From NCBI GenBank assembly GCA_020725545.1, contig DYEV01000003.1:62001-126000 (forward strand): 64,000 bases of DNA, given 5' to 3'. Shown in pieces: positions 1 to 64,000 of the stretch. Within the stretch, counting starts at the first letter, position 1, and each line of letters starts with the position of its first letter. The position numbers and the translations under genes were made by a program. The notes under the pieces were generated by a model that was given only the letters and a program-made list of their open reading frames with translations, did no database searches and was not told the origin of the DNA. This stretch comes from Desulfobacca sp. (GTDB lineage Bacteria; Desulfobacterota; Desulfobaccia; Desulfobaccales; Desulfobaccaceae).

Positions 1-40
1 TAGGACGGTTAGGGTCCGATCTTAATAGCACAACCTTAAT

Positions 41-571
41 ATGAAATCCATAAAACCTTCTGGATGCCTTGCTTTGGCCAAAGAGCCCACTGCCGCCCGC
101 GGCTGGTTCCTGCCCTTTTTATGGTATTGGCTCCCCCCCTGCCTCCTTACCATCGGCATCCTGGTCATGGCCGGAGATTGGGGGTCGATCTCACAATTCC
201 GACTGCCTATAAAAATTTTGGAATTCCTTTTGCCTTCCCTGTCTGCCAAGGAAATTTATCAATTGTATGCAGAACTGCGCAAGGTCCTGCATTTTTTGGT
301 ATATGCCGCCCTTTTTGCCGTCTATGCTCGGGCCTGGCGCTGGCATGTGGGGTTGGGGCGATGGAAAGCAATATTTCTGGCTTTGCTTGTCTGTCTCCTG
401 GTCTCCTCTGCCGACGAAGGCCGGCAGACCTTGTTTTTATCCCGTACCGGCAGCCCCCGAGATGTCCTGCTCGACATGAGCGGCGCTTTAACGGCAGCCA
501 TCGCCCTCTTCCCCTTTCTCCGACAAGAATCCGCAGCAACCGTCGGCCCAAGCAAACGCAGGGACATTTAA
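41..571 (+). CDS. VanZ-like family membrane protein
   Basis: A 176-residue protein with several hydrophobic stretches (about residues 24-45, 85-100, 108-125 and 140-160). The central KVLHFLVYAALFA segment is typical of the VanZ-like family, whose members are small polytopic inner-membrane proteins of mostly unknown function (VanZ itself gives low-level teicoplanin resistance). A short acidic/charged loop with SSADEGRQ follows, which is also the usual VanZ pattern. The ATG at 41 has no obvious ribosome binding site, so the start is uncertain. It lies 51 bases before the M16 peptidase gene on the same strand and may be co-transcribed with it. The family call rests on pattern recognition only; no substrate or role can be given. 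Confidence 0.75.
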   Translation: MKSIKPSGCLALAKEPTAARGWFLPFLWYWLPPCLLTIGILVMAGDWGSISQFRLPIKILEFLLPSLSAKEIYQLYAELRKVLHFLVYAALFAVYARAWRWHVGLGRWKAIFLALLVCLLVSSADEGRQTLFLSRTGSPRDVLLDMSGALTAAIALFPFLRQESAATVGPSKRRDI

Positions 572-622
572 ACCATTGACAACCGCTTGCAAAAAAAAGC
601 CGCTGACTTATACTTAAAGAAT

Positions 623-2002
623 ATGAAAAAACTCACTGTTTTCCTGAGCATCATCTGCCTGCTGGCGCTGGCCTTGACGGTCCCCGGCGCTGCTGACCAG
701 GGCAATTTATTTTCTCGGGTGCAGGAGCATCAGTTGGACAACGGTCTGACCGTGCTGCTGCTGCCCGAGGATCGGGCTCCCATCGTCAGCGTCCAGGTCT
801 GGTATCGGGTCGGGTCCCGCAACGAGGTCCTGGGAAAAACCGGTCTTTCCCATCTTTTGGAACACCTCATGTTCCGGGGGACGGAAAAATACGGCCCCAA
901 AGCCTTCTCTCGGTTGCTCCAGCAGGCCGGGGCCAATAACAATGCCTTTACTTCCAAAGATTACACCGCCTATTTTGAGACCGGGCCGACCGCCAGTTTG
1001 CGCCTCTTCCTGGAATTGGAAGCCGACCGCATGCGCAACCTGAAGTTGAGCGAAGACCTGTTCCGGACGGAGCAAAAAGTCGTGGTGGAAGAGCGGCGCC
1101 TGCGCACCGAAGACGACCCGGTTAACTCGCTCTATGAGGAGCTGGTGGCCACCGCCTTCAAGGCCCATCCTTATCAATGGCCCGTCATCGGCTGGATGCA
1201 CGACGTCGCCTCCCTCACCCTGGCAGACCTGCGGCAACACTATGACCGTTATTACCAGCCCAATAATGCCACTTTGGTGGTGGTGGGCGACATCGACCCG
1301 GCTGCGACCTTACAAGCCATCCGGGAGACTTTCGGGCAGATCCCTCGCGGTCCTGACCCTCCGCCGTTTCGGGCTTTGGAACCGCCTCAGCAAGGGGAAC
1401 GGCGCACCGAGATTACCCGGGAAGCGCAACTCCCGGCCATTTTCATGGCTTATCATACCCCCAATCTGACGGCGGCAGACGCCTTCCCGCTGGAGGTCCT
1501 CTCCCTTATTCTGGCTCAGGGCCGCAGCTCCCGGCTGCACCGCCGTCTGGTCTATGAGGCCAAAGTGGCTCTGGATGCCGGCGCGGAATACGAATTTGCC
1601 ACCGCCAGCCCTGCCCTCTTTATTTTTTACGCCCAGCCCCTGCCAGGCCGCTCCATAGCCCAAGTGGAACAGTTGCTGGAGGCCGAAATCGACAAGATTA
1701 AAAATCAGCCGGTGAGCGAGCAGGAACTGCTCAAGGCCAAAAATCAGACGGAAGCCGCCTTTATCATGGGGCAGGATTCCCTCTTTTATCGCGGCATGCT
1801 GCTGGGGCGGTATCAAACCATCGGCTCTTGGCAGAAATTAAATGACATCGTCCCGGGGATCCGGGCGGTTACCGCCGCAGATGTCCAGCGGGTGGCTCAG
1901 AAATATTTAGTAAAGACCAACCGCACCGTTGGTATCCTCAATCCCCTGAAACCCAGCCGTCCCACCACCGAAAGGTTTGTCCCCCATGAACAAATCAGGT
2001 AA
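623..2002 (+). CDS. M16 family zinc metallopeptidase (catalytic subunit)
   Basis: A pitrilysin/processing-peptidase family protein of 459 residues. With the start at ATG 623 it opens with a signal peptide (MKKLTVFLSI and a hydrophobic core ending near GAADQ), which is why the longer reading from 587 was not used. The inverted zinc motif HxxEH is intact (His77, Glu80, His81), and the distal glutamate lies in VVEERR near residue 156. Two M16 halves are visible, the second starting around residue 245. The product should be an exported or periplasmic peptidase that degrades peptides. The next gene, overlapping its end, encodes an M16 protein without the zinc motif, so the two probably form the usual active/inactive heterodimer. 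A DegP-type protease follows in the same run. Confidence 0.93.
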   Translation: MKKLTVFLSIICLLALALTVPGAADQGNLFSRVQEHQLDNGLTVLLLPEDRAPIVSVQVWYRVGSRNEVLGKTGLSHLLEHLMFRGTEKYGPKAFSRLLQQAGANNNAFTSKDYTAYFETGPTASLRLFLELEADRMRNLKLSEDLFRTEQKVVVEERRLRTEDDPVNSLYEELVATAFKAHPYQWPVIGWMHDVASLTLADLRQHYDRYYQPNNATLVVVGDIDPAATLQAIRETFGQIPRGPDPPPFRALEPPQQGERRTEITREAQLPAIFMAYHTPNLTAADAFPLEVLSLILAQGRSSRLHRRLVYEAKVALDAGAEYEFATASPALFIFYAQPLPGRSIAQVEQLLEAEIDKIKNQPVSEQELLKAKNQTEAAFIMGQDSLFYRGMLLGRYQTIGSWQKLNDIVPGIRAVTAADVQRVAQKYLVKTNRTVGILNPLKPSRPTTERFVPHEQIR

Positions 2003-3362
2003 GCAAGTTTTCTGGCTCATCCTTCTCCTCCTGATCTGGGGGTGGACGGCCACAGGGCAGGCCGCGGAACCGGTCCTGGGAGAACGCTTTGTTTTGCCCA
2101 ACGGCCTAGTGTGCCTGTTCAGTCAGCAGACCGATCTGCCCCTGGTGACCGTGGATTTGACTATCAAGGCCGGGGCCCTCTTTGATCCACCCGGCAAGGC
2201 GGGGTTGGCGAATCTCACGGCCTCCCTCTTGCGCTATGGCACCCGCACCAAGAACGCCCAACAGATTGCCGAAGAGATTGATCTGTTGGGGGCCGCCCTG
2301 GCCACCAACGCCGGCCGCGATGCCGCCACCGTCAAGCTCACCATTCTGAAAAAGGACCTGCGGACTGGGTTAAAAATCTTCCAGGAGGTCCTCTTGCAGC
2401 CCCGCTTTGCGCCCATGGAACTTCAGGCCATGGTCCAGCGCCTCAAAGGCACGCTGAAAAGCCAGGAGGATGAACCGGGGATTGTGGCCGAGCGGGCCTT
2501 CCGACGCACGGTGTTCGGCGATCATCCCTATGGGTTTCCGGTCATCGGCACTTTGGCCAGTCTGCCCCAGATTTCCCAGTATGACCTACGAACCTTCCAT
2601 CGCCGCTACTACCGTCCCAACAATGCCATTCTGACCATTGTCGGCGATCTCACTTTAGAAGAGGCCCGAGGCTTGGCAGAGGAATTCTTCGCCAGCTGGG
2701 AAAACGGCGAATCGCCGCCGGCCCCCCCGGCCCCTGCGGCCAAACAGACGCAGCCGACCGTGGTCAAGATCGACAAAGATATTACTCAGGCCAATATTAT
2801 TTTGGGCCTCATTGGCCTATCCCGGTCTGACCCTGATTTCTATGCCTTTCAGCTCTTGAACTATATCCTGGGAGGCGGCGGCTTCACCTCCCGGCTCATG
2901 GATAATATCCGCGATAATCGGGGTTTGGCTTACAACGTCCATAGCGGCTTCGAACCCGGTCTGGTGGCCGGTCCTTTTGACATCAGTTTAGAAACCAAAA
3001 ACGCTTCGGGCGGCGAGGCCGTGGCCGAGGTACTCCAGGAATTGACCCGCATCCGCCAGGAGCTGGTGAGTGAGTCGGAATTGGCCGATGCCAAAACCTA
3101 TCTCATCAGTTCCCTCCCCATGAAGATGGACTCCAACGCCAAACGGGCCGCGCTCCTGGGGTATGTGGAAATGTTCGGTCTGGGTCTGGATTACCCCTGG
3201 CGTTACCCTGAGATCATCAATGCGGTCACCCGGGACGATGTCCTGCAGGCGGCCCGCAAGTATCTGGACCCGGAGCGCTATGTCCTGGTGGTGGTGGGAC
3301 GCCAGCAAGAAATCAATCTCAATCTGCCGCCCGCCTGGCGGCAAGAAACACCAACTCCGTGA
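1986..3362 (+). CDS. M16 family peptidase-like protein (non-catalytic partner)
   Basis: A 458-residue M16-fold protein. Where the active partner has HLLEH, this one reads GLANLTASLL, so the zinc ligands are missing and it cannot be a standard metallopeptidase. The C-terminal half keeps the SRLMDNIRDNRGLAYNV region, whose Arg/Tyr pair binds substrate in M16 proteins. ATG 1986 is preferred over a TTG at 1977; it is followed by a signal peptide (MNKSGKQVFWLILLLLIWGW). The start overlaps the end of the catalytic gene by 17 bases, which suggests translational coupling and equal production of both subunits. The role is inferred: it completes the clamshell and shapes the substrate chamber of an envelope peptidase. 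Confidence 0.92.
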   Translation: MNKSGKQVFWLILLLLIWGWTATGQAAEPVLGERFVLPNGLVCLFSQQTDLPLVTVDLTIKAGALFDPPGKAGLANLTASLLRYGTRTKNAQQIAEEIDLLGAALATNAGRDAATVKLTILKKDLRTGLKIFQEVLLQPRFAPMELQAMVQRLKGTLKSQEDEPGIVAERAFRRTVFGDHPYGFPVIGTLASLPQISQYDLRTFHRRYYRPNNAILTIVGDLTLEEARGLAEEFFASWENGESPPAPPAPAAKQTQPTVVKIDKDITQANIILGLIGLSRSDPDFYAFQLLNYILGGGGFTSRLMDNIRDNRGLAYNVHSGFEPGLVAGPFDISLETKNASGGEAVAEVLQELTRIRQELVSESELADAKTYLISSLPMKMDSNAKRAALLGYVEMFGLGLDYPWRYPEIINAVTRDDVLQAARKYLDPERYVLVVVGRQQEINLNLPPAWRQETPTP

Positions 3363-3376
3363 AAGGAAGAATTGTT

Positions 3377-4846
3377 GTGAAACTCAGAAAAATCTCCGCA
3401 TCCGCCCCTCTGACCATTCTGGTCCTTTGTCTGGGTCTGCTGCTCTGTCCCTGGCAAATGGTCCAAGGGGCTACTCCCACCACTGTGGCGCCCGAAACTT
3501 TCGCCGATCTGGCCCAAAAAATCTCCGCCGCAGTGGTGAATATCAGCACCGAAAAAACCGTCAAACGTCCCCAGGTAACCCGCCGCATGCCCGGTATGCC
3601 GGGGCCAGGTCCCGGCCCCTCGCCCTTTGGCCCGGAAGACCCTTTTCGGGAGTTTTTCGAACGGTTTTTTGGCGACATGCCCAAAGAATTTAAGAGCCGC
3701 AGTCTGGGTTCGGGCTTCATCTTCGATAAAGACGGCTATATTATCACCAACAATCACGTGATTGAAGGCGCTGATAAGATCAAGGTCAAATTAATGGACG
3801 GCCGGGAATTTAAGGCCACCATCAAAGGCCGGGACCCCATGACTGATCTGGCCCTCATTAAAATCGACTCTCCGACCCACGATCTGCCGGCCCTTCCCTT
3901 GGGCGACTCCAATAGCATCCGGGTGGGCGATTGGGTCATGGCCGTGGGCAACCCTTTTGGCCTGTCCCATACCGTCACCGTGGGTATCATCAGCGCCAAG
4001 GGCCGGGTCATCGGGGCCGGGCCTTATGATGATTTTCTCCAGACCGACGCCTCCATCAATCCCGGCAACAGCGGCGGGCCGTTGGTTAATCTCAACGGCG
4101 AGGTCGTGGGCATCAATAGTGCCATTGTCGCTTCCGGACAAGGCATCGGCTTTGCCATTCCCAGCAATATGGCCCAAAGCATCATTCCCCAATTGAAAGA
4201 AAAAGGCACGGTGGTCCGGGGTATGTTGGGGGTGCAGATCCAAGTGGTAACTCCCGAATTGGCCAAGTCCTTCGGTCTGAAAGAGCCCATGGGCGCCCTC
4301 GTGGCCGAAGTTAATCCCGACAGCCCGGCAGCCAAGATTGGTTTGCAGCGGGGCGACATTATCATTGAATTCAATGGCAGCCCCATTAAGGAAATGCACG
4401 AATTGCCCCGCCTGGTGGCCAATACGCTGCCTGGCAAGTCTGTCAGCCTGAAAGTTCTGCGCCAAGGCAAGGAAAAGAACTTCACCGTCACCATTGCCGA
4501 AATGAAGCCGGAGCAGATGTCCCGGTTTATGGAACCTGAAGGAGAACCGGAAAAATCCAGTCTGGGCATGATGGTGCAAGAACTCAATCCGCAGATCGCC
4601 CGGGGCCTGCAACTCAAAGAAACTTCCGGGGTGGTGGTGGTGCAGGTGGAACAGGGCAGCCCGGCGGCTGAGGCCGGTATCCGCCCCGGCGACCTGATCA
4701 TGGAAATCAACGGCGCTGTCATCCAAACCATGAAAGATTATCACAGCGCCCTCAGTCAGGCCAAGGCCGGTAGCACTATCCGGTTCCTGGTCAAACGCCA
4801 GGGCAAAACTATGTATGTCGTGTTGGAGGTCCCTGAAAAACCTTAA
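3377..4846 (+). CDS. degP: Do/DegP-type periplasmic serine endopeptidase
   Basis: A 489-residue HtrA family protease and chaperone for misfolded envelope proteins. After a signal peptide (cleavage near VQGA) comes a proline/glycine-rich linker (residues 70-85), the trypsin-like domain with His127 (TNNHV), Asp157 (MTDLAL) and Ser232 (GNSGGP), then two PDZ domains (about 280-375 and 400-485). The GTG at 3377 is chosen because AGGAAG lies 7 bases before it; a GTG at 3359 overlapping the previous stop gives no signal-peptide advantage. It is the last gene of the M16-M16-DegP run and is followed by a strong terminator. The complete triad and two PDZ domains make the assignment secure; DegP, DegQ and MucD cannot be separated from sequence alone. 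Confidence 0.96.
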   Translation: MKLRKISASAPLTILVLCLGLLLCPWQMVQGATPTTVAPETFADLAQKISAAVVNISTEKTVKRPQVTRRMPGMPGPGPGPSPFGPEDPFREFFERFFGDMPKEFKSRSLGSGFIFDKDGYIITNNHVIEGADKIKVKLMDGREFKATIKGRDPMTDLALIKIDSPTHDLPALPLGDSNSIRVGDWVMAVGNPFGLSHTVTVGIISAKGRVIGAGPYDDFLQTDASINPGNSGGPLVNLNGEVVGINSAIVASGQGIGFAIPSNMAQSIIPQLKEKGTVVRGMLGVQIQVVTPELAKSFGLKEPMGALVAEVNPDSPAAKIGLQRGDIIIEFNGSPIKEMHELPRLVANTLPGKSVSLKVLRQGKEKNFTVTIAEMKPEQMSRFMEPEGEPEKSSLGMMVQELNPQIARGLQLKETSGVVVVQVEQGSPAAEAGIRPGDLIMEINGAVIQTMKDYHSALSQAKAGSTIRFLVKRQGKTMYVVLEVPEKP

Positions 4847-4882
4847 CAGACCATGCCAGTGGTCTGATTAAGTCTCATCACA

Positions 4883-4916
4883 ATGCGGGCGGGTCCATCC
4901 TGCCCGCATTTTTTTT
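4883..4916 (+). terminator. Rho-independent terminator after degP
   Basis: An 8-bp perfect stem (ATGCGGGC at 4883-4890 pairing with GCCCGCAT at 4902-4909), an 11-base loop, and a run of eight T residues. It lies 37 bases after the degP stop codon and should end the protease operon transcript. Confidence 0.9.
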
Positions 4917-5634
4917 CATTACCCCAAAATTGCTGAGTTCGCAAAAACCTCTTTATAGAGTTAACATAGAAATCTTATTAATAATAATCGCATTTTGGGC
5001 TTGACCTTCTTTTGGGGCGCTAGATAATAACTATATGATTTTACAATAATTAGCATCTAGCGGAGATCAGCTTTGTCTAGACCTAAAAGGGAGAAAAAGA
5101 CGATTCTTGACCATGGCAATTATTTCCCCGAGGATCGACAGCCATCTTCGCAACGAATCGGCTCACGGGTTTCAAGAGGGACTGGAGCCGCAGCAAAAAA
5201 TGCGTCCGTCTGTCAATCTTTTTTAAAGCCTTGGCCATAGATATCAAAAGATTTATCCACTCTGCCCTGGCACAGGCCAAAAAGGCCTTGGCTCCACCGC
5301 CGGGATTACCTGCGGCCGACTATTCTGATGCCCGCTTGATGTCAAAACGGGATTTGGGGCTCTTTTCCCAATTCTTTGGCTGCTTGAATCTGGCTTTTTA
5401 TGGCAACCCTTTTTGCAGAACCTTTCTTACATTACCTTCTGACGCCCTGGCTTCAAAGTCCCGGCGCAGGTGCGCCAGGAGCAACTTCAGGCCCTCCCTC
5501 TGGCCGTCCGAACTAGACTTTCAAGATATTTAACAAACTGTGGATTTTTACAAGTTATCGGTTCATCGATGAGGCCAACAACAGGGTGGCCATCACTCTC
5601 TTCCATTAGAGAAATTTCCCCTAATTCTTGTCTG
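4917..5634. other. 718-bp spacer, probable decayed gene
   Basis: No intact gene is convincing here. A promoter-like pair (TTGACC at 5001-5006, TAATAA at 5025-5030, 18-base spacer) and a GGGAG at about 5089 point rightward. Downstream, readable protein-like stretches on the plus strand switch frame: about 5170-5450 (KALAIDIKRFIHSALAQAKK), then MATLFAEPFLHYLLTPWLQ at about 5400-5456, then VRQEQLQALPLAVRTRLSRY from 5470. Each is broken by stops or would need a frameshift to join the next. This fits a frameshifted remnant of a former gene; I do not recognise the family. The minus-strand frame at 5083-5280 could also be read as a small protein, but it has no ribosome binding site that I can see. 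Confidence 0.35.
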
Positions 5635-7089
5635 TTAACCCATAAGGAGAATTCGGGCCTGATGCGCCGCCTTTTGCCCTTGAACAATGGCTGCCTCGAT
5701 GCAAGGGAGGCCTTCAAGATCGGAGTTGGCCAGTATTATTCGTCCCTGCCTTTGGTCGATATTGCCCTTCAGGGCGGAGAGAAATCCTGGATAGGGCACG
5801 ATTTGGGCATGCCCGAAGCGATAAAGATGGATTTCTTCCACCTCCCGGGCCGTTCCCGGGAAATGCCTGTCAACCGCAATCAGGATTGCTTTTGCCTTCT
5901 CTTCAGGCGGGGTCCGGAGCAAGGCCGCCCGGTTTTGGGCATAAGGCTGGGGGGCGAAAACTGTCATCACTCTGGGCTCTCCGGCCTTGGGGATACGGGG
6001 AGACAGGATAAAGTCTGAGAAATTCTCATCTCCTGCCACCCAGTTTTCATAGCCCCGGCTCTCCAAGGAGATGCTGCCACATAAGGCAGCAACCACGTAG
6101 CTGCTATAGCGGAACCTTTGAAAAACGTCAATATCCCACCCCGCTTGGGATGGCAGGACATGCCGGGCGGAAAATTTTCCCTGCGCCAGTATCACCACCC
6201 CGGCCTGAATACGATAGCCCCGCTCACTGAGGCTATCCCACACCAACAGATCCACGCTCTCAAGACTGGGTTCCAACGACACCAGAGTGTGACCGCAACA
6301 GACCGGTGGCGACAGTGACTGAGCCAGGGCTTGGGCTAGCCTGGCGTTTCCTTCGGGGAAGGCAGCAATCCTGGATTCTTTGGAAAACTCCGCCATCAGA
6401 AAAAAAAGGCCGGCCAGAGCGGAGACGGCTTCAGGACCGGCGCCCAGACAGGAGCGGCAATAAGGAGCAAAAATGCTGGTAACCTGAGGCGGCAAACCCT
6501 GCTCTCTTTCCAAGAAATGCGCCAGGGAGATTGCATCCAATTCAGGATTTGGCAGGCTATCAGACCCAATCAGGTCCCAGTCTTCCTCCCAGGCTGCCAG
6601 CCTGTCAATCAACTTCATCACGCCGTCTTTGGCATGGCTTGGCAAAGGCAGCTTCCGGAAACCAGATTGAGAAAAGCAGTCAGGGTACCAGCGGCCTTCG
6701 TATAATAAGGCGCTAACCGGCTCGTCTACCAGGGCGTCGGCCAGCGGCAGCCCCAACTCACGGTACCAGGCCTGCCAAGCAGGGTCGCCGGGATAATAGA
6801 AATAGGCAGAACCGGCTGGATAAGCCAGTCCTCGAAAAGAACCTTGCCGACATACACCTCCAGGGACGCTGTTGGCCTCCAGCACCAACACTTGTCGTTC
6901 CTTGAGGTGATAGGCGGCGGTCAGTCCGGAGAGTCCAGCGCCCACGATTACCACTTCCCAACGTGATTCGATTTCGGGGGGAAATGAAGGCCTGAGGGAA
7001 TGCTGGCTGAGGAAGTGGCGATGACAGGACTGGAAATTGTCTCCATCCCAGGAGGATATGAGTGGCTGATGAGAAAATATGTCAGTCAA
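5635..7089 (-). CDS. FAD-dependent amine oxidase / protoporphyrinogen oxidase-like protein
   Basis: A 484-residue flavoprotein of the NAD(P)-binding Rossmann/amine oxidoreductase superfamily. The dinucleotide-binding motif GAGLSG lies at residues 50-55 and ends in the acidic residue of VLEANSVPGG (Glu71). A C-terminal GNIDQRQGRIILANSD segment resembles the second FAD contact of the family. Relatives include HemY-type protoporphyrinogen oxidase, phytoene desaturases and monoamine oxidases; the substrate cannot be named from sequence. About 40 residues precede the Rossmann fold, which is longer than usual. The start is a TTG (complement of 7087-7089) with a purine-rich GAGAG upstream. No pathway partner is adjacent: the decayed region lies downstream and a DNA methyltransferase upstream on the same strand. 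Confidence 0.75.
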   Translation of the reverse strand: MTDIFSHQPLISSWDGDNFQSCHRHFLSQHSLRPSFPPEIESRWEVVIVGAGLSGLTAAYHLKERQVLVLEANSVPGGVCRQGSFRGLAYPAGSAYFYYPGDPAWQAWYRELGLPLADALVDEPVSALLYEGRWYPDCFSQSGFRKLPLPSHAKDGVMKLIDRLAAWEEDWDLIGSDSLPNPELDAISLAHFLEREQGLPPQVTSIFAPYCRSCLGAGPEAVSALAGLFFLMAEFSKESRIAAFPEGNARLAQALAQSLSPPVCCGHTLVSLEPSLESVDLLVWDSLSERGYRIQAGVVILAQGKFSARHVLPSQAGWDIDVFQRFRYSSYVVAALCGSISLESRGYENWVAGDENFSDFILSPRIPKAGEPRVMTVFAPQPYAQNRAALLRTPPEEKAKAILIAVDRHFPGTAREVEEIHLYRFGHAQIVPYPGFLSALKGNIDQRQGRIILANSDLEGLPCIEAAIVQGQKAAHQARILLMG

Positions 7090-7209
7090 CGGTGACTCTC
7101 GAAATTAAGCTGGCCTCGGAGTATTCTGTAAAAAACTATAGATATATTGATCAGTTAGACAGATTCTGAGAATGCGGCTTCCCTCCAACCCAATGATGAT
7201 ATTTTTCCC

Positions 7210-8106
7210 TCAAAGCCCCAACTCCCCCTGTGCCTTATAGGGCGCCAGCCTTTTCTCGGCCAGCGCCACATAGTCGGCATTGATTTCATAGCCCACGTAG
7301 CGGCGGCCGGCCTGCAGGGCGGCGACGGCGGTGGTGCCGCTGCCCATGAAGGGGTCCAAAATAATATCGCCGCTGAAAGTATACAAATGGATCAGGCGAT
7401 AGGGCAACTCCACCGGGAAGGGGGCCGGGTGGCCGACTTTCTTGGCCGATTCCGGGTTCATGGTCCAGACCGACCTGGTCCACGCCATGAACTGTTCTTT
7501 GGCAATGGTGTTTTCCTTGTCCGCCGGTTTCGGCCGGGAAAAAGGTCCTTTGGAGAAGACCAGGATATATTCATGCACATCCCGCAGCACCGGATTGGCC
7601 GCGGACTGCCAGCTGCCCCAGGCCATGGAGACACCGGCCCCGGCCCCTTTATGCCAGATAATCTCCCCCCGCATCCGAAAGCCGAGGTCCAGCATCATGG
7701 TGGCGATGAAAGCCGATAGGGGCAGGTAGGGGCGGCGGCCCAAGTTGGCAACGTTGATACAAGCCCGGCCGCCGGGCACCAGCACCCGATGCGTTTCCGT
7801 GAAGACGCGCCGTAATAATTCCAGGTATTCTTGCAGTGATAAATCTTCGTCGTACTCTTTGGTAACATTGTACGGCGGCGAGGTGACCATAAGATGGAGG
7901 CAATTATCCGGCAGTTCCGGCATGATCTCTGAACTGTGCAGGATGATGGCATTTTCAAACTCCCGGGGAAACTCATGTTCCCCACCGATCTGGCCATCGT
8001 CCTGGTCAGCAAGTTCCGTATACAGCCGCGAGCCATAGTATGCCGAGGCGTCATGATTGACCCTGACACTGGTACCAAAGCGGCTGGTCTTGGACCCTTT
8101 TTTCAT
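7210..8106 (-). CDS. DNA methyltransferase, probable N4-cytosine type, orphan
   Basis: A 298-residue beta-class DNA methyltransferase. The catalytic motif TSPPYN (residues 75-80) comes first and the AdoMet-binding DPFMGSGTT motif near residue 252, which is the beta-class order. SPPY is more usual in N4-cytosine enzymes, whereas N6-adenine enzymes mostly have DPPY or NPPY, so m4C is the better guess. A basic N-terminal tail (MKKGSKTSRF) may contact DNA. No restriction endonuclease, specificity subunit or vsr-like gene lies nearby: its neighbours are an amine oxidase-like gene and the livF end of a transporter operon. It is therefore probably a solitary methyltransferase with a regulatory or protective role. 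The recognition sequence cannot be read from the protein. Confidence 0.88.
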   Translation of the reverse strand: MKKGSKTSRFGTSVRVNHDASAYYGSRLYTELADQDDGQIGGEHEFPREFENAIILHSSEIMPELPDNCLHLMVTSPPYNVTKEYDEDLSLQEYLELLRRVFTETHRVLVPGGRACINVANLGRRPYLPLSAFIATMMLDLGFRMRGEIIWHKGAGAGVSMAWGSWQSAANPVLRDVHEYILVFSKGPFSRPKPADKENTIAKEQFMAWTRSVWTMNPESAKKVGHPAPFPVELPYRLIHLYTFSGDIILDPFMGSGTTAVAALQAGRRYVGYEINADYVALAEKRLAPYKAQGELGL

Positions 8107-8267
8107 AGTTAGCAGGAAATTGCCGGTATCCTCGCTTGGCGGCTGACAGGCTGGGAAATAGAGCCTCTTTAATCAGAATAGCAGATAACCATTATTTTTA
8201 CCATAACTTTAGGCCTTGCTAACCGCCGGCCAAGGCCCCTGCAAATACCGGCCCGGTGAGCCCACCC

Positions 8268-8972
<705 letters not shown>

Positions 8973-8987
8973 GAGATGCCCGACAGG

Positions 8988-9788
8988 CTAAGGTTCGGCA
9001 ATTGCATGGCCGTGCTCGCCATTCTCCTCTTTCCCAAGATAGGCCTCCAGGACTTGGGGATGCTGCTGGGCTTCCTGGGGGTTGCCGGCGAAGATGGTGG
9101 AGCCGAAATCCAGGACTTGCACCCGTTGACAGAGGTCCAGGACTACACCCATGTGGTGTTCGATGAGCATAATGGTCAGCGCAAACTCCCGGTGCAGGTC
9201 CCGCAGCAGGGCCACCAGCTCGAGGGTCTCGGCCTGGTTCATGCCGGCCGCGGGTTCATCCAAGAGCAGGAGTTTGGGCCGACTGATAAGGGCCCGGGCA
9301 ATCTCCAGGCGGCGCTGTTCGCCATAAGAGAGATTGCGGGCCGGCGCCTGGGCCGACCCTGCCAGGCCAAAGCGGGCCAGCATGGCCAGGGCCTCTTGGG
9401 TGAGGCGGCGTTCCTGGAGGTGAAAAGAAGCGGTCCGGCCGACAATCTGCCAGAAAGAATAGGTATAGTGGGCAAAGGCCCCCAGCCGCACATTATCCAG
9501 GACGCTCATGTCCTTAAAAAGGCGGATATTCTGAAAGGTACGACTCATTCCCGCCGCCATGCGACGATAACTGGGCCAAAGGGTGATATCCTGGCCGGCA
9601 AAGACAATGCGGCCCTGATCCGGCCGATAGACCCCTGAAATCAGGTTAAACACCGTGGTCTTGCCGGCGCCGTTCGGGCCGATCAAGCCCACCAAATCGC
9701 CGTCGTTTAAAGTGACGTTGAAATCGGCCAGGGCCTGGAGCCCGCCGAAGGTATGGGAGATATTGGTGACTTCCAAGAGGGCCATCAT
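8988..9788 (-). CDS. livG: Branched-chain amino acid ABC transporter ATPase LivG
   Basis: A 266-residue ABC ATPase with Walker A GPNGAGKTT, signature LSYGEQR and Walker B LLLLDEPAAG. The GMNQAETLEL stretch after Walker B and the C-terminal BCA_ABC-type extension (EAYLGKEE) are LivG hallmarks. The start may be either of two consecutive ATGs (9788 or 9785). It partners with LivF as the nucleotide-binding heterodimer of the transporter and sits between livM and livF in the operon. Confidence 0.95.
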   Translation of the reverse strand: MMALLEVTNISHTFGGLQALADFNVTLNDGDLVGLIGPNGAGKTTVFNLISGVYRPDQGRIVFAGQDITLWPSYRRMAAGMSRTFQNIRLFKDMSVLDNVRLGAFAHYTYSFWQIVGRTASFHLQERRLTQEALAMLARFGLAGSAQAPARNLSYGEQRRLEIARALISRPKLLLLDEPAAGMNQAETLELVALLRDLHREFALTIMLIEHHMGVVLDLCQRVQVLDFGSTIFAGNPQEAQQHPQVLEAYLGKEENGEHGHAIAEP

Positions 9789-9872
9789 GCCAACTTCTGC
9801 CAGCCCAGAGCGATTAAAGATATCGGGGTTTGATTCATCCTTTTGCCTTTTCCCTCTTCACCTTCTCCCTTT

Positions 9873-10874
9873 TCAGCTGCGCCGGGCCACTTTGCCCCAG
9901 CCGGTCTCCTCAGAAGCCGTTGGCTGCAGCCACCGTACTTCCTTCAGCCCCATAATCCCGGTGGGACGGAAGATCATGAGGAGGACCAGGAGCAATGGCC
10001 CAACCACCCAGCGCCACAGTTCCAGAGGACGGAGCAGTTCCATCAGGATAGTATACAGCGACGCCCCCAGAATGGAACCGGCCAGGGAGCCGATGCCGCC
10101 CAGATAAACCATGACCAACATGTCGGTGGACTTGAGGATGGAAAAGCTGCGCGGGTTGATAAACTGCAGCAGGTGGGCATACAGGCCACCGGCGACGCCG
10201 GCAAAGAAGGCGGACAGACAAAAGGCATAAATCTTTAGGCGAGGCGTATTGACACTCACCAGATTGGCGGCCAACTCATCCTCCCGGATAGCGATGATCC
10301 CCCGGCCCAAATTGGAATAAATAACGTTGCGCAGGACCAAAAGGGTCACCAGGACCCAGAAGACGACCCAGACCAGATTGGAAAGCTTGCTCATACCCAT
10401 ATAGCCTCGCGGTCCGCCCACAGCGTTGATATTTTCCAGGATGCTTTTGACGATCATGTTGAAGGCCAAGGTGACGATGGCCAGATAATCGCCCCGGGTG
10501 CGAAAGGAAGGGAAAGCGACGACCAGGCCGGCCAGGGCTGCGGCCAGACCTCCCATGATGAGTGCCAGGGGAAAGACAACGGGACCCCAGGCCCGGGGAA
10601 AGACGGCCACGGTCAAAATGGCGGCAACATAGGCCCCCACTGCCATAAACCCGGCATGGCCCACGGAAAATTCGCCCATGTAGCCGTTGACCAGATTCAG
10701 GCTCAAGGTCAGGATGATGTTGATGCCCACATACATCAACACTTGCTGGAGATAGAGATTCATGATCCCAGAGGCTGGCAGGAGCCAGGCCAAGGCCAGG
10801 AGGGCCAGGGATCCCAGCGTCCAGTACCATCCCCCAAGGCGGCCGCGCTCTGAGGCCTGATTAGACTTTTTCAA
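9873..10874 (-). CDS. livM: Branched-chain amino acid ABC transporter permease LivM
   Basis: A 333-residue inner-membrane permease with about nine hydrophobic segments. The family's conserved cytoplasmic region is visible as FRTRGDYLAIVTLAFN, followed by GGPRGYMG, and a second conserved region as GGIGSLAGSILGA. The start is a TTG (complement of 10872-10874) that overlaps the end of livH by 14 bases, so translation is probably coupled. The N-terminus has a short basic tail before the first membrane segment (LGSLALLALAWLLP). It pairs with LivH to form the translocation channel. Confidence 0.93.
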   Translation of the reverse strand: MKKSNQASERGRLGGWYWTLGSLALLALAWLLPASGIMNLYLQQVLMYVGINIILTLSLNLVNGYMGEFSVGHAGFMAVGAYVAAILTVAVFPRAWGPVVFPLALIMGGLAAALAGLVVAFPSFRTRGDYLAIVTLAFNMIVKSILENINAVGGPRGYMGMSKLSNLVWVVFWVLVTLLVLRNVIYSNLGRGIIAIREDELAANLVSVNTPRLKIYAFCLSAFFAGVAGGLYAHLLQFINPRSFSILKSTDMLVMVYLGGIGSLAGSILGASLYTILMELLRPLELWRWVVGPLLLVLLMIFRPTGIMGLKEVRWLQPTASEETGWGKVARRS

Positions 10875-11781
10875 CGGTGGGTCGTCCCAAGAGCCCTGTG
10901 GGCTTGAAGATTAATAAAATAAGGAGCATGGAAAAGGCTACCGAGTCCCGGTAGGTGGAGGAGGCCAACAGGACCGGCGTAAAAATTTCCACCGTGCCCA
11001 GGACATAGCCTCCCAAGACAGCCCCCCGGATATTGCCGATGCCCCCGACCACAGCGGCAATGAAGGCCCACCAGCCGATGCGGATCCCCATATAGGGATC
11101 CAGGACCGGATAGGCCAGGCCGTAGAGGAGGCCGCCAGCCCCGGCAATGGCCGAGCCGATGGCAAAGGTCAGGGAGATAATGCGATCCACCGACACCCCC
11201 ATGAGAGGCACAATAACACGGTTATAAGAGATGGCCCGCATGGCCATCCCTGTCAAGGTCCTCCGTACCAGAGTATCCAAGAGGACCATCAGGATGAGCG
11301 ACACCACCAGGATCAGGAGCTGGACATTGGTAAAGGCGACGCCGCCCCAGGAATATTGCTGCACTGGGATAATGGCCGGCACTTGCCGGGGTTCGGGGCC
11401 GATAGTGGCCAGGGTAAAGTTCTCCAGGAACAGCCCCACCCCCAAGGCGGTAATGACCGCTGAGACCTTGGGAGCCTGGCGCAAGGGGCGGTAGGCCAGA
11501 CGTTCGATACTGACCCCCAAGGCCGCCGTCAGGGTCATGGTAAATAGCAATGACCCCAAAAAAATGAAAATAATGGGCAGATTGAGGGGCAGGCCCAGGA
11601 GAAACAGGGTGGCCCACATGGCCAAATAAGCGCCTACCATGAAGATATCACCATGGGCGAAATTGATCATGGTGAGGATACCGTAGACCATGCTGTAGCC
11701 CAAGGCGATCAGGGCATAGACGCTGCCCAATTGCAGGGCGTTGAGGAGGTATTGCAGAGCTATAGCCACGGGACAGCTCAT
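10861..11781 (-). CDS. livH: Branched-chain amino acid ABC transporter permease LivH
   Basis: A 306-residue permease with eight or more hydrophobic segments. The N-terminal QLGSVYALIALGYSMVYGIL and INFAHGDIFMVGAYLA stretches are the conserved opening of LivH proteins, and GGIGNIRGAVLGG near the C-terminus is the family's second signature. The start is ATG 11781. It follows livK by 51 bases and overlaps livM by 14. It forms the transmembrane channel with LivM. Confidence 0.95.
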   Translation of the reverse strand: MSCPVAIALQYLLNALQLGSVYALIALGYSMVYGILTMINFAHGDIFMVGAYLAMWATLFLLGLPLNLPIIFIFLGSLLFTMTLTAALGVSIERLAYRPLRQAPKVSAVITALGVGLFLENFTLATIGPEPRQVPAIIPVQQYSWGGVAFTNVQLLILVVSLILMVLLDTLVRRTLTGMAMRAISYNRVIVPLMGVSVDRIISLTFAIGSAIAGAGGLLYGLAYPVLDPYMGIRIGWWAFIAAVVGGIGNIRGAVLGGYVLGTVEIFTPVLLASSTYRDSVAFSMLLILLIFKPTGLLGRPTVEKV

Positions 11782-11832
11782 CGAGCCGGTGGCCGACCCA
11801 GAGGGCCGGCCACCGCTTTCGGGGAAGCAAAG

Positions 11833-12990
11833 CTAAGGTTGGACACTGGCGAAATACTTGAACTGGCCGTTTTGCACCTGGAGGATAACGGCGCTTTTCA
11901 CCGGGTCGCCGCCTCCTTTAAAGGTCATCTTGCCGGTGACGCCCTCAAATTCCCTGACCTGGGCCAGGGTATCCCGCACTTTGGTCCGGTCCAGGGACCC
12001 GGCCTGCGTGATGGCGTTGCACAGCAGCAGACCGGCATCGTAGGTCAGGGCCGCCACATCATCCGGTTTTTTCCCGTATTTGGCTTCATAGGCCTTGATG
12101 AATTCCTGGGCTTTGGGGGTGGCAATGTCGGGAGCATAATGCGTGCTAAAGAAAGAGCCTTCCAGGTCGGCGCCGCCCAGCGTCAGGAGCTCCTGACTAC
12201 CCCAGGAATCCGAGCCGATAATGGCACAGGACAGGCCTTGATTGCGGGCCTGCTTCACCTGCAGCGGTACTTCATTGTAGTAATTGGGAAGAAACAGGAC
12301 CTGAGGCGCGGCCGCCTTAATGGTCGTCAGTTGGGAGGAAAAATCTTTATCCCCAGTGGTATAGGAGGCAAAGGCCACCACCTTGCCGCCATCGGCCTCA
12401 AAGAACTGTTTGAAAAATTCGGCAATACCTTTATTATATTCGCTGGCCACGTCGTACAACACCGCGGCGGTGTCGGCCTTGAGGTGTTGGCGGGCAAATT
12501 TCGCCATGACCTGCCCTTGGAAATCATCAATGAAACAGGCCCGGAAGATATACTTTTTCCCCTCCGTAGTTTTGGGGTTGGTGGACCACGGACTGATCAT
12601 AATGACGCCACTGTCTTCACAGATGCGGGCGGCCGGGATAGCGTTGCCGGAAGCGTTGGGACCGATGACGGCCAGCACATTGTTTTGACTGATTAATTTC
12701 TGCGCGGCGGCGGCCGCCGACTCGGCCTTATCTTCGTTATCTTCGATGAACAATTTAAGGGGGATCTGCCTTTCCCCCACTTTGAGGCCACCCTGTTGGT
12801 TGATCTGCTCGGCCAACAGTTCCATGGCCTTTTTACAGGAATCGCCCACGGTCGGCTTGCTGCCGGTCAATTCGGCATTCACGCCAAGACGCACCTCTTG
12901 CTCTGATTTGGCCCCACAGCCGACAGCCCCGACAATCAGGGCCAGACAACTGAGCACCCTGACCACTTGCCAGATTCCCCTCTGTAGCAC
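11833..12990 (-). CDS. livK: Branched-chain amino acid ABC transporter substrate-binding lipoprotein
   Basis: A 385-residue periplasmic binding protein (Peripla_BP_6 type). The signal sequence ends in a lipobox-like AVGC, so Cys25 is probably lipidated and tethers the protein to the membrane. The mature protein starts with VRLGVNAELTGSKPTVGDSC, the usual first strand, and contains VLAVIGPNASGNAIPAA, which forms the ligand pocket in this family. The start is GTG 12990 with GGGAGGAGG 6 bases upstream. It is the first gene of livKHMGF. A promoter-like pair lies about 140 bases upstream. The ligand is inferred from gene context, not from residues. Confidence 0.93.
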   Translation of the reverse strand: MLQRGIWQVVRVLSCLALIVGAVGCGAKSEQEVRLGVNAELTGSKPTVGDSCKKAMELLAEQINQQGGLKVGERQIPLKLFIEDNEDKAESAAAAAQKLISQNNVLAVIGPNASGNAIPAARICEDSGVIMISPWSTNPKTTEGKKYIFRACFIDDFQGQVMAKFARQHLKADTAAVLYDVASEYNKGIAEFFKQFFEADGGKVVAFASYTTGDKDFSSQLTTIKAAAPQVLFLPNYYNEVPLQVKQARNQGLSCAIIGSDSWGSQELLTLGGADLEGSFFSTHYAPDIATPKAQEFIKAYEAKYGKKPDDVAALTYDAGLLLCNAITQAGSLDRTKVRDTLAQVREFEGVTGKMTFKGGGDPVKSAVILQVQNGQFKYFASVQP

Positions 12991-13126
12991 GGTTTATCCT
13001 CCTCCCTATCAATAACGAGGGTAATTGTTCACAGACAGGTCCGCCCGACCTGTCTTCTGCCTTTGACCCAGCCGGCGAAAGCTGGCCTGGCCATGCCAAC
13101 CCTGCTCTGCCACCATTCGCCAAGGC

Positions 13127-13156
13127 AATCTACCAGAAAAATGTTGCTAGCGTCAA
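13127..13156 (-). promoter_or_regulatory. Probable sigma-70 promoter of the liv operon
   Basis: Read on the minus strand, TTGACG (complement of 13151-13156) is followed after 18 bases by TAGATT (complement of 13127-13132). It lies about 137 bases upstream of the livK GTG. The -35 matches 5 of 6 consensus positions and the -10 matches 4 of 6. Confidence 0.5.
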
Positions 13157-13530
13157 TGCTAAAAATTAACGATACTTGAAGCCGGTGGCCGAAATCGGCA
13201 CAATTACGCATACAAACACTGAGAAGCACTGACCGGTTTCCTTAATCAAACTTTTTAGAGATAATGCCTCCTGTCCATAACAAGCCGCATAAATTTGGCT
13301 GATACAATACTGGCCATTCAAGACACTTAGGTATCGACAGAAAGCGGCAATCGACACGTGGTGTTCCTGTTTTTGGAAAAATTCCTTTGTTGCCATTGTG
13401 GCGGGGATGTCGCAGGACAGAATAGGCTTAATAGAGCCTACGATTCTCGGTGAAAGTTTTATAGATGATGTAAGCACCAGTGGAAAAATTTTTAATTATA
13501 AAAAACATTGGTTTTTTTAAAGGCGTTAGC

Positions 13531-13559
13531 TTGACATGATAAAATTAAGTCTATATAAA
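13531..13559 (+). promoter_or_regulatory. Strong sigma-70 promoter for the MucR-like gene
   Basis: Perfect TTGACA (13531-13536), a 17-base spacer and TATAAA (13554-13559) in an AT-rich context, 88 bases before the ATG at 13648. This is one of the two best sigma-70 promoters in the window. Confidence 0.8.
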
Positions 13560-13647
13560 TTTAATAACGCTTCGTTTTTAAGTTTTGGCGATATATGGAT
13601 GTAAGGTGCGTGCAATTGCTAATTATTATCGTGGAGGAGAAAAGCTT

Positions 13648-14088
13648 ATGGCCACAGAATTATTGAAGATGACTGCCCAGATAGTCACATCCCATGCGTC
13701 CATGAATGAACTGAGCCCCCAAGAATTAATCAATGAAATAACCTCGGTGTACAATACTCTGGCGGCATTGGCGGGAGAAAAAGCCGTTGCCGTGGAGATG
13801 GGGGCAATGCCGGAAGCAGGTCAAGAGACGGGCCAACCCAAGCCTGCCGTTCCCATTGAGGAATCCATTCAGGATGAATATATCGTCTGTTTGGAGTGCG
13901 GCCAGCGCTTCCGGACCCTGAAAGCCCATCTGCGGCGGGCCCATAATCTCACGCCGGTGGATTATTGCGAGCGATTTGGTCTGGACCCGAAGAAATATCA
14001 TCTGGTGTCTCGCAACTATTCCGAACAGCGTCGGCAGTTGGCCAAGGCCAAAGGTCTGGGCGAGTTCCGCCGGGCCAAAAAGGCTTAA
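13648..14088 (+). CDS. MucR/Ros family zinc-finger transcriptional regulator
   Basis: A 146-residue protein. The N-terminal half (ATELLKMTAQIVTSHASMN... and LINEITSVYNTL) is the helical oligomerisation region of MucR proteins. The C-terminal half carries the prokaryotic C2H2-like zinc finger: CLECG, then FRTLKAHLRRAHNLTPVDYCERFGL. MucR proteins bind AT-rich DNA and act as H-NS-like silencers or regulators of exopolysaccharide and motility genes. ATG 13648 is selected because GGAGGAG precedes it; an upstream in-frame start at 13585 is poor. The strong promoter and AT-rich upstream region would suit autoregulation, which is common in the family. Confidence 0.92.
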   Translation: MATELLKMTAQIVTSHASMNELSPQELINEITSVYNTLAALAGEKAVAVEMGAMPEAGQETGQPKPAVPIEESIQDEYIVCLECGQRFRTLKAHLRRAHNLTPVDYCERFGLDPKKYHLVSRNYSEQRRQLAKAKGLGEFRRAKKA

Positions 14089-14315
14089 GTGGGTTAGCTG
14101 TCGCCGCCAACCTGCAGTGCAGCGTACCGTGGCACCTCAGCCACCCGGCCGTGGCCGATCTGAAGACCTGCCGGCCGGGGGGAGTGTGGCTAATTATTTC
14201 CTCAGATGAGCCCCAATGGGTTGCGCCGGCGCCTTGGCCCCGGGCGGTCCGATGCTGAAGCCAGCAAATATTTCCGTCTTGAAAAAATTGGCCAAAACAG
14301 ATAAAAGGATTACTC

Positions 14316-15284
14316 ATGCAGGCAAGCCATCCTTTGACGAAAATCATGATCCCCTTTGATGGCAGTCCGTCGGCGCGGCTGGCTGTCCAGTATGCTGCCA
14401 CCCTGGTGCAGGGCAGCAGCGAGCCGGTCCAGCAGATAACCCTGGTCTATGTGATCAGCGGCAGCTATTTAGCCCGACACTTGCAAAACGTGGATTTACG
14501 GGTGGTTAAACTGGAGCAGACCGCGGAATGGCAGCGGCTTAAGGAACAGCGGCTTGATCGGGATATCCGGCCGCTCCTGGCCGAAGGCCAGGAAATCCTC
14601 AGCCGAGCCGGCATCCAAGTGCCTAATGACATCCAGGTGGGCGAAGGCAGGATCGGCGAACAGCTGTTGGCAATGGCTCGGCAAGGCGGCTATACTGCCA
14701 TTATTATGGGACGCCGCGGGTTATCCCCCATAAAAGAATTACTTCTGGGCAGCGCAACTCAATACGTTCTGACTCATGCCCAAGGGATCACAGTGTTTGT
14801 GGTGGGAAAGGGATATGGCGAAGAAGCCGCGTCTCCCCTTTTCCCCTTGTTGTTGCCGGTGGACGGCTCCGCGACCTCGCTGGCCGCCGTCCGGCAGGCC
14901 GGCCGTTTGGTCCAGGCTTGGCAGGCGGGACCGCCCCGCATTGAGCTCTTGCACGTCGTCGATGTGGCCCTTTTGGGTCAGACCATGACGGTGGACGCTC
15001 AGCTTCTGGTGGCAGAAGGTCACAAGGCCTTGGTGGCCGCCCGTTCCATCCTGGATGAAGCCGGGCTCACGGAAGGCGTGGCAGAAAAGCTGGTCAGCGG
15101 TGTGCCAGCGCAGGTCATCGCCCAGGAAGCCAAAGAGCAGCGTTGTCCTCTGGTGTTTATGGGCAGCATTGGCCATTCGGTCCTCAGCCGGCTTCTCATT
15201 GGCAGCGTCACCCAAAGTGTTCTGCATTTGGCTCCTCAATCTACTATTGGCGTGCTTTACCCAGCAATGGAGCAATCCTCCTAA
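14316..15284 (+). CDS. Tandem universal stress protein (UspA family)
   Basis: A 322-residue protein with two Usp domains in tandem (about residues 8-160 and 172-318). Each domain keeps the nucleotide-binding pattern G-2x-G-9x-GS: GRRGLSPIKELLLGS in the first and GSIGHSVLSRLLIGS in the second. Both domains also keep the first-strand aspartate (IPFDGS and LPVDGS). Such proteins bind ATP and modulate survival under stress; the molecular role is usually unknown. ATG 14316 has AAAGGA 8 bases upstream. The gene lies 21 bases before pheT on the same strand, an unusual neighbour for pheT. Confidence 0.92.
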   Translation: MQASHPLTKIMIPFDGSPSARLAVQYAATLVQGSSEPVQQITLVYVISGSYLARHLQNVDLRVVKLEQTAEWQRLKEQRLDRDIRPLLAEGQEILSRAGIQVPNDIQVGEGRIGEQLLAMARQGGYTAIIMGRRGLSPIKELLLGSATQYVLTHAQGITVFVVGKGYGEEAASPLFPLLLPVDGSATSLAAVRQAGRLVQAWQAGPPRIELLHVVDVALLGQTMTVDAQLLVAEGHKALVAARSILDEAGLTEGVAEKLVSGVPAQVIAQEAKEQRCPLVFMGSIGHSVLSRLLIGSVTQSVLHLAPQSTIGVLYPAMEQSS

Positions 15285-15305
15285 ACAGAGAAGTTCCTAT
15301 TCATC

Positions 15306-17702
15306 ATGCGCTTAAGTATCAATTGGCTGAAAGATTTTGTCCCTCTGCCGGTCTCTCCCCAGGAATTGGCGGAGAAACTCACTCTGGCCGGTCTGGAAAT
15401 TGATGCCCTAGAGACCTTTGCTCCGGCTTTTGCCGGGGTCATTGTGGCCCAGGCCCTCACCGTGGAGCCTCATCCGCAGGCCGATCGGCTGAAGGTTGTG
15501 GTGGTGAACGACGGTCGGCAGCAGCGCCGGGTTGTCTGCGGCGCCCCTAATGTTCAGGCCGGCGGCCGCTATGCCTTTGCCCCGGTGGGTGCGGTCCTGG
15601 CCGATGGCAAGCCCCTGAAAGCCGCAAAAATACGAGGAATCCTTTCCGAAGGCATGCTCCTGGCCGAAGATGAGCTGGGTCTGTCCGACGATCACCGCGG
15701 CTTGCTGGAGCTGCCGCCGCAGACGCCGGTGGGGGCTGACCTGGCGGAAGTTTTGGGCCTCAACGACATCGTTTTGGAAGTGGCCGTCACCCCTAATCGG
15801 CCCGATTGTCTCAGCGTTCTGGGGTTGGCCAGGGAAGTGGCGGCGTTGTATGATTTGCCTTTACACCTTCCTAAAGTAGAGCTGGTGGAAGACCCGGAGC
15901 CGGTGGAACGGTATGCTCAGGTGATTATTGAGGACCCGGAAAACTGCCCTCGCTATACCGCCCGGATGGTGGTTGATGTGGAGGTCCGGCCCTCGCCATT
16001 TTGGCTGCGCCGGCGTCTCCAGGTCTGCGGCCTGCGGGCCATCAATAACTTGGTGGATGTCACCAACTATGTCATGTTGGAATACGGTCAGCCGCTTCAT
16101 GCCTTTGACTTCCAGTGTCTGCGCGAGGGGCGCATTGTAGTCCGCCGCCCGCTGGGCGAGGAAACCTTTACCACCTTAGACGGTCAATCCCGGCCTCTGG
16201 TCCACGAGACCCTGCTGATCTGCGACGCGGCGCAGCCGGTGGCCATTGCCGGGGTGATGGGCGGCTTGGACTCCGAGGTCACCACCGCCACGAAGCGGGT
16301 CCTCATTGAAAGCGCTTATTTTCACCCCCCGGCTATCCGCAAGACTGCCAAACGTTTGGGGCTGACCAGTGAATCGGCCTACCGTTTTGAACGGGGGGTT
16401 GACCCGGAAGGCGTCATCCCGGCCCTCAATCGCGCCGCCCAGCTGATGGCCGAACTGGGTTCCGGGCGGATCCTGCGGGGTTTGCTGGATGCCTGTCCCC
16501 GGCCGCTGCGCAGCCCCCGACTGACGCTGCGTCTCAGCCGCACCAATGCCGTCCTCGGCACGACCTTGGTAAAGGATCAGGTCAGGGATATCCTCCGGCG
16601 TTTACAGATGCCGCCGTTAGCCGAAGATGAGGATAATCTCGCCGTCCAGGTTCCCTCTTACCGAGGTGATCTCATCCGGGAGATCGATCTTATTGAAGAA
16701 GTGGCCCGCCTCCACGGTTTTGCCAACATCCCGGTAACGTTGCCCCGGGTGGAGATGTGGGCCCGCCGGCCTAGCAAAGAGGCGCGGTTGCGGGAACAGG
16801 TCCGGGAGCTGCTGGTGGGCATGGGTTTTGCTGAAGTAATCACCTACGCCTTTCAACCGGAGCGGCTCACCGCCCAACTCTTTGGAACTACCGAGGGGCC
16901 GGAGTTCGTACGTTTGGCCAACCCCATCAGCGAGGAGCAGGCGGTCATGCGGGTGGCGCTCCTGCCCGGTTTGGTGGAGACCATGCGGCGCAACGTTGCG
17001 CATCTGAGCCGGGATCTGAAAATCTTTGAATTGGGTATGGTCTTTCGGCCCCGGCCTGGCGAGCAACTTCCCCAGGAAACTCTGTTATTGGCCGGCCTCA
17101 TGACCGGGGCCCGGCAAACTCCGGCCTGGAACCTGGCGGCGGAGACGCCGGTGGATTACTTTGACCTCAAAGGCGTGGTAGAAAATCTTTTGACCGGACT
17201 GCTGGTGACAGACGTCTCCTATCAGCCCGCTGCCAAAGCCTTTCTGCGCCATGGTACGGCGGTTGTGGCTGCCGGCCATGAATTGGGGTTCTTGGGCGAG
17301 CTCCACCCGGAAACAGCCGAACGTTGCGAACTCAAACAGCCGGCCTGGGTCTTTGAACTGAATTTTGCCCACTTGGCAGCTGCGGCCCAGGATAGCCCCC
17401 GGTTCCAGCCTCTGCCCAGATACCCGGCGGTCTTTCGGGACCTGGCCATCATTCTGTCGGCGGCAATTCCGGCGGCCCAGGTCCAGGACGTCTTGTTTGC
17501 CTGTGGCCGGCCCCTGTTGGTGGAAGCGCAGCTGTTTGATGTCTATACCGGACCGCCGGTCCCGGCGGGCGAACGCAGTCTGGCTTTTCACCTCTGTTAT
17601 CGGGACCCGGACCGCACCCTCACCGAAGAGGACGTCAATCCCTGGCACGAAGCCATCATCCAGGGGCTGGCCAAACAACTGGGGGCCCGACTGCGAGCCT
17701 GA
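15306..17702 (+). CDS. pheT: Phenylalanine-tRNA ligase beta subunit
   Basis: A full-length (798-residue) bacterial PheRS beta subunit. It starts with MRLSINWLKDFVPLPVSPQE and has the EMAPII-like tRNA-binding domain (about 40-150), the B3/B4 editing domain (about 215-390), a B5 domain (about 400-475, with the SYRGDLIREIDLIEEVARLHG signature just after), the catalytic-core-like domain, and the FDX-ACB anticodon domain (about 705-798, starting near RYPAVFRDLAIIL). The beta subunit needs PheS (alpha) for activity. pheS is usually directly upstream but is absent here: a universal stress gene lies 21 bases upstream instead. A MerR-like gene follows 16 bases downstream, a common arrangement after pheT. 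Confidence 0.97.
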   Translation: MRLSINWLKDFVPLPVSPQELAEKLTLAGLEIDALETFAPAFAGVIVAQALTVEPHPQADRLKVVVVNDGRQQRRVVCGAPNVQAGGRYAFAPVGAVLADGKPLKAAKIRGILSEGMLLAEDELGLSDDHRGLLELPPQTPVGADLAEVLGLNDIVLEVAVTPNRPDCLSVLGLAREVAALYDLPLHLPKVELVEDPEPVERYAQVIIEDPENCPRYTARMVVDVEVRPSPFWLRRRLQVCGLRAINNLVDVTNYVMLEYGQPLHAFDFQCLREGRIVVRRPLGEETFTTLDGQSRPLVHETLLICDAAQPVAIAGVMGGLDSEVTTATKRVLIESAYFHPPAIRKTAKRLGLTSESAYRFERGVDPEGVIPALNRAAQLMAELGSGRILRGLLDACPRPLRSPRLTLRLSRTNAVLGTTLVKDQVRDILRRLQMPPLAEDEDNLAVQVPSYRGDLIREIDLIEEVARLHGFANIPVTLPRVEMWARRPSKEARLREQVRELLVGMGFAEVITYAFQPERLTAQLFGTTEGPEFVRLANPISEEQAVMRVALLPGLVETMRRNVAHLSRDLKIFELGMVFRPRPGEQLPQETLLLAGLMTGARQTPAWNLAAETPVDYFDLKGVVENLLTGLLVTDVSYQPAAKAFLRHGTAVVAAGHELGFLGELHPETAERCELKQPAWVFELNFAHLAAAAQDSPRFQPLPRYPAVFRDLAIILSAAIPAAQVQDVLFACGRPLLVEAQLFDVYTGPPVPAGERSLAFHLCYRDPDRTLTEEDVNPWHEAIIQGLAKQLGARLRA

Positions 17703-17718
17703 AGTCTCGAGCTGAGCC

Positions 17719-18093
17719 ATGGCAAATGACAAAGGCAGGCCGAAGCTTTGGCGTATCGGTGCCGTCAGCCGACTCACCGGGGTTAACCCTCACACCTTGC
17801 GTTATTGGGAGGAGGAATTTCACATTCTCTCTCCTAATCGGCACCTCTCCAAACAGCGTCTCTACCGCCAGGCCGATATCGATCTGATCCGAGAGATTAA
17901 ACGCCTCTTGGAGGAGGAGAAGTATACTCTATCGGGCGTTAAACAGTATCTGGCGGCCCGTCGGGCTGCACCGCCGGTGGCGGCCACCGCGGCTCCGCCG
18001 GGCGTAATTACCGACGCCGATCTGGTGCAGTTCATTCACCAGGAGCTGCAGGCCATCCGGGCGGCCTTGGCCGAGCCGCCGGCGGAAGAATAA
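17719..18093 (+). CDS. MerR-like transcriptional regulator
   Basis: A 124-residue protein. Residues 10-80 form a MerR-type winged helix-turn-helix (WRIGAVSRLTGVNPHTLRYW, then LYRQADIDLIREIKRLLEEE, then YTLSGVKQYL). After an Ala/Pro-rich linker comes a short helix (LVQFIHQELQAIRAALAE) that may mediate dimerisation. There are no metal-binding cysteines, so it is not a metal sensor. Small MerR-like proteins of this type are often encoded right after pheT in Desulfobacterota; their targets are unknown. It starts 16 bases after the pheT stop, consistent with co-transcription. Confidence 0.88.
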   Translation: MANDKGRPKLWRIGAVSRLTGVNPHTLRYWEEEFHILSPNRHLSKQRLYRQADIDLIREIKRLLEEEKYTLSGVKQYLAARRAAPPVAATAAPPGVITDADLVQFIHQELQAIRAALAEPPAEE

Positions 18094-18335
18094 GAGCACC
18101 GGCAGCAGAAGAAACTCGCTGACTAACCCATTTCACGGTGCCGAAAAAAAGCAGCTACCCCTTCTTCTCCTCTTGTCCCTTACCATTTTTGTGGTAAACT
18201 CAGGCAATCTGGGCTCGCCCGTCGGACAGGCGGATTCGGGCAGCAGCGGATTGTCGCCCGGCCGCAATGCCTTTTTACCCCACCCTGCCGGCCGGTGATC
18301 TATCCCCATGAGAGCTTATTTACAAGGAGTTGCTA

Positions 18336-19388
18336 ATGCCGTTTAGGAGTGGCTGGTCAGCCGGTAAAACTGCGGCAGTCAAAATCACCGGAAAACTTCT
18401 GCTGCCCTTGGTTCTGCTTTGCAGTCTGGGGTTGTGGCACACCGAGGTCCAGGCTACCAAGCGACCTAAGCCGAAACCGGACGCGGCGCCCCAGGCGGGC
18501 GAGGCATCGACAGATCAGCCCAAAATCAAGTATGGTGTAGGCGAAGATCCGGAATTTGCCCGCCAAAAGGGCTGGCCGGTGACCGGTCCAGCCCCGCCCC
18601 CCGGAGCAATTTTGCCCGAGAAGCGCATCGTCGCCTACTACGGCAACCCGCAGTCCAAACGCATGGGGGCTCTGGGCGAATATCCCAAGGAGGAAATGCT
18701 GGCCCGCCTCAAAAGGGAAGTGGCACGCTGGGAACAAGCTGATCCCAGCAAACCGGTGCAGCCCGCTTTGCATCTGGTGACGGTGGTGGCTCAAGGCGAA
18801 CCGGGGAAGGCTGGCCTCTACCGTATGGTCATGCCCGATCACATCGTCAACATGGTCTATGACTGGGCCAAAGAGATCAATGCCATACTGTTCCTTGACA
18901 TTCAGACCGGGATGGACAATATTCGCAACATCCTGCCGCGCTTCGAGTGGATCCTGAAAAATCCGGACGTGCATTTGGGCATGGATCCAGAGTTCAACAT
19001 GGGCCCCAGCGGCCGGCGGCCGGGCACCAAAATCGGTACTTACGACGCTGCGGATATCAACTATGCCTCCGGCTTTCTCCAGGGTCTGGTGGAAAAGTAT
19101 AATTTGCCACCCAAGGTCTTTGTGGTCCATCGCTTTACCCGCAAAATGGTAACCAACTCAAAAAACATCATATTACGACCGAACGTCCAGATTGTCATGA
19201 ACATGGACGGCTGGGGGGCGCCCTGGCTGAAGCGGGATTCATACCGGGATTACATTGTCGCCGAACCGGTGCAGTTCACCGGTTTTAAGCTCTTTTACCA
19301 CAACGACACGAAAAAGGGCGACCCCCTGATGACGCCAGAGGAAATTTTGCGCTTCGTGCCAACGCCCGTTTATATTCAGTATCAGTAG
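18336..19388 (+). CDS. Secreted protein of unknown function, probable (beta/alpha) barrel
   Basis: About 350 residues, not assigned to a named family. ATG 18336 has AAGGAG at 18324-18329. An N-terminal signal peptide (LLLPLVLLCSLGLWHTEVQA) is followed by a Lys/Pro/Ala-rich linker to about residue 75. The rest shows regularly spaced beta-strand/helix units, each ending in polar or acidic residues: IVAYYGNP, PALHLVTVVAQG, AILFLDIQTG, VHLGMDPEFNM, KVFVVHRFT, VQIVMNMDGWG, FKLFYHND and PVYIQYQ. This is the rhythm of a TIM barrel with acidic residues (the Asp of LDIQ, and Asp/Glu of MDPEF) at strand ends, as in glycoside-acting enzymes. From memory, similar secreted proteins with a GNP...LGEYP-like start occur in other bacteria including actinobacteria. 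An enzymatic role is inference. A weak promoter (TTGTCC, 16 bases, TAAACT) lies near 18173-18200. Confidence 0.7.
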   Translation: MPFRSGWSAGKTAAVKITGKLLLPLVLLCSLGLWHTEVQATKRPKPKPDAAPQAGEASTDQPKIKYGVGEDPEFARQKGWPVTGPAPPPGAILPEKRIVAYYGNPQSKRMGALGEYPKEEMLARLKREVARWEQADPSKPVQPALHLVTVVAQGEPGKAGLYRMVMPDHIVNMVYDWAKEINAILFLDIQTGMDNIRNILPRFEWILKNPDVHLGMDPEFNMGPSGRRPGTKIGTYDAADINYASGFLQGLVEKYNLPPKVFVVHRFTRKMVTNSKNIILRPNVQIVMNMDGWGAPWLKRDSYRDYIVAEPVQFTGFKLFYHNDTKKGDPLMTPEEILRFVPTPVYIQYQ

Positions 19389-19689
19389 CGTGGTCAGGAA
19401 TCAGTGGCCAGTGGCTAAAGATTGCAGCCAAACCTCTTGGCTTGACATTCACAACAAAGTGAAGGATCGTTGTCTATCTATTTGGAAAGTAAAGATGCTT
19501 TGTTGTCCTCTGCCTGACAAGGAATCGGCTTTCAGGGTTTGGCCGCATTTTAGCGGTCAGTGGCTAGAAAATTCCAGTCTGGCGAATAAGTTATATTAGG
19601 GGCGGAATGGCGCGCCCACGAACAACTTGGGTCCAAGGACAAAAACCTTAGACCTCGTATCGGCTCAGCATGAAACCACGGAGGTTGCT
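19389..19689. repeat. 301-bp spacer with two heptamer repeats (CAGTGGC)
   Basis: Between the secreted-protein gene and purE. CAGTGGC occurs twice in tandem (19402-19415) and once more at 19558-19564, close to related GGTCAG sequence on both sides. A TTGACA stands at about 19443, but I see no matching -10 at the right distance. No gene is supported. Confidence 0.5.
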
Positions 19690-20202
19690 TTGGCAGATAG
19701 AACTGTGCAGATCGGGATCGTTTTAGGGAGTGCCTCGGATTGGCCGGAGGTGGCGCCGGCCGTGGAGTTGCTGCAGCGCTGGCAGGTGGGTCATGAAGTA
19801 GTGGTGGCTTCGGCGCATCGTTCCCCGGACCGGGCCCACGCCTATGCCAGCGAGGCCGAAGGCCGGGGGCTGCACGTGATCATCGCGGTGGCCGGGGCCG
19901 CGGCCCATCTGGCCGGGGTATTGGCTTCGAAAACCATCCTGCCGGTGATCGGCGTGCCCATCGCCTCTTCGCCGCTGCAGGGGCTGGATAGCTTGTTGTC
20001 AACGGCCCAGATGCCAGCCGGGGTGCCGGTGGCCACCATGGCCCTGGGAGCGGCCGGGGCCCGCAATGCGGCAATTTTAGCCGTGCAGATCCTGGCCCGG
20101 CAGGATCCTCGATTACGGCAACGGCTGCACGACTATAAAGAAGAATTGGCCCAAGGGGTGGCGCAGTCCTCCCAAGAACTGCAGGTGCAGATTGCCAAGT
20201 AA
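19690..20202 (+). CDS. purE: N5-carboxyaminoimidazole ribonucleotide mutase PurE
   Basis: A class I PurE of about 170 residues that converts N5-CAIR to CAIR in purine synthesis. It carries the conserved GSASDWPEV segment near the N-terminus, ASAHRSPDRAHAY (active-site His), IIAVAGAAAHLAGV and VIGVPIASSPLQGLDSLLS. The best start is TTG 19690, with GGAGG 5 bases upstream; a longer reading from 19627 would add 21 unconserved residues. No purK is adjacent. alr follows; if alr starts at 20255 there is a 52-base gap. Confidence 0.95.
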   Translation: MADRTVQIGIVLGSASDWPEVAPAVELLQRWQVGHEVVVASAHRSPDRAHAYASEAEGRGLHVIIAVAGAAAHLAGVLASKTILPVIGVPIASSPLQGLDSLLSTAQMPAGVPVATMALGAAGARNAAILAVQILARQDPRLRQRLHDYKEELAQGVAQSSQELQVQIAK

Positions 20203-20254
20203 GGACGAGTTCTGCGCGTCGCCTCCGGCTGCTTTGTCCCAATGGCCTTCGGAC

Positions 20255-21364
20255 ATGCTGGAATTGGTCATTGACTTGGCCGCGTTGCGCGCCAATTTCC
20301 GGCAGCTGCGGCAGTGGTGCCGCCCCGAGGTGAAGATCATGGGCGTGGTCAAAGCCGATGCCTATGGCCATGGCTTGGTGCCGGTGGCCAAGACCCTCCA
20401 GGACGCCGGGGTCGATTCCTTCGGGGTTGCTTATCTGCAGGAAGGCCAAAGGCTGCGTCAGGCTGGTATTACCGCCCCCATTCTCCTGCTTATGGGGGTG
20501 CTGCCTAGCGAGGCGGGCGCGGCGGTCCAGGCTGATTTGGAAGTGGCCCTCTTCCGTCGGGATATTGCTACCGCTCTGGCAGCCCAGGCCCGGCAGCAGG
20601 GGAAGAAGGCCCGGGTCCACGTCAAGATCGACACCGGCATGGGCCGCCTGGGCATCCTGCCTGGGGAAGTCCTGCCCTTTTTGGAATTTCTCGCCGGTCT
20701 GCCGGAAGTGGAAGTGGCTGGCCTGATCTCCCATCTGGCCACCGCCGATTGGCTGGATCAGGCTTATACCCTGCAGCAGGTCCGGGAGTTCGACGCCCTC
20801 CTCCGTCAGGTGCGGGATCGGGGCTGGTCGGTGCCGGCCAGTCATATCGCCAACAGCGGCGCTATCCTGGCCCTCCGCCATACCCACCTCGATATGGTGC
20901 GGACGGGGATTGCCCTCTACGGCTCACCGCCGTCCGCGGAGGTGCCGCCGCCAGTGCCCCTGCGGCCGGTCATGAGCCTGCGCAGCCAGATCTTGCAGCT
21001 GAAAGACCTGCCGGCGGGGAGCAGTATCAGCTATGGTCGGACCTATATCGCCCCTCAGCCCATTCGCCTGGCAGCCCTGCCAGTGGGCTATTGCAACGGC
21101 TACAGCCGCCTGTTGTCCAACCGGGGCCAGGTTCTCATAACCGGCCAACGGGCCCCCATCCGCGGCCGGGTATGTATGAACCTGACCATGGTAGAGGTGA
21201 CCCACCTACCCGAAGTGCAGGCTGGTGATCCAGTGACGCTGCTCGGCGAGGACGGGCCGGCGCGTCTGACGGCCGAAGAAGTGGCCGCCTGGGCCGAAAC
21301 CATTAACTATGAAGTCTATTGCCTCCTGGGCAATAGCAACTATCGCCGTTATACGGGAGCCTAA
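20255..21364 (+). CDS. alr: Alanine racemase
   Basis: A fold-type III PLP enzyme of about 369 residues that interconverts L- and D-alanine for peptidoglycan. The PLP lysine lies in VVKADAYGHG, the catalytic tyrosine in SYGRTY, and the C-terminal domain has RVCMNLTMVEV and INYEVYCLLG. Other family marks are VHVKIDTGMGRLGI and HIANSGAIL. ATG 20255 gives the normal N-terminus (MLELVIDLAALRANF); in-frame sequence continues back to a TTG at 20192 inside purE, and the ribosome binding site is weak for both. The small Cys-rich gene starts 3 bases after its stop. Confidence 0.95.
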   Translation: MLELVIDLAALRANFRQLRQWCRPEVKIMGVVKADAYGHGLVPVAKTLQDAGVDSFGVAYLQEGQRLRQAGITAPILLLMGVLPSEAGAAVQADLEVALFRRDIATALAAQARQQGKKARVHVKIDTGMGRLGILPGEVLPFLEFLAGLPEVEVAGLISHLATADWLDQAYTLQQVREFDALLRQVRDRGWSVPASHIANSGAILALRHTHLDMVRTGIALYGSPPSAEVPPPVPLRPVMSLRSQILQLKDLPAGSSISYGRTYIAPQPIRLAALPVGYCNGYSRLLSNRGQVLITGQRAPIRGRVCMNLTMVEVTHLPEVQAGDPVTLLGEDGPARLTAEEVAAWAETINYEVYCLLGNSNYRRYTGA

Positions 21365-21367
21365 TCC

Positions 21368-21550
21368 ATGGAAGAAAAAGACCTCCGCCAGGAACCGCTG
21401 ATCTGTCTGGTCTGTGCCTGGCGGGAAACGTGCCTAAAAAAGTATTCCCTTGCCGGCAACCAATGCCTGGAGTTCTGCCGGGACGTAACCATCAAATTGC
21501 CGGAGGAAAAGGCCACAGAACAGGGAATCAGCACCACCGCCTCGGAATAA
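21368..21550 (+). CDS. Small Cys-rich protein of unknown function
   Basis: A 60-residue protein with five cysteines in the pattern C-x2-C-x5-C-x10-C-x3-C (ICLVCAWRETC, then QCLEFC). This spacing suggests a small zinc- or iron-sulphur-binding fold, or a disulphide-rich one. It has no signal peptide. The ATG is only 3 bases after the alr stop, so it is almost certainly co-transcribed and perhaps coupled with alr. I do not recognise a named family. The C-terminal 20 residues are polar and probably disordered. Confidence 0.7.
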   Translation: MEEKDLRQEPLICLVCAWRETCLKKYSLAGNQCLEFCRDVTIKLPEEKATEQGISTTASE

Positions 21551-21572
21551 CTTCAGGGCCCGGATAATCTTC

Positions 21573-21602
21573 TTGACAACGTTTTGGCTAACCGTCTACA
21601 TT
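21573..21602 (+). promoter_or_regulatory. Possible sigma-70 promoter upstream of argS
   Basis: TTGACA (21573-21578), an 18-base spacer and TACATT (21597-21602). The rest of the 420-bp spacer to argS (21603-21970) would be a long leader. It contains a small palindrome at 21840-21855 and no convincing gene. Confidence 0.45.
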
Positions 21603-21839
21603 GTTTCAAGGTCGGGAGGCCAACAACAGTTGCTGGCCGACAAACCTGCTGCCGGGATAGTTAGTCTTATGGGGTTGGCCATGTCCACCCTACTGATCAG
21701 CCCCTTGGCCGGCAGCGGAGCAAGAAAATTTTCCAGAAACGAGAAACCAAAAACCGTCTTTCCTTGGTAACTGCCATTTATAATATAAGTAATCCGTGAA
21801 GTATGAAACTGCACGGTGACGGCGGTTGGATGGCTAATG

Positions 21840-21855
21840 CAGGCAAGAATGCCTG
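21840..21855. repeat. Short palindrome CAGGCA-AGAA-TGCCTG in the argS leader
   Basis: A perfect 6-bp inverted repeat with a 4-base loop. This exact type of motif (AGGCAAGAATGCCT) recurs in the spacers of many unrelated bacterial genomes as a dispersed palindromic repeat. It may also act as a small hairpin in the argS leader RNA. Confidence 0.5.
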
Positions 21856-21970
21856 TGTTACAAAATGATGACGTTATTTTTTGAATAATAATTCTTTCAT
21901 TTCTTCACTTAACTCAGAACCAGAAACCTTAAACTCGTTCTCTTCAGCTGAGGCAACTACAGACGCTATT

Positions 21971-23641
21971 ATGAGTATGCGCAGGCGAGTCGTCGATCTC
22001 GTGCAGGCGGCGGTGTTGGCATTACAAGAACAAGGCGTCCTGGGGGCGGCGCCGGCGCCGGTTTTTCAGGTGGATATACCAAAAATTCCGGAACATGGCG
22101 ATTTTGCCACCAACGTCGCCCTGGTTTTGGCCAAGCTGGCCCGGAAAGCCCCCCGACAGGTGGCCGAACTGATCATCGCGGCCCTCAGCCCGCCTCCGGG
22201 CATGTTGGCCCGGGTTGAGATTGCTGGCCCTGGCTTTATTAATTTCTTTCTGGAGGACTCGTTCTGGCTGCAGGTCCTGGCCGATATCGAAGCAGCCCAA
22301 GGCACCTATGGCGACAGCACTTTCGGTGCCGGGAAAAGGGTCCAGGTGGAGTTCGTCAGCGCCAACCCCACCGGTCCCTTGCACGTCGGCCATGGGCGAG
22401 GCGCGGCCTTGGGGGATGCCCTGGCCAACATCCTGACAGCCACCGGCCATGAAGTGGAACGGGAGTATTACATTAACGACGTCGGTCTGCAGATGCAGAC
22501 CTTGGGTCTGTCCCTGTTCCGACGGGCCCAAGAACTCCAGGGTCTGCCGGTAACCTTCCCGGAACACGGCTACCAGGGCGATTATATCAAAACACTGGCG
22601 GGGCAATATCTGGCCGAGCATGGCCCCGTCCCGGCAGGGGACCCGGATCCGGAGACCGTGGAGCGTTGCGGCCGTTTTGCCGGGGAGGCCATCCTGGCGG
22701 CAATCCGGCAGGATCTGGCCGATTTTGGGGTGCACTTTGACCACTGGTATTCCGAAACCCGGCTGTTCCAGGACCAGATCCTGGACAAGGCCCTGGCCAC
22801 CCTGCAGGCTCAGGGATATCTCTACGAGGCCGACGGCGCTTGGTGGTTTCGGGCCACCGCCTTCGGAGATGAAAAAGACCGGGTAATCCGCCGGCAAACG
22901 GGGGCGACCACCTATTTTGCCTCGGATATTGCCTATCATTGGCTCAAATTCCAACGGGGCTTCGATCAGGTGATCGATATCTGGGGTGCGGACCACCACG
23001 GTTATGTTCCCCGTTTACAGGCCGTGGTCCAGGCCCTGGGGATTGCCCCGGAGCGTTTGAAGGTCCTGTTGGTGCAACTGGTCAGCCTTCTGAGGGAAGG
23101 CCAACCCGTAGCCATGACCACCCGGGGGGGGACCTTTGTCACCTTGCGGCAGGTCATGGACGAAGTGGGCAAAGACGTGGCCCGCTTCATCTTTCTCAGC
23201 CGGCGGGCCGACGCCCAACTGGAGTTTGATCTGGAGCTGGCCAAGAAACAGACCAGCGAAAATCCGGTGTATTATGTCCAGTATGCCCACGCCCGGCTGG
23301 CCAGCGTCTTTCGCCTGGCGGCCGAACGGGGGATTGCCTGGCAGAGCGCGGCCCGGTCCGTGCTGCAGCGTTTGACCCTGCCGGAGGAATTGGCCATTTT
23401 AAAAGTGCTGGCCGGTTACCCCGATGTGGTGACTGCGGCGGCCCGGCATCTGGAACCGCATCGGATTACGTATTTTCTCACGGAATTGGCCAAGCAATTG
23501 CACGCTTATTACTATAAACATCGTTTTCTGTCCGATGATCTGGAGCTCACCCAGGCCCGCCTGCTCCTGGTCCGGGGTATCCAGACCGTGCTGGACCATG
23601 GCTTACGGATATTAGGGGTTGAGGCGCCGGAGAGTATGTAA
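21971..23641 (+). CDS. argS: Arginine-tRNA ligase
   Basis: A class I synthetase of about 556 residues that charges tRNA-Arg. It has the Add-1 N-terminal domain (MRRRVVDLVQAAVLALQEQG), the HIGH motif as HVGHGRG in NPTGPLHVGHGRGAALGD, the WGADHHGY signature, and MTTRGGTFVTL at the position of KMSKS; ArgRS often lacks the lysine. The C-terminal DALR anticodon-binding domain covers the last 120 residues and ends with RILGVEAPESM. ATG 21971 (or 21977) gives the normal N-terminus; in-frame codons extend back to a TTG at 21881. A dispersed palindromic element follows about 55 bases after the stop codon. Confidence 0.95.
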   Translation: MSMRRRVVDLVQAAVLALQEQGVLGAAPAPVFQVDIPKIPEHGDFATNVALVLAKLARKAPRQVAELIIAALSPPPGMLARVEIAGPGFINFFLEDSFWLQVLADIEAAQGTYGDSTFGAGKRVQVEFVSANPTGPLHVGHGRGAALGDALANILTATGHEVEREYYINDVGLQMQTLGLSLFRRAQELQGLPVTFPEHGYQGDYIKTLAGQYLAEHGPVPAGDPDPETVERCGRFAGEAILAAIRQDLADFGVHFDHWYSETRLFQDQILDKALATLQAQGYLYEADGAWWFRATAFGDEKDRVIRRQTGATTYFASDIAYHWLKFQRGFDQVIDIWGADHHGYVPRLQAVVQALGIAPERLKVLLVQLVSLLREGQPVAMTTRGGTFVTLRQVMDEVGKDVARFIFLSRRADAQLEFDLELAKKQTSENPVYYVQYAHARLASVFRLAAERGIAWQSAARSVLQRLTLPEELAILKVLAGYPDVVTAAARHLEPHRITYFLTELAKQLHAYYYKHRFLSDDLELTQARLLLVRGIQTVLDHGLRILGVEAPESM

Positions 23642-23696
23642 CGGGCAGCCGGTGGTGTGGTCGGCAGCTTGTCCCGACGTTGACCAGCTTGCCGAG

Positions 23697-23760
23697 AAAG
23701 TTCTTTCAAGGGAGGGGGCCAGAGAGCCTAGCCCCCTGATGCCTCCCCTGAAAACTTTTC
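23697..23760 (+). repeat. Palindromic element downstream of argS
   Basis: Long imperfect inverted repeat. The left arm (23697-23715, AAAGTTCTTTCAAGGGAGG) pairs with the right arm (23742-23760, CCTCCCCTGAAAACTTTTC), with an inner GGGGGC/GCCCCC stem (23714-23719 with 23731-23736). A clearly related half-element lies just after asnS (54771-54810). It may act as a terminator or as a dispersed repeat; the right arm contains TTTT. Confidence 0.65.
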
Positions 23761-23885
23761 CCAACCCCGATGAATCCTTTTGGCTGGCTGCGCTAGCAGA
23801 CAAGAAAAAGGGGGGTTCCCCCATCTGCAGGGAAGGAGAGAAGTTTTTCAACAGCCTCCGAAGCCGTTGACCGGAGGTTGGCACG

Positions 23886-24854
23886 GTGGCAAAAGCATCC
23901 GGAAGTATCAACCCCCTAACCCACCTTGGCCGCTCGGGGCGAGGGGATCATGGACTGATATTGGGGGAGGGGCAAGAGCCAAAGGGGGGAGCCGTGGCAA
24001 ATTCAGAGCATAAAGACAAAGGGAAGAAAACCTTACTGGTGCCCCAGGGGTCCGCCAAAGCCCTGGGGTATGGTTTTCTACTGATCTTCCTGCTGATCTG
24101 GGTCTTTGTCCTGGGGGTGCTCACCGGTCGGGGCGATATCCATCGGTGGCTGCAACGTCTCGGCCTCTATAAAACCGAGGTGGCGGCCCGCTTCGGCGTG
24201 GTCCCGGCAAATTTCGAATCTACCAGCCAGCCGGTCCTGCCAGTGACCGAACCACCAAAAACTGAGACCGAGCCGGCCAAACCGACGGCTGCGGAGGGCA
24301 AACCTGCGGTTACGGCCGCTGTCGAGGTCAAACCCGTAGACAAAGGCGCCGGCCCGGTAACTGCTGCTTCCTCGGGAGAGACCTCGAAAAAAGCCGAGGG
24401 TCATGGTCGGCCCGAGGCCAAAAAAGGCAAGGCCGGGGCTGCCGCCAAGACCGAACATCAGGCCAGCATTGCCTCAAAATTGAATTTCCAGAATAGTCTG
24501 GATACGCAGACGCGCAAACCGGCGAAAACAACGGCCCCGAAAGACAAGTCAGTGCATACGGCCACCATGATCTCCGGCGGCGACGCGCAGACCGACGCCG
24601 CCGCGGAAAAGAAAAAGGCGGCGGCCTACCAGGTGAAGGTGGCTTCCTATCGGAGCGCTGCCGAGGCCCAAAAAGCCTTGGCCGACCTGACCAAAAAAGG
24701 CTTTAAAGTCAATCTGCAGCAAAGCAAGGATAAGACCGGACCGACCTATGTCATTCAAACCCCGCGCTATCAGTCGAAGGCCGAGGCCGAAAAAGTCGCC
24801 AAAAAATTACGGGAGGCGAATATGAGCGGCCAGGTCCAGGAACTGAAGCCCTAG
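23886..24854 (+). CDS. SPOR domain-containing membrane protein
   Basis: A 322-residue protein. A cytoplasmic N-terminus of about 58 residues is followed by one membrane segment (residues 59-80, GYGFLLIFLLIWVFVLGVLTG), a long Lys/Ala/Glu/Thr/Pro-rich periplasmic linker (about 100-240) and a C-terminal SPOR domain (about 245-322, YQVKVASYRSAAEAQKALAD to the end). SPOR domains bind denuded glycan strands at septal peptidoglycan, so a role in cell division or envelope shaping is likely (FtsN-like layout). Start GTG 23886 has GGAGG 8 bases upstream. Its usual neighbour argS is upstream; argS-SPOR pairs are frequent in Desulfobacterota. Confidence 0.88.
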   Translation: MAKASGSINPLTHLGRSGRGDHGLILGEGQEPKGGAVANSEHKDKGKKTLLVPQGSAKALGYGFLLIFLLIWVFVLGVLTGRGDIHRWLQRLGLYKTEVAARFGVVPANFESTSQPVLPVTEPPKTETEPAKPTAAEGKPAVTAAVEVKPVDKGAGPVTAASSGETSKKAEGHGRPEAKKGKAGAAAKTEHQASIASKLNFQNSLDTQTRKPAKTTAPKDKSVHTATMISGGDAQTDAAAEKKKAAAYQVKVASYRSAAEAQKALADLTKKGFKVNLQQSKDKTGPTYVIQTPRYQSKAEAEKVAKKLREANMSGQVQELKP

Positions 24855-24927
24855 CCGGCCGGCAAGCCTGGGCCGCCATTATCTTTACATTGATCAAACA
24901 AGGCGCTTTTTGGGAATGCTGAGCGCC

Positions 24928-24963
24928 GCGAAGCATCGAACCTGGCATCGAGAGATGCTTCGC
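24928..24963. repeat. REP-like palindrome in the SPOR-hisH spacer
   Basis: A 10-bp perfect inverted repeat (GCGAAGCATC at 24928-24937 with GATGCTTCGC at 24954-24963), followed by a GC-rich stretch and GGATGACAAA. The layout resembles the widely dispersed repeats of the form GAGATCCTTCG...GGATGACA found between genes of many bacteria. The rest of the 434-bp spacer (24855-25288) holds a terminator (25108-25139) and no supported gene. Confidence 0.6.
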
Positions 24964-25107
24964 CGCCGGCGGCGGCTCCGGATGACAAATGGGAGGCAAC
25001 TCCTGACGTCAACAGCCTTGGGGTTTAAGGGGAGGCGGCATGGCCGTCGGCCCCCTTCCCGCTTCCCGCAAAGCACTGTTATAACAACCTGGCAGGCCTA
25101 TATCCAG

Positions 25108-25139
25108 GAGGCACCAACATTAACGTCGGTGCCTCTTTT
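25108..25139 (+). terminator. Rho-independent terminator upstream of hisH
   Basis: An 8-bp perfect stem (GAGGCACC at 25108-25115 with GGTGCCTC at 25128-25135), a 12-base loop and TTTT. It separates the argS/SPOR transcript from hisHF. Because it lies about 150 bases before hisH, it could also be an attenuator, but I see no His-rich leader peptide. Confidence 0.75.
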
Positions 25140-25288
25140 CTCGCAGTTGGATGGCTGTTCATCCCGCCGCCACATCCTGGAAACCTCCCGCCTGCCGCTT
25201 TACCGTGGAATTCCGTTGACTCTAGACGCGGTTATTGATAAATTCTTTAAAGAAATAGAAATATTCTTTGCAAGGTATCTGGTGGCAG

Positions 25289-25924
25289 GTGATCGCAATA
25301 CTTGATTATGAGGCGGGTAATCTCGCCAGTGTGGCCCGTTCCTTTCAAGCTCTCGCACCACAGGTAGTCGTCACCCAGGATCCGGCCGTCGTCGCCCGGG
25401 CTGAGAGACTTGTTTTTCCGGGCGTCGGTGCCGCCCGGCAGGCCATGGCCCACCTGCGGCGTTTAGGCCTGGACCAGGCCCTCCAAGAAGCTTGGACTGC
25501 CGGTAAACCCATTCTGGGCATCTGTTTGGGGGCCCAGATCATCTTGGCGCACAGCGCCGAGGGCGATACCCCTTGTTTGGGGCTGTTGCCGGGCGAGGTG
25601 CGGCGTTTAAACCCCAATGCCAGGACGGGGGAGGGAAGACTGAAAATTCCCCACATGGGTTGGAACCAAGTTCGGGTGGTAAAGGACCATCCGGTCTTGA
25701 CCGGTATTCCCATGGGGGCTGAATTTTATTTTGTCCATAGTTTTTACCCGAGCCCGGCGTCTGCAGACCTGGTCCTAGGGGTTACGGATTATGGCCAGGA
25801 ATTTCCCAGTATAATCGGGGCCGGCAACCTCTTGGCGACCCAGTTTCACCCGGAGAAAAGCGGTCGATTCGGTCTGCTGCTCCTGCAAAATTTCCTGAAT
25901 TGGGACGGCACCTATGCTGAGTAA
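25289..25924 (+). CDS. hisH: Imidazole glycerol phosphate synthase glutaminase subunit HisH
   Basis: A class I glutamine amidotransferase of about 211 residues that feeds ammonia to HisF in histidine synthesis. The nucleophile Cys79 lies in GICLGAQ, the oxyanion region is FPGVGA, and the catalytic His/Glu pair is in FHPEKS near the C-terminus. The start is chosen as GTG 25289, which gives the normal [11 protein letters not shown] opening; the longer TTG 25268 reading adds seven unconserved residues. It overlaps hisF by 11 bases. Confidence 0.95.
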
Positions 25925-26693
25925 ACGGATCATTCCCTGTTTGGATGTGCGGGATGGCCGGACCACCAAGGGGATCAGATTTAAAGACAATATCGACGTC
26001 GGCGATCCGGTCCAGATGGCCCGGTATTATTATGAACAAGGGGCCGATGAAATCGTCTTTTACGATATTACCGCTTCCAGCGACCGCCGGGAGATCATGA
26101 TTGAGGTAGTGCGACAGGTGGCCAGGGAGATCTTTATTCCCTTTGCCGTGGGCGGCGGTATCCGCAGCTTAGAAGATATGCGGGCGGTTCTGTTAGCGGG
26201 TGCGGAAAAGATCAGCGTCAATTCCGCCGCGGTGAAAAATCCAGAAATTATCGCCCACGGGGCCCAGGCCTTCGGCAGTCAATGCATCGTCTTGGGCATG
26301 GATGTGAAGCGGGTGCCGGTTTCTGACAAGATCCCCAGCGGCTATGAGATCGTCATCAATGGCGGGCGCACCCCCATGGGTCTGGACGCCTTGTGGTGGG
26401 CCCAGGAGGCTGTCCGTTTGGGGGCCGGCGAGATCTGTCTCAATTCCATCGACGCCGATGGCACTCAGACCGGTTATGAACTCACCCTGACAAAACTGAT
26501 CTCCGAGGCCGTCCCCATTCCGGTGATTGCCTCGGGCGGTGCGGGGGTGCCGGAACACTTATACGATGTCTTCAGCCAGGCCCATGCCGACGCTGCCCTG
26601 ATTGCCTCCATGGTCCACTTCGGCACGTATACTATTGCAGCCATCAAACAGCATCTCCAGGCCAAGGGCATCAAAATGCGTCTGCTGTGGTAA
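25914..26693 (+). CDS. hisF: Imidazole glycerol phosphate synthase cyclase subunit HisF
   Basis: A 259-residue (beta/alpha)8 cyclase that converts PRFAR and ammonia to imidazole glycerol phosphate and AICAR. Catalytic Asp11 is in [11 protein letters not shown] and the second catalytic Asp in IVLGMDVKR. Phosphate-binding loops FAVGGGIRS and [10 protein letters not shown] are intact. The overlap with hisH is typical of a coupled synthase pair. No hisA, hisI or other his gene is present in the window, so the remaining pathway must be encoded elsewhere. Confidence 0.96.
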
Positions 26694-26812
26694 GTCTCTG
26701 TCGGCCAAACAACACTTGCCGACAATGATGCCTGAGCCTCTCCGTAGTTCTGTCTTCTTACGGCGACGACAGGTATCTCAGTCGGTGCCCAGTGCACCTC
26801 GTGTGGTTACCT

Positions 26813-27811
26813 ATGAAAGAAACCAAGCCTATTATTGATTTGAACGACGATCTCAGCGACGACTATTCCGAGCCGGTAGTTGAGCTGGAGACCCCGTTGT
26901 TCGAGGAGGAGGAGGCCTTACCAGAAACCCCGGAACCGGGCCTGGTGGAGGTTGATGCCTTGCAACGGTATATGCGGGAAATCAATCGCTATCCCCTTCT
27001 GCAACCCGAAGAGGAAAAGCGTTTGGCCACTCTGTACGCCGAAACCGGCGATCGTGACCTGGCCTACAAGCTCATCACTGCCAACCTCAGGCTGGTGGTC
27101 AAGATCGCCATGGATTTTCAAAAATATTGGATGCGCAACCTCCTGGATCTTATCCAGGAAGGCAACATTGGCCTCATGCAGGCCATCAAAAAATTCGATC
27201 CGTATCGGGGGATAAAACTTTCCTACTATGCCTCTTTCTGGATCAAAGCATATATCCTGAAATTTATTATGGATAACTGGAAGCTGGTGAAGATCGGCAC
27301 CACGCAGGCCCAGCGCAAGCTCTTTTTCAGTCTGAAAAAGGAAAAAGAACGGCTGCGGGCCCAAGGTTTTGAGGCCGATCCCAAATTAATCTCCACCCGC
27401 CTCAACGTCAAAGAGTCGGAAGTCATTGAGATGGATCAGCGTCTGGGCAGCTGGGAGTATTCCCTGGACTCACCCTTGAAAAATGACTCTGAAGAGCTGC
27501 ATATTAACTTTCTCACTTCCAGCGATACGGCGGCCGATGAACACTTGGCCCGAGAGGAAATGCGCAGCATTTTTCATGAGCGTTTGGATAAGTTTCGGGA
27601 AACCCTGAAGGAGAATGAACGGGATATCTTGGACCGCCGGTTGTTGGCCGAGAATCCGCTGACTCTCCAGGAAATTGGGGCCAGACATAATATTTCCCGG
27701 GAGCGGGTGCGCCAGATCGAGGAAAGACTGTTGAAAAAACTTCGACAGTTTATGCAGCACGAAATCCCTGATTTTCACCACTATCAGGCCCTAACCTCCG
27801 AACCCGATTAA
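26813..27811 (+). CDS. rpoH: RpoH-like sigma-70 family sigma factor (sigma-32)
   Basis: About 332 residues. After an acidic N-terminus rich in Glu and Asp, region 1.2 starts near DALQRYMREINRYPLLQPEEE, region 2 contains NLRLVVKIAMDFQKYWMRN, LLDLIQEGNIGLMQAIKKFDP and LSYYASFWIKAYIL, and region 4 ends with TLQEIGARHNISRERVRQIEERLLKKL. The region 2/3 sequence QAQRKLFFSLKKEKERL is the RpoH box, which marks heat-shock sigma factors and mediates core binding. The dnaJ gene 970 bases downstream fits a heat-shock role. ATG 26813 is preferred to an upstream GTG (26792). Confidence 0.92.
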   Translation: MKETKPIIDLNDDLSDDYSEPVVELETPLFEEEEALPETPEPGLVEVDALQRYMREINRYPLLQPEEEKRLATLYAETGDRDLAYKLITANLRLVVKIAMDFQKYWMRNLLDLIQEGNIGLMQAIKKFDPYRGIKLSYYASFWIKAYILKFIMDNWKLVKIGTTQAQRKLFFSLKKEKERLRAQGFEADPKLISTRLNVKESEVIEMDQRLGSWEYSLDSPLKNDSEELHINFLTSSDTAADEHLAREEMRSIFHERLDKFRETLKENERDILDRRLLAENPLTLQEIGARHNISRERVRQIEERLLKKLRQFMQHEIPDFHHYQALTSEPD

Positions 27812-28049
27812 GATTCCCGGCCTCACCAGGCCACTGGCAATGAGGGCTGAGGAAGGCATACATCCATATTCCGAGGAGAAATTTGCTTTAGAAAAAAATT
27901 TTCCTTTTATTAATAGTATGATAAAATAGAATATTTACAGATTTCCGTTGCTGGCAGCCCCCAACCAGAAAACCACCGATGGACATGGGGCAGGGCGATG
28001 CTTAATTTTAAACTAACGGCCTGATATCGGCGGAAGGGAGGTGTCTCCC

Positions 28050-28487
28050 ATGGGACGTATCTTGATTGCCGATAGTGATCCCCATGTCCTGCTCCTCTGT
28101 CGGGATGAATTGCAGGAAGAGGGGTATGAGGTCTTGGTGGCTTCTAATGCCCGGGAGGTATTAGGGCTGTTGGAGGAGTCCTGTCCAGACCTGGTGGTCA
28201 TGGAAATCATGCTACCAGACATGTCTGGGTTTGAAACGCTCCAAATTATCAAAGGTACCTGTCGGCAGACGCCGGTGATTTTTCACTCTACCTATGGGTT
28301 GCCGCAACAGCCCCACCATTGCCAGGTGGATGGGATTGTCTTGAAAACCCATGACCTGGAACCCTTAAAACAGAAAGTTCAGGGTCTGTTAGGAACGCGG
28401 CGGTTCGTGCCTGCTGCTGGAAAGCCTTCCCCCCGGTTTTCTTCTCGCTGTGGTGCAGGAGGTTGTAATGGCGTTCATGGAAATTAG
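28050..28487 (+). CDS. Receiver-domain protein with Glu at the phospho-acceptor site
   Basis: A 145-residue single-domain response-regulator-like protein. The N-terminal acidic pair is present (IADSDPH), as is the C-terminal Lys (VLKTHD), but the phosphorylation-site strand reads DLVVMEIMLPDMSG, with Glu where Asp (usually LDIMLP) is expected. It is therefore probably not phosphorylated and may imitate the active state. After the receiver fold (about residue 118) comes a basic, Ser/Gly/Cys-containing tail. ATG 28050 has AGGGAGG 8 bases upstream. It overlaps the following thiamine-binding gene by 20 bases. No kinase is adjacent. Confidence 0.82.
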   Translation: MGRILIADSDPHVLLLCRDELQEEGYEVLVASNAREVLGLLEESCPDLVVMEIMLPDMSGFETLQIIKGTCRQTPVIFHSTYGLPQQPHHCQVDGIVLKTHDLEPLKQKVQGLLGTRRFVPAAGKPSPRFSSRCGAGGCNGVHGN

Positions 28488-28767
28488 TGTTGTGCCGCTG
28501 GGCACCGGTCAACCGGGGGTGGGCGATTTTGTCGCTGATATCATCGCACACCTCAGGAAAGAGCAGATTCCCCATACCCTGACGGATATGGGGACGATTA
28601 TCGAAGGAGAGGTCGAGCAGTTGTTGGCGCTGGCCCGGACCTTGCACGAAATGCCCTTTCAACGCCAGGTCTGGCGTGTGGTCACGCACATTACCATAGA
28701 TGACCGCCGGGATAAAAAGGTCCATCTGCAGGACAAGATCAAGGCCGTCAGCCAACGGTTGAGTTAA
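28468..28767 (+). CDS. MTH1187 family thiamine-binding protein
   Basis: A 99-residue protein of the MTH1187/YkoF-like (former DUF77) family. It opens with MAFMEISVVPLGTGQPGVGD and contains YTLTDMGT-like LTDMGTIIEG and the closing KVHLQDKIKAVSQRL. Members are small ferredoxin-like-fold tetramers that bind thiamine or related compounds; their physiological role is poorly known. ATG 28468 follows AGGAGG and lies inside the end of the receiver gene, which suggests coupled translation. dnaJ begins 15 bases after its stop. Confidence 0.85.
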   Translation: MAFMEISVVPLGTGQPGVGDFVADIIAHLRKEQIPHTLTDMGTIIEGEVEQLLALARTLHEMPFQRQVWRVVTHITIDDRRDKKVHLQDKIKAVSQRLS

Positions 28768-28782
28768 CCCAAAGATTAGAAC

Positions 28783-29919
28783 ATGCCGCCATACAAGGAT
28801 TATTATCAGATTCTCGGCGTTGGCCGGAACGCCACCGCCGAGGAGATTAAAAAAGCCTACCGCCAGTTGGCTTTAAAATATCACCCCGACCGCAATCCCG
28901 GCGACAAGGCCGCGGAAGAAAAGTTTAAAGAGGCTTCGGAAGCCTACGAAGTCTTGCGGGATCCAGAAAAGCGCCGCCTTTATGACCAGTATGGTCATGA
29001 GGGCCTGCGGGATTCGGGTTTCACCGGCTTCCGGGATTTTGGCGATATCTTTGGGGCCTTTGGCGATATTTTTGAGGACCTCTTCGGGTTCCGGGATAGC
29101 CGCCGGACCCGGTCTGGTCCCCAGGCTGGTGCTGACCGGCGTTTTGATTTAGAAATCGATTTTCTGGACGCAGCCCGGGGAACCGAGGTCACCGTGGAGA
29201 TCCCCCGGAACGTCAACTGCGGCACCTGTAACGGCAGCGGTCTGCGGCCCGGCAGTCGCAAGACCATCTGCCCGGTCTGCGGCGGTCGGGGGCAGGTGAC
29301 CCAGACCCACGGTTTTCTGCGCATCAGCACTACCTGTTCCCGCTGTCAAGGTCTCGGCGAATTTATCGGCGATCCTTGCCCCTCGTGCAACGGTCGGGGC
29401 CGGGTCGTGGAAAAAAAGAAACTTGCCGTGAAAATTCCCCCTGGGGTGGACAATGGCGTCCACTTGGTCATGGCCGGCGAAGGCGATGCCGGAGTCCGGG
29501 GGGGCCCCCCGGGGGACCTCTATATCGTGGTCCATGTCCGGCCCCATGAGTTGTTCCGCCGGGCCGGGGACGATCTGCTGTTGACGGTCCCCATCTCCTT
29601 TACCCAGGCCGCTCTGGGCGGGGTGGTTACCATTCCCACCCTCAACGGCAACCGGGAACTCACCATTCCCCCCGGAACCCAACCGGGCGAGACCATCTCG
29701 TTACGGGGAGAGGGGATACCGCACCTCAAAGGCTATGGCAGAGGCGACCTGAAGGTCCAGGTTAATGTGGTGGTGCCCCGGCACCTTACCGATCGGCAGC
29801 GCGACCTGTTGCAGCAGTTCGCTGCCTCTGAAGGTACGACCAAGACATTTGCCAAACCGGCGCCGGCCAAAGGCTGGCTGGAAAAAGCCTGGGACTTTAT
29901 CAGTTCCTTCACCAAATAA
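28783..29919 (+). CDS. dnaJ: Molecular chaperone DnaJ
   Basis: A type I Hsp40 of 378 residues, the co-chaperone that stimulates DnaK ATPase. The J domain carries HPD at 34-36 (YHPDRNPG), then a G/F-rich region (about 75-110), then four CxxCxGxG zinc repeats ([32 protein letters not shown]; residues about 146-205), and a C-terminal substrate-binding domain with GDLYIVVHV and [17 protein letters not shown]. No dnaK or grpE is adjacent. It is in the same direction and close to rpoH. A weak hairpin (CTCCA/TGGAG at 29931-29945) with CTCTTTTC follows the stop. Confidence 0.97.
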
Positions 29920-29969
29920 CCGGTCTTTTTCTCCAGAGGGTGGAGCACTCTTTTCTTTGCTTTTTTCTC

Positions 29970-29998
29970 TTGGGAGATTATGGTCTTTATGATATAAT
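29970..29998 (+). promoter_or_regulatory. Sigma-70 promoter for the small membrane protein gene
   Basis: TTGGGA (29970-29975), exactly 17 bases, then a perfect TATAAT (29993-29998). It lies about 60 bases before the ATG at 30060. Confidence 0.75.
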
Positions 29999-30059
29999 TC
30001 ACAAGCAAGAAGTTTGGGGCAATGCGCCCTCCGTCGAACTACACGCACGAGGAAACCCA

Positions 30060-30224
30060 ATGGCAGCCAAAGAATTATCCTCTTGGGACATCCTGCGGGA
30101 GCCCAACCGGATCCTGTATGAAGATGATTACAAATCCCCGCTGGAACTCCTCATCTATCTGTTAACCTGGGGGGTGGAAATCGGCCTGTTGTTTGTCTTT
30201 GCCTTAACCTATCTCCGCCGGTAA
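30060..30224 (+). CDS. Small single-pass membrane protein of unknown function
   Basis: A 54-residue protein with a charged N-terminus (SWDILREPNRILYEDDYKSP) followed by one hydrophobic segment (LLIYLLTWGVEIGLLFVFAL) and a basic end (YLRR), so it probably lies in the inner membrane with its C-terminus in the cytoplasm or as a short hairpin. ATG 30060 has a GAGG 9 bases upstream and a very good promoter 60 bases upstream, which supports real expression. I recognise no family. It stands alone, 235 bases before the U32-family gene. Confidence 0.65.
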   Translation: MAAKELSSWDILREPNRILYEDDYKSPLELLIYLLTWGVEIGLLFVFALTYLRR

Positions 30225-30458
30225 ACAGATCTCGGGCGGGCAGTTGTGCCAGGCGGTCCAGGTGCCGGCGGTTTTCTGCCGCTTGCCAGGTCGACTTGGC
30301 AGCCCAACCTTGACAACTGTGGTTCCTTGCTTACCTTGAATTTTGGGAAACCAGGACACTTGTCCCGCTTTACAAGGCCCTAGGTTTACAGGCACCCGGG
30401 CAGCCCCCTGTTGGGCCCGGGAACCGACACCGTTAAACCTTAGGGAGGCCTAACCGCC

Positions 30459-31487
30459 ATGATAAATGAACTTTTGGCTCCGGGCGGCAGCCTGGAAATG
30501 GTCACCGAAGTAGTAAAAAACGGCGCTGATGCCGTGTATGTGGGCTCCAAAGGCTTTAGCCGCCGGAAATGCGCCTGGGAACTCGAAGACAGTCAGATCG
30601 CCGAGGCCGTCTGTCTGGCCCAAGCGGGCGGGGCCAAAATTCGGGTCGCCATCAACGCCGAAGTCCTTGACGAAAAATTTCCTCTGGTCCTGAGCAAAGT
30701 AGAGAAATACGCGGCGGCCGGCATCGAAGGGGTAATCGTTAAAACCCCGGCCCTCATGGCATTGATTCATGAGCGCTTTCCGCACTTGGTCATCCACGCC
30801 AGCGTCGGTTGCAACATCCAGACCAAAGAGGAAATGGCCCGCTACCGGGACCTGGGCGTCACCCAGATCGTCGCCTCCACCGAAATCAATACGGTGGAAA
30901 AATTACGGCGTTTCAAGACCGACGCCGACAGTTTGGGCATCAAAACCGAGGTGCTCATCCACGGCAACCGCTGCATCGGCGGTGTGGGCAACTGTGTTTT
31001 TCACGAACTTATTGCCGATTCCTATATCCGCAAGGTATACTATGACGAAGACGGCAATGAGATCGTCGAATACGAAGGCTGGCCCGATCGCAGCGGCAGT
31101 TGTTTCCGTCTTTGCCTGCTCACCGATGCGCAACGCCAGAAGGTGCTGGGCAAACGGGGGCGTTCCCGGCAGGAAATTGACGCCATCAACGAACGCATCC
31201 GCACGAATCCCAATGTGGCCTTCGCCATCTTGGGTGACGAACTGAAGGCGTATCTGGATATGGGTCTGGCCACCGTGAAGATGCAGGGCCGGGAATACGC
31301 CGTCAGTATGATCGGCCGCATGGTTAATTGTTACCGGAAACTCATTGATGCTCATGCCCAAGGTGAGGATATTAACAGCCCCATGTTCCAGCGCCTACAG
31401 GATACCCTGCAGGAGCTGGTGGCCGAACGGGATCGGGCCCGGTGGGAAAAAACCCGGGAGTTGCACCGACACATCGTCGGGCTGTAA
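30459..31487 (+). CDS. U32 family peptidase-like protein with four conserved cysteines
   Basis: A 342-residue protein of the U32 (collagenase-like/UbiU-UbiV/RlhA) family. The N-terminal barrel starts [26 protein letters not shown], the family's classical opening, and contains [10 protein letters not shown] and [10 protein letters not shown]. Four cysteines (172, 179, 215, 219; [12 protein letters not shown] and GSCFRLC) lie where UbiU/UbiV-type members hold a [4Fe-4S] cluster. Members act in anaerobic hydroxylation (UbiU/V) or RNA hydroxylation (RlhA, TrhP) rather than proteolysis, so a peptidase role should not be assumed. ATG 30459 follows GGGAGG. A terminator follows the stop codon. Confidence 0.85.
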
Positions 31488-31513
31488 GCTCTCACCCAGC
31501 CGATAAGGAAAGG

Positions 31514-31544
31514 AAGCCTGTCTTGCGGGACAGGCTTTTCTTTT
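31514..31544 (+). terminator. Rho-independent terminator after the U32 gene
   Basis: A 9-bp stem (AAGCCTGTC at 31514-31522 with GACAGGCTT at 31529-31537), a 6-base loop and TTTTCTTTT. It is 27 bases after the U32 stop and just before the Smr gene, whose start codon (31557) follows a GGAGGG. Confidence 0.88.
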
Positions 31545-31556
31545 GGAGGGTGCCCC

Positions 31557-32255
31557 ATGAAAGCGCCCCAGACTAAAGTGCAGGAACACGGCCGGGCCTT
31601 TTATCAGCCGTTTCAGCGGCTCCGGGAGCAGCTCGGCCCACTGGCTGGGACATTGATCAGCAAACCCTGTCCCCCCCGGTGCGCCCCCGGTCAAGACGAG
31701 GCTGCTTTATTCCAAACAGCCATGCAGGAGGTGGTGCGCCTGCCGTCCCAGGGGGCGTTTAGCGTGCCCTGGCAACCCCGCCCCTGTCCGCCGCTGACCC
31801 CGGCCCACGAAGAGTGGGAGGCTTTGTGCCAGTTAACGGATCTGGTGGCAGGACGGGTTCCCTTTGATCTCTCCCTGACCGATGAGTATGTGGAGGGCCA
31901 GGTGCCCTACTTAGACCCCCAAGTGATGGCGGCCCTCAAGGCCGGGGCCTTGCCCATCCAGGATTATTGCGATCTGCACGGCCTCAGCGTCGCCCTGGCC
32001 CAGGTCCGTTTGCGGGAATTTTTGGCCCAGGCGCAAGTCTGCCAATATCGCACAGTCCTCGTGGTGCACGGCCGGGGGCACAACTCACCCGGCCATCTGC
32101 CGGTGCTGAAACAACACCTGGCCGGGTGGCTGACCATGAAACGCTTCCGCCGGCAGGTGCTGGCCTTTGCCTCCGCCCAACCCTATGACGGCGGCACCGG
32201 CGCCCTATATCTCCTACTGCGTCGCCAGCAATCCGCCTTCCAGAAGAAAAGGTAA
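31557..32255 (+). CDS. Smr domain-containing protein
   Basis: A 232-residue protein. The N-terminal 130 residues are rich in Pro, Cys and charged residues and carry no recognised fold. The C-terminal part (about 138-225) is an Smr domain: DLHGLSVALAQVRLREFL, then VLVVHGRGHNSPG, then the FASAQPYDGGTGALYLLL end. Smr domains of this short type are DNA/RNA-nicking endonucleases or nucleic-acid-binding modules. ATG 31557 has a good ribosome binding site (GGAGGG). The glycosyltransferase gene starts 5 bases after its stop. Confidence 0.88.
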   Translation: MKAPQTKVQEHGRAFYQPFQRLREQLGPLAGTLISKPCPPRCAPGQDEAALFQTAMQEVVRLPSQGAFSVPWQPRPCPPLTPAHEEWEALCQLTDLVAGRVPFDLSLTDEYVEGQVPYLDPQVMAALKAGALPIQDYCDLHGLSVALAQVRLREFLAQAQVCQYRTVLVVHGRGHNSPGHLPVLKQHLAGWLTMKRFRRQVLAFASAQPYDGGTGALYLLLRRQQSAFQKKR

Positions 32256-32260
32256 GACCT

Positions 32261-33826
32261 GTGGCCTCCCTCCCCCGCACTTCCACGCTCATGGCCGGCC
32301 TCCTCTGGGCCTTGGTGCTGTTTGCCAGTTTCTATAACCTGAATAACTGCCCCACCATCTGGTGGGATGAGGCCATCTTTTCGGAGACCGCAGCCAATCT
32401 AGCCCAGAAGGGCCGCTACGCCTTTACCCTGCAAAGTCCCGACGTCATCAATGATTTTGACTACCGCATCAGTGCCGGGCCGGTCTTGATTGTGCCGGTG
32501 GCTCTGGCCTATCGGCTTTTTGGGGTCAGCGTCTGGAGCGGCCGACTTGTTGCTGGCCTCTTTCTGGTGCTGACCTTTGTGCTGCTGTATCTCGGTGCCC
32601 GCCGTTTCCTGCCGCGAGGTCCTGCTTTGTTGGCCGTCTTCCTGGGACTTTTGACCACGGATATTATCTATTGGGGCCGCAGCGTCCTGGGAGATGTACC
32701 GGCGTTGGCCTGTTTTTTCGGAGGGATCTATTGGCTGCTGCGGGGCTGCCAAGAACGGCGGCCCGGTCACTTTTTCTGGGCCGGCCTCTGCCTGGGTCTG
32801 GCGGTAGGCGCTAAGGAATTTTACGGTTTTACCATCATCCTGGCGCTGGCCGCCCTGGTCTGGGAGGAGCGCCGCCATATGCGGGTGCTGATCTGGCATA
32901 GCGGTCTGCTGAGCCTGGGCGCGGCCCTGCCCCTGGGCATTTATTTAGCTGCCAAGGCCATGGTGTTGGGCGGTCTGCTGCCAGCCTTGTCCCACTTTTA
33001 TTTCCAGAAAAAACTCCTCTGTCATGAATTTTTCACTCCCCTGACCATCGGTCGTCTCTATCCCGAAAGTAGCGCCTACCTGCTCAGCCATCCCCTCTTT
33101 ATCAGCGGTATCCTGGGCTTATGGCTATACCGGCGGCGCCAGGGTGCTTCTTTCGCGTGGGGCTATTGGCTGGCCAACTTCTTGGCCTGGAGCCTCTTTT
33201 ATCTGACTGCGGTTTATTGGCACCGTTTTGCCCTGCCGGCCCTGCTGCTGGCCAGTCCCTGGGCCGGTTATCTTCTGGTGACGCTCTTGGACGGAGCCCT
33301 CCAGAAAGCCTCGGTCAACTACCGGCGCCGCTGGCTACAGGCCTGGAGCGTGCTTCTGATGGTGGTCATGCTTTTCCCACTGGCAGGCGTCGATTACTTG
33401 CAGCCGGTGCTGTCCCGATGTACTGATAGTCCCCATAAATTGGTGGAATATCTGCGCCAGCATATCCCGGAGAGTGTGTTGATCGAAACGCCGGAGTATG
33501 AACTGACTTTTCTGGATGATGTGCATCGCTTTCACCTCATGCCGGAATTTTACTTTGTGGAATCCGACGGCGAGAACGTCGTGCTCTTGGATCCGACCCA
33601 GTGTTCCTATGACTTCAAAAGCGTTCAGGCGGAGCTGCTGATCCTGGGAAGTTTCGGCAAAAGCGTTTTCCGCCAGAATTATCCACAAACCGAGATCGAA
33701 AAATACTATCGCAAAATTGCCACCATCGATTATTATGATATTTATCTGCGTCGAGACGTCTCCTTGGGCAGTCTGGTGAAGGCTGCGCCGCCGTCAAAGC
33801 TATGTCCCACCCCTCAAGTCCAGTAG
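32261..33826 (+). CDS. Family 39-type membrane glycosyltransferase (PMT/ArnT-like)
   Basis: A 521-residue polytopic protein with about 10-12 hydrophobic segments. The first luminal loop carries the acidic motif WWDEAIFSETAANL (the DE pair is the catalytic signature of the PMT/ArnT/GT39 superfamily), then YDFDYRISAGPVL-like DYRISAGPVLI, with further loops and a soluble C-terminal region from about residue 400. Enzymes of this superfamily transfer sugars from polyprenyl-phosphate donors to lipid A or proteins; the acceptor here is unknown. The start is GTG 32261. It lies in a run of Smr, this gene, recO and tsaD. Confidence 0.85.
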   Translation: MASLPRTSTLMAGLLWALVLFASFYNLNNCPTIWWDEAIFSETAANLAQKGRYAFTLQSPDVINDFDYRISAGPVLIVPVALAYRLFGVSVWSGRLVAGLFLVLTFVLLYLGARRFLPRGPALLAVFLGLLTTDIIYWGRSVLGDVPALACFFGGIYWLLRGCQERRPGHFFWAGLCLGLAVGAKEFYGFTIILALAALVWEERRHMRVLIWHSGLLSLGAALPLGIYLAAKAMVLGGLLPALSHFYFQKKLLCHEFFTPLTIGRLYPESSAYLLSHPLFISGILGLWLYRRRQGASFAWGYWLANFLAWSLFYLTAVYWHRFALPALLLASPWAGYLLVTLLDGALQKASVNYRRRWLQAWSVLLMVVMLFPLAGVDYLQPVLSRCTDSPHKLVEYLRQHIPESVLIETPEYELTFLDDVHRFHLMPEFYFVESDGENVVLLDPTQCSYDFKSVQAELLILGSFGKSVFRQNYPQTEIEKYYRKIATIDYYDIYLRRDVSLGSLVKAAPPSKLCPTPQVQ

Positions 33827-33871
33827 TTCCCCGGGCTGACTGCGTGGTCCGGATCGCTCTGGGGTGATTCA

Positions 33872-34633
33872 GTGCCCCAGAAAAGATCACAGGCTCTGGT
33901 GTTGGCCGTCCGTGATTTTGGCGAGGCCGACTGTCTGGTGACTTTCCTCACTCCCGCAGCCGGTCGCGTGACGGCCGTGGCCAAACACGCCCGCAAGAGC
34001 AAGCGCCGCTTTATGAATTGTCTGGAGCCTTTCTCATTGGTGGAGTTCATGTATACCGAAAAACCCCAGCAGGACCTGGCCCGCCTGGAAAGCGGCGAGC
34101 TGGTGGCGGCTTTTCGAGGCTTGCGGCGCTCTCTCCTGCCGTTGGCTCTGGCCGCCGTCTTAACGGAGACCACCGGGGAATTGGTGGGGGCCAAGGATAG
34201 ACTGCCGGACATATATGAGACCTTAAAGAATTCCCTGGGTCACCTGGCCGCGGGTCAGCCTCCCTGGTCGCTTTTTTTGAGCCACCTCCTCCGGCTGGTG
34301 GCCCAAACGGGTTTTGGCCCCCAATGGCAGAGCTGTCGCCTCTGTGGTCAGGCCGATGGCAGCCTGGTCTGGTTCAACCCGGAACAGGGCGGTATTCTTT
34401 GCCAGAGCTGTATGAGTCGGGTGGCGGGGCTGCGTCTCTACCCTCTGCACCTGGGTTCCCGGAAACTGATCTTGGCGGCCCAACACCTGCCCCTGGAGCA
34501 TCTGGCCAGGCTGCGGTTCCCAGAGCTGGCCCGCCAGGAGACCTGGGCCGTCTTGCTGCCCTTTCTGCGTCAGGTCATTGGTCGGGAATTGCGATCCTGG
34601 GGTTTTTTGGAGAAAATTTTACTGTCCGCTTAG
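33872..34633 (+). CDS. recO: DNA repair protein RecO
   Basis: A 253-residue RecO. The N-terminal OB fold reads QALVLAVRDFGEADCLVTFLTPAAGRVTAVAKHARKSKRRF, of which the GEADCLVTFLT part is the family signature. The zinc-binding pattern CRLCG...ILCQSC (residues about 153-180) is intact. RecO loads RecA and anneals single strands together with RecR in recombinational repair. The start is GTG 33872. tsaD follows on the same strand, 117 bases downstream. Confidence 0.94.
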   Translation: MPQKRSQALVLAVRDFGEADCLVTFLTPAAGRVTAVAKHARKSKRRFMNCLEPFSLVEFMYTEKPQQDLARLESGELVAAFRGLRRSLLPLALAAVLTETTGELVGAKDRLPDIYETLKNSLGHLAAGQPPWSLFLSHLLRLVAQTGFGPQWQSCRLCGQADGSLVWFNPEQGGILCQSCMSRVAGLRLYPLHLGSRKLILAAQHLPLEHLARLRFPELARQETWAVLLPFLRQVIGRELRSWGFLEKILLSA

Positions 34634-34750
34634 CCGGCTGTTGCAAGACACTCCTCATTTTTTCAACGACCTGCTCAAGGTTCGGGCTTGTTCCCGAAAC
34701 AAGCCGGTTGGCGATGGTCCCGGCTCGGGGTCTGGCGGGAAAGAGTGCTC

Positions 34751-35749
34751 ATGATTTTCTTGGGGATAGAGACATCTTGTGACGAAACGGCCGCCGCTGT
34801 GGTCGTGGACGGCCGCCGAGTGCTGGCCGATGTGGTGGCGACGCAATTTGATCTGCACGCCCAGTATGGCGGCGTGGTGCCGGAGTTGGCGGCCCGCCGC
34901 CATCAGGAAAATATCCTGCCGGTGATCAAGGCGGCTCTTGCCCAGGCCGGTTTAGGCTTGTCCGATCTCTCGGCCATTGCCGTTACTCAAGGTCCGGGGC
35001 TCATCGGTGCCCTGGTCATCGGTTTTGCCGTGGCCAAGTCACTGGCCTATGCCTTGCAAATACCCCTGGTGGGGGTCCATCACCTGCACGCTCATCTGGC
35101 CGCGCCCTTTCTCTTGGAAACGCCGCCGGAGTTTCCCTTCATCGCCCTGGTGGTCTCGGGAGGACATACGAATCTCTATAAAGTGGAGGGATTTCAAAAT
35201 ATTACCCTACTCGGCCGGAGCCGGGACGACGCGGCCGGCGAGGCCTTTGATAAGGTGGCCAAACTGCTGCACCTGGGCTACCCCGGGGGCATCGCCATTG
35301 AAAAGATGGCCCAGACCGGCGATCCCCAGGCCTTTGCCTTGCCTCGGCCCCGCATCGTCGGGGAACCCCTTACCTTTAGCTACAGCGGCCTCAAAACTGC
35401 GGTGGCGGTCCTCCTGCGCCAGCACCCGGAGATCCTCGCCTCTGCTCAGACAGTCGCGGATCTAGCCGCCAGTTTCCAGGCCGCGGTGGTGGATTCCTTG
35501 GTCAGCCGGGCTCTGCTGGCCGTCCAGGCCCATGCCTGCCCCCGTCTGGTGGTGGCCGGCGGGGTGGCCGCCAATCGCCGACTGCGCCAGGAGTTGCTGG
35601 ACCAGGCTAAGAACGCAGGGATAGAGGTGTTCCTGCCGCCCTTAAAATTGTGCACTGACAACGCCGCCATGGTGGCGGCCCTGGGCTACCACCTCTTCCA
35701 GGCCGGCGAACGCTTGGATCTCCGGGCCGATGTCTTTGCCCGGGGCTGA
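34751..35749 (+). CDS. tsaD: tRNA N6-adenosine threonylcarbamoyltransferase TsaD
   Basis: A 332-residue Kae1/Qri7/YgjD protein that transfers the threonylcarbamoyl group to A37 of ANN-decoding tRNAs with TsaB and TsaE. It opens MIFLGIETSCDETAAAVV, has the metal-binding HHLHAHLAAPF, the ALVVSGGHTNL phosphate loop and LVVAGGVAANRRLR near the end. ATG 34751 gives the normal start; a longer in-frame reading from 34688 adds 21 unconserved residues. A perfect 8-bp inverted repeat (34685-34692 with 34698-34705) lies just upstream, possibly a leader hairpin. Confidence 0.96.
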   Translation: MIFLGIETSCDETAAAVVVDGRRVLADVVATQFDLHAQYGGVVPELAARRHQENILPVIKAALAQAGLGLSDLSAIAVTQGPGLIGALVIGFAVAKSLAYALQIPLVGVHHLHAHLAAPFLLETPPEFPFIALVVSGGHTNLYKVEGFQNITLLGRSRDDAAGEAFDKVAKLLHLGYPGGIAIEKMAQTGDPQAFALPRPRIVGEPLTFSYSGLKTAVAVLLRQHPEILASAQTVADLAASFQAAVVDSLVSRALLAVQAHACPRLVVAGGVAANRRLRQELLDQAKNAGIEVFLPPLKLCTDNAAMVAALGYHLFQAGERLDLRADVFARG

Positions 35750-35756
35750 GGAAGAA

Positions 35757-36656
35757 TTACGGGGCAGGTCGCAAGTAGGAGGCCAAACCGTCTGCCAAAC
35801 TCATGGGGGTGAGGCCGAAATCCTCATAAAAGGGCCGGGGATCACAGGTATTGCCGGCCAGGAGCATGCTAATCTGGTCCGCCGTCACCGGAAACCAGGC
35901 AAAGCCCCCCAGCAGCCGGGCCGTTAGGCGCAGGGGCCAGACCGGCAGGTGCACTTTCCAGACCTTTTTCCCCAACACCCGGGCCAGGATGTCAATGAGC
36001 TCATTCATGGACACCGGTGCCGGTCCGCCCACATCATAGCTGCGGTTGGCCGTGGCGGGCTTCTCCAGGGCCAGGGCAAACCCTTGGGCCACCTGCCAGA
36101 CCGGCACGGGCTGAAGGTGGTAGCGGCCGTCGCCGATGATGGGCACCATCCCCAGGGACTCCAGCTGTTGTTTGAAGAGATTGATGAAGCCGTCGTCCGG
36201 TCCATAAATTATGGAGGGCCGGAAGATGGTATAGGCCAGGCCGGAGTTTTTGACCAACTCTTCGGCCTGGAGTTTGGTCTGATGGTAGGCGGCCACGGGC
36301 GCCGGCTGTGCTTCCAGGGCGCTCATGTGCAGATACCGGTCAATACCGGCCTGTTGGGCCGCGGCCACCACGTTGGCAGTGGCCTGGAAGTGCAGGCGCG
36401 CGAAGGTGATGCCCCGGGCTGGAAATTCCCGGATGATGCCCACCAGGTGTATCACTGCCGCACACCCGGCGACAGCCTCGGCCAAAGTCTCGGGTTGGGT
36501 GACGTCGCCATAGGCAAAGCTAAGCCCCGCCTGGCGAAAAAGATTTTTTTCCGCGCCGGGCCGGACCAGACAGCGCACCGTATGACCCCGGGCCAACAAC
36601 TCCTGCACCACCTGCCGGCCGACAAAGCCACTGCCGCCGGTAACCAATACCTGCAC
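35757..36656 (-). CDS. NAD(P)-binding Rossmann protein, complex I NDUFA9-like epimerase
   Basis: A 299-residue atypical short-chain dehydrogenase. The cofactor loop GGSGFVGRQV is at the N-terminus, the conserved Arg follows in RCLVRPGAE, and IFRPSIIYGPDDGFINLF is the pattern of the NDUFA9/YwnB-like and sugar-nucleotide epimerase group. The classical catalytic YxxxK is weak here (AYHQTKLQAEE). Relatives act as complex I accessory subunits or on isoprenoid quinones; the substrate is unknown. The gene starts 4 bases after the thiDN stop, so they are co-transcribed. Confidence 0.85.
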   Translation of the reverse strand: MQVLVTGGSGFVGRQVVQELLARGHTVRCLVRPGAEKNLFRQAGLSFAYGDVTQPETLAEAVAGCAAVIHLVGIIREFPARGITFARLHFQATANVVAAAQQAGIDRYLHMSALEAQPAPVAAYHQTKLQAEELVKNSGLAYTIFRPSIIYGPDDGFINLFKQQLESLGMVPIIGDGRYHLQPVPVWQVAQGFALALEKPATANRSYDVGGPAPVSMNELIDILARVLGKKVWKVHLPVWPLRLTARLLGGFAWFPVTADQISMLLAGNTCDPRPFYEDFGLTPMSLADGLASYLRPAP

Positions 36657-36660
36657 AGGC

Positions 36661-38013
36661 TTACCCCCCGCCCTGGCCGGCCAGCCAGGCCTGCTGCAGG
36701 GCTAAGACTTTGGTGACCACGTCCATGGGGTCGGTCCCCAGGACCCGGATCATGGCCTCTTTGCCCCAATCGCCCCGGTCATAAATCAGGTCGGGGGGCG
36801 GTTCGCCGGGCGTCAGGACCGAGGCCACGCCCCAGGCCAAGGTGCTGCCTTCCCGGGCCTTCACCTCCGGTGGTTCCTTGGCTCGGTCAAAATGGGCCGC
36901 GGTGAGGTGCAACAGGGTCGCCAGCTGCTCCACCGCCGCCAAGAAGCGGATATTCATGGCCGCCCTGATATGAGGATGGACCTGGTGGGCCGTCAGGATG
37001 ACGGCGGCCATATGACGGGACGCACCAAAAGCCGGCTCCCGGGGGATGAGCAAGCCCTGGGGGGTGCGCAGCAGCCGGCCGGGGAAGGCGGCTACGTCCT
37101 CGACGCCCCGGGGATAGAGGGTGGCATAGCCCAGATTGCTCTGCACCTCCGGGATAAGGTCGGTGATGTTACTGGCCTGCAAACGCGCTGCGGCGTCCTG
37201 CAAGGCTTGGAGTACTGCCAAGCGCTCCTGTTCCCGGAAGAAAGGCGCGGCGGAATTGACCGGGCCGCGGCCCTGCCCCAACGGCAGCCCCCAGCGGATG
37301 GCCTCGGCCACCAAGGCCCGGGCCTGATTGACCGCCTCAGGAAGCGTCCGCCCTTGGGCCAGATGCGCGGCTAGGGCCGAGGCCAGGGTGCAGCCTGTGC
37401 CGTGGGTGTGGGGGGAGGCCAGGCGCTCTCCCGGCAGTTGGTAGACTTCCGAGCCATAGGCCAGGACATCCACCGGCGGTCCGGCCAGATGGCCGCCTTT
37501 GACCAGGACGGCCTGGGGGCCCAACCGGAGCAACTCCCGGGCCGCGGCCGCCATGGCGTCGACATCGGCAATCTCCCGGCCGAGCAAACGCCCGGCCTCA
37601 ATCAAGTTGGGGGTCAAGACAGTGGCCAAAGGCAGCAATTCCTCTCGAAAGACCTGGAGGCCGGTCTCTTCCAGGAGGGCTGAGCCATCGCTGGCCGCCA
37701 GGACCGGATCCACCACGATGGGCGCCCGTATCTGGCGCAAGGCCCCGGCCACCTCCCGGACAATTTCGGCCGTGGCCAACATACCGATCTTCACCGCAGC
37801 CACCTGGACATCGCTGCAGATGGCGGTCAACTGGGCCGCCACCAGATCAGCGGCCACGGGCTCCCACCGTTGGACTCCCAGGGAATTTTGGGCCGTGATG
37901 GCAGTGATAACCGTCAGTCCATAAACCCCCAGGAGGGTGGCCACCTTTAAATCCTGTTGGATACCAGCCCCGGCGCTGGGGTCGGAACCGGCTATCAATA
38001 AAACGGTGCGCAT
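36661..38013 (-). CDS. thiD: ThiD-ThiN fusion: HMP-P kinase and thiamine-phosphate synthase
   Basis: A 450-residue bifunctional enzyme. Residues 1-260 form ThiD: VLLIAGSDPSAGAGIQQDLK, then VKGGHLAGPPVDVL and SPHTHGTGCTLASALAAHLA, which phosphorylates hydroxymethylpyrimidine and its monophosphate. The C-terminal domain (about 285-450) starts PEVQSNLGYATLYPRGVEDVAAFPGR and continues with FGASRHMAAVILTA, the ThiN type of thiamine-phosphate synthase best known from archaea, which replaces ThiE. ATG 38013 gives the correct N-terminus; the frame is open back to 38136 but that part is not conserved. I see no TPP riboswitch. It is co-transcribed with the epimerase-like gene. Confidence 0.92.
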   Translation of the reverse strand: MRTVLLIAGSDPSAGAGIQQDLKVATLLGVYGLTVITAITAQNSLGVQRWEPVAADLVAAQLTAICSDVQVAAVKIGMLATAEIVREVAGALRQIRAPIVVDPVLAASDGSALLEETGLQVFREELLPLATVLTPNLIEAGRLLGREIADVDAMAAAARELLRLGPQAVLVKGGHLAGPPVDVLAYGSEVYQLPGERLASPHTHGTGCTLASALAAHLAQGRTLPEAVNQARALVAEAIRWGLPLGQGRGPVNSAAPFFREQERLAVLQALQDAAARLQASNITDLIPEVQSNLGYATLYPRGVEDVAAFPGRLLRTPQGLLIPREPAFGASRHMAAVILTAHQVHPHIRAAMNIRFLAAVEQLATLLHLTAAHFDRAKEPPEVKAREGSTLAWGVASVLTPGEPPPDLIYDRGDWGKEAMIRVLGTDPMDVVTKVLALQQAWLAGQGGG

Positions 38014-38158
38014 CTGCTGGACCATTCGCTCACAGGTTGCGGCCCGATGGGGCGGCAAGCGGGTAACCACCGGTCTGCCGGTCATTTCCCGCCTGGCCTT
38101 ACTATACCACAGAGGTCTGGCCGTAGGGAAGCACACAGCCGGGAAGAGGAACGGTTCT

Positions 38159-41100
38159 TTAGGATAAAGTCTGATATAAAACTTGACTCAGATCGGTGAG
38201 ACGATAGGGTTTGGCGATCGCCCCAGCAAATCCGAAGGAGGGATAATGAGCCATAACCGGGTCATCGGCATAGCCACTGGAGACGATGGCTTTGACCTGG
38301 GGATCCTGTTCCCTGAGCTTCTGACAAGCCTCCAAGCCACCCATGCCACCGGGAATGGTCAGATCCAGGATGACGGCAGCATAGGTCTGGTGCTGCTGGC
38401 GGGCCTCGCCATAGAGGTTAAGGATTTCTTGGCCTTCCTGGGCAAAGACCGCCTCATAGCCCAGCTTGGCCAACATCTTAGCCATAACGGTCTGGACCGC
38501 GGGCTCATCTTCCAAGACCAGGATACGCCCGTGCCCGTGGAAAAGGGTGTCACCTCTATCTGGCATACGGCATTGGCCCCGCTCCAGCGCCGGGAGATAA
38601 ACGCCAAAGGTCGTGCCCTGGCCGAGGCGTGATTCACAAGTGATAAAACCGCCATGTTGTTTTATGATGCTGTAGGCCGTGGCCAAACCCAAGCCGCTGC
38701 CTTTCTGTTTGGTGGTAAAATAGGGATCGAAGATTTTGTCAAGATGCTCCGGGGCAATCCCCACACCTGCATCGGTGACCCGTATGAGGACGTAATTGCC
38801 CGGCGGCAGAGGCAAGGGTGAGCCCTCGGCAATCTGGAAGTTTTCTGCGTCAACCTGTATCTGCCCGCCGGCCGGCATGGCCTGGTCCGCATTAATCAAG
38901 AGATTGGTAAACACCTGATGCATCTGGCCGGCATCCACATTCACCGGCCAGAGCTTCGCCGGCCAGGCAAAGGTGGTTTTGACCTTGGAGCCGCTCAGAG
39001 CCAGGCGGGCGCTCTCTTCGACGATTCCTTTGAGATCGCAGGCTTTTTTCACCGGCGCACCGCCTTTGGCAAAAGTCAAAAGCTGTTTGGCCAGCAGCAT
39101 GGCCTGGCGGCAGGCCTGTTCCGCCTCCCGCAGGCCTTCCCGGATCTCACCAGGCTCGCTGGCCATGCCCAGGAGGCTGATGTTTCCCAGGATGGCCATC
39201 AGGACATTATTGAAGTCGTGGGCAATGCCGCCGGCCATGATGCCCAGTGATTCCATCTTGTCCAGGTTGGCGCGGAGGGCCTCCAATTTTTTCTGCTCGG
39301 AAATATCCATGACGGTAAAGAGGATCTCGGGTGATTGGGTCCCCGGAAACAGCGGGGCTGAACTGAGCAGCACCTCAAGTATCTGACCGTCCTTGCGCCG
39401 CCAGCGGGTTTCCACGCTACCCAAGCCCTTTTGGGCGATCTGGCGATACTTTTCCCGGCCCACAAAGTCGTAATCCTCTTGAGTGGGATAGAGAATGCGG
39501 GAGTTTTGCCCCACCAATTCTTCCTTGGTGTAGCCGGTCAACTGGCAGACCCGCTCGTTGACCTCTTTGAAGACCAGGTTCTCCACCAAACCGATCCCCA
39601 CCGGCGCGGCTCGGAAGATGCTCTGCAATTTGGCCTCCCGGGTCTGTAAAGCCTCTTCTACTGCCTTGCGCGCCGTGATGTTGCGGATGTACTCAATCAC
39701 CATGTTCACCTGACCAGCGCTATCAAAGACCGGAAAGGTGCGTATCTCATAACTCCCGTGGAATAACTCATTGTCCACTTCCCGTTCCAAAATCTGGCCG
39801 GTATGGAAAACCTTTTGGACCGGACAATCGTCACAGGGGGCCTGCCGGTGATGAAAGGTCTGATAGCAGGTGGGGTAGATTACCTCTGGGGTGGTCCCCA
39901 GGAAGCATTGTTCCTGATTATTACTATAGATTATCCGATAATCCCGGTCGATGACCACCAACAGATCGGGGATGGCTTCCAACAGGCTCTGCAAAAGGGC
40001 CCGGGAGGTGCGCAAGGCCTCTTCAGCCTGCTTCTGCTGGGTAATGTCCGAAAGGATGCCGACGCTGCCCTGCACCCTCCCTTTTTTGTCGATCAGGGGA
40101 TTTAAAACCACCTGCCAGAACCCGCTGGGGCCGCCTGCAGCAGTGATTTCCATTTCCAACTCAACCAATTGGCCTTCCCGCACCCGGTCAAAGGCCTCCA
40201 GAACTTGTGTTTGTTGCTGCGGGGGAAACTGCTCGACAAAAGGCCGGTTGAGCACCTGCGACGCCGAGGTGTCCAGCATGTCCAACCCCTTGCGGTTCAT
40301 GGCTTGGCAGCGCCCTGCCGGGTCAAAGAGACCGACGCCGTTGGGGCTGCCCTCCACCAGACTTCGGTAACGTTCCTCGGACTGAGCCACCCTGAACGCG
40401 GCCAGCATTAACCTCTGTTGGAAAAAATAAAAAGCCGTCCATAACATGACCATGAGCAGGATGATGCCCATGGGCAGGAGTTTGTGCAGGGCGATCTGCC
40501 GCTGCCAATCCCGAATATCAATATCTAAGCCCAAGAGGCCAAGGAAAACGCCATCGCTGGGATCTCGCAAGACCTCAAAGGCACTGATCCAAGTCCCCCA
40601 GCGGTCGGTCACCGGACCTTCCACAAAGGCCTGGGGACAGTGGGCCATGGCCTTGAGCTGCGCACTGGCCTCCCAAAAGACCTGGCCGGGGAGGGAGACT
40701 TCGGTGGAGTCCCTCGGTTCGCTATCCACCAGAAAAACCGGCTGGCCGTCCCGGAAGCGGAGGATATAGAGGAAGCGGCAGTCGCGGTTGGCCGCCCGGA
40801 CCCGTCCCAACAACTGCTTCAGATTGCCATACGCCGGGGTGCCCTCATCATCAGCGGTACCGGTCAATAGGCGGATAGTCTTTGCCGGCAGTACGGCCCC
40901 CAGCAGGCGGGCCTGCTGTGCCAGGCTCTCCCGCATATCACGATCCAAACTCCGTTCGAAGAGACCGACGCTGACACCTCCCAAGGCCAACAGGATCCCC
41001 AAAGCCGTCAGGAACACCAAAGCCTGGCCCAGGCGGGCCGCGGCGGTGGTGCCACCCTGACGGCCCCCCCATTCCCGCTGATAATACATCCACAACGGCG

Positions 41101-41728
41101 CGGTGCTGAGGAACCCGAAGCCTGCCTGTAAAGCCGGTAAACAGGCCTGCGAGAGAGTCCAGATGGCTCCCGTGGACTGGTTTTCTGCCAGGGCCAAAAA
41201 TTCGGGGGGGCAAGTGAGCAATAAGGAGAGGCCATAGCCCGTCAGGGCCAGGGCCGCCAGCCGCAGGACAGCAGATTGCAGCCGACGGGCCATTGCAGCC
41301 AGTCCGACGCCGGCCAGGAAACTGCTGATCAGCCCCAGAATCACCAATACCGGACCGAAGTACGAGAATTGCTCCCGCACCCCGGTGGCCAGGGCCACGG
41401 CGGTCAGCAGGAGGAGCAGGGCGAGCAGACTAAGTTGGAGCCGCTTGCGGGTCAGGGCGACCAGGCCGGCAATGCCCAGGCAAGCCATCGACAACGTTAA
41501 GAGGATAACAGCGGCCTCGGTCCAGTGCACGGCTGATCCCATAACCGGCCGAACCATGTTCAGAAACTGTTGGACACACTGGAATACCGCAAAAAATCCC
41601 AGCCAGGTGAAGAAAGACCGAGTGTTTGGCTGGTCGGTCAGGGCGAGACAGAGGAGAAACAGGAAAAAGCCGTTCAAGCCAGCCCAAAACGCCCAGTAAT
41701 CTGTCGGTATCAAGGAACAAGCCATCAT
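38159..41728 (-). CDS. Hybrid sensor histidine kinase with membrane sensor, three PAS domains and receiver
   Basis: An 1189-residue kinase. In order: seven or so membrane segments (about 10-225), another (about 245-262), a large extracytoplasmic sensor (about 265-415), a last segment (about 420-440), three PAS domains (about 455-570, 580-700 and 710-825; the second has CYQTF...PCDDCP, a Cys pattern), HisKA with the phosphorylated His837 in IAHDFNNVL, an HATPase domain (VFTNLLINADQAMP, VTDAGVGIAPEHLDKIFDPYFTTKQ, GSGLGLAT), and a C-terminal receiver with Asp1122 in VILDLTIPGG. The DFNN H-box places it in the family that often has such a C-terminal receiver. It diverges from an ABC exporter-type operon, a possible target. 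Confidence 0.93.
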   Translation of the reverse strand: MMACSLIPTDYWAFWAGLNGFFLFLLCLALTDQPNTRSFFTWLGFFAVFQCVQQFLNMVRPVMGSAVHWTEAAVILLTLSMACLGIAGLVALTRKRLQLSLLALLLLLTAVALATGVREQFSYFGPVLVILGLISSFLAGVGLAAMARRLQSAVLRLAALALTGYGLSLLLTCPPEFLALAENQSTGAIWTLSQACLPALQAGFGFLSTAPLWMYYQREWGGRQGGTTAAARLGQALVFLTALGILLALGGVSVGLFERSLDRDMRESLAQQARLLGAVLPAKTIRLLTGTADDEGTPAYGNLKQLLGRVRAANRDCRFLYILRFRDGQPVFLVDSEPRDSTEVSLPGQVFWEASAQLKAMAHCPQAFVEGPVTDRWGTWISAFEVLRDPSDGVFLGLLGLDIDIRDWQRQIALHKLLPMGIILLMVMLWTAFYFFQQRLMLAAFRVAQSEERYRSLVEGSPNGVGLFDPAGRCQAMNRKGLDMLDTSASQVLNRPFVEQFPPQQQTQVLEAFDRVREGQLVELEMEITAAGGPSGFWQVVLNPLIDKKGRVQGSVGILSDITQQKQAEEALRTSRALLQSLLEAIPDLLVVIDRDYRIIYSNNQEQCFLGTTPEVIYPTCYQTFHHRQAPCDDCPVQKVFHTGQILEREVDNELFHGSYEIRTFPVFDSAGQVNMVIEYIRNITARKAVEEALQTREAKLQSIFRAAPVGIGLVENLVFKEVNERVCQLTGYTKEELVGQNSRILYPTQEDYDFVGREKYRQIAQKGLGSVETRWRRKDGQILEVLLSSAPLFPGTQSPEILFTVMDISEQKKLEALRANLDKMESLGIMAGGIAHDFNNVLMAILGNISLLGMASEPGEIREGLREAEQACRQAMLLAKQLLTFAKGGAPVKKACDLKGIVEESARLALSGSKVKTTFAWPAKLWPVNVDAGQMHQVFTNLLINADQAMPAGGQIQVDAENFQIAEGSPLPLPPGNYVLIRVTDAGVGIAPEHLDKIFDPYFTTKQKGSGLGLATAYSIIKQHGGFITCESRLGQGTTFGVYLPALERGQCRMPDRGDTLFHGHGRILVLEDEPAVQTVMAKMLAKLGYEAVFAQEGQEILNLYGEARQQHQTYAAVILDLTIPGGMGGLEACQKLREQDPQVKAIVSSGYADDPVMAHYPSFGFAGAIAKPYRLTDLSQVLYQTLS

Positions 41729-41811
41729 GTCTCGACCATCTCCATAGAGCTCGTTATAGGTAGATATCGGCAGTTATGGGAAATCCTTGACTCACTCTGG
41801 CCAAAAAGAAC

Positions 41812-41840
41812 TTGACACCTTATTATAGGAAGAATGGTAT
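41812..41840 (+). promoter_or_regulatory. Possible sigma-70 promoter of the ABC exporter operon
   Basis: Perfect TTGACA (41812-41817), a 17-base spacer, then TGGTAT (41835-41840), which matches only 3 of 6 consensus -10 positions. It lies 68 bases before the ATG at 41908, in the divergent spacer shared with the hybrid kinase. Confidence 0.4.
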
Positions 41841-41907
41841 GATGAAAAAAGGCGTTTGCCCGGACAGGAAACCGGCAACCGCAACCCTGAGCAGGGAAGA
41901 AAGGTTT

Positions 41908-42630
41908 ATGGTACATTCAAGCATATCTCAGCGAACTTCGCAACGACAGCAACCGGCCGCCCCGCTCATTGTCTTGCGGGGCGTGACCAAAACCTACCGC
42001 CAGGGGAGTGAGGAGGTCAAGGCCCTCCAGAATGTGGACCTGGACATTGCCGATGGTGAATTTTTGGCGGTTACCGGCAAGAGCGGCTGCGGCAAAAGCA
42101 CCCTCCTGCACGTCATCGGCGGCCTGGAGAGCGTCGCCGCCGGCCATATTCTCTTCCAGGGGCAGGATTTGAGCCGCTTCCGGGAAGAGCAGTTGACCCG
42201 TTACCGCCGGGACCAGGTGGGTATTGTCTTTCAGAGCTTCAATCTCATGCCCCTGCTGACCCTTGGGGAGAATGTGGCCTTGCCGCAGATCCTGCGGGGC
42301 ACCCCCTCCCAGGAAGCTTTGCGGCTGGCCGAAACCTGGCTGGACCGGGTGAATCTCGGGCACCGGCGGGATCATAAACCCCATCAGGTCTCCGGCGGCG
42401 AAATGCAGCGGGCGGCGGTGGCCCGGGCGCTTATCAACCAACCGGCGCTCCTCCTGGCAGATGAACCCACCGGCAATCTGGATTCGACCCATGCCCACCA
42501 GGTCCTGCAATTGTTTGCCGAACTGCAACGGCAGGAGCGGCTCACCGTCATCATGGTCACCCATGCCTTGGAAGCCGCTCAGTATGCCGACCGAATCGTC
42601 AGCATGCAGGATGGACGGCTGCTGCCATGA
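41908..42630 (+). CDS. LolD/MacB-type ABC transporter ATPase
   Basis: A 240-residue ABC ATPase. Walker A is GKSGCGKST, the signature is VSGGEMQR, Walker B ends LLLADEPTGNLDS, and the H-loop is MVTHALE. DEPTGNLDS is characteristic of the LolD/MacB/FtsE group (type VII systems), which power periplasmic mechanotransmission rather than substrate uptake. ATG 41908 has GGAAGAAAGG upstream; the longer open frame from 41812 is not conserved. It overlaps the permease gene by 4 bases (ATGA). Confidence 0.93.
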   Translation: MVHSSISQRTSQRQQPAAPLIVLRGVTKTYRQGSEEVKALQNVDLDIADGEFLAVTGKSGCGKSTLLHVIGGLESVAAGHILFQGQDLSRFREEQLTRYRRDQVGIVFQSFNLMPLLTLGENVALPQILRGTPSQEALRLAETWLDRVNLGHRRDHKPHQVSGGEMQRAAVARALINQPALLLADEPTGNLDSTHAHQVLQLFAELQRQERLTVIMVTHALEAAQYADRIVSMQDGRLLP

Positions 42631-45185
42631 AGATCTGGCTGCTGCGTCTGCCGTTCCGTCATCTGCAAGAGCACCCCGGCCGCAGTCTCTTGGGGATTCT
42701 CAGCATTGCCCTGGGCACGGCCGTCTATCTGAGCATCGCCTTGGCGTCCCACAGCGCCTTGCAAAGCTTCCAGGCCGGGGTAACCGCGGTGGCCGGCAAA
42801 ACCCAGCTGCGCCTGCAAAGCCCCGGCACCTCCCTGGACGAGACGCTATTTCCCGCGGTGCGCCAACTGCCGCTGGTCCGGGCCGCGGCCCCGGTCCTGG
42901 AAACCATGGTGGAAATCCGGGGCCCGGAGACCGTGTCGGCTCTCCTGTTGGGCGTTGACCCCTTTGTGGAAGGCCCGTTTCGGGAATACCGTTTCCTCAC
43001 GGCCACTGGTCTGGATCAGGAAACCTTCCGGAAGTTTCTGACCCAACCCGGCTGGGTGATGCTCAGCGCCCCATTGGCGGCCCGCTTAAAGCTGGCCCCC
43101 GGTGACAGCTTCACTGCGGCCGTGGGCGCCCGGATCCAGTCACTGTCAGTGGCCGGCACCTTCCGCACTGCCGGTGATCTCTACCCCCTGGACGGCGCCC
43201 TCATGCTGATGGATGTGGGGCAGGCCCAGGAACTGCTGGACCGCACCGGCCGGCTGGATTACCTGGACCTCCTGGTCCACGGCGATCTGGATACAGCAGC
43301 CCGGCAGCTGCGGGAAGTGCTGCCGCCGGGCGTGGAGGTCACGACGCCCGGGGCCCAGGCCGAATATATGCAAGGGTTGGTGGCCGCCTATCGCCTGAAC
43401 CTTTCGGTCCTGAGCGCCATCGCCCTGTTTGTGGGCATGTTCCTCATTTATCAGTCGGTGACCCTGTCGGTCGTCCGCCGCCGCCGGGAGATCGGCCTGC
43501 TGCGCACCCTGGGCATGACGCCCGGCCAAGTCATGCTCCTCTTCCTGAGCGAAGGGGCCCTGAGCGGTGCCCTGGGCGGCCTCCTGGGCTTGGTCCTGGG
43601 CGGCGCCATGGCCCAGGTGGCCCTCCAGATGGTGGCCCAAAACCTTACTTCCCTCTATCAACCGGTATCGGCGCAGGAAATCTGGCTGGAAGGCAAGGTT
43701 TTTGTCCATGCCTGGTTCTTGGCTCTGGCCGCCACCCTGGCGGCCTCTTATCTCCCAGCCCGGGAAGCTTCCCACACCCGGGTCCGAGCCGTGTGGTACA
43801 AAGAGGAACTGGAGGAAAAGCTGGAGGGTTGGGCCGCCTCCAGTGCCTATCTGGGATTGCTGGTGTTGGCCCTGGCCGGGGTCGGGGCCTTTCTGAAAAG
43901 CGGTCATGGCATCCCTTGGCCTGCCTTTGTGGCCGCCTTCCTCATCCTTTTAGGGTTCGCCCTGTTCACTCCCCTGACGGCCTGGTGGTTGGGCCGGCTC
44001 ATGATGGCACCTTGCCGCCGCCTCTTTGGTTTCGCCGGGGACATGGGCTGTCGCTACCTGTCCGGGTCCTTAAGTCGCACGGCGGTCAGCATCGCCGCTT
44101 TAGCCACGGCCCTGGGTCTGGTCATCGCTGTGGTCGTCATGATCGGCTCGTTCCGGCAGACCGTGGAAAATTGGGTGCACAAAGCCATCAGCGGCGATAT
44201 TTTCTTCGGCCCCGCGGTCTTTTCCACCTCCAGCTACGACCAATTCCTACCCCCAGAAGTGCTCCGGGAGCTGGAGCAGGACCCCCGCATCGCCGACCTG
44301 TATCACTACCGCTGCGTCCGTCTGCCCTTCCGGGACCGCTATATCCTGGTCATTGGCGGCAGCTTTGATGTCCTGGCCCGCCATGGCGGCCTCTGGTTCC
44401 GGCAGGGGGATCAGCAGGAAACGGTGGCCCAGGCCCGGACCCAGGGCCGGGTGTTGGTCACGGAACCCTTTGCCGAAACCTTCGGGGTCAGAGAAGGAGA
44501 ATGGCTGACCCTGCCCACGCCCTCGGGACCGCAGCGCCTCCAGGTGGCCGGCGTGTTTTACGACTACCGCACCGATGGCGCCGCGGTCTGGATGGATATC
44601 CAGCTCTTTCAGAAATTCTGGCAGGATCAACGGATCAATGCAGTGCGGGTCTTCCTGCACGATAAAGGCCAGCGCCGCGAGGTCCTCAGCCATCTGCAGC
44701 AGACCTACCAGAGCCGCTATCGCCTGGTGGCCCTCTCCCATGAGGACCTGAAAAATGGCATTTTGCGAATCTTCGACGAGACCTTTGCCCTGACTTATGC
44801 CCTGGAGGGGGTGGCTATCCTGGTGGCCGTTTTCGGCATCATTACTACTTTTTTGGTGCTGATCATGGAGCGGGAACGGGAATTGGCCCTGCTGCAGGCC
44901 CTGGGCGCCTCCCGGGGGCAGATTATGGGGATGGTCCTGGTGGAATCGGGTTTGGCCAGCTTTCTCAGCTATCTCCTGGGTGCTCTGGCCGGGTCGGTCC
45001 TGGCTTTGCTTCTCATCCTGGTGATTAACAAGCAGGCCTTTGGTTGGACCATCCAGGTATTTCTCGCCCCGGACGTCTATTGGCAGACTCTGCTCCTGGT
45101 CCTGGCCCTGGGGTTGGCCGCCGGCGCCTACCCGGCCTGGCGGGCCATGCAGCCCCATGTCGCGGCGATTTTAAAGGAGGAGTAA
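42627..45185 (+). CDS. FtsX-family ABC transporter permease (double FtsX)
   Basis: An 852-residue protein with two FtsX permease units. The first membrane segment (about 16-37, LGILSIALGTAVYLSIALAS) is followed by a periplasmic domain, then three segments (about 255-380) with the VRRRREIGLLRTLGMTPGQV loop, a middle pair, a second periplasmic domain, and a closing set with ERERELALLQALGASRGQI (about 750-850). The double layout matches lipoprotein/glycolipid or adherence-factor exporters (LolCE/YbbP-like). The cargo is unknown. It is translationally coupled to the ATPase upstream. Confidence 0.9.
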   Translation: MKIWLLRLPFRHLQEHPGRSLLGILSIALGTAVYLSIALASHSALQSFQAGVTAVAGKTQLRLQSPGTSLDETLFPAVRQLPLVRAAAPVLETMVEIRGPETVSALLLGVDPFVEGPFREYRFLTATGLDQETFRKFLTQPGWVMLSAPLAARLKLAPGDSFTAAVGARIQSLSVAGTFRTAGDLYPLDGALMLMDVGQAQELLDRTGRLDYLDLLVHGDLDTAARQLREVLPPGVEVTTPGAQAEYMQGLVAAYRLNLSVLSAIALFVGMFLIYQSVTLSVVRRRREIGLLRTLGMTPGQVMLLFLSEGALSGALGGLLGLVLGGAMAQVALQMVAQNLTSLYQPVSAQEIWLEGKVFVHAWFLALAATLAASYLPAREASHTRVRAVWYKEELEEKLEGWAASSAYLGLLVLALAGVGAFLKSGHGIPWPAFVAAFLILLGFALFTPLTAWWLGRLMMAPCRRLFGFAGDMGCRYLSGSLSRTAVSIAALATALGLVIAVVVMIGSFRQTVENWVHKAISGDIFFGPAVFSTSSYDQFLPPEVLRELEQDPRIADLYHYRCVRLPFRDRYILVIGGSFDVLARHGGLWFRQGDQQETVAQARTQGRVLVTEPFAETFGVREGEWLTLPTPSGPQRLQVAGVFYDYRTDGAAVWMDIQLFQKFWQDQRINAVRVFLHDKGQRREVLSHLQQTYQSRYRLVALSHEDLKNGILRIFDETFALTYALEGVAILVAVFGIITTFLVLIMERERELALLQALGASRGQIMGMVLVESGLASFLSYLLGALAGSVLALLLILVINKQAFGWTIQVFLAPDVYWQTLLLVLALGLAAGAYPAWRAMQPHVAAILKEE

Positions 45186-45203
45186 CTGTATCATGGGAAT
45201 AAA

Positions 45204-45245
45204 GTTCCGAGTTCCGAGTTCCAAGTTCCGAGTTCCGAGTTCCGA
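45204..45245. repeat. Six tandem copies of the heptamer GTTCCGA
   Basis: GTTCCGA is repeated six times (45204-45245) with one variant copy (GTTCCAA at 45218-45224), beginning 19 bases after the permease stop. The unit is 7 bp, so it keeps no reading frame, and it lies in a spacer. Confidence 0.9.
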
Positions 45246-45261
45246 GAAAACCAGTTTTCTA

Positions 45262-45280
45262 GGGCGGGCCGTGCCCGCCC
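45262..45280 (+). terminator. GC-rich palindrome after the permease gene (possible terminator)
   Basis: An 8-bp perfect stem (GGGCGGGC at 45262-45269 with GCCCGCCC at 45273-45280) and a 3-base loop. No T-run follows, so it may be a weak or Rho-assisted terminator, or a dispersed palindrome. A near copy lies at 45419-45439. Confidence 0.45.
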
Positions 45281-45410
45281 AGGTCAGCCAATTGCAGTTC
45301 TCAGGTAGCTTTTATGAATAATGGCAATTAGTAATGTCAATTGATCAGATATTTGTGGGAGTGCCAGAGGTCAGGAGCTACGGTGTTGGCGCCTCCCCCG
45401 CTCTTGCCGG

Positions 45411-45439
45411 AAAAAATAGGGCGGGCCGCTGGCCCGCCC
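45411..45439 (-). terminator. Rho-independent terminator after the lipoprotein gene
   Basis: A 9-bp perfect stem (GGGCGGGCC at 45419-45427 with GGCCCGCCC at 45431-45439), a 3-base loop, and, on the minus strand, a TATTTTTT tail (complement of 45411-45418). It lies 52 bases downstream of the lipoprotein stop. Confidence 0.85.
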
Positions 45440-45490
45440 GTTGGCGTGTTTGGGGATGAACCTGGGTTACACAAACCTCTAATGCTAATC

Positions 45491-45946
45491 TTAGCCTGAT
45501 GACGACTTTTGGGGCTGATGAATGCTCTGGACCGGTGGTTCGGACGGAAATGACGATTCCCAGCGGGGGAGGGCCGCACTGGGAACGGTGGATTCGGGAT
45601 AGATTTCAGCTAAGAAATCATATTTTTTGCAAAAAACACTATATTTTTTCGGCTGCACCTGCATTCTCCGGCAGTAGACCTCTTTGCCCCGGGCATAGGC
45701 GAACAGGGTGAAGTTTGGCTGCCAGACAGTGTATTCCACCGCACTCTGAGCCGGCACGATGATCGTGGCCGCGCTGTTAGCCGACGGCACCGCGATATCC
45801 ACCTCGGCGAAATTGCGCACCAAACCCACGTAGGGTCGGATCTCCTGACCGCGCAGGACATCCTGGGAGACCAGGGTTGGACCGCAACATCCCCCCAGAA
45901 ATCCAGCCAGAAGCACAAAAACCGGCCAGCCTTTCCCTAATTTCAT
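45491..45946 (-). CDS. Putative lipoprotein of unknown function
   Basis: A 151-residue protein starting at ATG 45946 with GGAGGAAAGG directly upstream. The signal sequence ends in the lipobox LGGC (Cys20), so it is probably a lipoprotein. The mature part has a beta-rich pattern (PYVGLVRNFAEVDIAVPS, TIIVPAQSAVEYTVWQPNFTLFAYARG), a second cysteine pair (VYC...VFC) and a Pro/Ser-rich tail. I recognise no family. A terminator follows. The lysine-rich stretch VQPKKYSVFCKKYDFL may stabilise a small domain. Confidence 0.7.
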   Translation of the reverse strand: MKLGKGWPVFVLLAGFLGGCCGPTLVSQDVLRGQEIRPYVGLVRNFAEVDIAVPSANSAATIIVPAQSAVEYTVWQPNFTLFAYARGKEVYCRRMQVQPKKYSVFCKKYDFLAEIYPESTVPSAALPRWESSFPSEPPVQSIHQPQKSSSG

Positions 45947-46069
45947 CCTTTCCTCCCCTCGGATCGTGTTCCCCTCAGACCGGACTGCGGCCAGGTCGGC
46001 GGCCGCTTCATCTTCGCAATTCAATTAAGTAATCGGCTGTTTGGTTCCTTCCCTTTAATTTTTCCAGGG

Positions 46070-47227
46070 TTATGAGGACTCCTTTCTTCGTCCTGGCAGC
46101 TTGGACCCGCGGCTCTCGCCGGAACATTCCTCCGGGTCCGGTATGCTCTCGCCGGTGAGGGCCGCTACTTCCTGCAGTAAGATCGTCAGCAATTCATCCT
46201 CAGGGATGGTGCGCACCGTTTCCCCTTTTTTGATGAGGGCCCCCGCTCCTTTGCCGCCGGCAATGCCCACATCGGCCTCCCGGGCTTCGCCGGGCCCGTT
46301 GACCACACAGCCCATGATGGCCACTTTAATGGGGCTGGTCAGATATCTGAGCCGTTTTTCCGCGGCCTCGGCCAGCCCGAAGAGGTCAATCTGGCAGCGG
46401 CCGCAGGTGGGGCAGGAGATGATCTCCGGCCCCCGCTGCCGCAGGTGCAAGGCCCGGAGGATGTCATAGGCTACCCAGACTTCCTCCACCGGATCCCGGG
46501 TCAAAGACACCCGCATGGTGTCACCGATCCCTTCGGCCAACAGCCAGCCCAGACCCAGGGCCGATTTCACCGTCCCGGCGATGAGACCGCCGGCCTCGGT
46601 CACCCCGATATGCAGGGGATAATCCACCTCCTGGGACAACTGTTTATAGGCGGCCACGGTCACCAAGACATCGGAGGCCTTCAGAGAGACTTTAAAATTC
46701 TGGAACTGCCAATCTTCAAATTGCCGGATCCAACGCCGGGCACTGGCCACCAGGGCCTCCGGGGTGGGGCCGCCGTAGTGGTCCCACAAGTCTTTTTCCA
46801 GGGATCCGGCATTGATCCCCAGGCGCAGGGATTTGCCCAGCTGCCGACAGGCCTCCACCACCGGCCGGGTTTTGGCCGCGCCGCCCAGATTGCCGGGATT
46901 GATACGCACCGCATCTGCTCCGGCCTCCAGGGCGCCCAGGGCAAGTTTGTAATTGAAGTGGATATCGGCGATGAGAGGCACCTGACAGGCAGCCTTGATC
47001 TCCCGGAAGGCCGCCACGGCCTCTTTATTGGGCACCGCCAGCCGGATAATTTCGCAGCCGGCCCGTACCAGCCGCTCGATCTGGGCCAGAGTTTTGTCCC
47101 GGTCACAGGTATCGGTATTGGTCATGGACTGGACCGAAACCGGAGCGCCACCGCCGATCTGGACCGGACCGACATTAATGGCACGCGTCGGCCGACGAGG
47201 TTTTACCAAGTTAATTGCTGTATCCAT
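46070..47227 (-). CDS. ispG: 4-hydroxy-3-methylbut-2-en-1-yl diphosphate synthase IspG
   Basis: A 385-residue IspG (GcpE) that reduces MEcPP to HMBPP in the MEP isoprenoid pathway using a [4Fe-4S] cluster. It starts with ...VGPVQIGGGAPVSVQSMTNTDT, has the TIM-barrel strands IIRLAVPN, IADIHFNYKLA and VRINPGNLGG, and the cluster ligands CPTCGRC plus MGCVVNGPGEA near the C-terminus. The C-terminal tail after ALTGESIP is short and polar. It is the short bacterial type without the plant-like insertion. The LysR gene lies 153 bases upstream on the same strand. The short heptamer-like repeat at 47235-47269 lies between them. Confidence 0.96.
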   Translation of the reverse strand: MDTAINLVKPRRPTRAINVGPVQIGGGAPVSVQSMTNTDTCDRDKTLAQIERLVRAGCEIIRLAVPNKEAVAAFREIKAACQVPLIADIHFNYKLALGALEAGADAVRINPGNLGGAAKTRPVVEACRQLGKSLRLGINAGSLEKDLWDHYGGPTPEALVASARRWIRQFEDWQFQNFKVSLKASDVLVTVAAYKQLSQEVDYPLHIGVTEAGGLIAGTVKSALGLGWLLAEGIGDTMRVSLTRDPVEEVWVAYDILRALHLRQRGPEIISCPTCGRCQIDLFGLAEAAEKRLRYLTSPIKVAIMGCVVNGPGEAREADVGIAGGKGAGALIKKGETVRTIPEDELLTILLQEVAALTGESIPDPEECSGESRGSKLPGRRKESS

Positions 47228-47234
47228 AATCTCT

Positions 47235-47269
47235 CAGTTGCTAGGCATCAGTTGTCAGTTACTGGCTGC
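47235..47269. repeat. Degenerate heptamer repeat upstream of ispG
   Basis: Consecutive 7-base units CAGTTGC, TAGGCAT, CAGTTGT, CAGTTAC and TGGCTGC (47235-47269). Three of the five share CAGTT, and the spacing is exactly 7, as in the GTTCCGA and CAGTGGC arrays elsewhere in the window. Confidence 0.5.
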
Positions 47270-47380
47270 TGGTGAGCGGTTTGGACTGGCATCGCCAGGC
47301 GCCGGGTCTTGCTGATGGTATCGCTCCGCCCGCCTGTCGCCGTCCGGGAGGTGGCAGCATCGGCAGGTTGAGGGAGGGGC

Positions 47381-48295
47381 TCAGAGCTCAGGGCCGCTGA
47401 GGCGTTCGGCTGTCTGGCGCAGGAAAGTGCTGAAGGTGGCATAGACCAGGGGCAGCTTGCGACCCCGACGTTGGACCAGGAACAAGGGGCGGCGTAGCTC
47501 CACATCCCGGATCTTCACCGCCACCAGATCACCATAGGCCAGTTCCGCGGCTACCGCCAGCCGGGACAGGATGCTGATACCTACGCCAGCCTTGATGGCC
47601 TGGCGCACTGCTTCGGTGTTGGGCATTTCAGCCGCCACCGTTAATTTGCCAAAATCCAGGCCATGGGCGCCCAGGATCTCCTTGACGGCCATTTGCGTGC
47701 CCGACCCTCTTTCCCGCAGAATATAGGGTTGGCCATACAGCTCGCCTAAGACCACTTCCCGCCGTTGGGCCCAGGGGTGCTGGGAAGGGACAGCCAGAGT
47801 GAGTTCGTCCAAATACACCTCTGCAAACTGTAGGCGTTTTTCCGGCAACCGGGAACCCACCAGGCCCAAACCAATTTCACCTTTAAACACCAGGTCGGCC
47901 ACCGCCGTGGTGTTGGCTATCTTCAGGGTGATATGCATGGCCGGATGTTGGGCCTTGAAAGCCCCGATGACTTGGGGCAAGAGGTAGCTGCCCGGAATGG
48001 TACTGGCGCCGATGGTGAGCCGCCCCAAGAGCTCACCCCGAAGGTCCGCCAGGGCCTGTTGGGCTTCATCCCGCAGGTGCAAAAGTTTCTGGGCATAGCG
48101 CAGTAAAATCTGTCCGGCCGGGGTCAGCCGCAATTCCCGGCCCAGCCGGTCCACCAACTTGTCTCCGGCCATCTCTTCCAGGGAGCGGATATGCTCGCTC
48201 ACCGTGGGCTGGGACAGGTGCAGGGCCTCTGCCGCCAGGGTAAAGCTCTTCAGTTCGGCAACCTTGCAGAATATCTCTAAGCGATGCAAATCCAT
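47381..48295 (-). CDS. LysR family transcriptional regulator
   Basis: A 304-residue LysR-type regulator. The N-terminal helix-turn-helix reads LEIFCKVAELKSFTLAAEAL then LSQPTVSEHIRSLEE, followed by the linker helix (LRYAQKLLHLRDEAQQALAD) and a periplasmic-binding-like effector domain (from about residue 92). The MDLHRLEIFCKVAELKSF opening resembles, from memory, the selenium-metabolism-associated LysR subgroup common in Desulfobacterota; I cannot test this. No target operon is obvious. ispG lies downstream and an isochorismatase-like gene upstream, 79 bases away and on the same strand. Confidence 0.9.
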   Translation of the reverse strand: MDLHRLEIFCKVAELKSFTLAAEALHLSQPTVSEHIRSLEEMAGDKLVDRLGRELRLTPAGQILLRYAQKLLHLRDEAQQALADLRGELLGRLTIGASTIPGSYLLPQVIGAFKAQHPAMHITLKIANTTAVADLVFKGEIGLGLVGSRLPEKRLQFAEVYLDELTLAVPSQHPWAQRREVVLGELYGQPYILRERGSGTQMAVKEILGAHGLDFGKLTVAAEMPNTEAVRQAIKAGVGISILSRLAVAAELAYGDLVAVKIRDVELRRPLFLVQRRGRKLPLVYATFSTFLRQTAERLSGPEL

Positions 48296-48374
48296 ATGGA
48301 AAAAAGGATCAGGGACCTGGCCAAAGGGAGTTGGCCAAAGCGCTGATCGCCGTATAGGGTAAACGTGCTGCCAA

Positions 48375-48896
48375 TTACCGCACCTGCACCCCGAAGAGGC
48401 GGGTCATCCGTTCCAAAGCCCACTCATTATCTTCCTGGTCTAAATCCGCCACCCCGTCCCGATAGACCACCACCCGGAAGCCGTTCAGGTCTAGGTCCCG
48501 GGCCGTCTCCATAATACAGATGGAAGTGCAGACCCCCACCAAATGCACCTCCGTCACCCCCTCCTGGCGCAGGATATCCCTCAGTTCGGTACCGAACAGA
48601 CCGCTGAAGGTCGTCTTGGTTACCAGATGATCGCTGGCGGCTACTGACAGTTCGGGGATGACCGCCGCCCCCCAGGTGCCGCTGACGGCATGGGGAGGGA
48701 AGCGCCGGAATTCGGGATCATCGGGGTCATGGGCATCGGCCAGAAAAATGATGACTGCCCCCTCCTGGCGCATTTCCTGAATTTTGGCCGCCACAAAGGG
48801 AATAATGGCCCGGCCGGGCTCCCCCACATACAGGGCCCCGGCCGGGTCCAGAAAATCGTTGAGCATGTCCGTGATTACCAGAGCCCGTTTTGTCAT
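48375..48896 (-). CDS. Isochorismatase family cysteine hydrolase
   Basis: A 173-residue hydrolase. The catalytic triad is visible: Asp in VITDMLNDFLDP, Lys in LVTKTTFSG and Cys in VCTSICI, with the family's cis-peptide region LVGVCTS. Relatives include nicotinamidase (PncA), N-carbamoylsarcosine amidase and isochorismatase. The ADAHDPDDPEF segment after the second strand resembles the metal-binding loop of nicotinamidases (DxHxxxxxEF), so nicotinamidase-type chemistry is plausible. ATG 48896 has AGAGGT just upstream; the open frame to 48995 is not conserved. Confidence 0.88.
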   Translation of the reverse strand: MTKRALVITDMLNDFLDPAGALYVGEPGRAIIPFVAAKIQEMRQEGAVIIFLADAHDPDDPEFRRFPPHAVSGTWGAAVIPELSVAASDHLVTKTTFSGLFGTELRDILRQEGVTEVHLVGVCTSICIMETARDLDLNGFRVVVYRDGVADLDQEDNEWALERMTRLFGVQVR

Positions 48897-49069
48897 ACCA
48901 TACCTCTGGGGCTTTTTTTTTACTATAGCGCCGCCGAGCCTGAATGGCAATGCCAAATCAAAGGTTTGGATAAGGCTGGACCAGCCGCCTCCCAACTGGC
49001 TGACTTCCGGGGTGCTTGCCCGAACCTTGGGGAGCAGGCCCGAGGGGCCACCCCCTCAAGCCCTTCCGC

Positions 49070-50956
49070 CTACCAGACAATGCTTTCCAGGGACGTCAGC
49101 GGTTCCCGGACCGCCGCCGCTTCCGGCACCGCGGCCAGGTGGGCGGCGAAGCCATCGGCGGTTTTTAAGGCTTCAGGAAAGATCAGACCGCTGCGCTGTT
49201 CCAGCTCCGCCAAGGTCACCTGATACACCTTGAACTCTTTTAAATCCAGGAGCTCCAGCTGATCCAGACTCTGGGTCAACAGAAAGGCCCGGGCTTGCAG
49301 TTGCCCATTTTCCACATAGGCGAGGAGCTTATAGAATTCCCGGGGAATCTTGACTCCCCGGAACTCCCGGTCATCGTCATGGAAGACCGGGCCGCCAATG
49401 ACGCTGACCCGCACATCCTCCACATCCACTTCGGCGAAGACCGCATCTTCCAACCGCCCCCAGAGGCCGCCCAGACTGCTCTGGTTAAAATTATCCATCT
49501 GCGGCGTGATGTTGGTAAAGAAAAAGGAATCTTTATTGGCCTGACGGGCCGCCGCTTCACTGCCCCACAAAAGATCGGCCCGCCGGGCGATGTGTCCCCG
49601 ATCCAGGCGATTATCGGCATACACGGTATCGCCCACCTGCAAAGCCGCGGGGATACGGGGGTCGAAGACAAATTTCAAACCCTTGCGGCTGAGTTTTCTC
49701 AGGCTGCTGCCATCAATATTCCAGGCCACCCAAAAGGCCAGGCGCCGGGTGCAGCTCAGAGCCAGAGAAAAATGAGTGTAATGGATAACGTCGCTGCCGT
49801 CCAGGCGATGGACCTCTGCCGCCAGCCCCGCACTCAAGCGGGGCAGGTCCACCCGCTGCCGGAGGAAATCCGGGGCAAACCCCTGATCCCGGCCCCCGGC
49901 CTGCAGCACCGTTACCGGCTTGGGCACTACCGCCAGTTTCTCAAAGACCGACGCCGGATAGGCGGCCACCGCATATTCGTCGGGATTGCCGGGCCCTTCC
50001 CCGGCAAAGTGGAGGCCGGCCATGACGGTGGTAACCTGGCCGTGGGCATCCTTAAACAACCAGACCGAGCCGGAGTCGCCCCCCATGCTGACTTCACCTT
50101 GGTCGATCGGATAGTCTGGATCGAGGCCGATTTCAAAGCCGCCTACGGTCTGTTCCCCCACCGGCGGTCCATAATTCAGTTTGGTAAGGGTATGTATCCG
50201 GGTGACCATGCCATGGGTCACGGCCGTGGTGCGGCCGCTTTTGACGACTTTGTCACCCAGTTCCGCTTCTCCCAACTTCTCCACTCTGACGCCCAACTCC
50301 AGGACCGTAGGGTCAAAACCCCGATCCTCGAGGCTGGCCAGGGCACAGTCGCCGGCTACGCCTAAATAGGAGCGCACCAGTTTGCCCAGGCGGTTATACT
50401 GCACCCGGTTATCATCATAGGGTCCGGGCTGGACAATGGTGTCGCCGATGGCCCCCGTGGGTCCATGCAGGACGTGCCAGTTGCTGAGCACATAAGGCGT
50501 GCCGTCCTGCTGATCATAGACAATGCAGCCGATAGTACCGGCGCTCCCGGCCACATGCGAGACGCTGATCCCTGGGACGACCGGGTCTCGCCGGATTTTT
50601 CGCGGGTTGCTGGCGGTCTCGGCCACCACTTTAAAATCCGGTTCAAACCGGCGTTGGATCACGTCCGTGGGGACCTCGACGCCGTCAACCATGATGACGG
50701 CCGGGATCAATTCCGTCCCCATTGCCGCCAGAGCCTCGGGCGCAGCCTTGCGGCCCACGGTGAACTGGATGGCAATCTCCCCCGTATCCTCACCGTCTTT
50801 CTTTTTGTAGCCGATACCGACAGAAGTGATGTTAGGATCCTGCAGATAACGTCGACCTTCGGAACGGATAAAGTTTTTGAGGTTTTCTTCGATGAATTCC
50901 GGCGTGATGGCACTCCGGGTCTTTGGTCCGGACGGCGGTTTTGTTTCGGCACTCAT
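49070..50956 (-). CDS. Trypsin-like protease fused to a NUC1-type DNA/RNA endonuclease
   Basis: A 628-residue two-enzyme fusion. Residues 130-345 form a trypsin-like serine protease with a likely triad of His161 (SNWHVL), Asp203 (AGDCALA) and Ser295 (GGDSGS). Residues about 390-570 form a DNA/RNA non-specific endonuclease: LDRGHIARR (the DRGH motif, residues 452-455), TNITPQMDNFNQ and LWGRLEDAV. Residues 20-110 form a further domain with NITSVGIGYKKKDG. There is no signal peptide or membrane segment, so it should be cytoplasmic, whereas most NUC1 enzymes are exported. Start ATG 50956 has AAGGAG upstream. GC content and neighbours look ordinary. A defence or programmed-death role is speculation; the fusion itself is clear. 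Confidence 0.85.
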   Translation of the reverse strand: MSAETKPPSGPKTRSAITPEFIEENLKNFIRSEGRRYLQDPNITSVGIGYKKKDGEDTGEIAIQFTVGRKAAPEALAAMGTELIPAVIMVDGVEVPTDVIQRRFEPDFKVVAETASNPRKIRRDPVVPGISVSHVAGSAGTIGCIVYDQQDGTPYVLSNWHVLHGPTGAIGDTIVQPGPYDDNRVQYNRLGKLVRSYLGVAGDCALASLEDRGFDPTVLELGVRVEKLGEAELGDKVVKSGRTTAVTHGMVTRIHTLTKLNYGPPVGEQTVGGFEIGLDPDYPIDQGEVSMGGDSGSVWLFKDAHGQVTTVMAGLHFAGEGPGNPDEYAVAAYPASVFEKLAVVPKPVTVLQAGGRDQGFAPDFLRQRVDLPRLSAGLAAEVHRLDGSDVIHYTHFSLALSCTRRLAFWVAWNIDGSSLRKLSRKGLKFVFDPRIPAALQVGDTVYADNRLDRGHIARRADLLWGSEAAARQANKDSFFFTNITPQMDNFNQSSLGGLWGRLEDAVFAEVDVEDVRVSVIGGPVFHDDDREFRGVKIPREFYKLLAYVENGQLQARAFLLTQSLDQLELLDLKEFKVYQVTLAELEQRSGLIFPEALKTADGFAAHLAAVPEAAAVREPLTSLESIVW

Positions 50957-51339
50957 AATCGGCTCCTTTGCTGGCCCAACGGTGCAACCACCGCCGGACT
51001 GGGATCCATCGCAGACCTGGCCGAGGCCAGCCCAACTTCTCTTAACCTGAAGGTACGTATCTCAACACGGGAATGCAAGCACCAACGATTTTGAGGCCAC
51101 GATACTTGCAAACCGGGAGGTTGGCCAGAAAAGAACTTCGCCGGACAGCAGGTCTGGAAGGAGAATACCTGCCCTCCGGCGAAGGGAATGTGGTATGAGT
51201 TAGCTGAAAATTTGATTCAGGAATGATCCGTTTCGGGATGGGCTCTTCAAACCCGGTAAGAACTTCTGCGTTTACCGGCTAAGATCAAGTCCACCTGCGT
51301 CCCCTACGTTAACCAGAAATCGGACCCCGGCAATATCCT
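50957..51339. other. 383-bp spacer with two strong hairpins
   Basis: No gene supported. A long hairpin at 51136-51184: CTTCGCCGGA (51136-51145) pairs perfectly with TCCGGCGAAG (51175-51184), with an inner 6-bp stem GCAGGT/ACCTGC (51148-51153 with 51167-51172). A second hairpin has CCGGTAA (51253-51259) with TTACCGG (51272-51278). Neither has a T-run. They lie downstream of glnB and upstream of the protease-nuclease gene, both on the minus strand, so they could end or attenuate the amtB-glnB transcript or form part of a leader RNA. Confidence 0.6.
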
Positions 51340-52921
<1,582 letters not shown>

Positions 52922-52979
52922 GGAATTGCCTCCTTAAGTTTTTTGAAAAATTATGATTCCATGCTTGTCCCTCCATGGT

Positions 52980-52995
52980 AGCAATATCGATGCCA
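52980..52995 (-). promoter_or_regulatory. Sigma-54 promoter upstream of amtB-glnB
   Basis: Read on the minus strand, TGGCAT (complement of 52990-52995), then 5 bases, then TTGCT (complement of 52980-52984). This matches the -24/-12 pattern TGGCAC-N5-TTGCA closely. It lies about 60 bases before the amtB ATG. I did not find a clear NtrC site in the upstream sequence. Confidence 0.72.
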
Positions 52996-53125
52996 TCTAT
53001 AAACTATTAATATATCAATTAGTTATAAAATAGTCAGGTTTCAAAATTGTAACACGATGCGCATGGGTTGACAATTATGTACAATTGTGACGGTTTGGGG
53101 GGAGTTGCATCGGTAAGAGAGGGGT

Positions 53126-53225
53126 GCTGGGCCGGGCGTTAACCCGGCAGCTTCCTGCCTGCTGGAGGAAAGCATCAGGGGAGCTTCGGCCAGGAGTGTG
53201 GGGACCGGCCGAACGGCGGCCTTTT
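53126..53225 (+). ncRNA. Possible structured RNA in the amtB-M23 spacer
   Basis: The 465-bp divergent spacer (52922-53386) contains GC-rich paired elements in an otherwise AT-rich stretch. GCCGGG (53131-53136) pairs with CCCGGC (53143-53148), and flanking GCT/AGC extend the stem to 53126-53151. TTCCT and AGGAA pair next. A last stem (GGCCG/CGGCC) near 53207-53221 is followed by TTTTT (53222-53226), as in a terminator. It does not match an RNA class I can recognise. It could equally be part of the 5' leader of the M23 gene. Confidence 0.35.
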
Positions 53226-53386
53226 TCCAGAATTGGCGCCGGCGCTGCGGTTGCCTTCTAATAACTTATTGTATTAACAGAATATTAACCTTTTCGGGTT
53301 GACCTGTCGACTAGGTTATGGTAAGCTGGCGAAAATTCTTAAATGTTATCAACCGTTATCCAGTCGCTGCCCTGCTGCGAGTCCCC

Positions 53387-54697
53387 ATGCTCCGGTCAAC
53401 CATCGGCCTGCTCATTACCGCCGTTCTCCTGATGGGATCCAGCCCTGTTGGGGGGCAGTCCTATCTGCGGGTGACCAAACAGGGGGTGGTCTACTACTAT
53501 TTTAACCAGCGTGAGCCCAGCCGCCAGGAGTCTCCGAAGGCTGGCAGCCGCGGGTTGCAGTCTCCCTCCGGCCGCCGGGGCCATGCCAAGGTAGAGCCGG
53601 CTGCCGCAGTCCCCGAGTTCCAGGAAGAGGCCGTGCCTCTCTGGCAGCTCCTGCCGGCTGGTTGGGCAGCTGCGCTCCCGGCTGAGAACCAACCTCCGCT
53701 CTGGCGCCTCAGCAACTTTCTCACCGCATTGCGTTTTTTCCACCTGCCCCGGCCGGTTGACCTGGAAAATGGACCTCCAGAGGCTGTCCCGGCCAACGAC
53801 GAGTCAACCATGGTAGCACCTGAAATGGTGCTTTCTGGAGCGAACCTGAGGCTGGAGCCCGAAGACCTTGCGGTCGGCCGGGAAGTCCTCCTGTCCCGCT
53901 CCGGCCGCCGGATCTGGCTGCAGCCGGGCGGCGGCGACCAGTTGGCCAAGCCCCTCCTGCCTCCGCCGGGAAATTCCCGGGTGCCGTTTGTCGGTCCATA
54001 CTGCTTCCCGGTAGCCCACCCCTTTGGTTTCCGGGATTCCTGGGGTGATCCCCGGGACGGAGGTGGCCGCTGCCACCGGGCCACGGATATCGGGGCGCCG
54101 GAGGGCACAGAAGTCTATGCGGTGACCAGCGGCGTCATCCAGACTATGGGGACGTTCAATCGGGCCGGCAACACCATTCTGTTGCGAGGCCATGACGGCC
54201 GGGGCTATGCCTACATGCACCTCATGGCCTACGCCCCAGGGTTGTGCGAAGGCAAAGTCGTCAAGACCGGTGAACTCATAGGCTATGTGGGCCGCACCGG
54301 CACCGTGAACTCGGCCCCACACCTACACTTCGAGGTCTACCCGGATCACCGCTTCAGCAAAGACAGTCTAATCAATCCCTATGATTTCCTGGTACAGTTG
54401 AGTGGGGGCATCGGGGTAGCTGATCTGGGCCAACGTCGGCCCGTCCGCCTGGCAAAGGTCCAAGGGCGGCAATCGGATAAATGGCTCCAGGTCGCGGCCC
54501 GCCCCTGGTCCGACTCTCTGGCCCAACCCCGCAGCCATCTCAACTTTAAAATCCCCTTTCCCAAAGTCATCCCGGGCGGTCCCTCGGCCCAGCCCGGTCC
54601 GCCCCGACCGGTGGCCCAACCCACCCGCCAGACACCGGGCAGCATCCTCCTGCCCCCGGGCTATTCTTTGCGAATCCTGCCGCCCAATCCCGGCTAA
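53387..54697 (+). CDS. M23 (LytM) family metallopeptidase
   Basis: About 436 residues. The mature protein starts after a signal peptide ([22 protein letters not shown]). A first short repeat-like region ([20 protein letters not shown]) is followed by a long Pro/Arg-rich linker, then a C-terminal LytM domain (from about residue 210) with [12 protein letters not shown] (first His and Asp zinc ligands) and HLHFEVYP (second His). Such enzymes cut peptidoglycan peptide bridges during growth or division. The tail is Pro/Gln-rich. ATG 53387 is preferred; the frame is open to ATG 53318, but a TTGACC/TAAGCT promoter overlaps that stretch. Confidence 0.85.
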
Positions 54698-54770
54698 ACA
54701 GTGTAGCCAGGCCCAAATCTCCCTTGGTGGCCGAGCCCAAAGGTTGCGTTGGAGTTGGGGGTAGGGAGCA

Positions 54771-54810
54771 GCGCCCCCTGGTCCCCTCCCCTGAAAGCAC
54801 TTTTGCAACA
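54771..54810 (-). repeat. Copy of the argS-type palindromic element, after asnS
   Basis: On the minus strand this reads AAAAGTGCTTTCAGGGGAGG and then GGACCAGGGG, closely similar to the left arm of the element downstream of argS (23695-23727). It lies about 6-45 bases after the asnS stop codon. The right arm is less clear here. Confidence 0.55.
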
Positions 54811-54815
54811 AACGG

Positions 54816-56126
54816 TTACGGCGTCAGGCGGTCCATGAGGCGGGGGAAGGGGATGGCCTCCCGGACGTGGTGCAGGCCGCAGATCCAGGCCACCAGGCGT
54901 TCCAGCCCCAGGCCAAAGCCGCTGTGGGGCACGCTGCCATAGCGCCGCAGGTCCAGGTACCATTCCAGGGGTTCTGGTGGCAGGTTATGTTCCCGGAGGC
55001 GATCCTGGAGGGCGCTCAGGTTATCCTCACGTTGGGAGCCGCCGATAATCTCTCCCACCCCCTCCGGCGCCAGGACGTCCACGCACAGGACCGTGCGAGG
55101 GTCGGCCGGATCCGGTTTCATGTAGAAAGCCTTACATTCCTTGGGGTAGTGGGTGATCATGACCGGGCGGTCAAAGGCTTGGGAGAGGAAGGTCTCTTCC
55201 GGTGCGCCCAGATCGTCGCCCCAGGCCAGTTCATGGCCGCCGGCGGCCAGACGCTCCAGGGCTTCGCTGTAAGTGAGGCGGGGAAAGGGCGGCTGGATGG
55301 CCTCCAAAGGCGCCAGCGGCCGCTCCAGTAGGGTCAATTCGGTGCGACGGTGGGCCAGGACCTGCCCCACCAGGTGGCAGATAAGAGCTTCGGCCAGCTC
55401 CAGGATATCCGGCAGTTCGGCAAAGGCGATCTCGGTCTCCAACATCCAGAATTCCGTCAGATGTCGCCGGGTCTTGGATTTTTCCGCCCGGAAGGTGGGG
55501 CCGAAGCAGTACACCTTGCCCAGGGCCATGGCCGCAGCCTCCAGATAGAGTTGGCCGCTCTGGGTCAGGTAGGCCTGGCGTTCGCCAAAATAGTCGGTGG
55601 CAAAAAGCGTGGTGGTGCCCTCACAGACGGTGGGCGTGAAGATGGGGGTGTCCACTAGGATAAAGCGTCGCCCGCTGAAAAACTCCCGGCAGGCCCGGCT
55701 GATTGCATCCCGCACCCGCAGGATGGCCTGCTGCCGGGGGCTGCGCAACCAGAGGTGGCGGTGGTTCAGGAGAAAATCAATGCCATGTTCTTTGGGAGCA
55801 ATGGGATACTCTTGGGCCAGGTGCAGGGGCTGGACCGCGGTCAGGTCCAATTCATAGCCGCCCGGGGCCCGGGGCTCGGCCCGGACAACACCGCTGACAC
55901 TCAGGGAGGATTCCTGGGTCAGGCGATCAAAGGCGGCAAAATCCTCCTCGGGGATTTTATTCTTGACCATGACCCCCTGGACCAGACCGGTACCGTCCCG
56001 AAGGATAAGAAAGCGCACCTTGCCGCTGGAGCGCTTGTTATAGAGCCAGCCCCGCAGGGTGACCTCCTGCCCCACTTGACTGGGCAGATTTTCGATGTAC
56101 GTGTATGGTGGCATCTGCTTAACCAT
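54816..56126 (-). CDS. asnS: Asparagine-tRNA ligase
   Basis: A class IIb synthetase of 436 residues. The N-terminal OB fold ([29 protein letters not shown]) binds the anticodon. Motif 2 reads [20 protein letters not shown] and motif 3 [26 protein letters not shown] and IGGSQRED are AsnRS-type core sequences. It charges tRNA-Asn directly, so the organism has direct Asn-tRNA synthesis, at least in part. It is the last gene of mfd-surA-like-asnS; the argS-type palindromic element follows. Confidence 0.94.
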
Positions 56127-56175
56127 TGAAAATTACACCACTGTTGACCCAGCTGGCAGTCGGCCCCACAGCGTC

Positions 56176-57123
56176 CTAGAGCATAATCTTGATCAAGGCC
56201 CGCTTGCGCGCGTCCTTCATCTGTTCCGAGAAGAATTTGAGCATCTGCTCCCGCTCCAGGATTTGAACGATTTGCGGCCTGACTTCGTCCAGACCGACTA
56301 CCTGATTCATCTTGGTTTCGATCAGTTTAATGATCTGAAAGCCCTGGGGGGTTTTAAGGGGGACGACTTCCCCGGGCTTGAGGTTGGCCAAAAATTCAAA
56401 GAACTTGGGATCAAGATCGGCTTGGCGGATAAACCCCAGATCGCCCCCCGGCATGCCAGGGCCTGGTTTGGAATATTCCTGGATGAGTTTATCAAAATCC
56501 TCCCCTTTCTGGGCGGCGATGAGGGCCTGTTCGGCCTTAGCCCGTATCTCTTCCTGTTGTTCCGGGGTGGCGTCGGCAGCTACGGGCAGGGCGATGATTT
56601 TAACATGCACCCGGTTTTCCGGGGTAGTGTAGTTGGCCTCATAGAAGCGTTTGATATCGGCTTCGGTGACTTTGGGTTTCTCTTTGACCAGGACGGCCAT
56701 GAGCCGGTCCAATTGGATCTGCTCGGTAAGCTGTTGGCGCAGCTGCTCCATGGTCATGCCGTCTTTGGCCAGTGCCCGTTTCAGGGCTTCGTCGTCAGCA
56801 AAGCCGTTGCGCTGTTTGATATCGTCCAGAGCTTTGCGCAGTTCTTTTTCAGGCACGGTCATGCCATAGCGCTTGGCCTCTTCTTTGGCCAGCTTGCGGT
56901 CGATGAGCATATCCAAGGTCTGGCGGCGATAGGCTTCATTGTCGGGCGTCGCCGGGCCGCCGGCCGACGTCCGTAGATATTTCATGGCCTGTTCCAATTC
57001 TGACAAAGTGATAATCTCGTTATTCACTTGTGCGACAATTTTGTCGACAATTTTGCCGGCAGCAGGGATGGACCAGAAGGTGTGGAGCAAAACGACAAAA
57101 CCGAGTAGCACAATGCTGTTCAT
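56176..57123 (-). CDS. SurA-like periplasmic peptidyl-prolyl isomerase
   Basis: A 315-residue protein with a signal peptide (LLGFVVLLHTFWSIPAAG), a SurA-type N-terminal chaperone domain (IVDKIVAQVNNEIITLSELEQ, then LDMLIDRKLAKEEAKRYG), and a parvulin domain (about 175-270, HVKIIALPV, DLGFIRQADLDPKFFEFLANL, TPQGFQIIKL). It should help fold outer-membrane proteins. It begins by a 4-base overlap with mfd (ATGA) and sits 49 bases before asnS, so it is in the mfd operon. Only one parvulin repeat is present, whereas E. coli SurA has two. Confidence 0.9.
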   Translation of the reverse strand: MNSIVLLGFVVLLHTFWSIPAAGKIVDKIVAQVNNEIITLSELEQAMKYLRTSAGGPATPDNEAYRRQTLDMLIDRKLAKEEAKRYGMTVPEKELRKALDDIKQRNGFADDEALKRALAKDGMTMEQLRQQLTEQIQLDRLMAVLVKEKPKVTEADIKRFYEANYTTPENRVHVKIIALPVAADATPEQQEEIRAKAEQALIAAQKGEDFDKLIQEYSKPGPGMPGGDLGFIRQADLDPKFFEFLANLKPGEVVPLKTPQGFQIIKLIETKMNQVVGLDEVRPQIVQILEREQMLKFFSEQMKDARKRALIKIML

Positions 57124-60100
57124 GAGTGCAGTTCCTTGGGCGCTGGGGCGCCTGGGCTGGAGGTTGTCCTCTCCCCCATAACAAATAAATGGAGTTCTTT
57201 CAAGAAATTTTTCAAACGGTGCAAAGGGGGGCCGGAATCCTGAGAATGGACCCGGAGCTGATTGTCCGGGGTTAATTGATAGCGTCGGGGTCGTTTCAGC
57301 ACCTCGGCTATCAGGCGGTCCTGGTCCAGGTGGTGCTGTTCGGCCAATTTCACAGTGATCAGGCCATTTTTCATGTCCAGACGTTTAATGCCCAGATGCC
57401 GCAGGACGCCTTTGACCCGGACCACCTCCAGAAGATTAGCGGCCTCCGGGGCCAGCGGGCCGTAGCAGTCCAATAATTCCTCGGCAATGGCGTCGATCTC
57501 CTCCTGGGCCAAACGGCCGCTGAGCCGCCGATAGAGCATGAGCCGTTGGTCGATATCGGGGATATAGCTCTCGGGCAGATAAGCCGCCAGGGGCAGGTGG
57601 ACTTCGGGGTCGGGAGTCAGGTCCTGGGGTTGACCCTTGAGGCGATTGATCTCCTCTTCCAGGAGTTGGAGATACAATTCATAGCCCACCTGGGCAATAT
57701 GTCCTGATTGGGCCGCGCCCAGCATATTGCCGGCCCCGCGGATCTGCAGGTCGTGGAGGGCGATCTTAAAACCGGAGCCCAGCTCGGTGAACTCCATCAG
57801 GGCCTTGAGCCGTTTCTGGGCTTCGCGATTCAGATGTTCCTCTTCCGGGACCAGGAGATAGGCGTAGGCCTGTTCCCGGCCGCGACCGACCCGGCCGCGG
57901 AGCTGGTAGATCTGGGCCAGCCCCAGGGTATGAGCCCGGTTGATGATAATGGTGTTGGCTGCGGGAATGTCCAAACCGGCCTCGATGATGGCGGTGCAGA
58001 CCAGGACATCCACTTCCCGCCGCCAGAACCGCCACATGACGTCCTCTAGGTCCTTTTCTGGCATCTGTCCGTGGGCCATGGCGATCCTCGCGGCCGGGAC
58101 CAAACGGTGCAGGTAGGCGGCATAGGAGGCCAAGTTCTGCACCCGGTTGTGCACAAAGAAGACCTGGCCGCCCCGGCCCAACTCCCGCTGTATCGCCTCT
58201 CGGATAATGCGGTCATCGGGTCGGCAGAGGTAGGTGCGGATGGCCATCCGGTCGACCGGCGGCGTGTTGATGATGCTCATCTCCCGCAAGCCGGTCATGG
58301 ACATCTGCAAGGTCCGGGGGATGGGGGTAGCGGTCAGGGTCAGGACATCAATATTTTGCCGCAAATGTTTCAGCTTCTCCTTATGGCTGACCCCGAAACG
58401 CTGTTCTTCGTCGACGATTAACAGTCCCAAGTCCTTAAAATGGATGTCTTTTTGCAAGAGCCGATGGGTGCCGATAATGATATCGATCTTGCCAGCGGCC
58501 AGATCGGCCAGGATCTGCTTCTGCTCTTTGGGGCTTTTGAAGCGGCTCAGTACTTGGACCGTCAGGGGATAGGGCTGCAGCCGTTTCTGGAACAGGGCAA
58601 AGTGCTGTTCGGCCAGGACGGTGGTAGGAACCAGGAACCCCACCTGGCGGCCGTCCATGGCGGCCCGGAATGCTGCCCGCAGGGCCACCTCGGTCTTGCC
58701 ATAGCCCACATCGCCGCAGATCAACCGATCCATGGGGCGGTCGCGGCTCATATCTTCATAGACATCTTGGATGGCGTTGAGCTGATCCGGGGTCTCTTCG
58801 AATTCAAAGGTGGCCTCGAACTCCCGCAGGACTGGATCAGGCGGTGAATATTGATATCCTGGGACTACTTGGCGGGTTGCATAGAGTTCCACCAGTTCCC
58901 GGGCGATCTTTTCCACCGCTTTGCGGACCCGTTTTTTGGTCTTTTCCCAGGCCTTGCCCCCCAACCGGTCCAAAGGCGGGATAGCCTCGTTCGTCCCCAG
59001 ATATTTTTGGACCAGGTTGAGGCGATCCACCGGCAGATAGAGTTTATCGCCGCCCAGATATTCCAGGGCCAGGTAGTCATTGATTTCCTGACCGTGGGTC
59101 AGTTTCACCAGCCCCCGATAGAGACCGATGCCGTGGTCCACATGGACGATGGCATCACCCACCTGTAAGTCATTGAGTGAGGTGAAAAACTGCAGGGGGC
59201 GGGCGGTCTTGCGTTTAGGGAGTGCTTTGGCTGCGCCCAGGACTTCTTCTTCGGTGAGGACGATGAGGGCTTCTGCCAGCCACTGGAAGCCGGCGGAGAG
59301 GCCGTCCCAGGTCAGCTGGAGCGTGCCGGGGCGGCCCCAGCGGGGCGCGTCCATCAGTTCGCCGGTCACCCGGCGATCAGCCAGGAGCAGGCTAAGCCGC
59401 TCGGCCTGAGAGCGGCTACGGCAGACCAGGACGACCTGAAAACCGCTGGCCAGCCAGTCCTGCAATTGGGTCGCCAATGGTGTTAGGAGCCGACCGGGTT
59501 CAGCCCCGGCTGCGGCTAGGGTGGTGGCCACATCGACATTGCCCTTGACGTCAAAGTTAAAGACACGTGCCGGCGACCCGTCTACGGCAGTGAAGGGCGT
59601 CACCTGGCAGTTCAGGGTCTGCCGGTGGGCCAAGGCCGGCCGCCAATCGACGAGTGGGTTTTCTACACCCCTGCCCTGCGGGTCTTCCTGCCGCAAAACC
59701 GCGTCCAGTTCCTGGTGGATATTCAGAGGATCCCAGCAGACCAACAACGCCGCGTCCGGCAGATAATCTGCCAAGGTCTCGGTTTTTTCATAAAAATAAG
59801 GCAGGTAACGTTCGATGCCGGCAAAATGTTCCCGGCGTTGGAGAAACTCCAGCACCCGGGCGTTTTTCACGGTGCGCAGGCGGTGGCTAGCCAACCGTTG
59901 GCTCTGGGGGTCCAGGAAGACTTCGCTCACCGGGAGGACCACGACGTCCTCCAAGTGTTTTGCAGACCGCTGACTGGCCGGATTAAAGGTCCGGATGGAC
60001 TCCACCGTGTCGCCCCAGAATTCCAGCCGGATGGGATCGGGGCTTAACGGCGGGAAAAAATCAATGACGCCGCCCCGAACGCTGTAATCGCCGCGTTCCT

Positions 60101-60635
60101 CCACCAACGGCCGCCGAGCATACCCCCCCGCCTGCAAATGGGCGATGAATTTTTCCCGGTCCAACTCCATGCCAGTAACAAGATATTCAGTAGCCGCGGC
60201 CAACCGCTCCCGGGGGGGCAGGGGCTGAGCTAAAGCCAGGGCCGTGGCAATGATGATGGGATGTCCAGCGCGGCTGGAGAGGCTAGAGGCCGCCTCCAGT
60301 CGGGCGCTGGCAGTTTGCAGATCCGGCGCTAATTCCACAAAGGGCAGATTCTCATAACCGGGGAAAGTGAAAAGAGTCTGGGGCCGGCCGTCCTGGCCGC
60401 CCTGCCCTGCCGCCGTCAGGAAAAAACCGAGATCCCGGAAGAAGCTGGTCTGCAGACTCACCGTGGGGGTTACCAGCAGGATGGGACGGCGCAACTCCGC
60501 CCACAACCTGGCCAGAGACCAGGCCGCCGCCGATGGCGTCAGGCCATAGAGCTCCAACGGCGTTTCGCCTCGGCCTACAGCCTCTGCCAACTGCATCAGT
60601 GATCGGTTGGGATAATACACGGGTCGGAAAATCAA
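57120..60635 (-). CDS. mfd: Transcription-repair coupling factor Mfd
   Basis: A 1171-residue Mfd that removes stalled RNA polymerase and recruits UvrA. N-terminal UvrB-homology module (about 1-330, with FTFPGYENLPFVELAP and GGVIDFFPP), the RNA polymerase-interacting domain (about 470-560, FTSLNDLQVGDAIVHVDHGIG), then the RecG-like helicase motor with Walker A CGDVGYGKTE near residue 646 and the DEEQ box near 741, and the C-terminal TRCF domain. The length is normal. It starts the minus-strand operon with the SurA-like gene and asnS. Confidence 0.96.
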   Translation of the reverse strand: MIFRPVYYPNRSLMQLAEAVGRGETPLELYGLTPSAAAWSLARLWAELRRPILLVTPTVSLQTSFFRDLGFFLTAAGQGGQDGRPQTLFTFPGYENLPFVELAPDLQTASARLEAASSLSSRAGHPIIIATALALAQPLPPRERLAAATEYLVTGMELDREKFIAHLQAGGYARRPLVEERGDYSVRGGVIDFFPPLSPDPIRLEFWGDTVESIRTFNPASQRSAKHLEDVVVLPVSEVFLDPQSQRLASHRLRTVKNARVLEFLQRREHFAGIERYLPYFYEKTETLADYLPDAALLVCWDPLNIHQELDAVLRQEDPQGRGVENPLVDWRPALAHRQTLNCQVTPFTAVDGSPARVFNFDVKGNVDVATTLAAAGAEPGRLLTPLATQLQDWLASGFQVVLVCRSRSQAERLSLLLADRRVTGELMDAPRWGRPGTLQLTWDGLSAGFQWLAEALIVLTEEEVLGAAKALPKRKTARPLQFFTSLNDLQVGDAIVHVDHGIGLYRGLVKLTHGQEINDYLALEYLGGDKLYLPVDRLNLVQKYLGTNEAIPPLDRLGGKAWEKTKKRVRKAVEKIARELVELYATRQVVPGYQYSPPDPVLREFEATFEFEETPDQLNAIQDVYEDMSRDRPMDRLICGDVGYGKTEVALRAAFRAAMDGRQVGFLVPTTVLAEQHFALFQKRLQPYPLTVQVLSRFKSPKEQKQILADLAAGKIDIIIGTHRLLQKDIHFKDLGLLIVDEEQRFGVSHKEKLKHLRQNIDVLTLTATPIPRTLQMSMTGLREMSIINTPPVDRMAIRTYLCRPDDRIIREAIQRELGRGGQVFFVHNRVQNLASYAAYLHRLVPAARIAMAHGQMPEKDLEDVMWRFWRREVDVLVCTAIIEAGLDIPAANTIIINRAHTLGLAQIYQLRGRVGRGREQAYAYLLVPEEEHLNREAQKRLKALMEFTELGSGFKIALHDLQIRGAGNMLGAAQSGHIAQVGYELYLQLLEEEINRLKGQPQDLTPDPEVHLPLAAYLPESYIPDIDQRLMLYRRLSGRLAQEEIDAIAEELLDCYGPLAPEAANLLEVVRVKGVLRHLGIKRLDMKNGLITVKLAEQHHLDQDRLIAEVLKRPRRYQLTPDNQLRVHSQDSGPPLHRLKNFLKELHLFVMGERTTSSPGAPAPKELHS

Positions 60636-60673
60636 TTCAGGGAGGGCAAATCTGTTGAAACGTCTTTTTAATG

Positions 60674-60702
60674 CTGAAACCTGCCCCCTTTTTGTATATA
60701 AT
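60674..60702 (+). promoter_or_regulatory. Sigma-70 promoter upstream of methylmalonyl-CoA epimerase
   Basis: CTGAAA (60674-60679), a 17-base spacer, then a perfect TATAAT (60697-60702). An 8-bp hairpin follows (CGAGGCGG at 60720-60727 with CCGCCTCG at 60734-60741) in the leader. The coding start at 60906 is about 200 bases downstream. Confidence 0.55.
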
Positions 60703-60905
60703 TCCTGGTAATCAGGAATCGAGGCGGGTGCCTCCGCCTCGCCAGTGCTCTTTATGAAATTGTACTATGAAGATAGGGTGGCTGGCAAGAAAAAGCAAGC
60801 AGCCGTCCAGGTTAGTGCCATTGCCAGCCAGTGGCCGCTCGTGCTCGCTAACCAGGTTGCGACAACATCTTTTGAGCACCAGAAGAATGGAGGAGGATGG
60901 AAAAC

Positions 60906-61319
60906 ATGAAGATAACCCGTATTGCCCATCTCGGGATTGCCGTCAAGGACCTGGATCCGGTCAAAAAACTTTATGGCGACAACCTCAAACTGCACGGCCA
61001 TCACGAAGAGGTGGTAGAATCCCAAAAAGTCAAGGTCAGCTTCTTTCAGGTAGGGGAGACCAACATCGAATTGCTGCTGGCCACCAGCCCTGATAGCCCG
61101 GTGGCCAAGTATGTGGAAAAAAACGGCGAGGGCATCCATCACATCGCCTTTGAGGTAGAGGATATCGATGCCGCAGTGGAAGAGTTGAAGGCAGCCGGCG
61201 TGCGCATGATCGACGAAAAACCCCGGGAAGGGGCCCACGGTGCCCGCATCGCCTTTATTCACCCCAAATCCACCCATGGGGTCCTCATCGAATTATGCCA
61301 ACACACCGCCGGCCATTAA
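60906..61319 (+). CDS. mce: Methylmalonyl-CoA epimerase
   Basis: A 137-residue glyoxalase-fold enzyme that epimerises (2R)- and (2S)-methylmalonyl-CoA in propionate metabolism. Metal ligands are visible: His in IAHLGIAV, Glu in INIELL-type NIELLLAT, His in IHHIAFEV and Glu in VLIELCQ. ATG 60906 has GGAGGAGG 9 bases upstream; an alternative ATG at 60897 lies too close to that site. It overlaps the open frame of the next gene but its stop (61319) is before the chosen downstream start. Confidence 0.93.
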   Translation: MKITRIAHLGIAVKDLDPVKKLYGDNLKLHGHHEEVVESQKVKVSFFQVGETNIELLLATSPDSPVAKYVEKNGEGIHHIAFEVEDIDAAVEELKAAGVRMIDEKPREGAHGARIAFIHPKSTHGVLIELCQHTAGH

Positions 61320-61366
61320 CCTCGGTCCGGAGAGAGGCATCAGCGGGGGAGGAGGTGCTGCCCGGC

Positions 61367-62143
61367 ATGCCGGCCAACGTCCACGTCAATGTGCCATTCG
61401 GCATGTTGTGGGAGCGTTACCTCCCCCTCTTTCTGGAGGAACGCCTGAACCCGGAGATCGGTCTGGACGGCCCCAGTCTGGACCGGTTCACCCGGCAGGA
61501 GTTCGGCCAGGTGGCCGAGCGCCTGCATCAGGCCGGCCTGAGGATAACGCTCCACGCCCCCTTTCAGGACCTGTTGCCCGGCGCCCTGGACCGTCATATT
61601 CTGGCGGCCACTCGAGCCCGCCTGCAAGAGGCCTTTGACCTGCTGGACATCTTCCAGCCTCGGACCATTGTCTGCCATCTGGGCTTTGAATCCCGACATT
61701 ACAACGGCATGGAGGACCGCTGGCTGGCCCATAGTCTGGGCACCTGGGAACCTCTGGCGGAACAGGCGGCGCAATACGGCACTCTGGTGACCCTGGAAAA
61801 CGTCTACGAAACCGATCCGACCCTGATCCGCCGCTTGTTTTCCCGGCTGACAGCCGTCAATATCCGGCTGTGTCTGGATGTCGGCCATTTACAGGCCTTT
61901 GCTGGTGGGAATTTTGCGGTCTGGCTCCAGGAGCTGGGCGATCTGGTGGGGCAGTTGCATCTGCACGATAATCTCGGTGACCAAGATGAGCATCTGGCCC
62001 TGGGGCAGGGGATCATCCCCTTGCAGCAGGTCTTATCCTATTTCGCGCCGTGTCAGCCGCCACCCGTGGTAACGCTGGAACCCCATAAGGAGAACAGTTT
62101 AAAGCCGTCCTTGCAGTACCTGGCCAGCCACTGGCCCTGGTAA
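61367..62143 (+). CDS. TIM-barrel sugar isomerase/AP endonuclease family protein
   Basis: A 258-residue protein of the xylose-isomerase-like/AP endonuclease 2 superfamily. Metal-binding positions are spaced around the barrel: HAPFQDL, CHLGFES, TLENVYE, LDVGHLQ, HLHDN and TLEPHKEN. This is the pattern of small sugar phosphate isomerases/epimerases; the substrate is unknown. ATG 61367 follows GGAGGAGG. The open frame extends back to 61295 inside the epimerase gene but that part is not conserved. A bidirectional hairpin follows the stop. Confidence 0.85.
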   Translation: MPANVHVNVPFGMLWERYLPLFLEERLNPEIGLDGPSLDRFTRQEFGQVAERLHQAGLRITLHAPFQDLLPGALDRHILAATRARLQEAFDLLDIFQPRTIVCHLGFESRHYNGMEDRWLAHSLGTWEPLAEQAAQYGTLVTLENVYETDPTLIRRLFSRLTAVNIRLCLDVGHLQAFAGGNFAVWLQELGDLVGQLHLHDNLGDQDEHLALGQGIIPLQQVLSYFAPCQPPPVVTLEPHKENSLKPSLQYLASHWPW

Positions 62144-62167
62144 AAAAAAGGGCGCCGCCTGGCGCCC
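62142..62167 (-). terminator. Bidirectional terminator between the barrel gene and the cold-shock gene
   Basis: A 7-bp stem (GGGCGCC at 62150-62156 with GGCGCCC at 62161-62167) and a 4-base loop. On the minus strand it is followed by eight T residues (complement of 62142-62149), so it ends the cold-shock transcript; on the plus strand TGGGTTTT follows, a weaker signal for the upstream gene. Confidence 0.85.
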
Positions 62168-62194
62168 TGGGTTTTCCTGAGGCAGCTCACTGCC

Positions 62195-62398
62195 TTAAAC
62201 TTTGACGACATTGGTCGCCTGCGGCCCTTTGGCTCCCTGGCTTAATTCAAATTCCACTTCATCATTTTCCTTCAAGGTGCGGAATCCCTGGGCCTGAATG
62301 TTGGAGTAGTGCACAAAGACTTCCGGCCCGTCATCTTGTTTGATGAAACCCCAGCCTTTGCTCTCGTTAAAAAACTTCACTTTACCTCTGTATTTCAT
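62195..62398 (-). CDS. cspA: Cold-shock protein, CspA family
   Basis: A 67-residue OB-fold RNA chaperone. RNP1 is KGWGFI and RNP2 VFVHYS; the surface aromatic residues are in place. It starts at ATG 62398 with GGAGGAG upstream. The product destabilises RNA secondary structure at low temperature or in general. It is alone on its strand, with its own terminator. The 358-bp spacer upstream (62399-62756) holds its leader and the promoter of the next gene; I see nothing else in it. Confidence 0.95.
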
Positions 62399-62672
62399 TG
62401 CTCCTCCTCGGTAATACCAATACCGCCTGCAAATCTTTGGCTAGGGGAAGGGTCGGGGCCGTGGGCTGCCAAAAGGGAGTTGCCTCTCCCAATTTTGTCA
62501 GTTTATCCTATTACTTCCAGTAATCTCTAGCCAAACCGCCGAAACAGCCCATCAATAGCACACTTAAGCGGAAATGTCAAACATTATTCAAGTCCTGCCA
62601 ATCCGGCAAAATTTGCGAAAAATATTCTTGAGTTAATACAATTGACGCCGCCAACTCCAGCTTTTTATCCGT

Positions 62673-62701
62673 TTGACAAAGAAGGGTATTTTTGATGTAA
62701 T
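62673..62701 (+). promoter_or_regulatory. Sigma-70 promoter of the aminotransferase-hom operon
   Basis: Perfect TTGACA (62673-62678), 17 bases, then TGTAAT (62696-62701; 5 of 6). It lies 56 bases before the ATG at 62757. Confidence 0.75.
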
Positions 62702-62756
62702 GATGCCGTTAAGATTTGCAGGCGCGGCCCCAGCATGGCCAGGAAAGGACGAACAC

Positions 62757-63938
62757 ATGGAAGAATTCCCCCGTTTACAACGATTGCCGGAATATGTTTT
62801 TGCTACGGTCAATGCCCTCAAGATGGAGGCCAGGCGGCGTGGCGAGGATATCATCGACTTGGGTATGGGGAATCCCGACCTGGCAACCCCGCCGCATATC
62901 GTGGATAAATTAATCGAGGCGGCCAGGTTAGGGCATAACCACCGGTATTCCGCCTCCAAGGGGATTCCCAAGCTGCGCCAGGCCATCGCCGATTGGTACA
63001 AACGCCGGTTTGCTGTAGACATCGATCCCGAAACCGAAGCCATCGCCACCATCGGCGCCAAAGAAGGTCTGTCGCACCTGGTCTTGGCCACCACCGGGCC
63101 GGGCAACGTGGTGTTGGTGCCCAATCCCACTTATCCCATTCATGCCTATTCGGTGGTCATTGCCGGGGCTGATCTAGTGAGCATTCCCCTGGATCCGGAC
63201 CGGGATTTCTTTGAGGATATGACCACCATCACCCGGCTCATCCGCCCTCGACCGACCATGTTGATCATTTCCTATCCCCATAACCCCACGACCATGGTCG
63301 TTGACTTGGAGTTTTTTAAAAAGATCGTGGCGTTTGCCCAGGAACACGGGATCTTGGTGGTACACGACTTTGCCTATGCCGATTTGGTCTTTGACGACTA
63401 TGTGGCCCCCAGTTTTCTGCAGGTCCCTGGCGCCAAGGAGGTGGGGGTGGAATTGTTCTCCCTATCCAAAAGCTACAACATGCCGGGTTGGCGCATGGGC
63501 TTTGTCTGCGGCAATAAAAAGCTGGTGCACGCCCTCACCCGCATTAAAAGCTATCTGGATTACGGCGTCTTCCAACCCATTCAGATTGCCAGTATCATCG
63601 CACTGAACGGCCCCTATGATTGTGTGCAGGAGATCGTGGCGACCTACAAAGAGCGGCGGGATGCCCTCTGTCGGGGTTTGAACCGCATCGGCTGGAAGGT
63701 GGAGCCGCCCAAAGGCACCATGTTCGTCTGGGCCAAGATCCCCCGCCGTTACCGGCACCTGGGCTCGGTGGAGTTCTGCAAAATGCTCATCCGGGAGGCC
63801 AAAGTAGCCGTATCGCCCGGCTTGGGCTTCGGCGAATACGGCGATGAATACGTCCGCTTTGCCTTGGTGGAGAATTCCCATCGGATTAATCAGGCTATCC
63901 GCGGCATGCGCCAAGTGTTGCAGGGAAAGAAAGCGTGA
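62757..63938 (+). CDS. alaC: AlaC-like pyridoxal-phosphate aminotransferase
   Basis: A class I/II aminotransferase of 393 residues. The substrate region DLGMGNPDL opens the catalytic domain, the conserved Asp and Tyr are in [10 protein letters not shown], the PLP lysine is in [12 protein letters not shown], and the carboxylate Arg is in YVRFALVEN. The closest family by feel is the alanine transaminase AlaC/LL-diaminopimelate aminotransferase-like group. ATG 62757 follows AGGAAAGG; the open frame to 62673 includes the promoter and is not coding. It overlaps hom (GTGA), which is the usual pairing in Desulfobacterota. Confidence 0.92.
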
Positions 63939-64000
63939 GGCCTGTCTACGCCGGTTTGATCGGTTTTGGCACCGTGGGCAGCGGCGTCGTCCGCCTGTTG
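63935..64000 (+). CDS. hom: Homoserine dehydrogenase, N-terminal fragment
   Basis: Only the first 22 codons lie in the window. Starting at GTG 63935, which overlaps the previous stop, it reads [18 protein letters not shown]. The GFGTVG dinucleotide-binding motif and the position after an AlaC-like gene indicate homoserine dehydrogenase, which makes homoserine for threonine and methionine synthesis. Confidence 0.85.

Follow-up and report, generated by a model that had tools for sequence, protein, structure and literature searches.

Protease-nuclease fusions as such are already known. Trypsin-NucA fusions and operons, termed System 3, were described as a predicted conflict system by Kaur et al. 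(2020) (PMC7159879). System 3 has been described chiefly from alphaproteobacteria, where its partners are multiple peptidases, EAD1, or STAND proteins; its core components also occur without EAD1, which indicates that it can sometimes do without partners (PMC7159879). LypC, a component of the LypABC system of Caulobacter crescentus, acts in cell lysis, which requires its protease serine but not its nuclease residues (Banks et al. 2026, PMC13236601).

A gene in the window (the whole 64,000-nucleotide stretch of Desulfobacca sp. that was analyzed) codes for a protein that combines a trypsin-fold protease with a NucA (Endonuclease_NS) nuclease, as System 3 does, in some members within one protein (PMC7159879). 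Set against the published account of System 3, the window family differs in being a single gene with a NAL1-type protease and no peptidase, EAD1, or STAND partner nearby; this comparison is with the description of System 3 rather than its member list, which may include the window family. LypC shares the arrangement of an N-terminal S1-fold protease, a linker, and a C-terminal Endonuclease_NS-type domain, and is close in size (about 662 versus 628 residues; catalytic Ser296 versus Ser295) (PMC13236601). LypC and the window gene both lie outside defense islands. LypC works with LypA and LypB (PMC13236601), whereas no partner was found for the window gene, which has no LypA- or LypB-like gene adjacent to it. 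The protease class of LypC, judged from its apparent homologs, is Trypsin_2, and the window protein falls below the cut-off for that family. It would be highly improbable for the window protein to belong to a LypABC/CARD-NLR system whose partners are encoded elsewhere in the genome: the domain order is the same and the catalytic spacing similar, but the protease class differs from that of LypC-like proteins and a search run without a positive control found no LypB-like ATPase in the window genome or in those of seven relatives. Because the architecture is shared but the protease class is different and no partner was found, the window family is set apart as a NAL1-type variant of the known fusions. 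No description of a NAL1-type protease-nuclease fusion was found in the open-access literature, and we know of none with an established function.

The features of the gene and its product are as follows.

49070..50956, minus strand: whole gene, 628 amino acids, with an ATG start at 50956; homologs of the same length start near the same place
50636..50899, minus strand: N-terminal domain, NAL1_N-like, residues 20-107 (structural model; weak Pfam NAL1_N match in 3 of 14 family members)
49922..50629, minus strand: S1-fold protease domain, Nal1_C-like, residues 110-345 (fold search; weak Nal1_C match in 6 of 14)
50474..50476, minus strand: catalytic His161, kept in 41/41 relatives covering the position
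50348..50350, minus strand: catalytic Asp203, kept in 41/41 relatives covering the position
50072..50074, minus strand: catalytic Ser295 (GGDSG), kept in 42/42 relatives
49883..49930, minus strand: variable linker, residues 343-358 (pLDDT below 50 at 350-355)
49160..49813, minus strand: Endonuclease_NS (PF01223) nuclease, residues 382-599 (Pfam E = 9.2e-44)
49592..49603, minus strand: DRGH motif, residues 452-455, in 42/42 fused and 15/15 free-standing relatives
49484..49486, minus strand: Asn491, aligned with the family's metal-binding Asn (42/42 and 15/15; EXOG alignment)
49448..49450, minus strand: Glu503, aligned with the family's metal-site Glu (42/42 and 15/15; EXOG alignment)
49073..49141, minus strand: conserved C-terminal tail PLxSLxDIxW, residues 606-628, past the Pfam domain

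The position, strand, and length of the open reading frame given in the preliminary description are correct, as are its placements of the catalytic triad (H161, D203, S295) and the DRGH motif. Conservation was assessed with 42 fused sequences, of which 41 are complete over the protease positions, and 15 free-standing nucleases. The His-Asp-Ser triad is present in all 41 complete proteases; homologs lacking the triad or DRGH, which would have undermined the original argument, were looked for and none occurred among these 41 proteases and 42 nucleases. Comparison of the window gene with a copy in a sister genome (87% identical) gave an overall dN/dS of 0.09, with purifying selection acting on both domains. 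A chance origin of the fusion is excluded by this ratio together with the retention of the sites in 42 relatives. The GC content of the gene (59.8%) is nearly equal to that of the window (58.4%), and there is thus no compositional sign of recent arrival. As the preliminary description had claimed, there is no signal peptide: the window protein has no hydrophobic N-terminal stretch, and no consistent export signal was found in relatives wherever the start is clear, with the longer-looking ones having uncertain start codons.

Assignment of the protease half required evidence beyond profile searches. No family in Pfam, NCBIfam, or PADLOC matched this half above its cut-off, and a profile search against PDB sequences returned weak alpha-lytic protease matches and nothing better. 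The trypsin-family search proposed earlier gave a Trypsin_2 match of 13.5 bits (cut-off 27.6; Pfam E = 0.13), and an S1-type fold was found instead by structure, so that the protease claim relies on the NAL1 fold match and the invariant triad. An AlphaFold2 model built from 29 related sequences (mean pLDDT 73, pTM 0.50) was searched against the PDB. The top 33 matches were all chains of rice NAL1 (NARROW LEAF 1), followed by human EXOG; the NAL1 matches had E values of 5.5e-14 to 3.1e-10 and target TM scores of about 0.5-0.6, at the moderate model confidence that the pTM implies. NAL1_N (PF25608) and Nal1_C (PF25819) did not match the window protein itself at E values up to 1, and among the 14 family members profiled the best values were weak (0.0063 for Nal1_C and 0.02 for NAL1_N). 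Free-standing bacterial relatives of about 305-350 residues, from the same phylum and elsewhere, have the same layout of N-terminal domain and protease. Some of these exceed the Pfam NAL1_N cut-off (locus L065), and a more distant one is above the Nal1_C cut-off (locus L043). The window protease is accordingly modeled as a NAL1-type S1-fold peptidase that includes the N-terminal domain, which is predicted with pLDDT 82-92 in most blocks of residues 20-107. The roughly 110 N-terminal residues earlier called an extra domain are, by the fold search and the free-standing relatives, a normal part of such peptidases. NAL1 peptidases share this N-terminal domain and S1 protease, and their free-standing bacterial forms differ from the window protein in having no nuclease; plant NAL1 is likewise not known to have one.

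Conservation of the triad points to a working protease in every member of the fused family that carries one. Six positions ahead of the catalytic serine, each of the 28 aligned sequences has I, V, or L and none has Asp, which makes cleavage after Lys or Arg unlikely; the protease is probably trypsin-like in fold and not in specificity.

The nuclease half scores 150.2 bits against an Endonuclease_NS cut-off of 23, and the profile check suggested earlier is borne out over residues 382-599. It matches EXOG and Serratia nuclease by PDB sequence, and EXOG also by fold. EXOG/EndoG and Serratia-type nucleases have the same Endonuclease_NS fold, DRGH-type site, Asn, and Glu; they are exported or mitochondrial and are not known to have a fused protease. 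Between the two halves, the linker differs in length and sequence among relatives. Self-cleavage of the linker at a conserved basic residue is unsupported: no such residue is conserved, with K/R absent from 4 of 28 linkers, which argues mildly against programmed cleavage there. Past the nuclease domain, the final Trp of the tail is found in 41 of 42 fused and 15 of 15 free-standing relatives, and the Trp-ending tail may serve in control or docking. A search for a NuiA-type inhibitor gave no match, in a run in which no control matched.

The fusion is a real, conserved family with a wide but patchy distribution across phyla. Full-length relatives (51-87% identical) were found in Saccharothrix, Actinokineospora, Streptomyces, acidobacterial MAGs, Bacteroidota, and a Nitrosocosmicus MAG, with the MAG-based host assignments subject to possible binning errors, and others lie on plasmids of Streptomyces, Tsukamurella, and Rhizobium. 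Of 297 genomes sampled from the window's phylum, one carries the fusion, the window's own. It is also present, with the gene order preserved, in a sister genome from the genus. Where sister genomes were examined for an empty site, differing flanks precluded a clean comparison. Among 200 genomes of the Saccharothrix family, 17 of the matches listed span the fusion. A viral scan yielded no confirmed relative; phage origin was rejected, as matches in phage records are weak and nearly all within the nuclease part. In one Streptomyces genome (L034:8010-10707), a putative transposase gene has inserted into the fusion gene and divides it in two.

Each half also occurs alone, as free-standing NAL1-type proteases and free-standing nucleases. 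A tree of 72 nuclease domains, built by a quick method, with several long branches and a root for drawing only, placed NAL1-fused and free-standing nucleases in one clade (SH-aLRT 96). The largest free-standing group sits inside the fused ones, with ten actinobacterial nucleases nested beside the Saccharothrix fusions (SH-aLRT 97), and the window nuclease groups with Bacteroidota, an acidobacterium, and an archaeal MAG (SH-aLRT 98). The nesting indicates that the nuclease has been retained in lines that lack the protease, and there too it has no export signal. The protease has apparently been lost in some lines of the clade, and the topology fits such loss along with transfer between phyla. 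Free-standing nucleases of this clade at five loci (L109, L110, L111, L112, and L114; positions about 3.3-7.8 kb in each) are arranged tail to tail with a gene whose product is about 954 residues long and at L109 has NNH1, NACHT, and weak LRR matches. This pairing is probably shared synteny of related genomes.

A second protease class, Trypsin_2, is also found joined to this type of nuclease with an identical domain order, and these fusions fall outside the NAL1-fusion clade. The LypC-like proteins examined score above the Trypsin_2 cut-off. Trypsin_2-nuclease proteins occur in LypABC-like operons in Paracoccus and Paraburkholderia, and in NLR-like, MoxR/SAV_2336, and CHAT/S8 surroundings. Solitary ones with no obvious defense partner are found on plasmids of Pseudomonas aeruginosa and Paracoccus (L051:5140-7068, L146:5896-7773). 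A LypC-like protein on a Paracoccus plasmid (L053:5140-7116) has lost DRGH and other nuclease residues and kept its triad; a trypsin gene and an AAA/NACHT-like gene lie in the same operon. A general decay of the nuclease in LypC-like proteins, as opposed to the window family, was considered and proved mostly wrong: among those checked, one protein, from Paracoccus, had lost the site. The fusion of both NAL1-type and Trypsin_2 proteases to related cytoplasmic nucleases, with one and the same domain order, suggests that the pairing itself is useful. This observation, and the retention of the fusion over long distances, speak against two separate enzyme roles joined for co-expression without functional coupling, a reading that the variable linker and the independent occurrence of each half would allow and that we consider quite unlikely.

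The window gene is flanked by amtB-glnB on one side and isochorismatase-LysR-ispG on the other, and all of these genes share its strand. These neighbors are housekeeping genes and include no defense gene, in agreement with the earlier observation that no partner from a known defense system is adjacent. PADLOC gave no match for the fusion protein; its match to an FtsX-like permease reflects the permease domain of that protein. The proposed survey of homolog neighborhoods for defense islands found neighborhoods that are not conserved, with no conserved neighbors beyond synteny within related genomes. Across unrelated hosts (L005, L007, L020, L047, L049, L003), the fusion is often next to degradative or oxidizing enzymes, including animal-type peroxidase, GMC oxidoreductase, M6/S8/C1 peptidases, LodA, patatin, and tyrosinase; a common cause was not found.

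A scavenging or clean-up enzyme acting on post-lysis debris or damaged nucleoprotein, with no regulated defense role, is possible and rather unlikely. A broad-specificity enzyme pair with no partner or immunity gene would suit such a role, as would the location of several relatives near S8, C1, and M6 peptidases, patatin, and peroxidase. The absence of an export signal and the patchy spread by transfer count against it, and the strictly conserved N-terminal domain and C-terminal tail suggest regulation. Delivery into other cells as cargo of a contractile injection system is very unlikely. On one Streptomyces canus plasmid, the fusion gene adjoins a baseplate J/sheath-like cluster that includes a patatin protein, and a sheath match is present in 11 of the 23 relatives' genomes checked. 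However, neither the window genome nor the other 12 of the 23 has one, which rules out such delivery as a general role, and a shared loading domain was not seen.

Our main reading, to which we give a probability of roughly 0.4, is that the cytoplasmic NAL1-protease/nuclease protein is related to the trypsin-NucA conflict proteins (System 3 and LypC) as a single-gene form that has spread horizontally. The NAL1-type protease, comprising the N-terminal domain and S1 domain, would be tethered by a flexible linker to a DNA/RNA-nonspecific nuclease that stays latent until triggered. In the window branch the nuclease would probably be the executing part, as suggested by its persistence alone in relatives, and the protease a controlling or second effector part that may act in trans on a target or inhibitor and not on its own linker. 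We infer the conflict or cell-death role, the effector function of the nuclease, and its latency. The reading is favored by active sites that are invariant in the family, purifying selection on both domains, fold matches to NAL1 and then EXOG, free-standing nucleases nested among fused ones, patchy spread over phyla and plasmids, and the parallel Trypsin_2 fusions in NLR-like, MoxR/SAV_2336, and CHAT/S8 contexts, an architecture described as a conflict system. Weighing against it are the missing nearby partner, PADLOC match, and conserved neighbors, the lack of a conserved linker cleavage site, and an amtB-glnB/isochorismatase-LysR-ispG setting unlike a defense island. LypC, the closest tested analog, also lyses cells without its nuclease residues (PMC13236601).

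The preliminary description had proposed a defense or regulated-death effector. This is reasonable by analogy with System 3 and LypC; it is weakened by the non-LypC protease type, the lack of a partner, the dispensable nuclease of LypC, and the lack of any link between the fusion family and phage resistance. A specific form, in which a one-gene regulated-death or anti-phage system uses its NAL1-type protease to sense or remove a block and so deploy the attached cytoplasmic nuclease, is doubtful. If it were true, plant NAL1 would be a relative of a bacterial conflict protease.

The family brings NAL1, a rice yield protein, close to bacterial proteases of possible conflict proteins. As a single-gene, partner-free protein, it may also serve as a system for testing protease-nuclease coupling, including the role of the nuclease that LypC leaves open.
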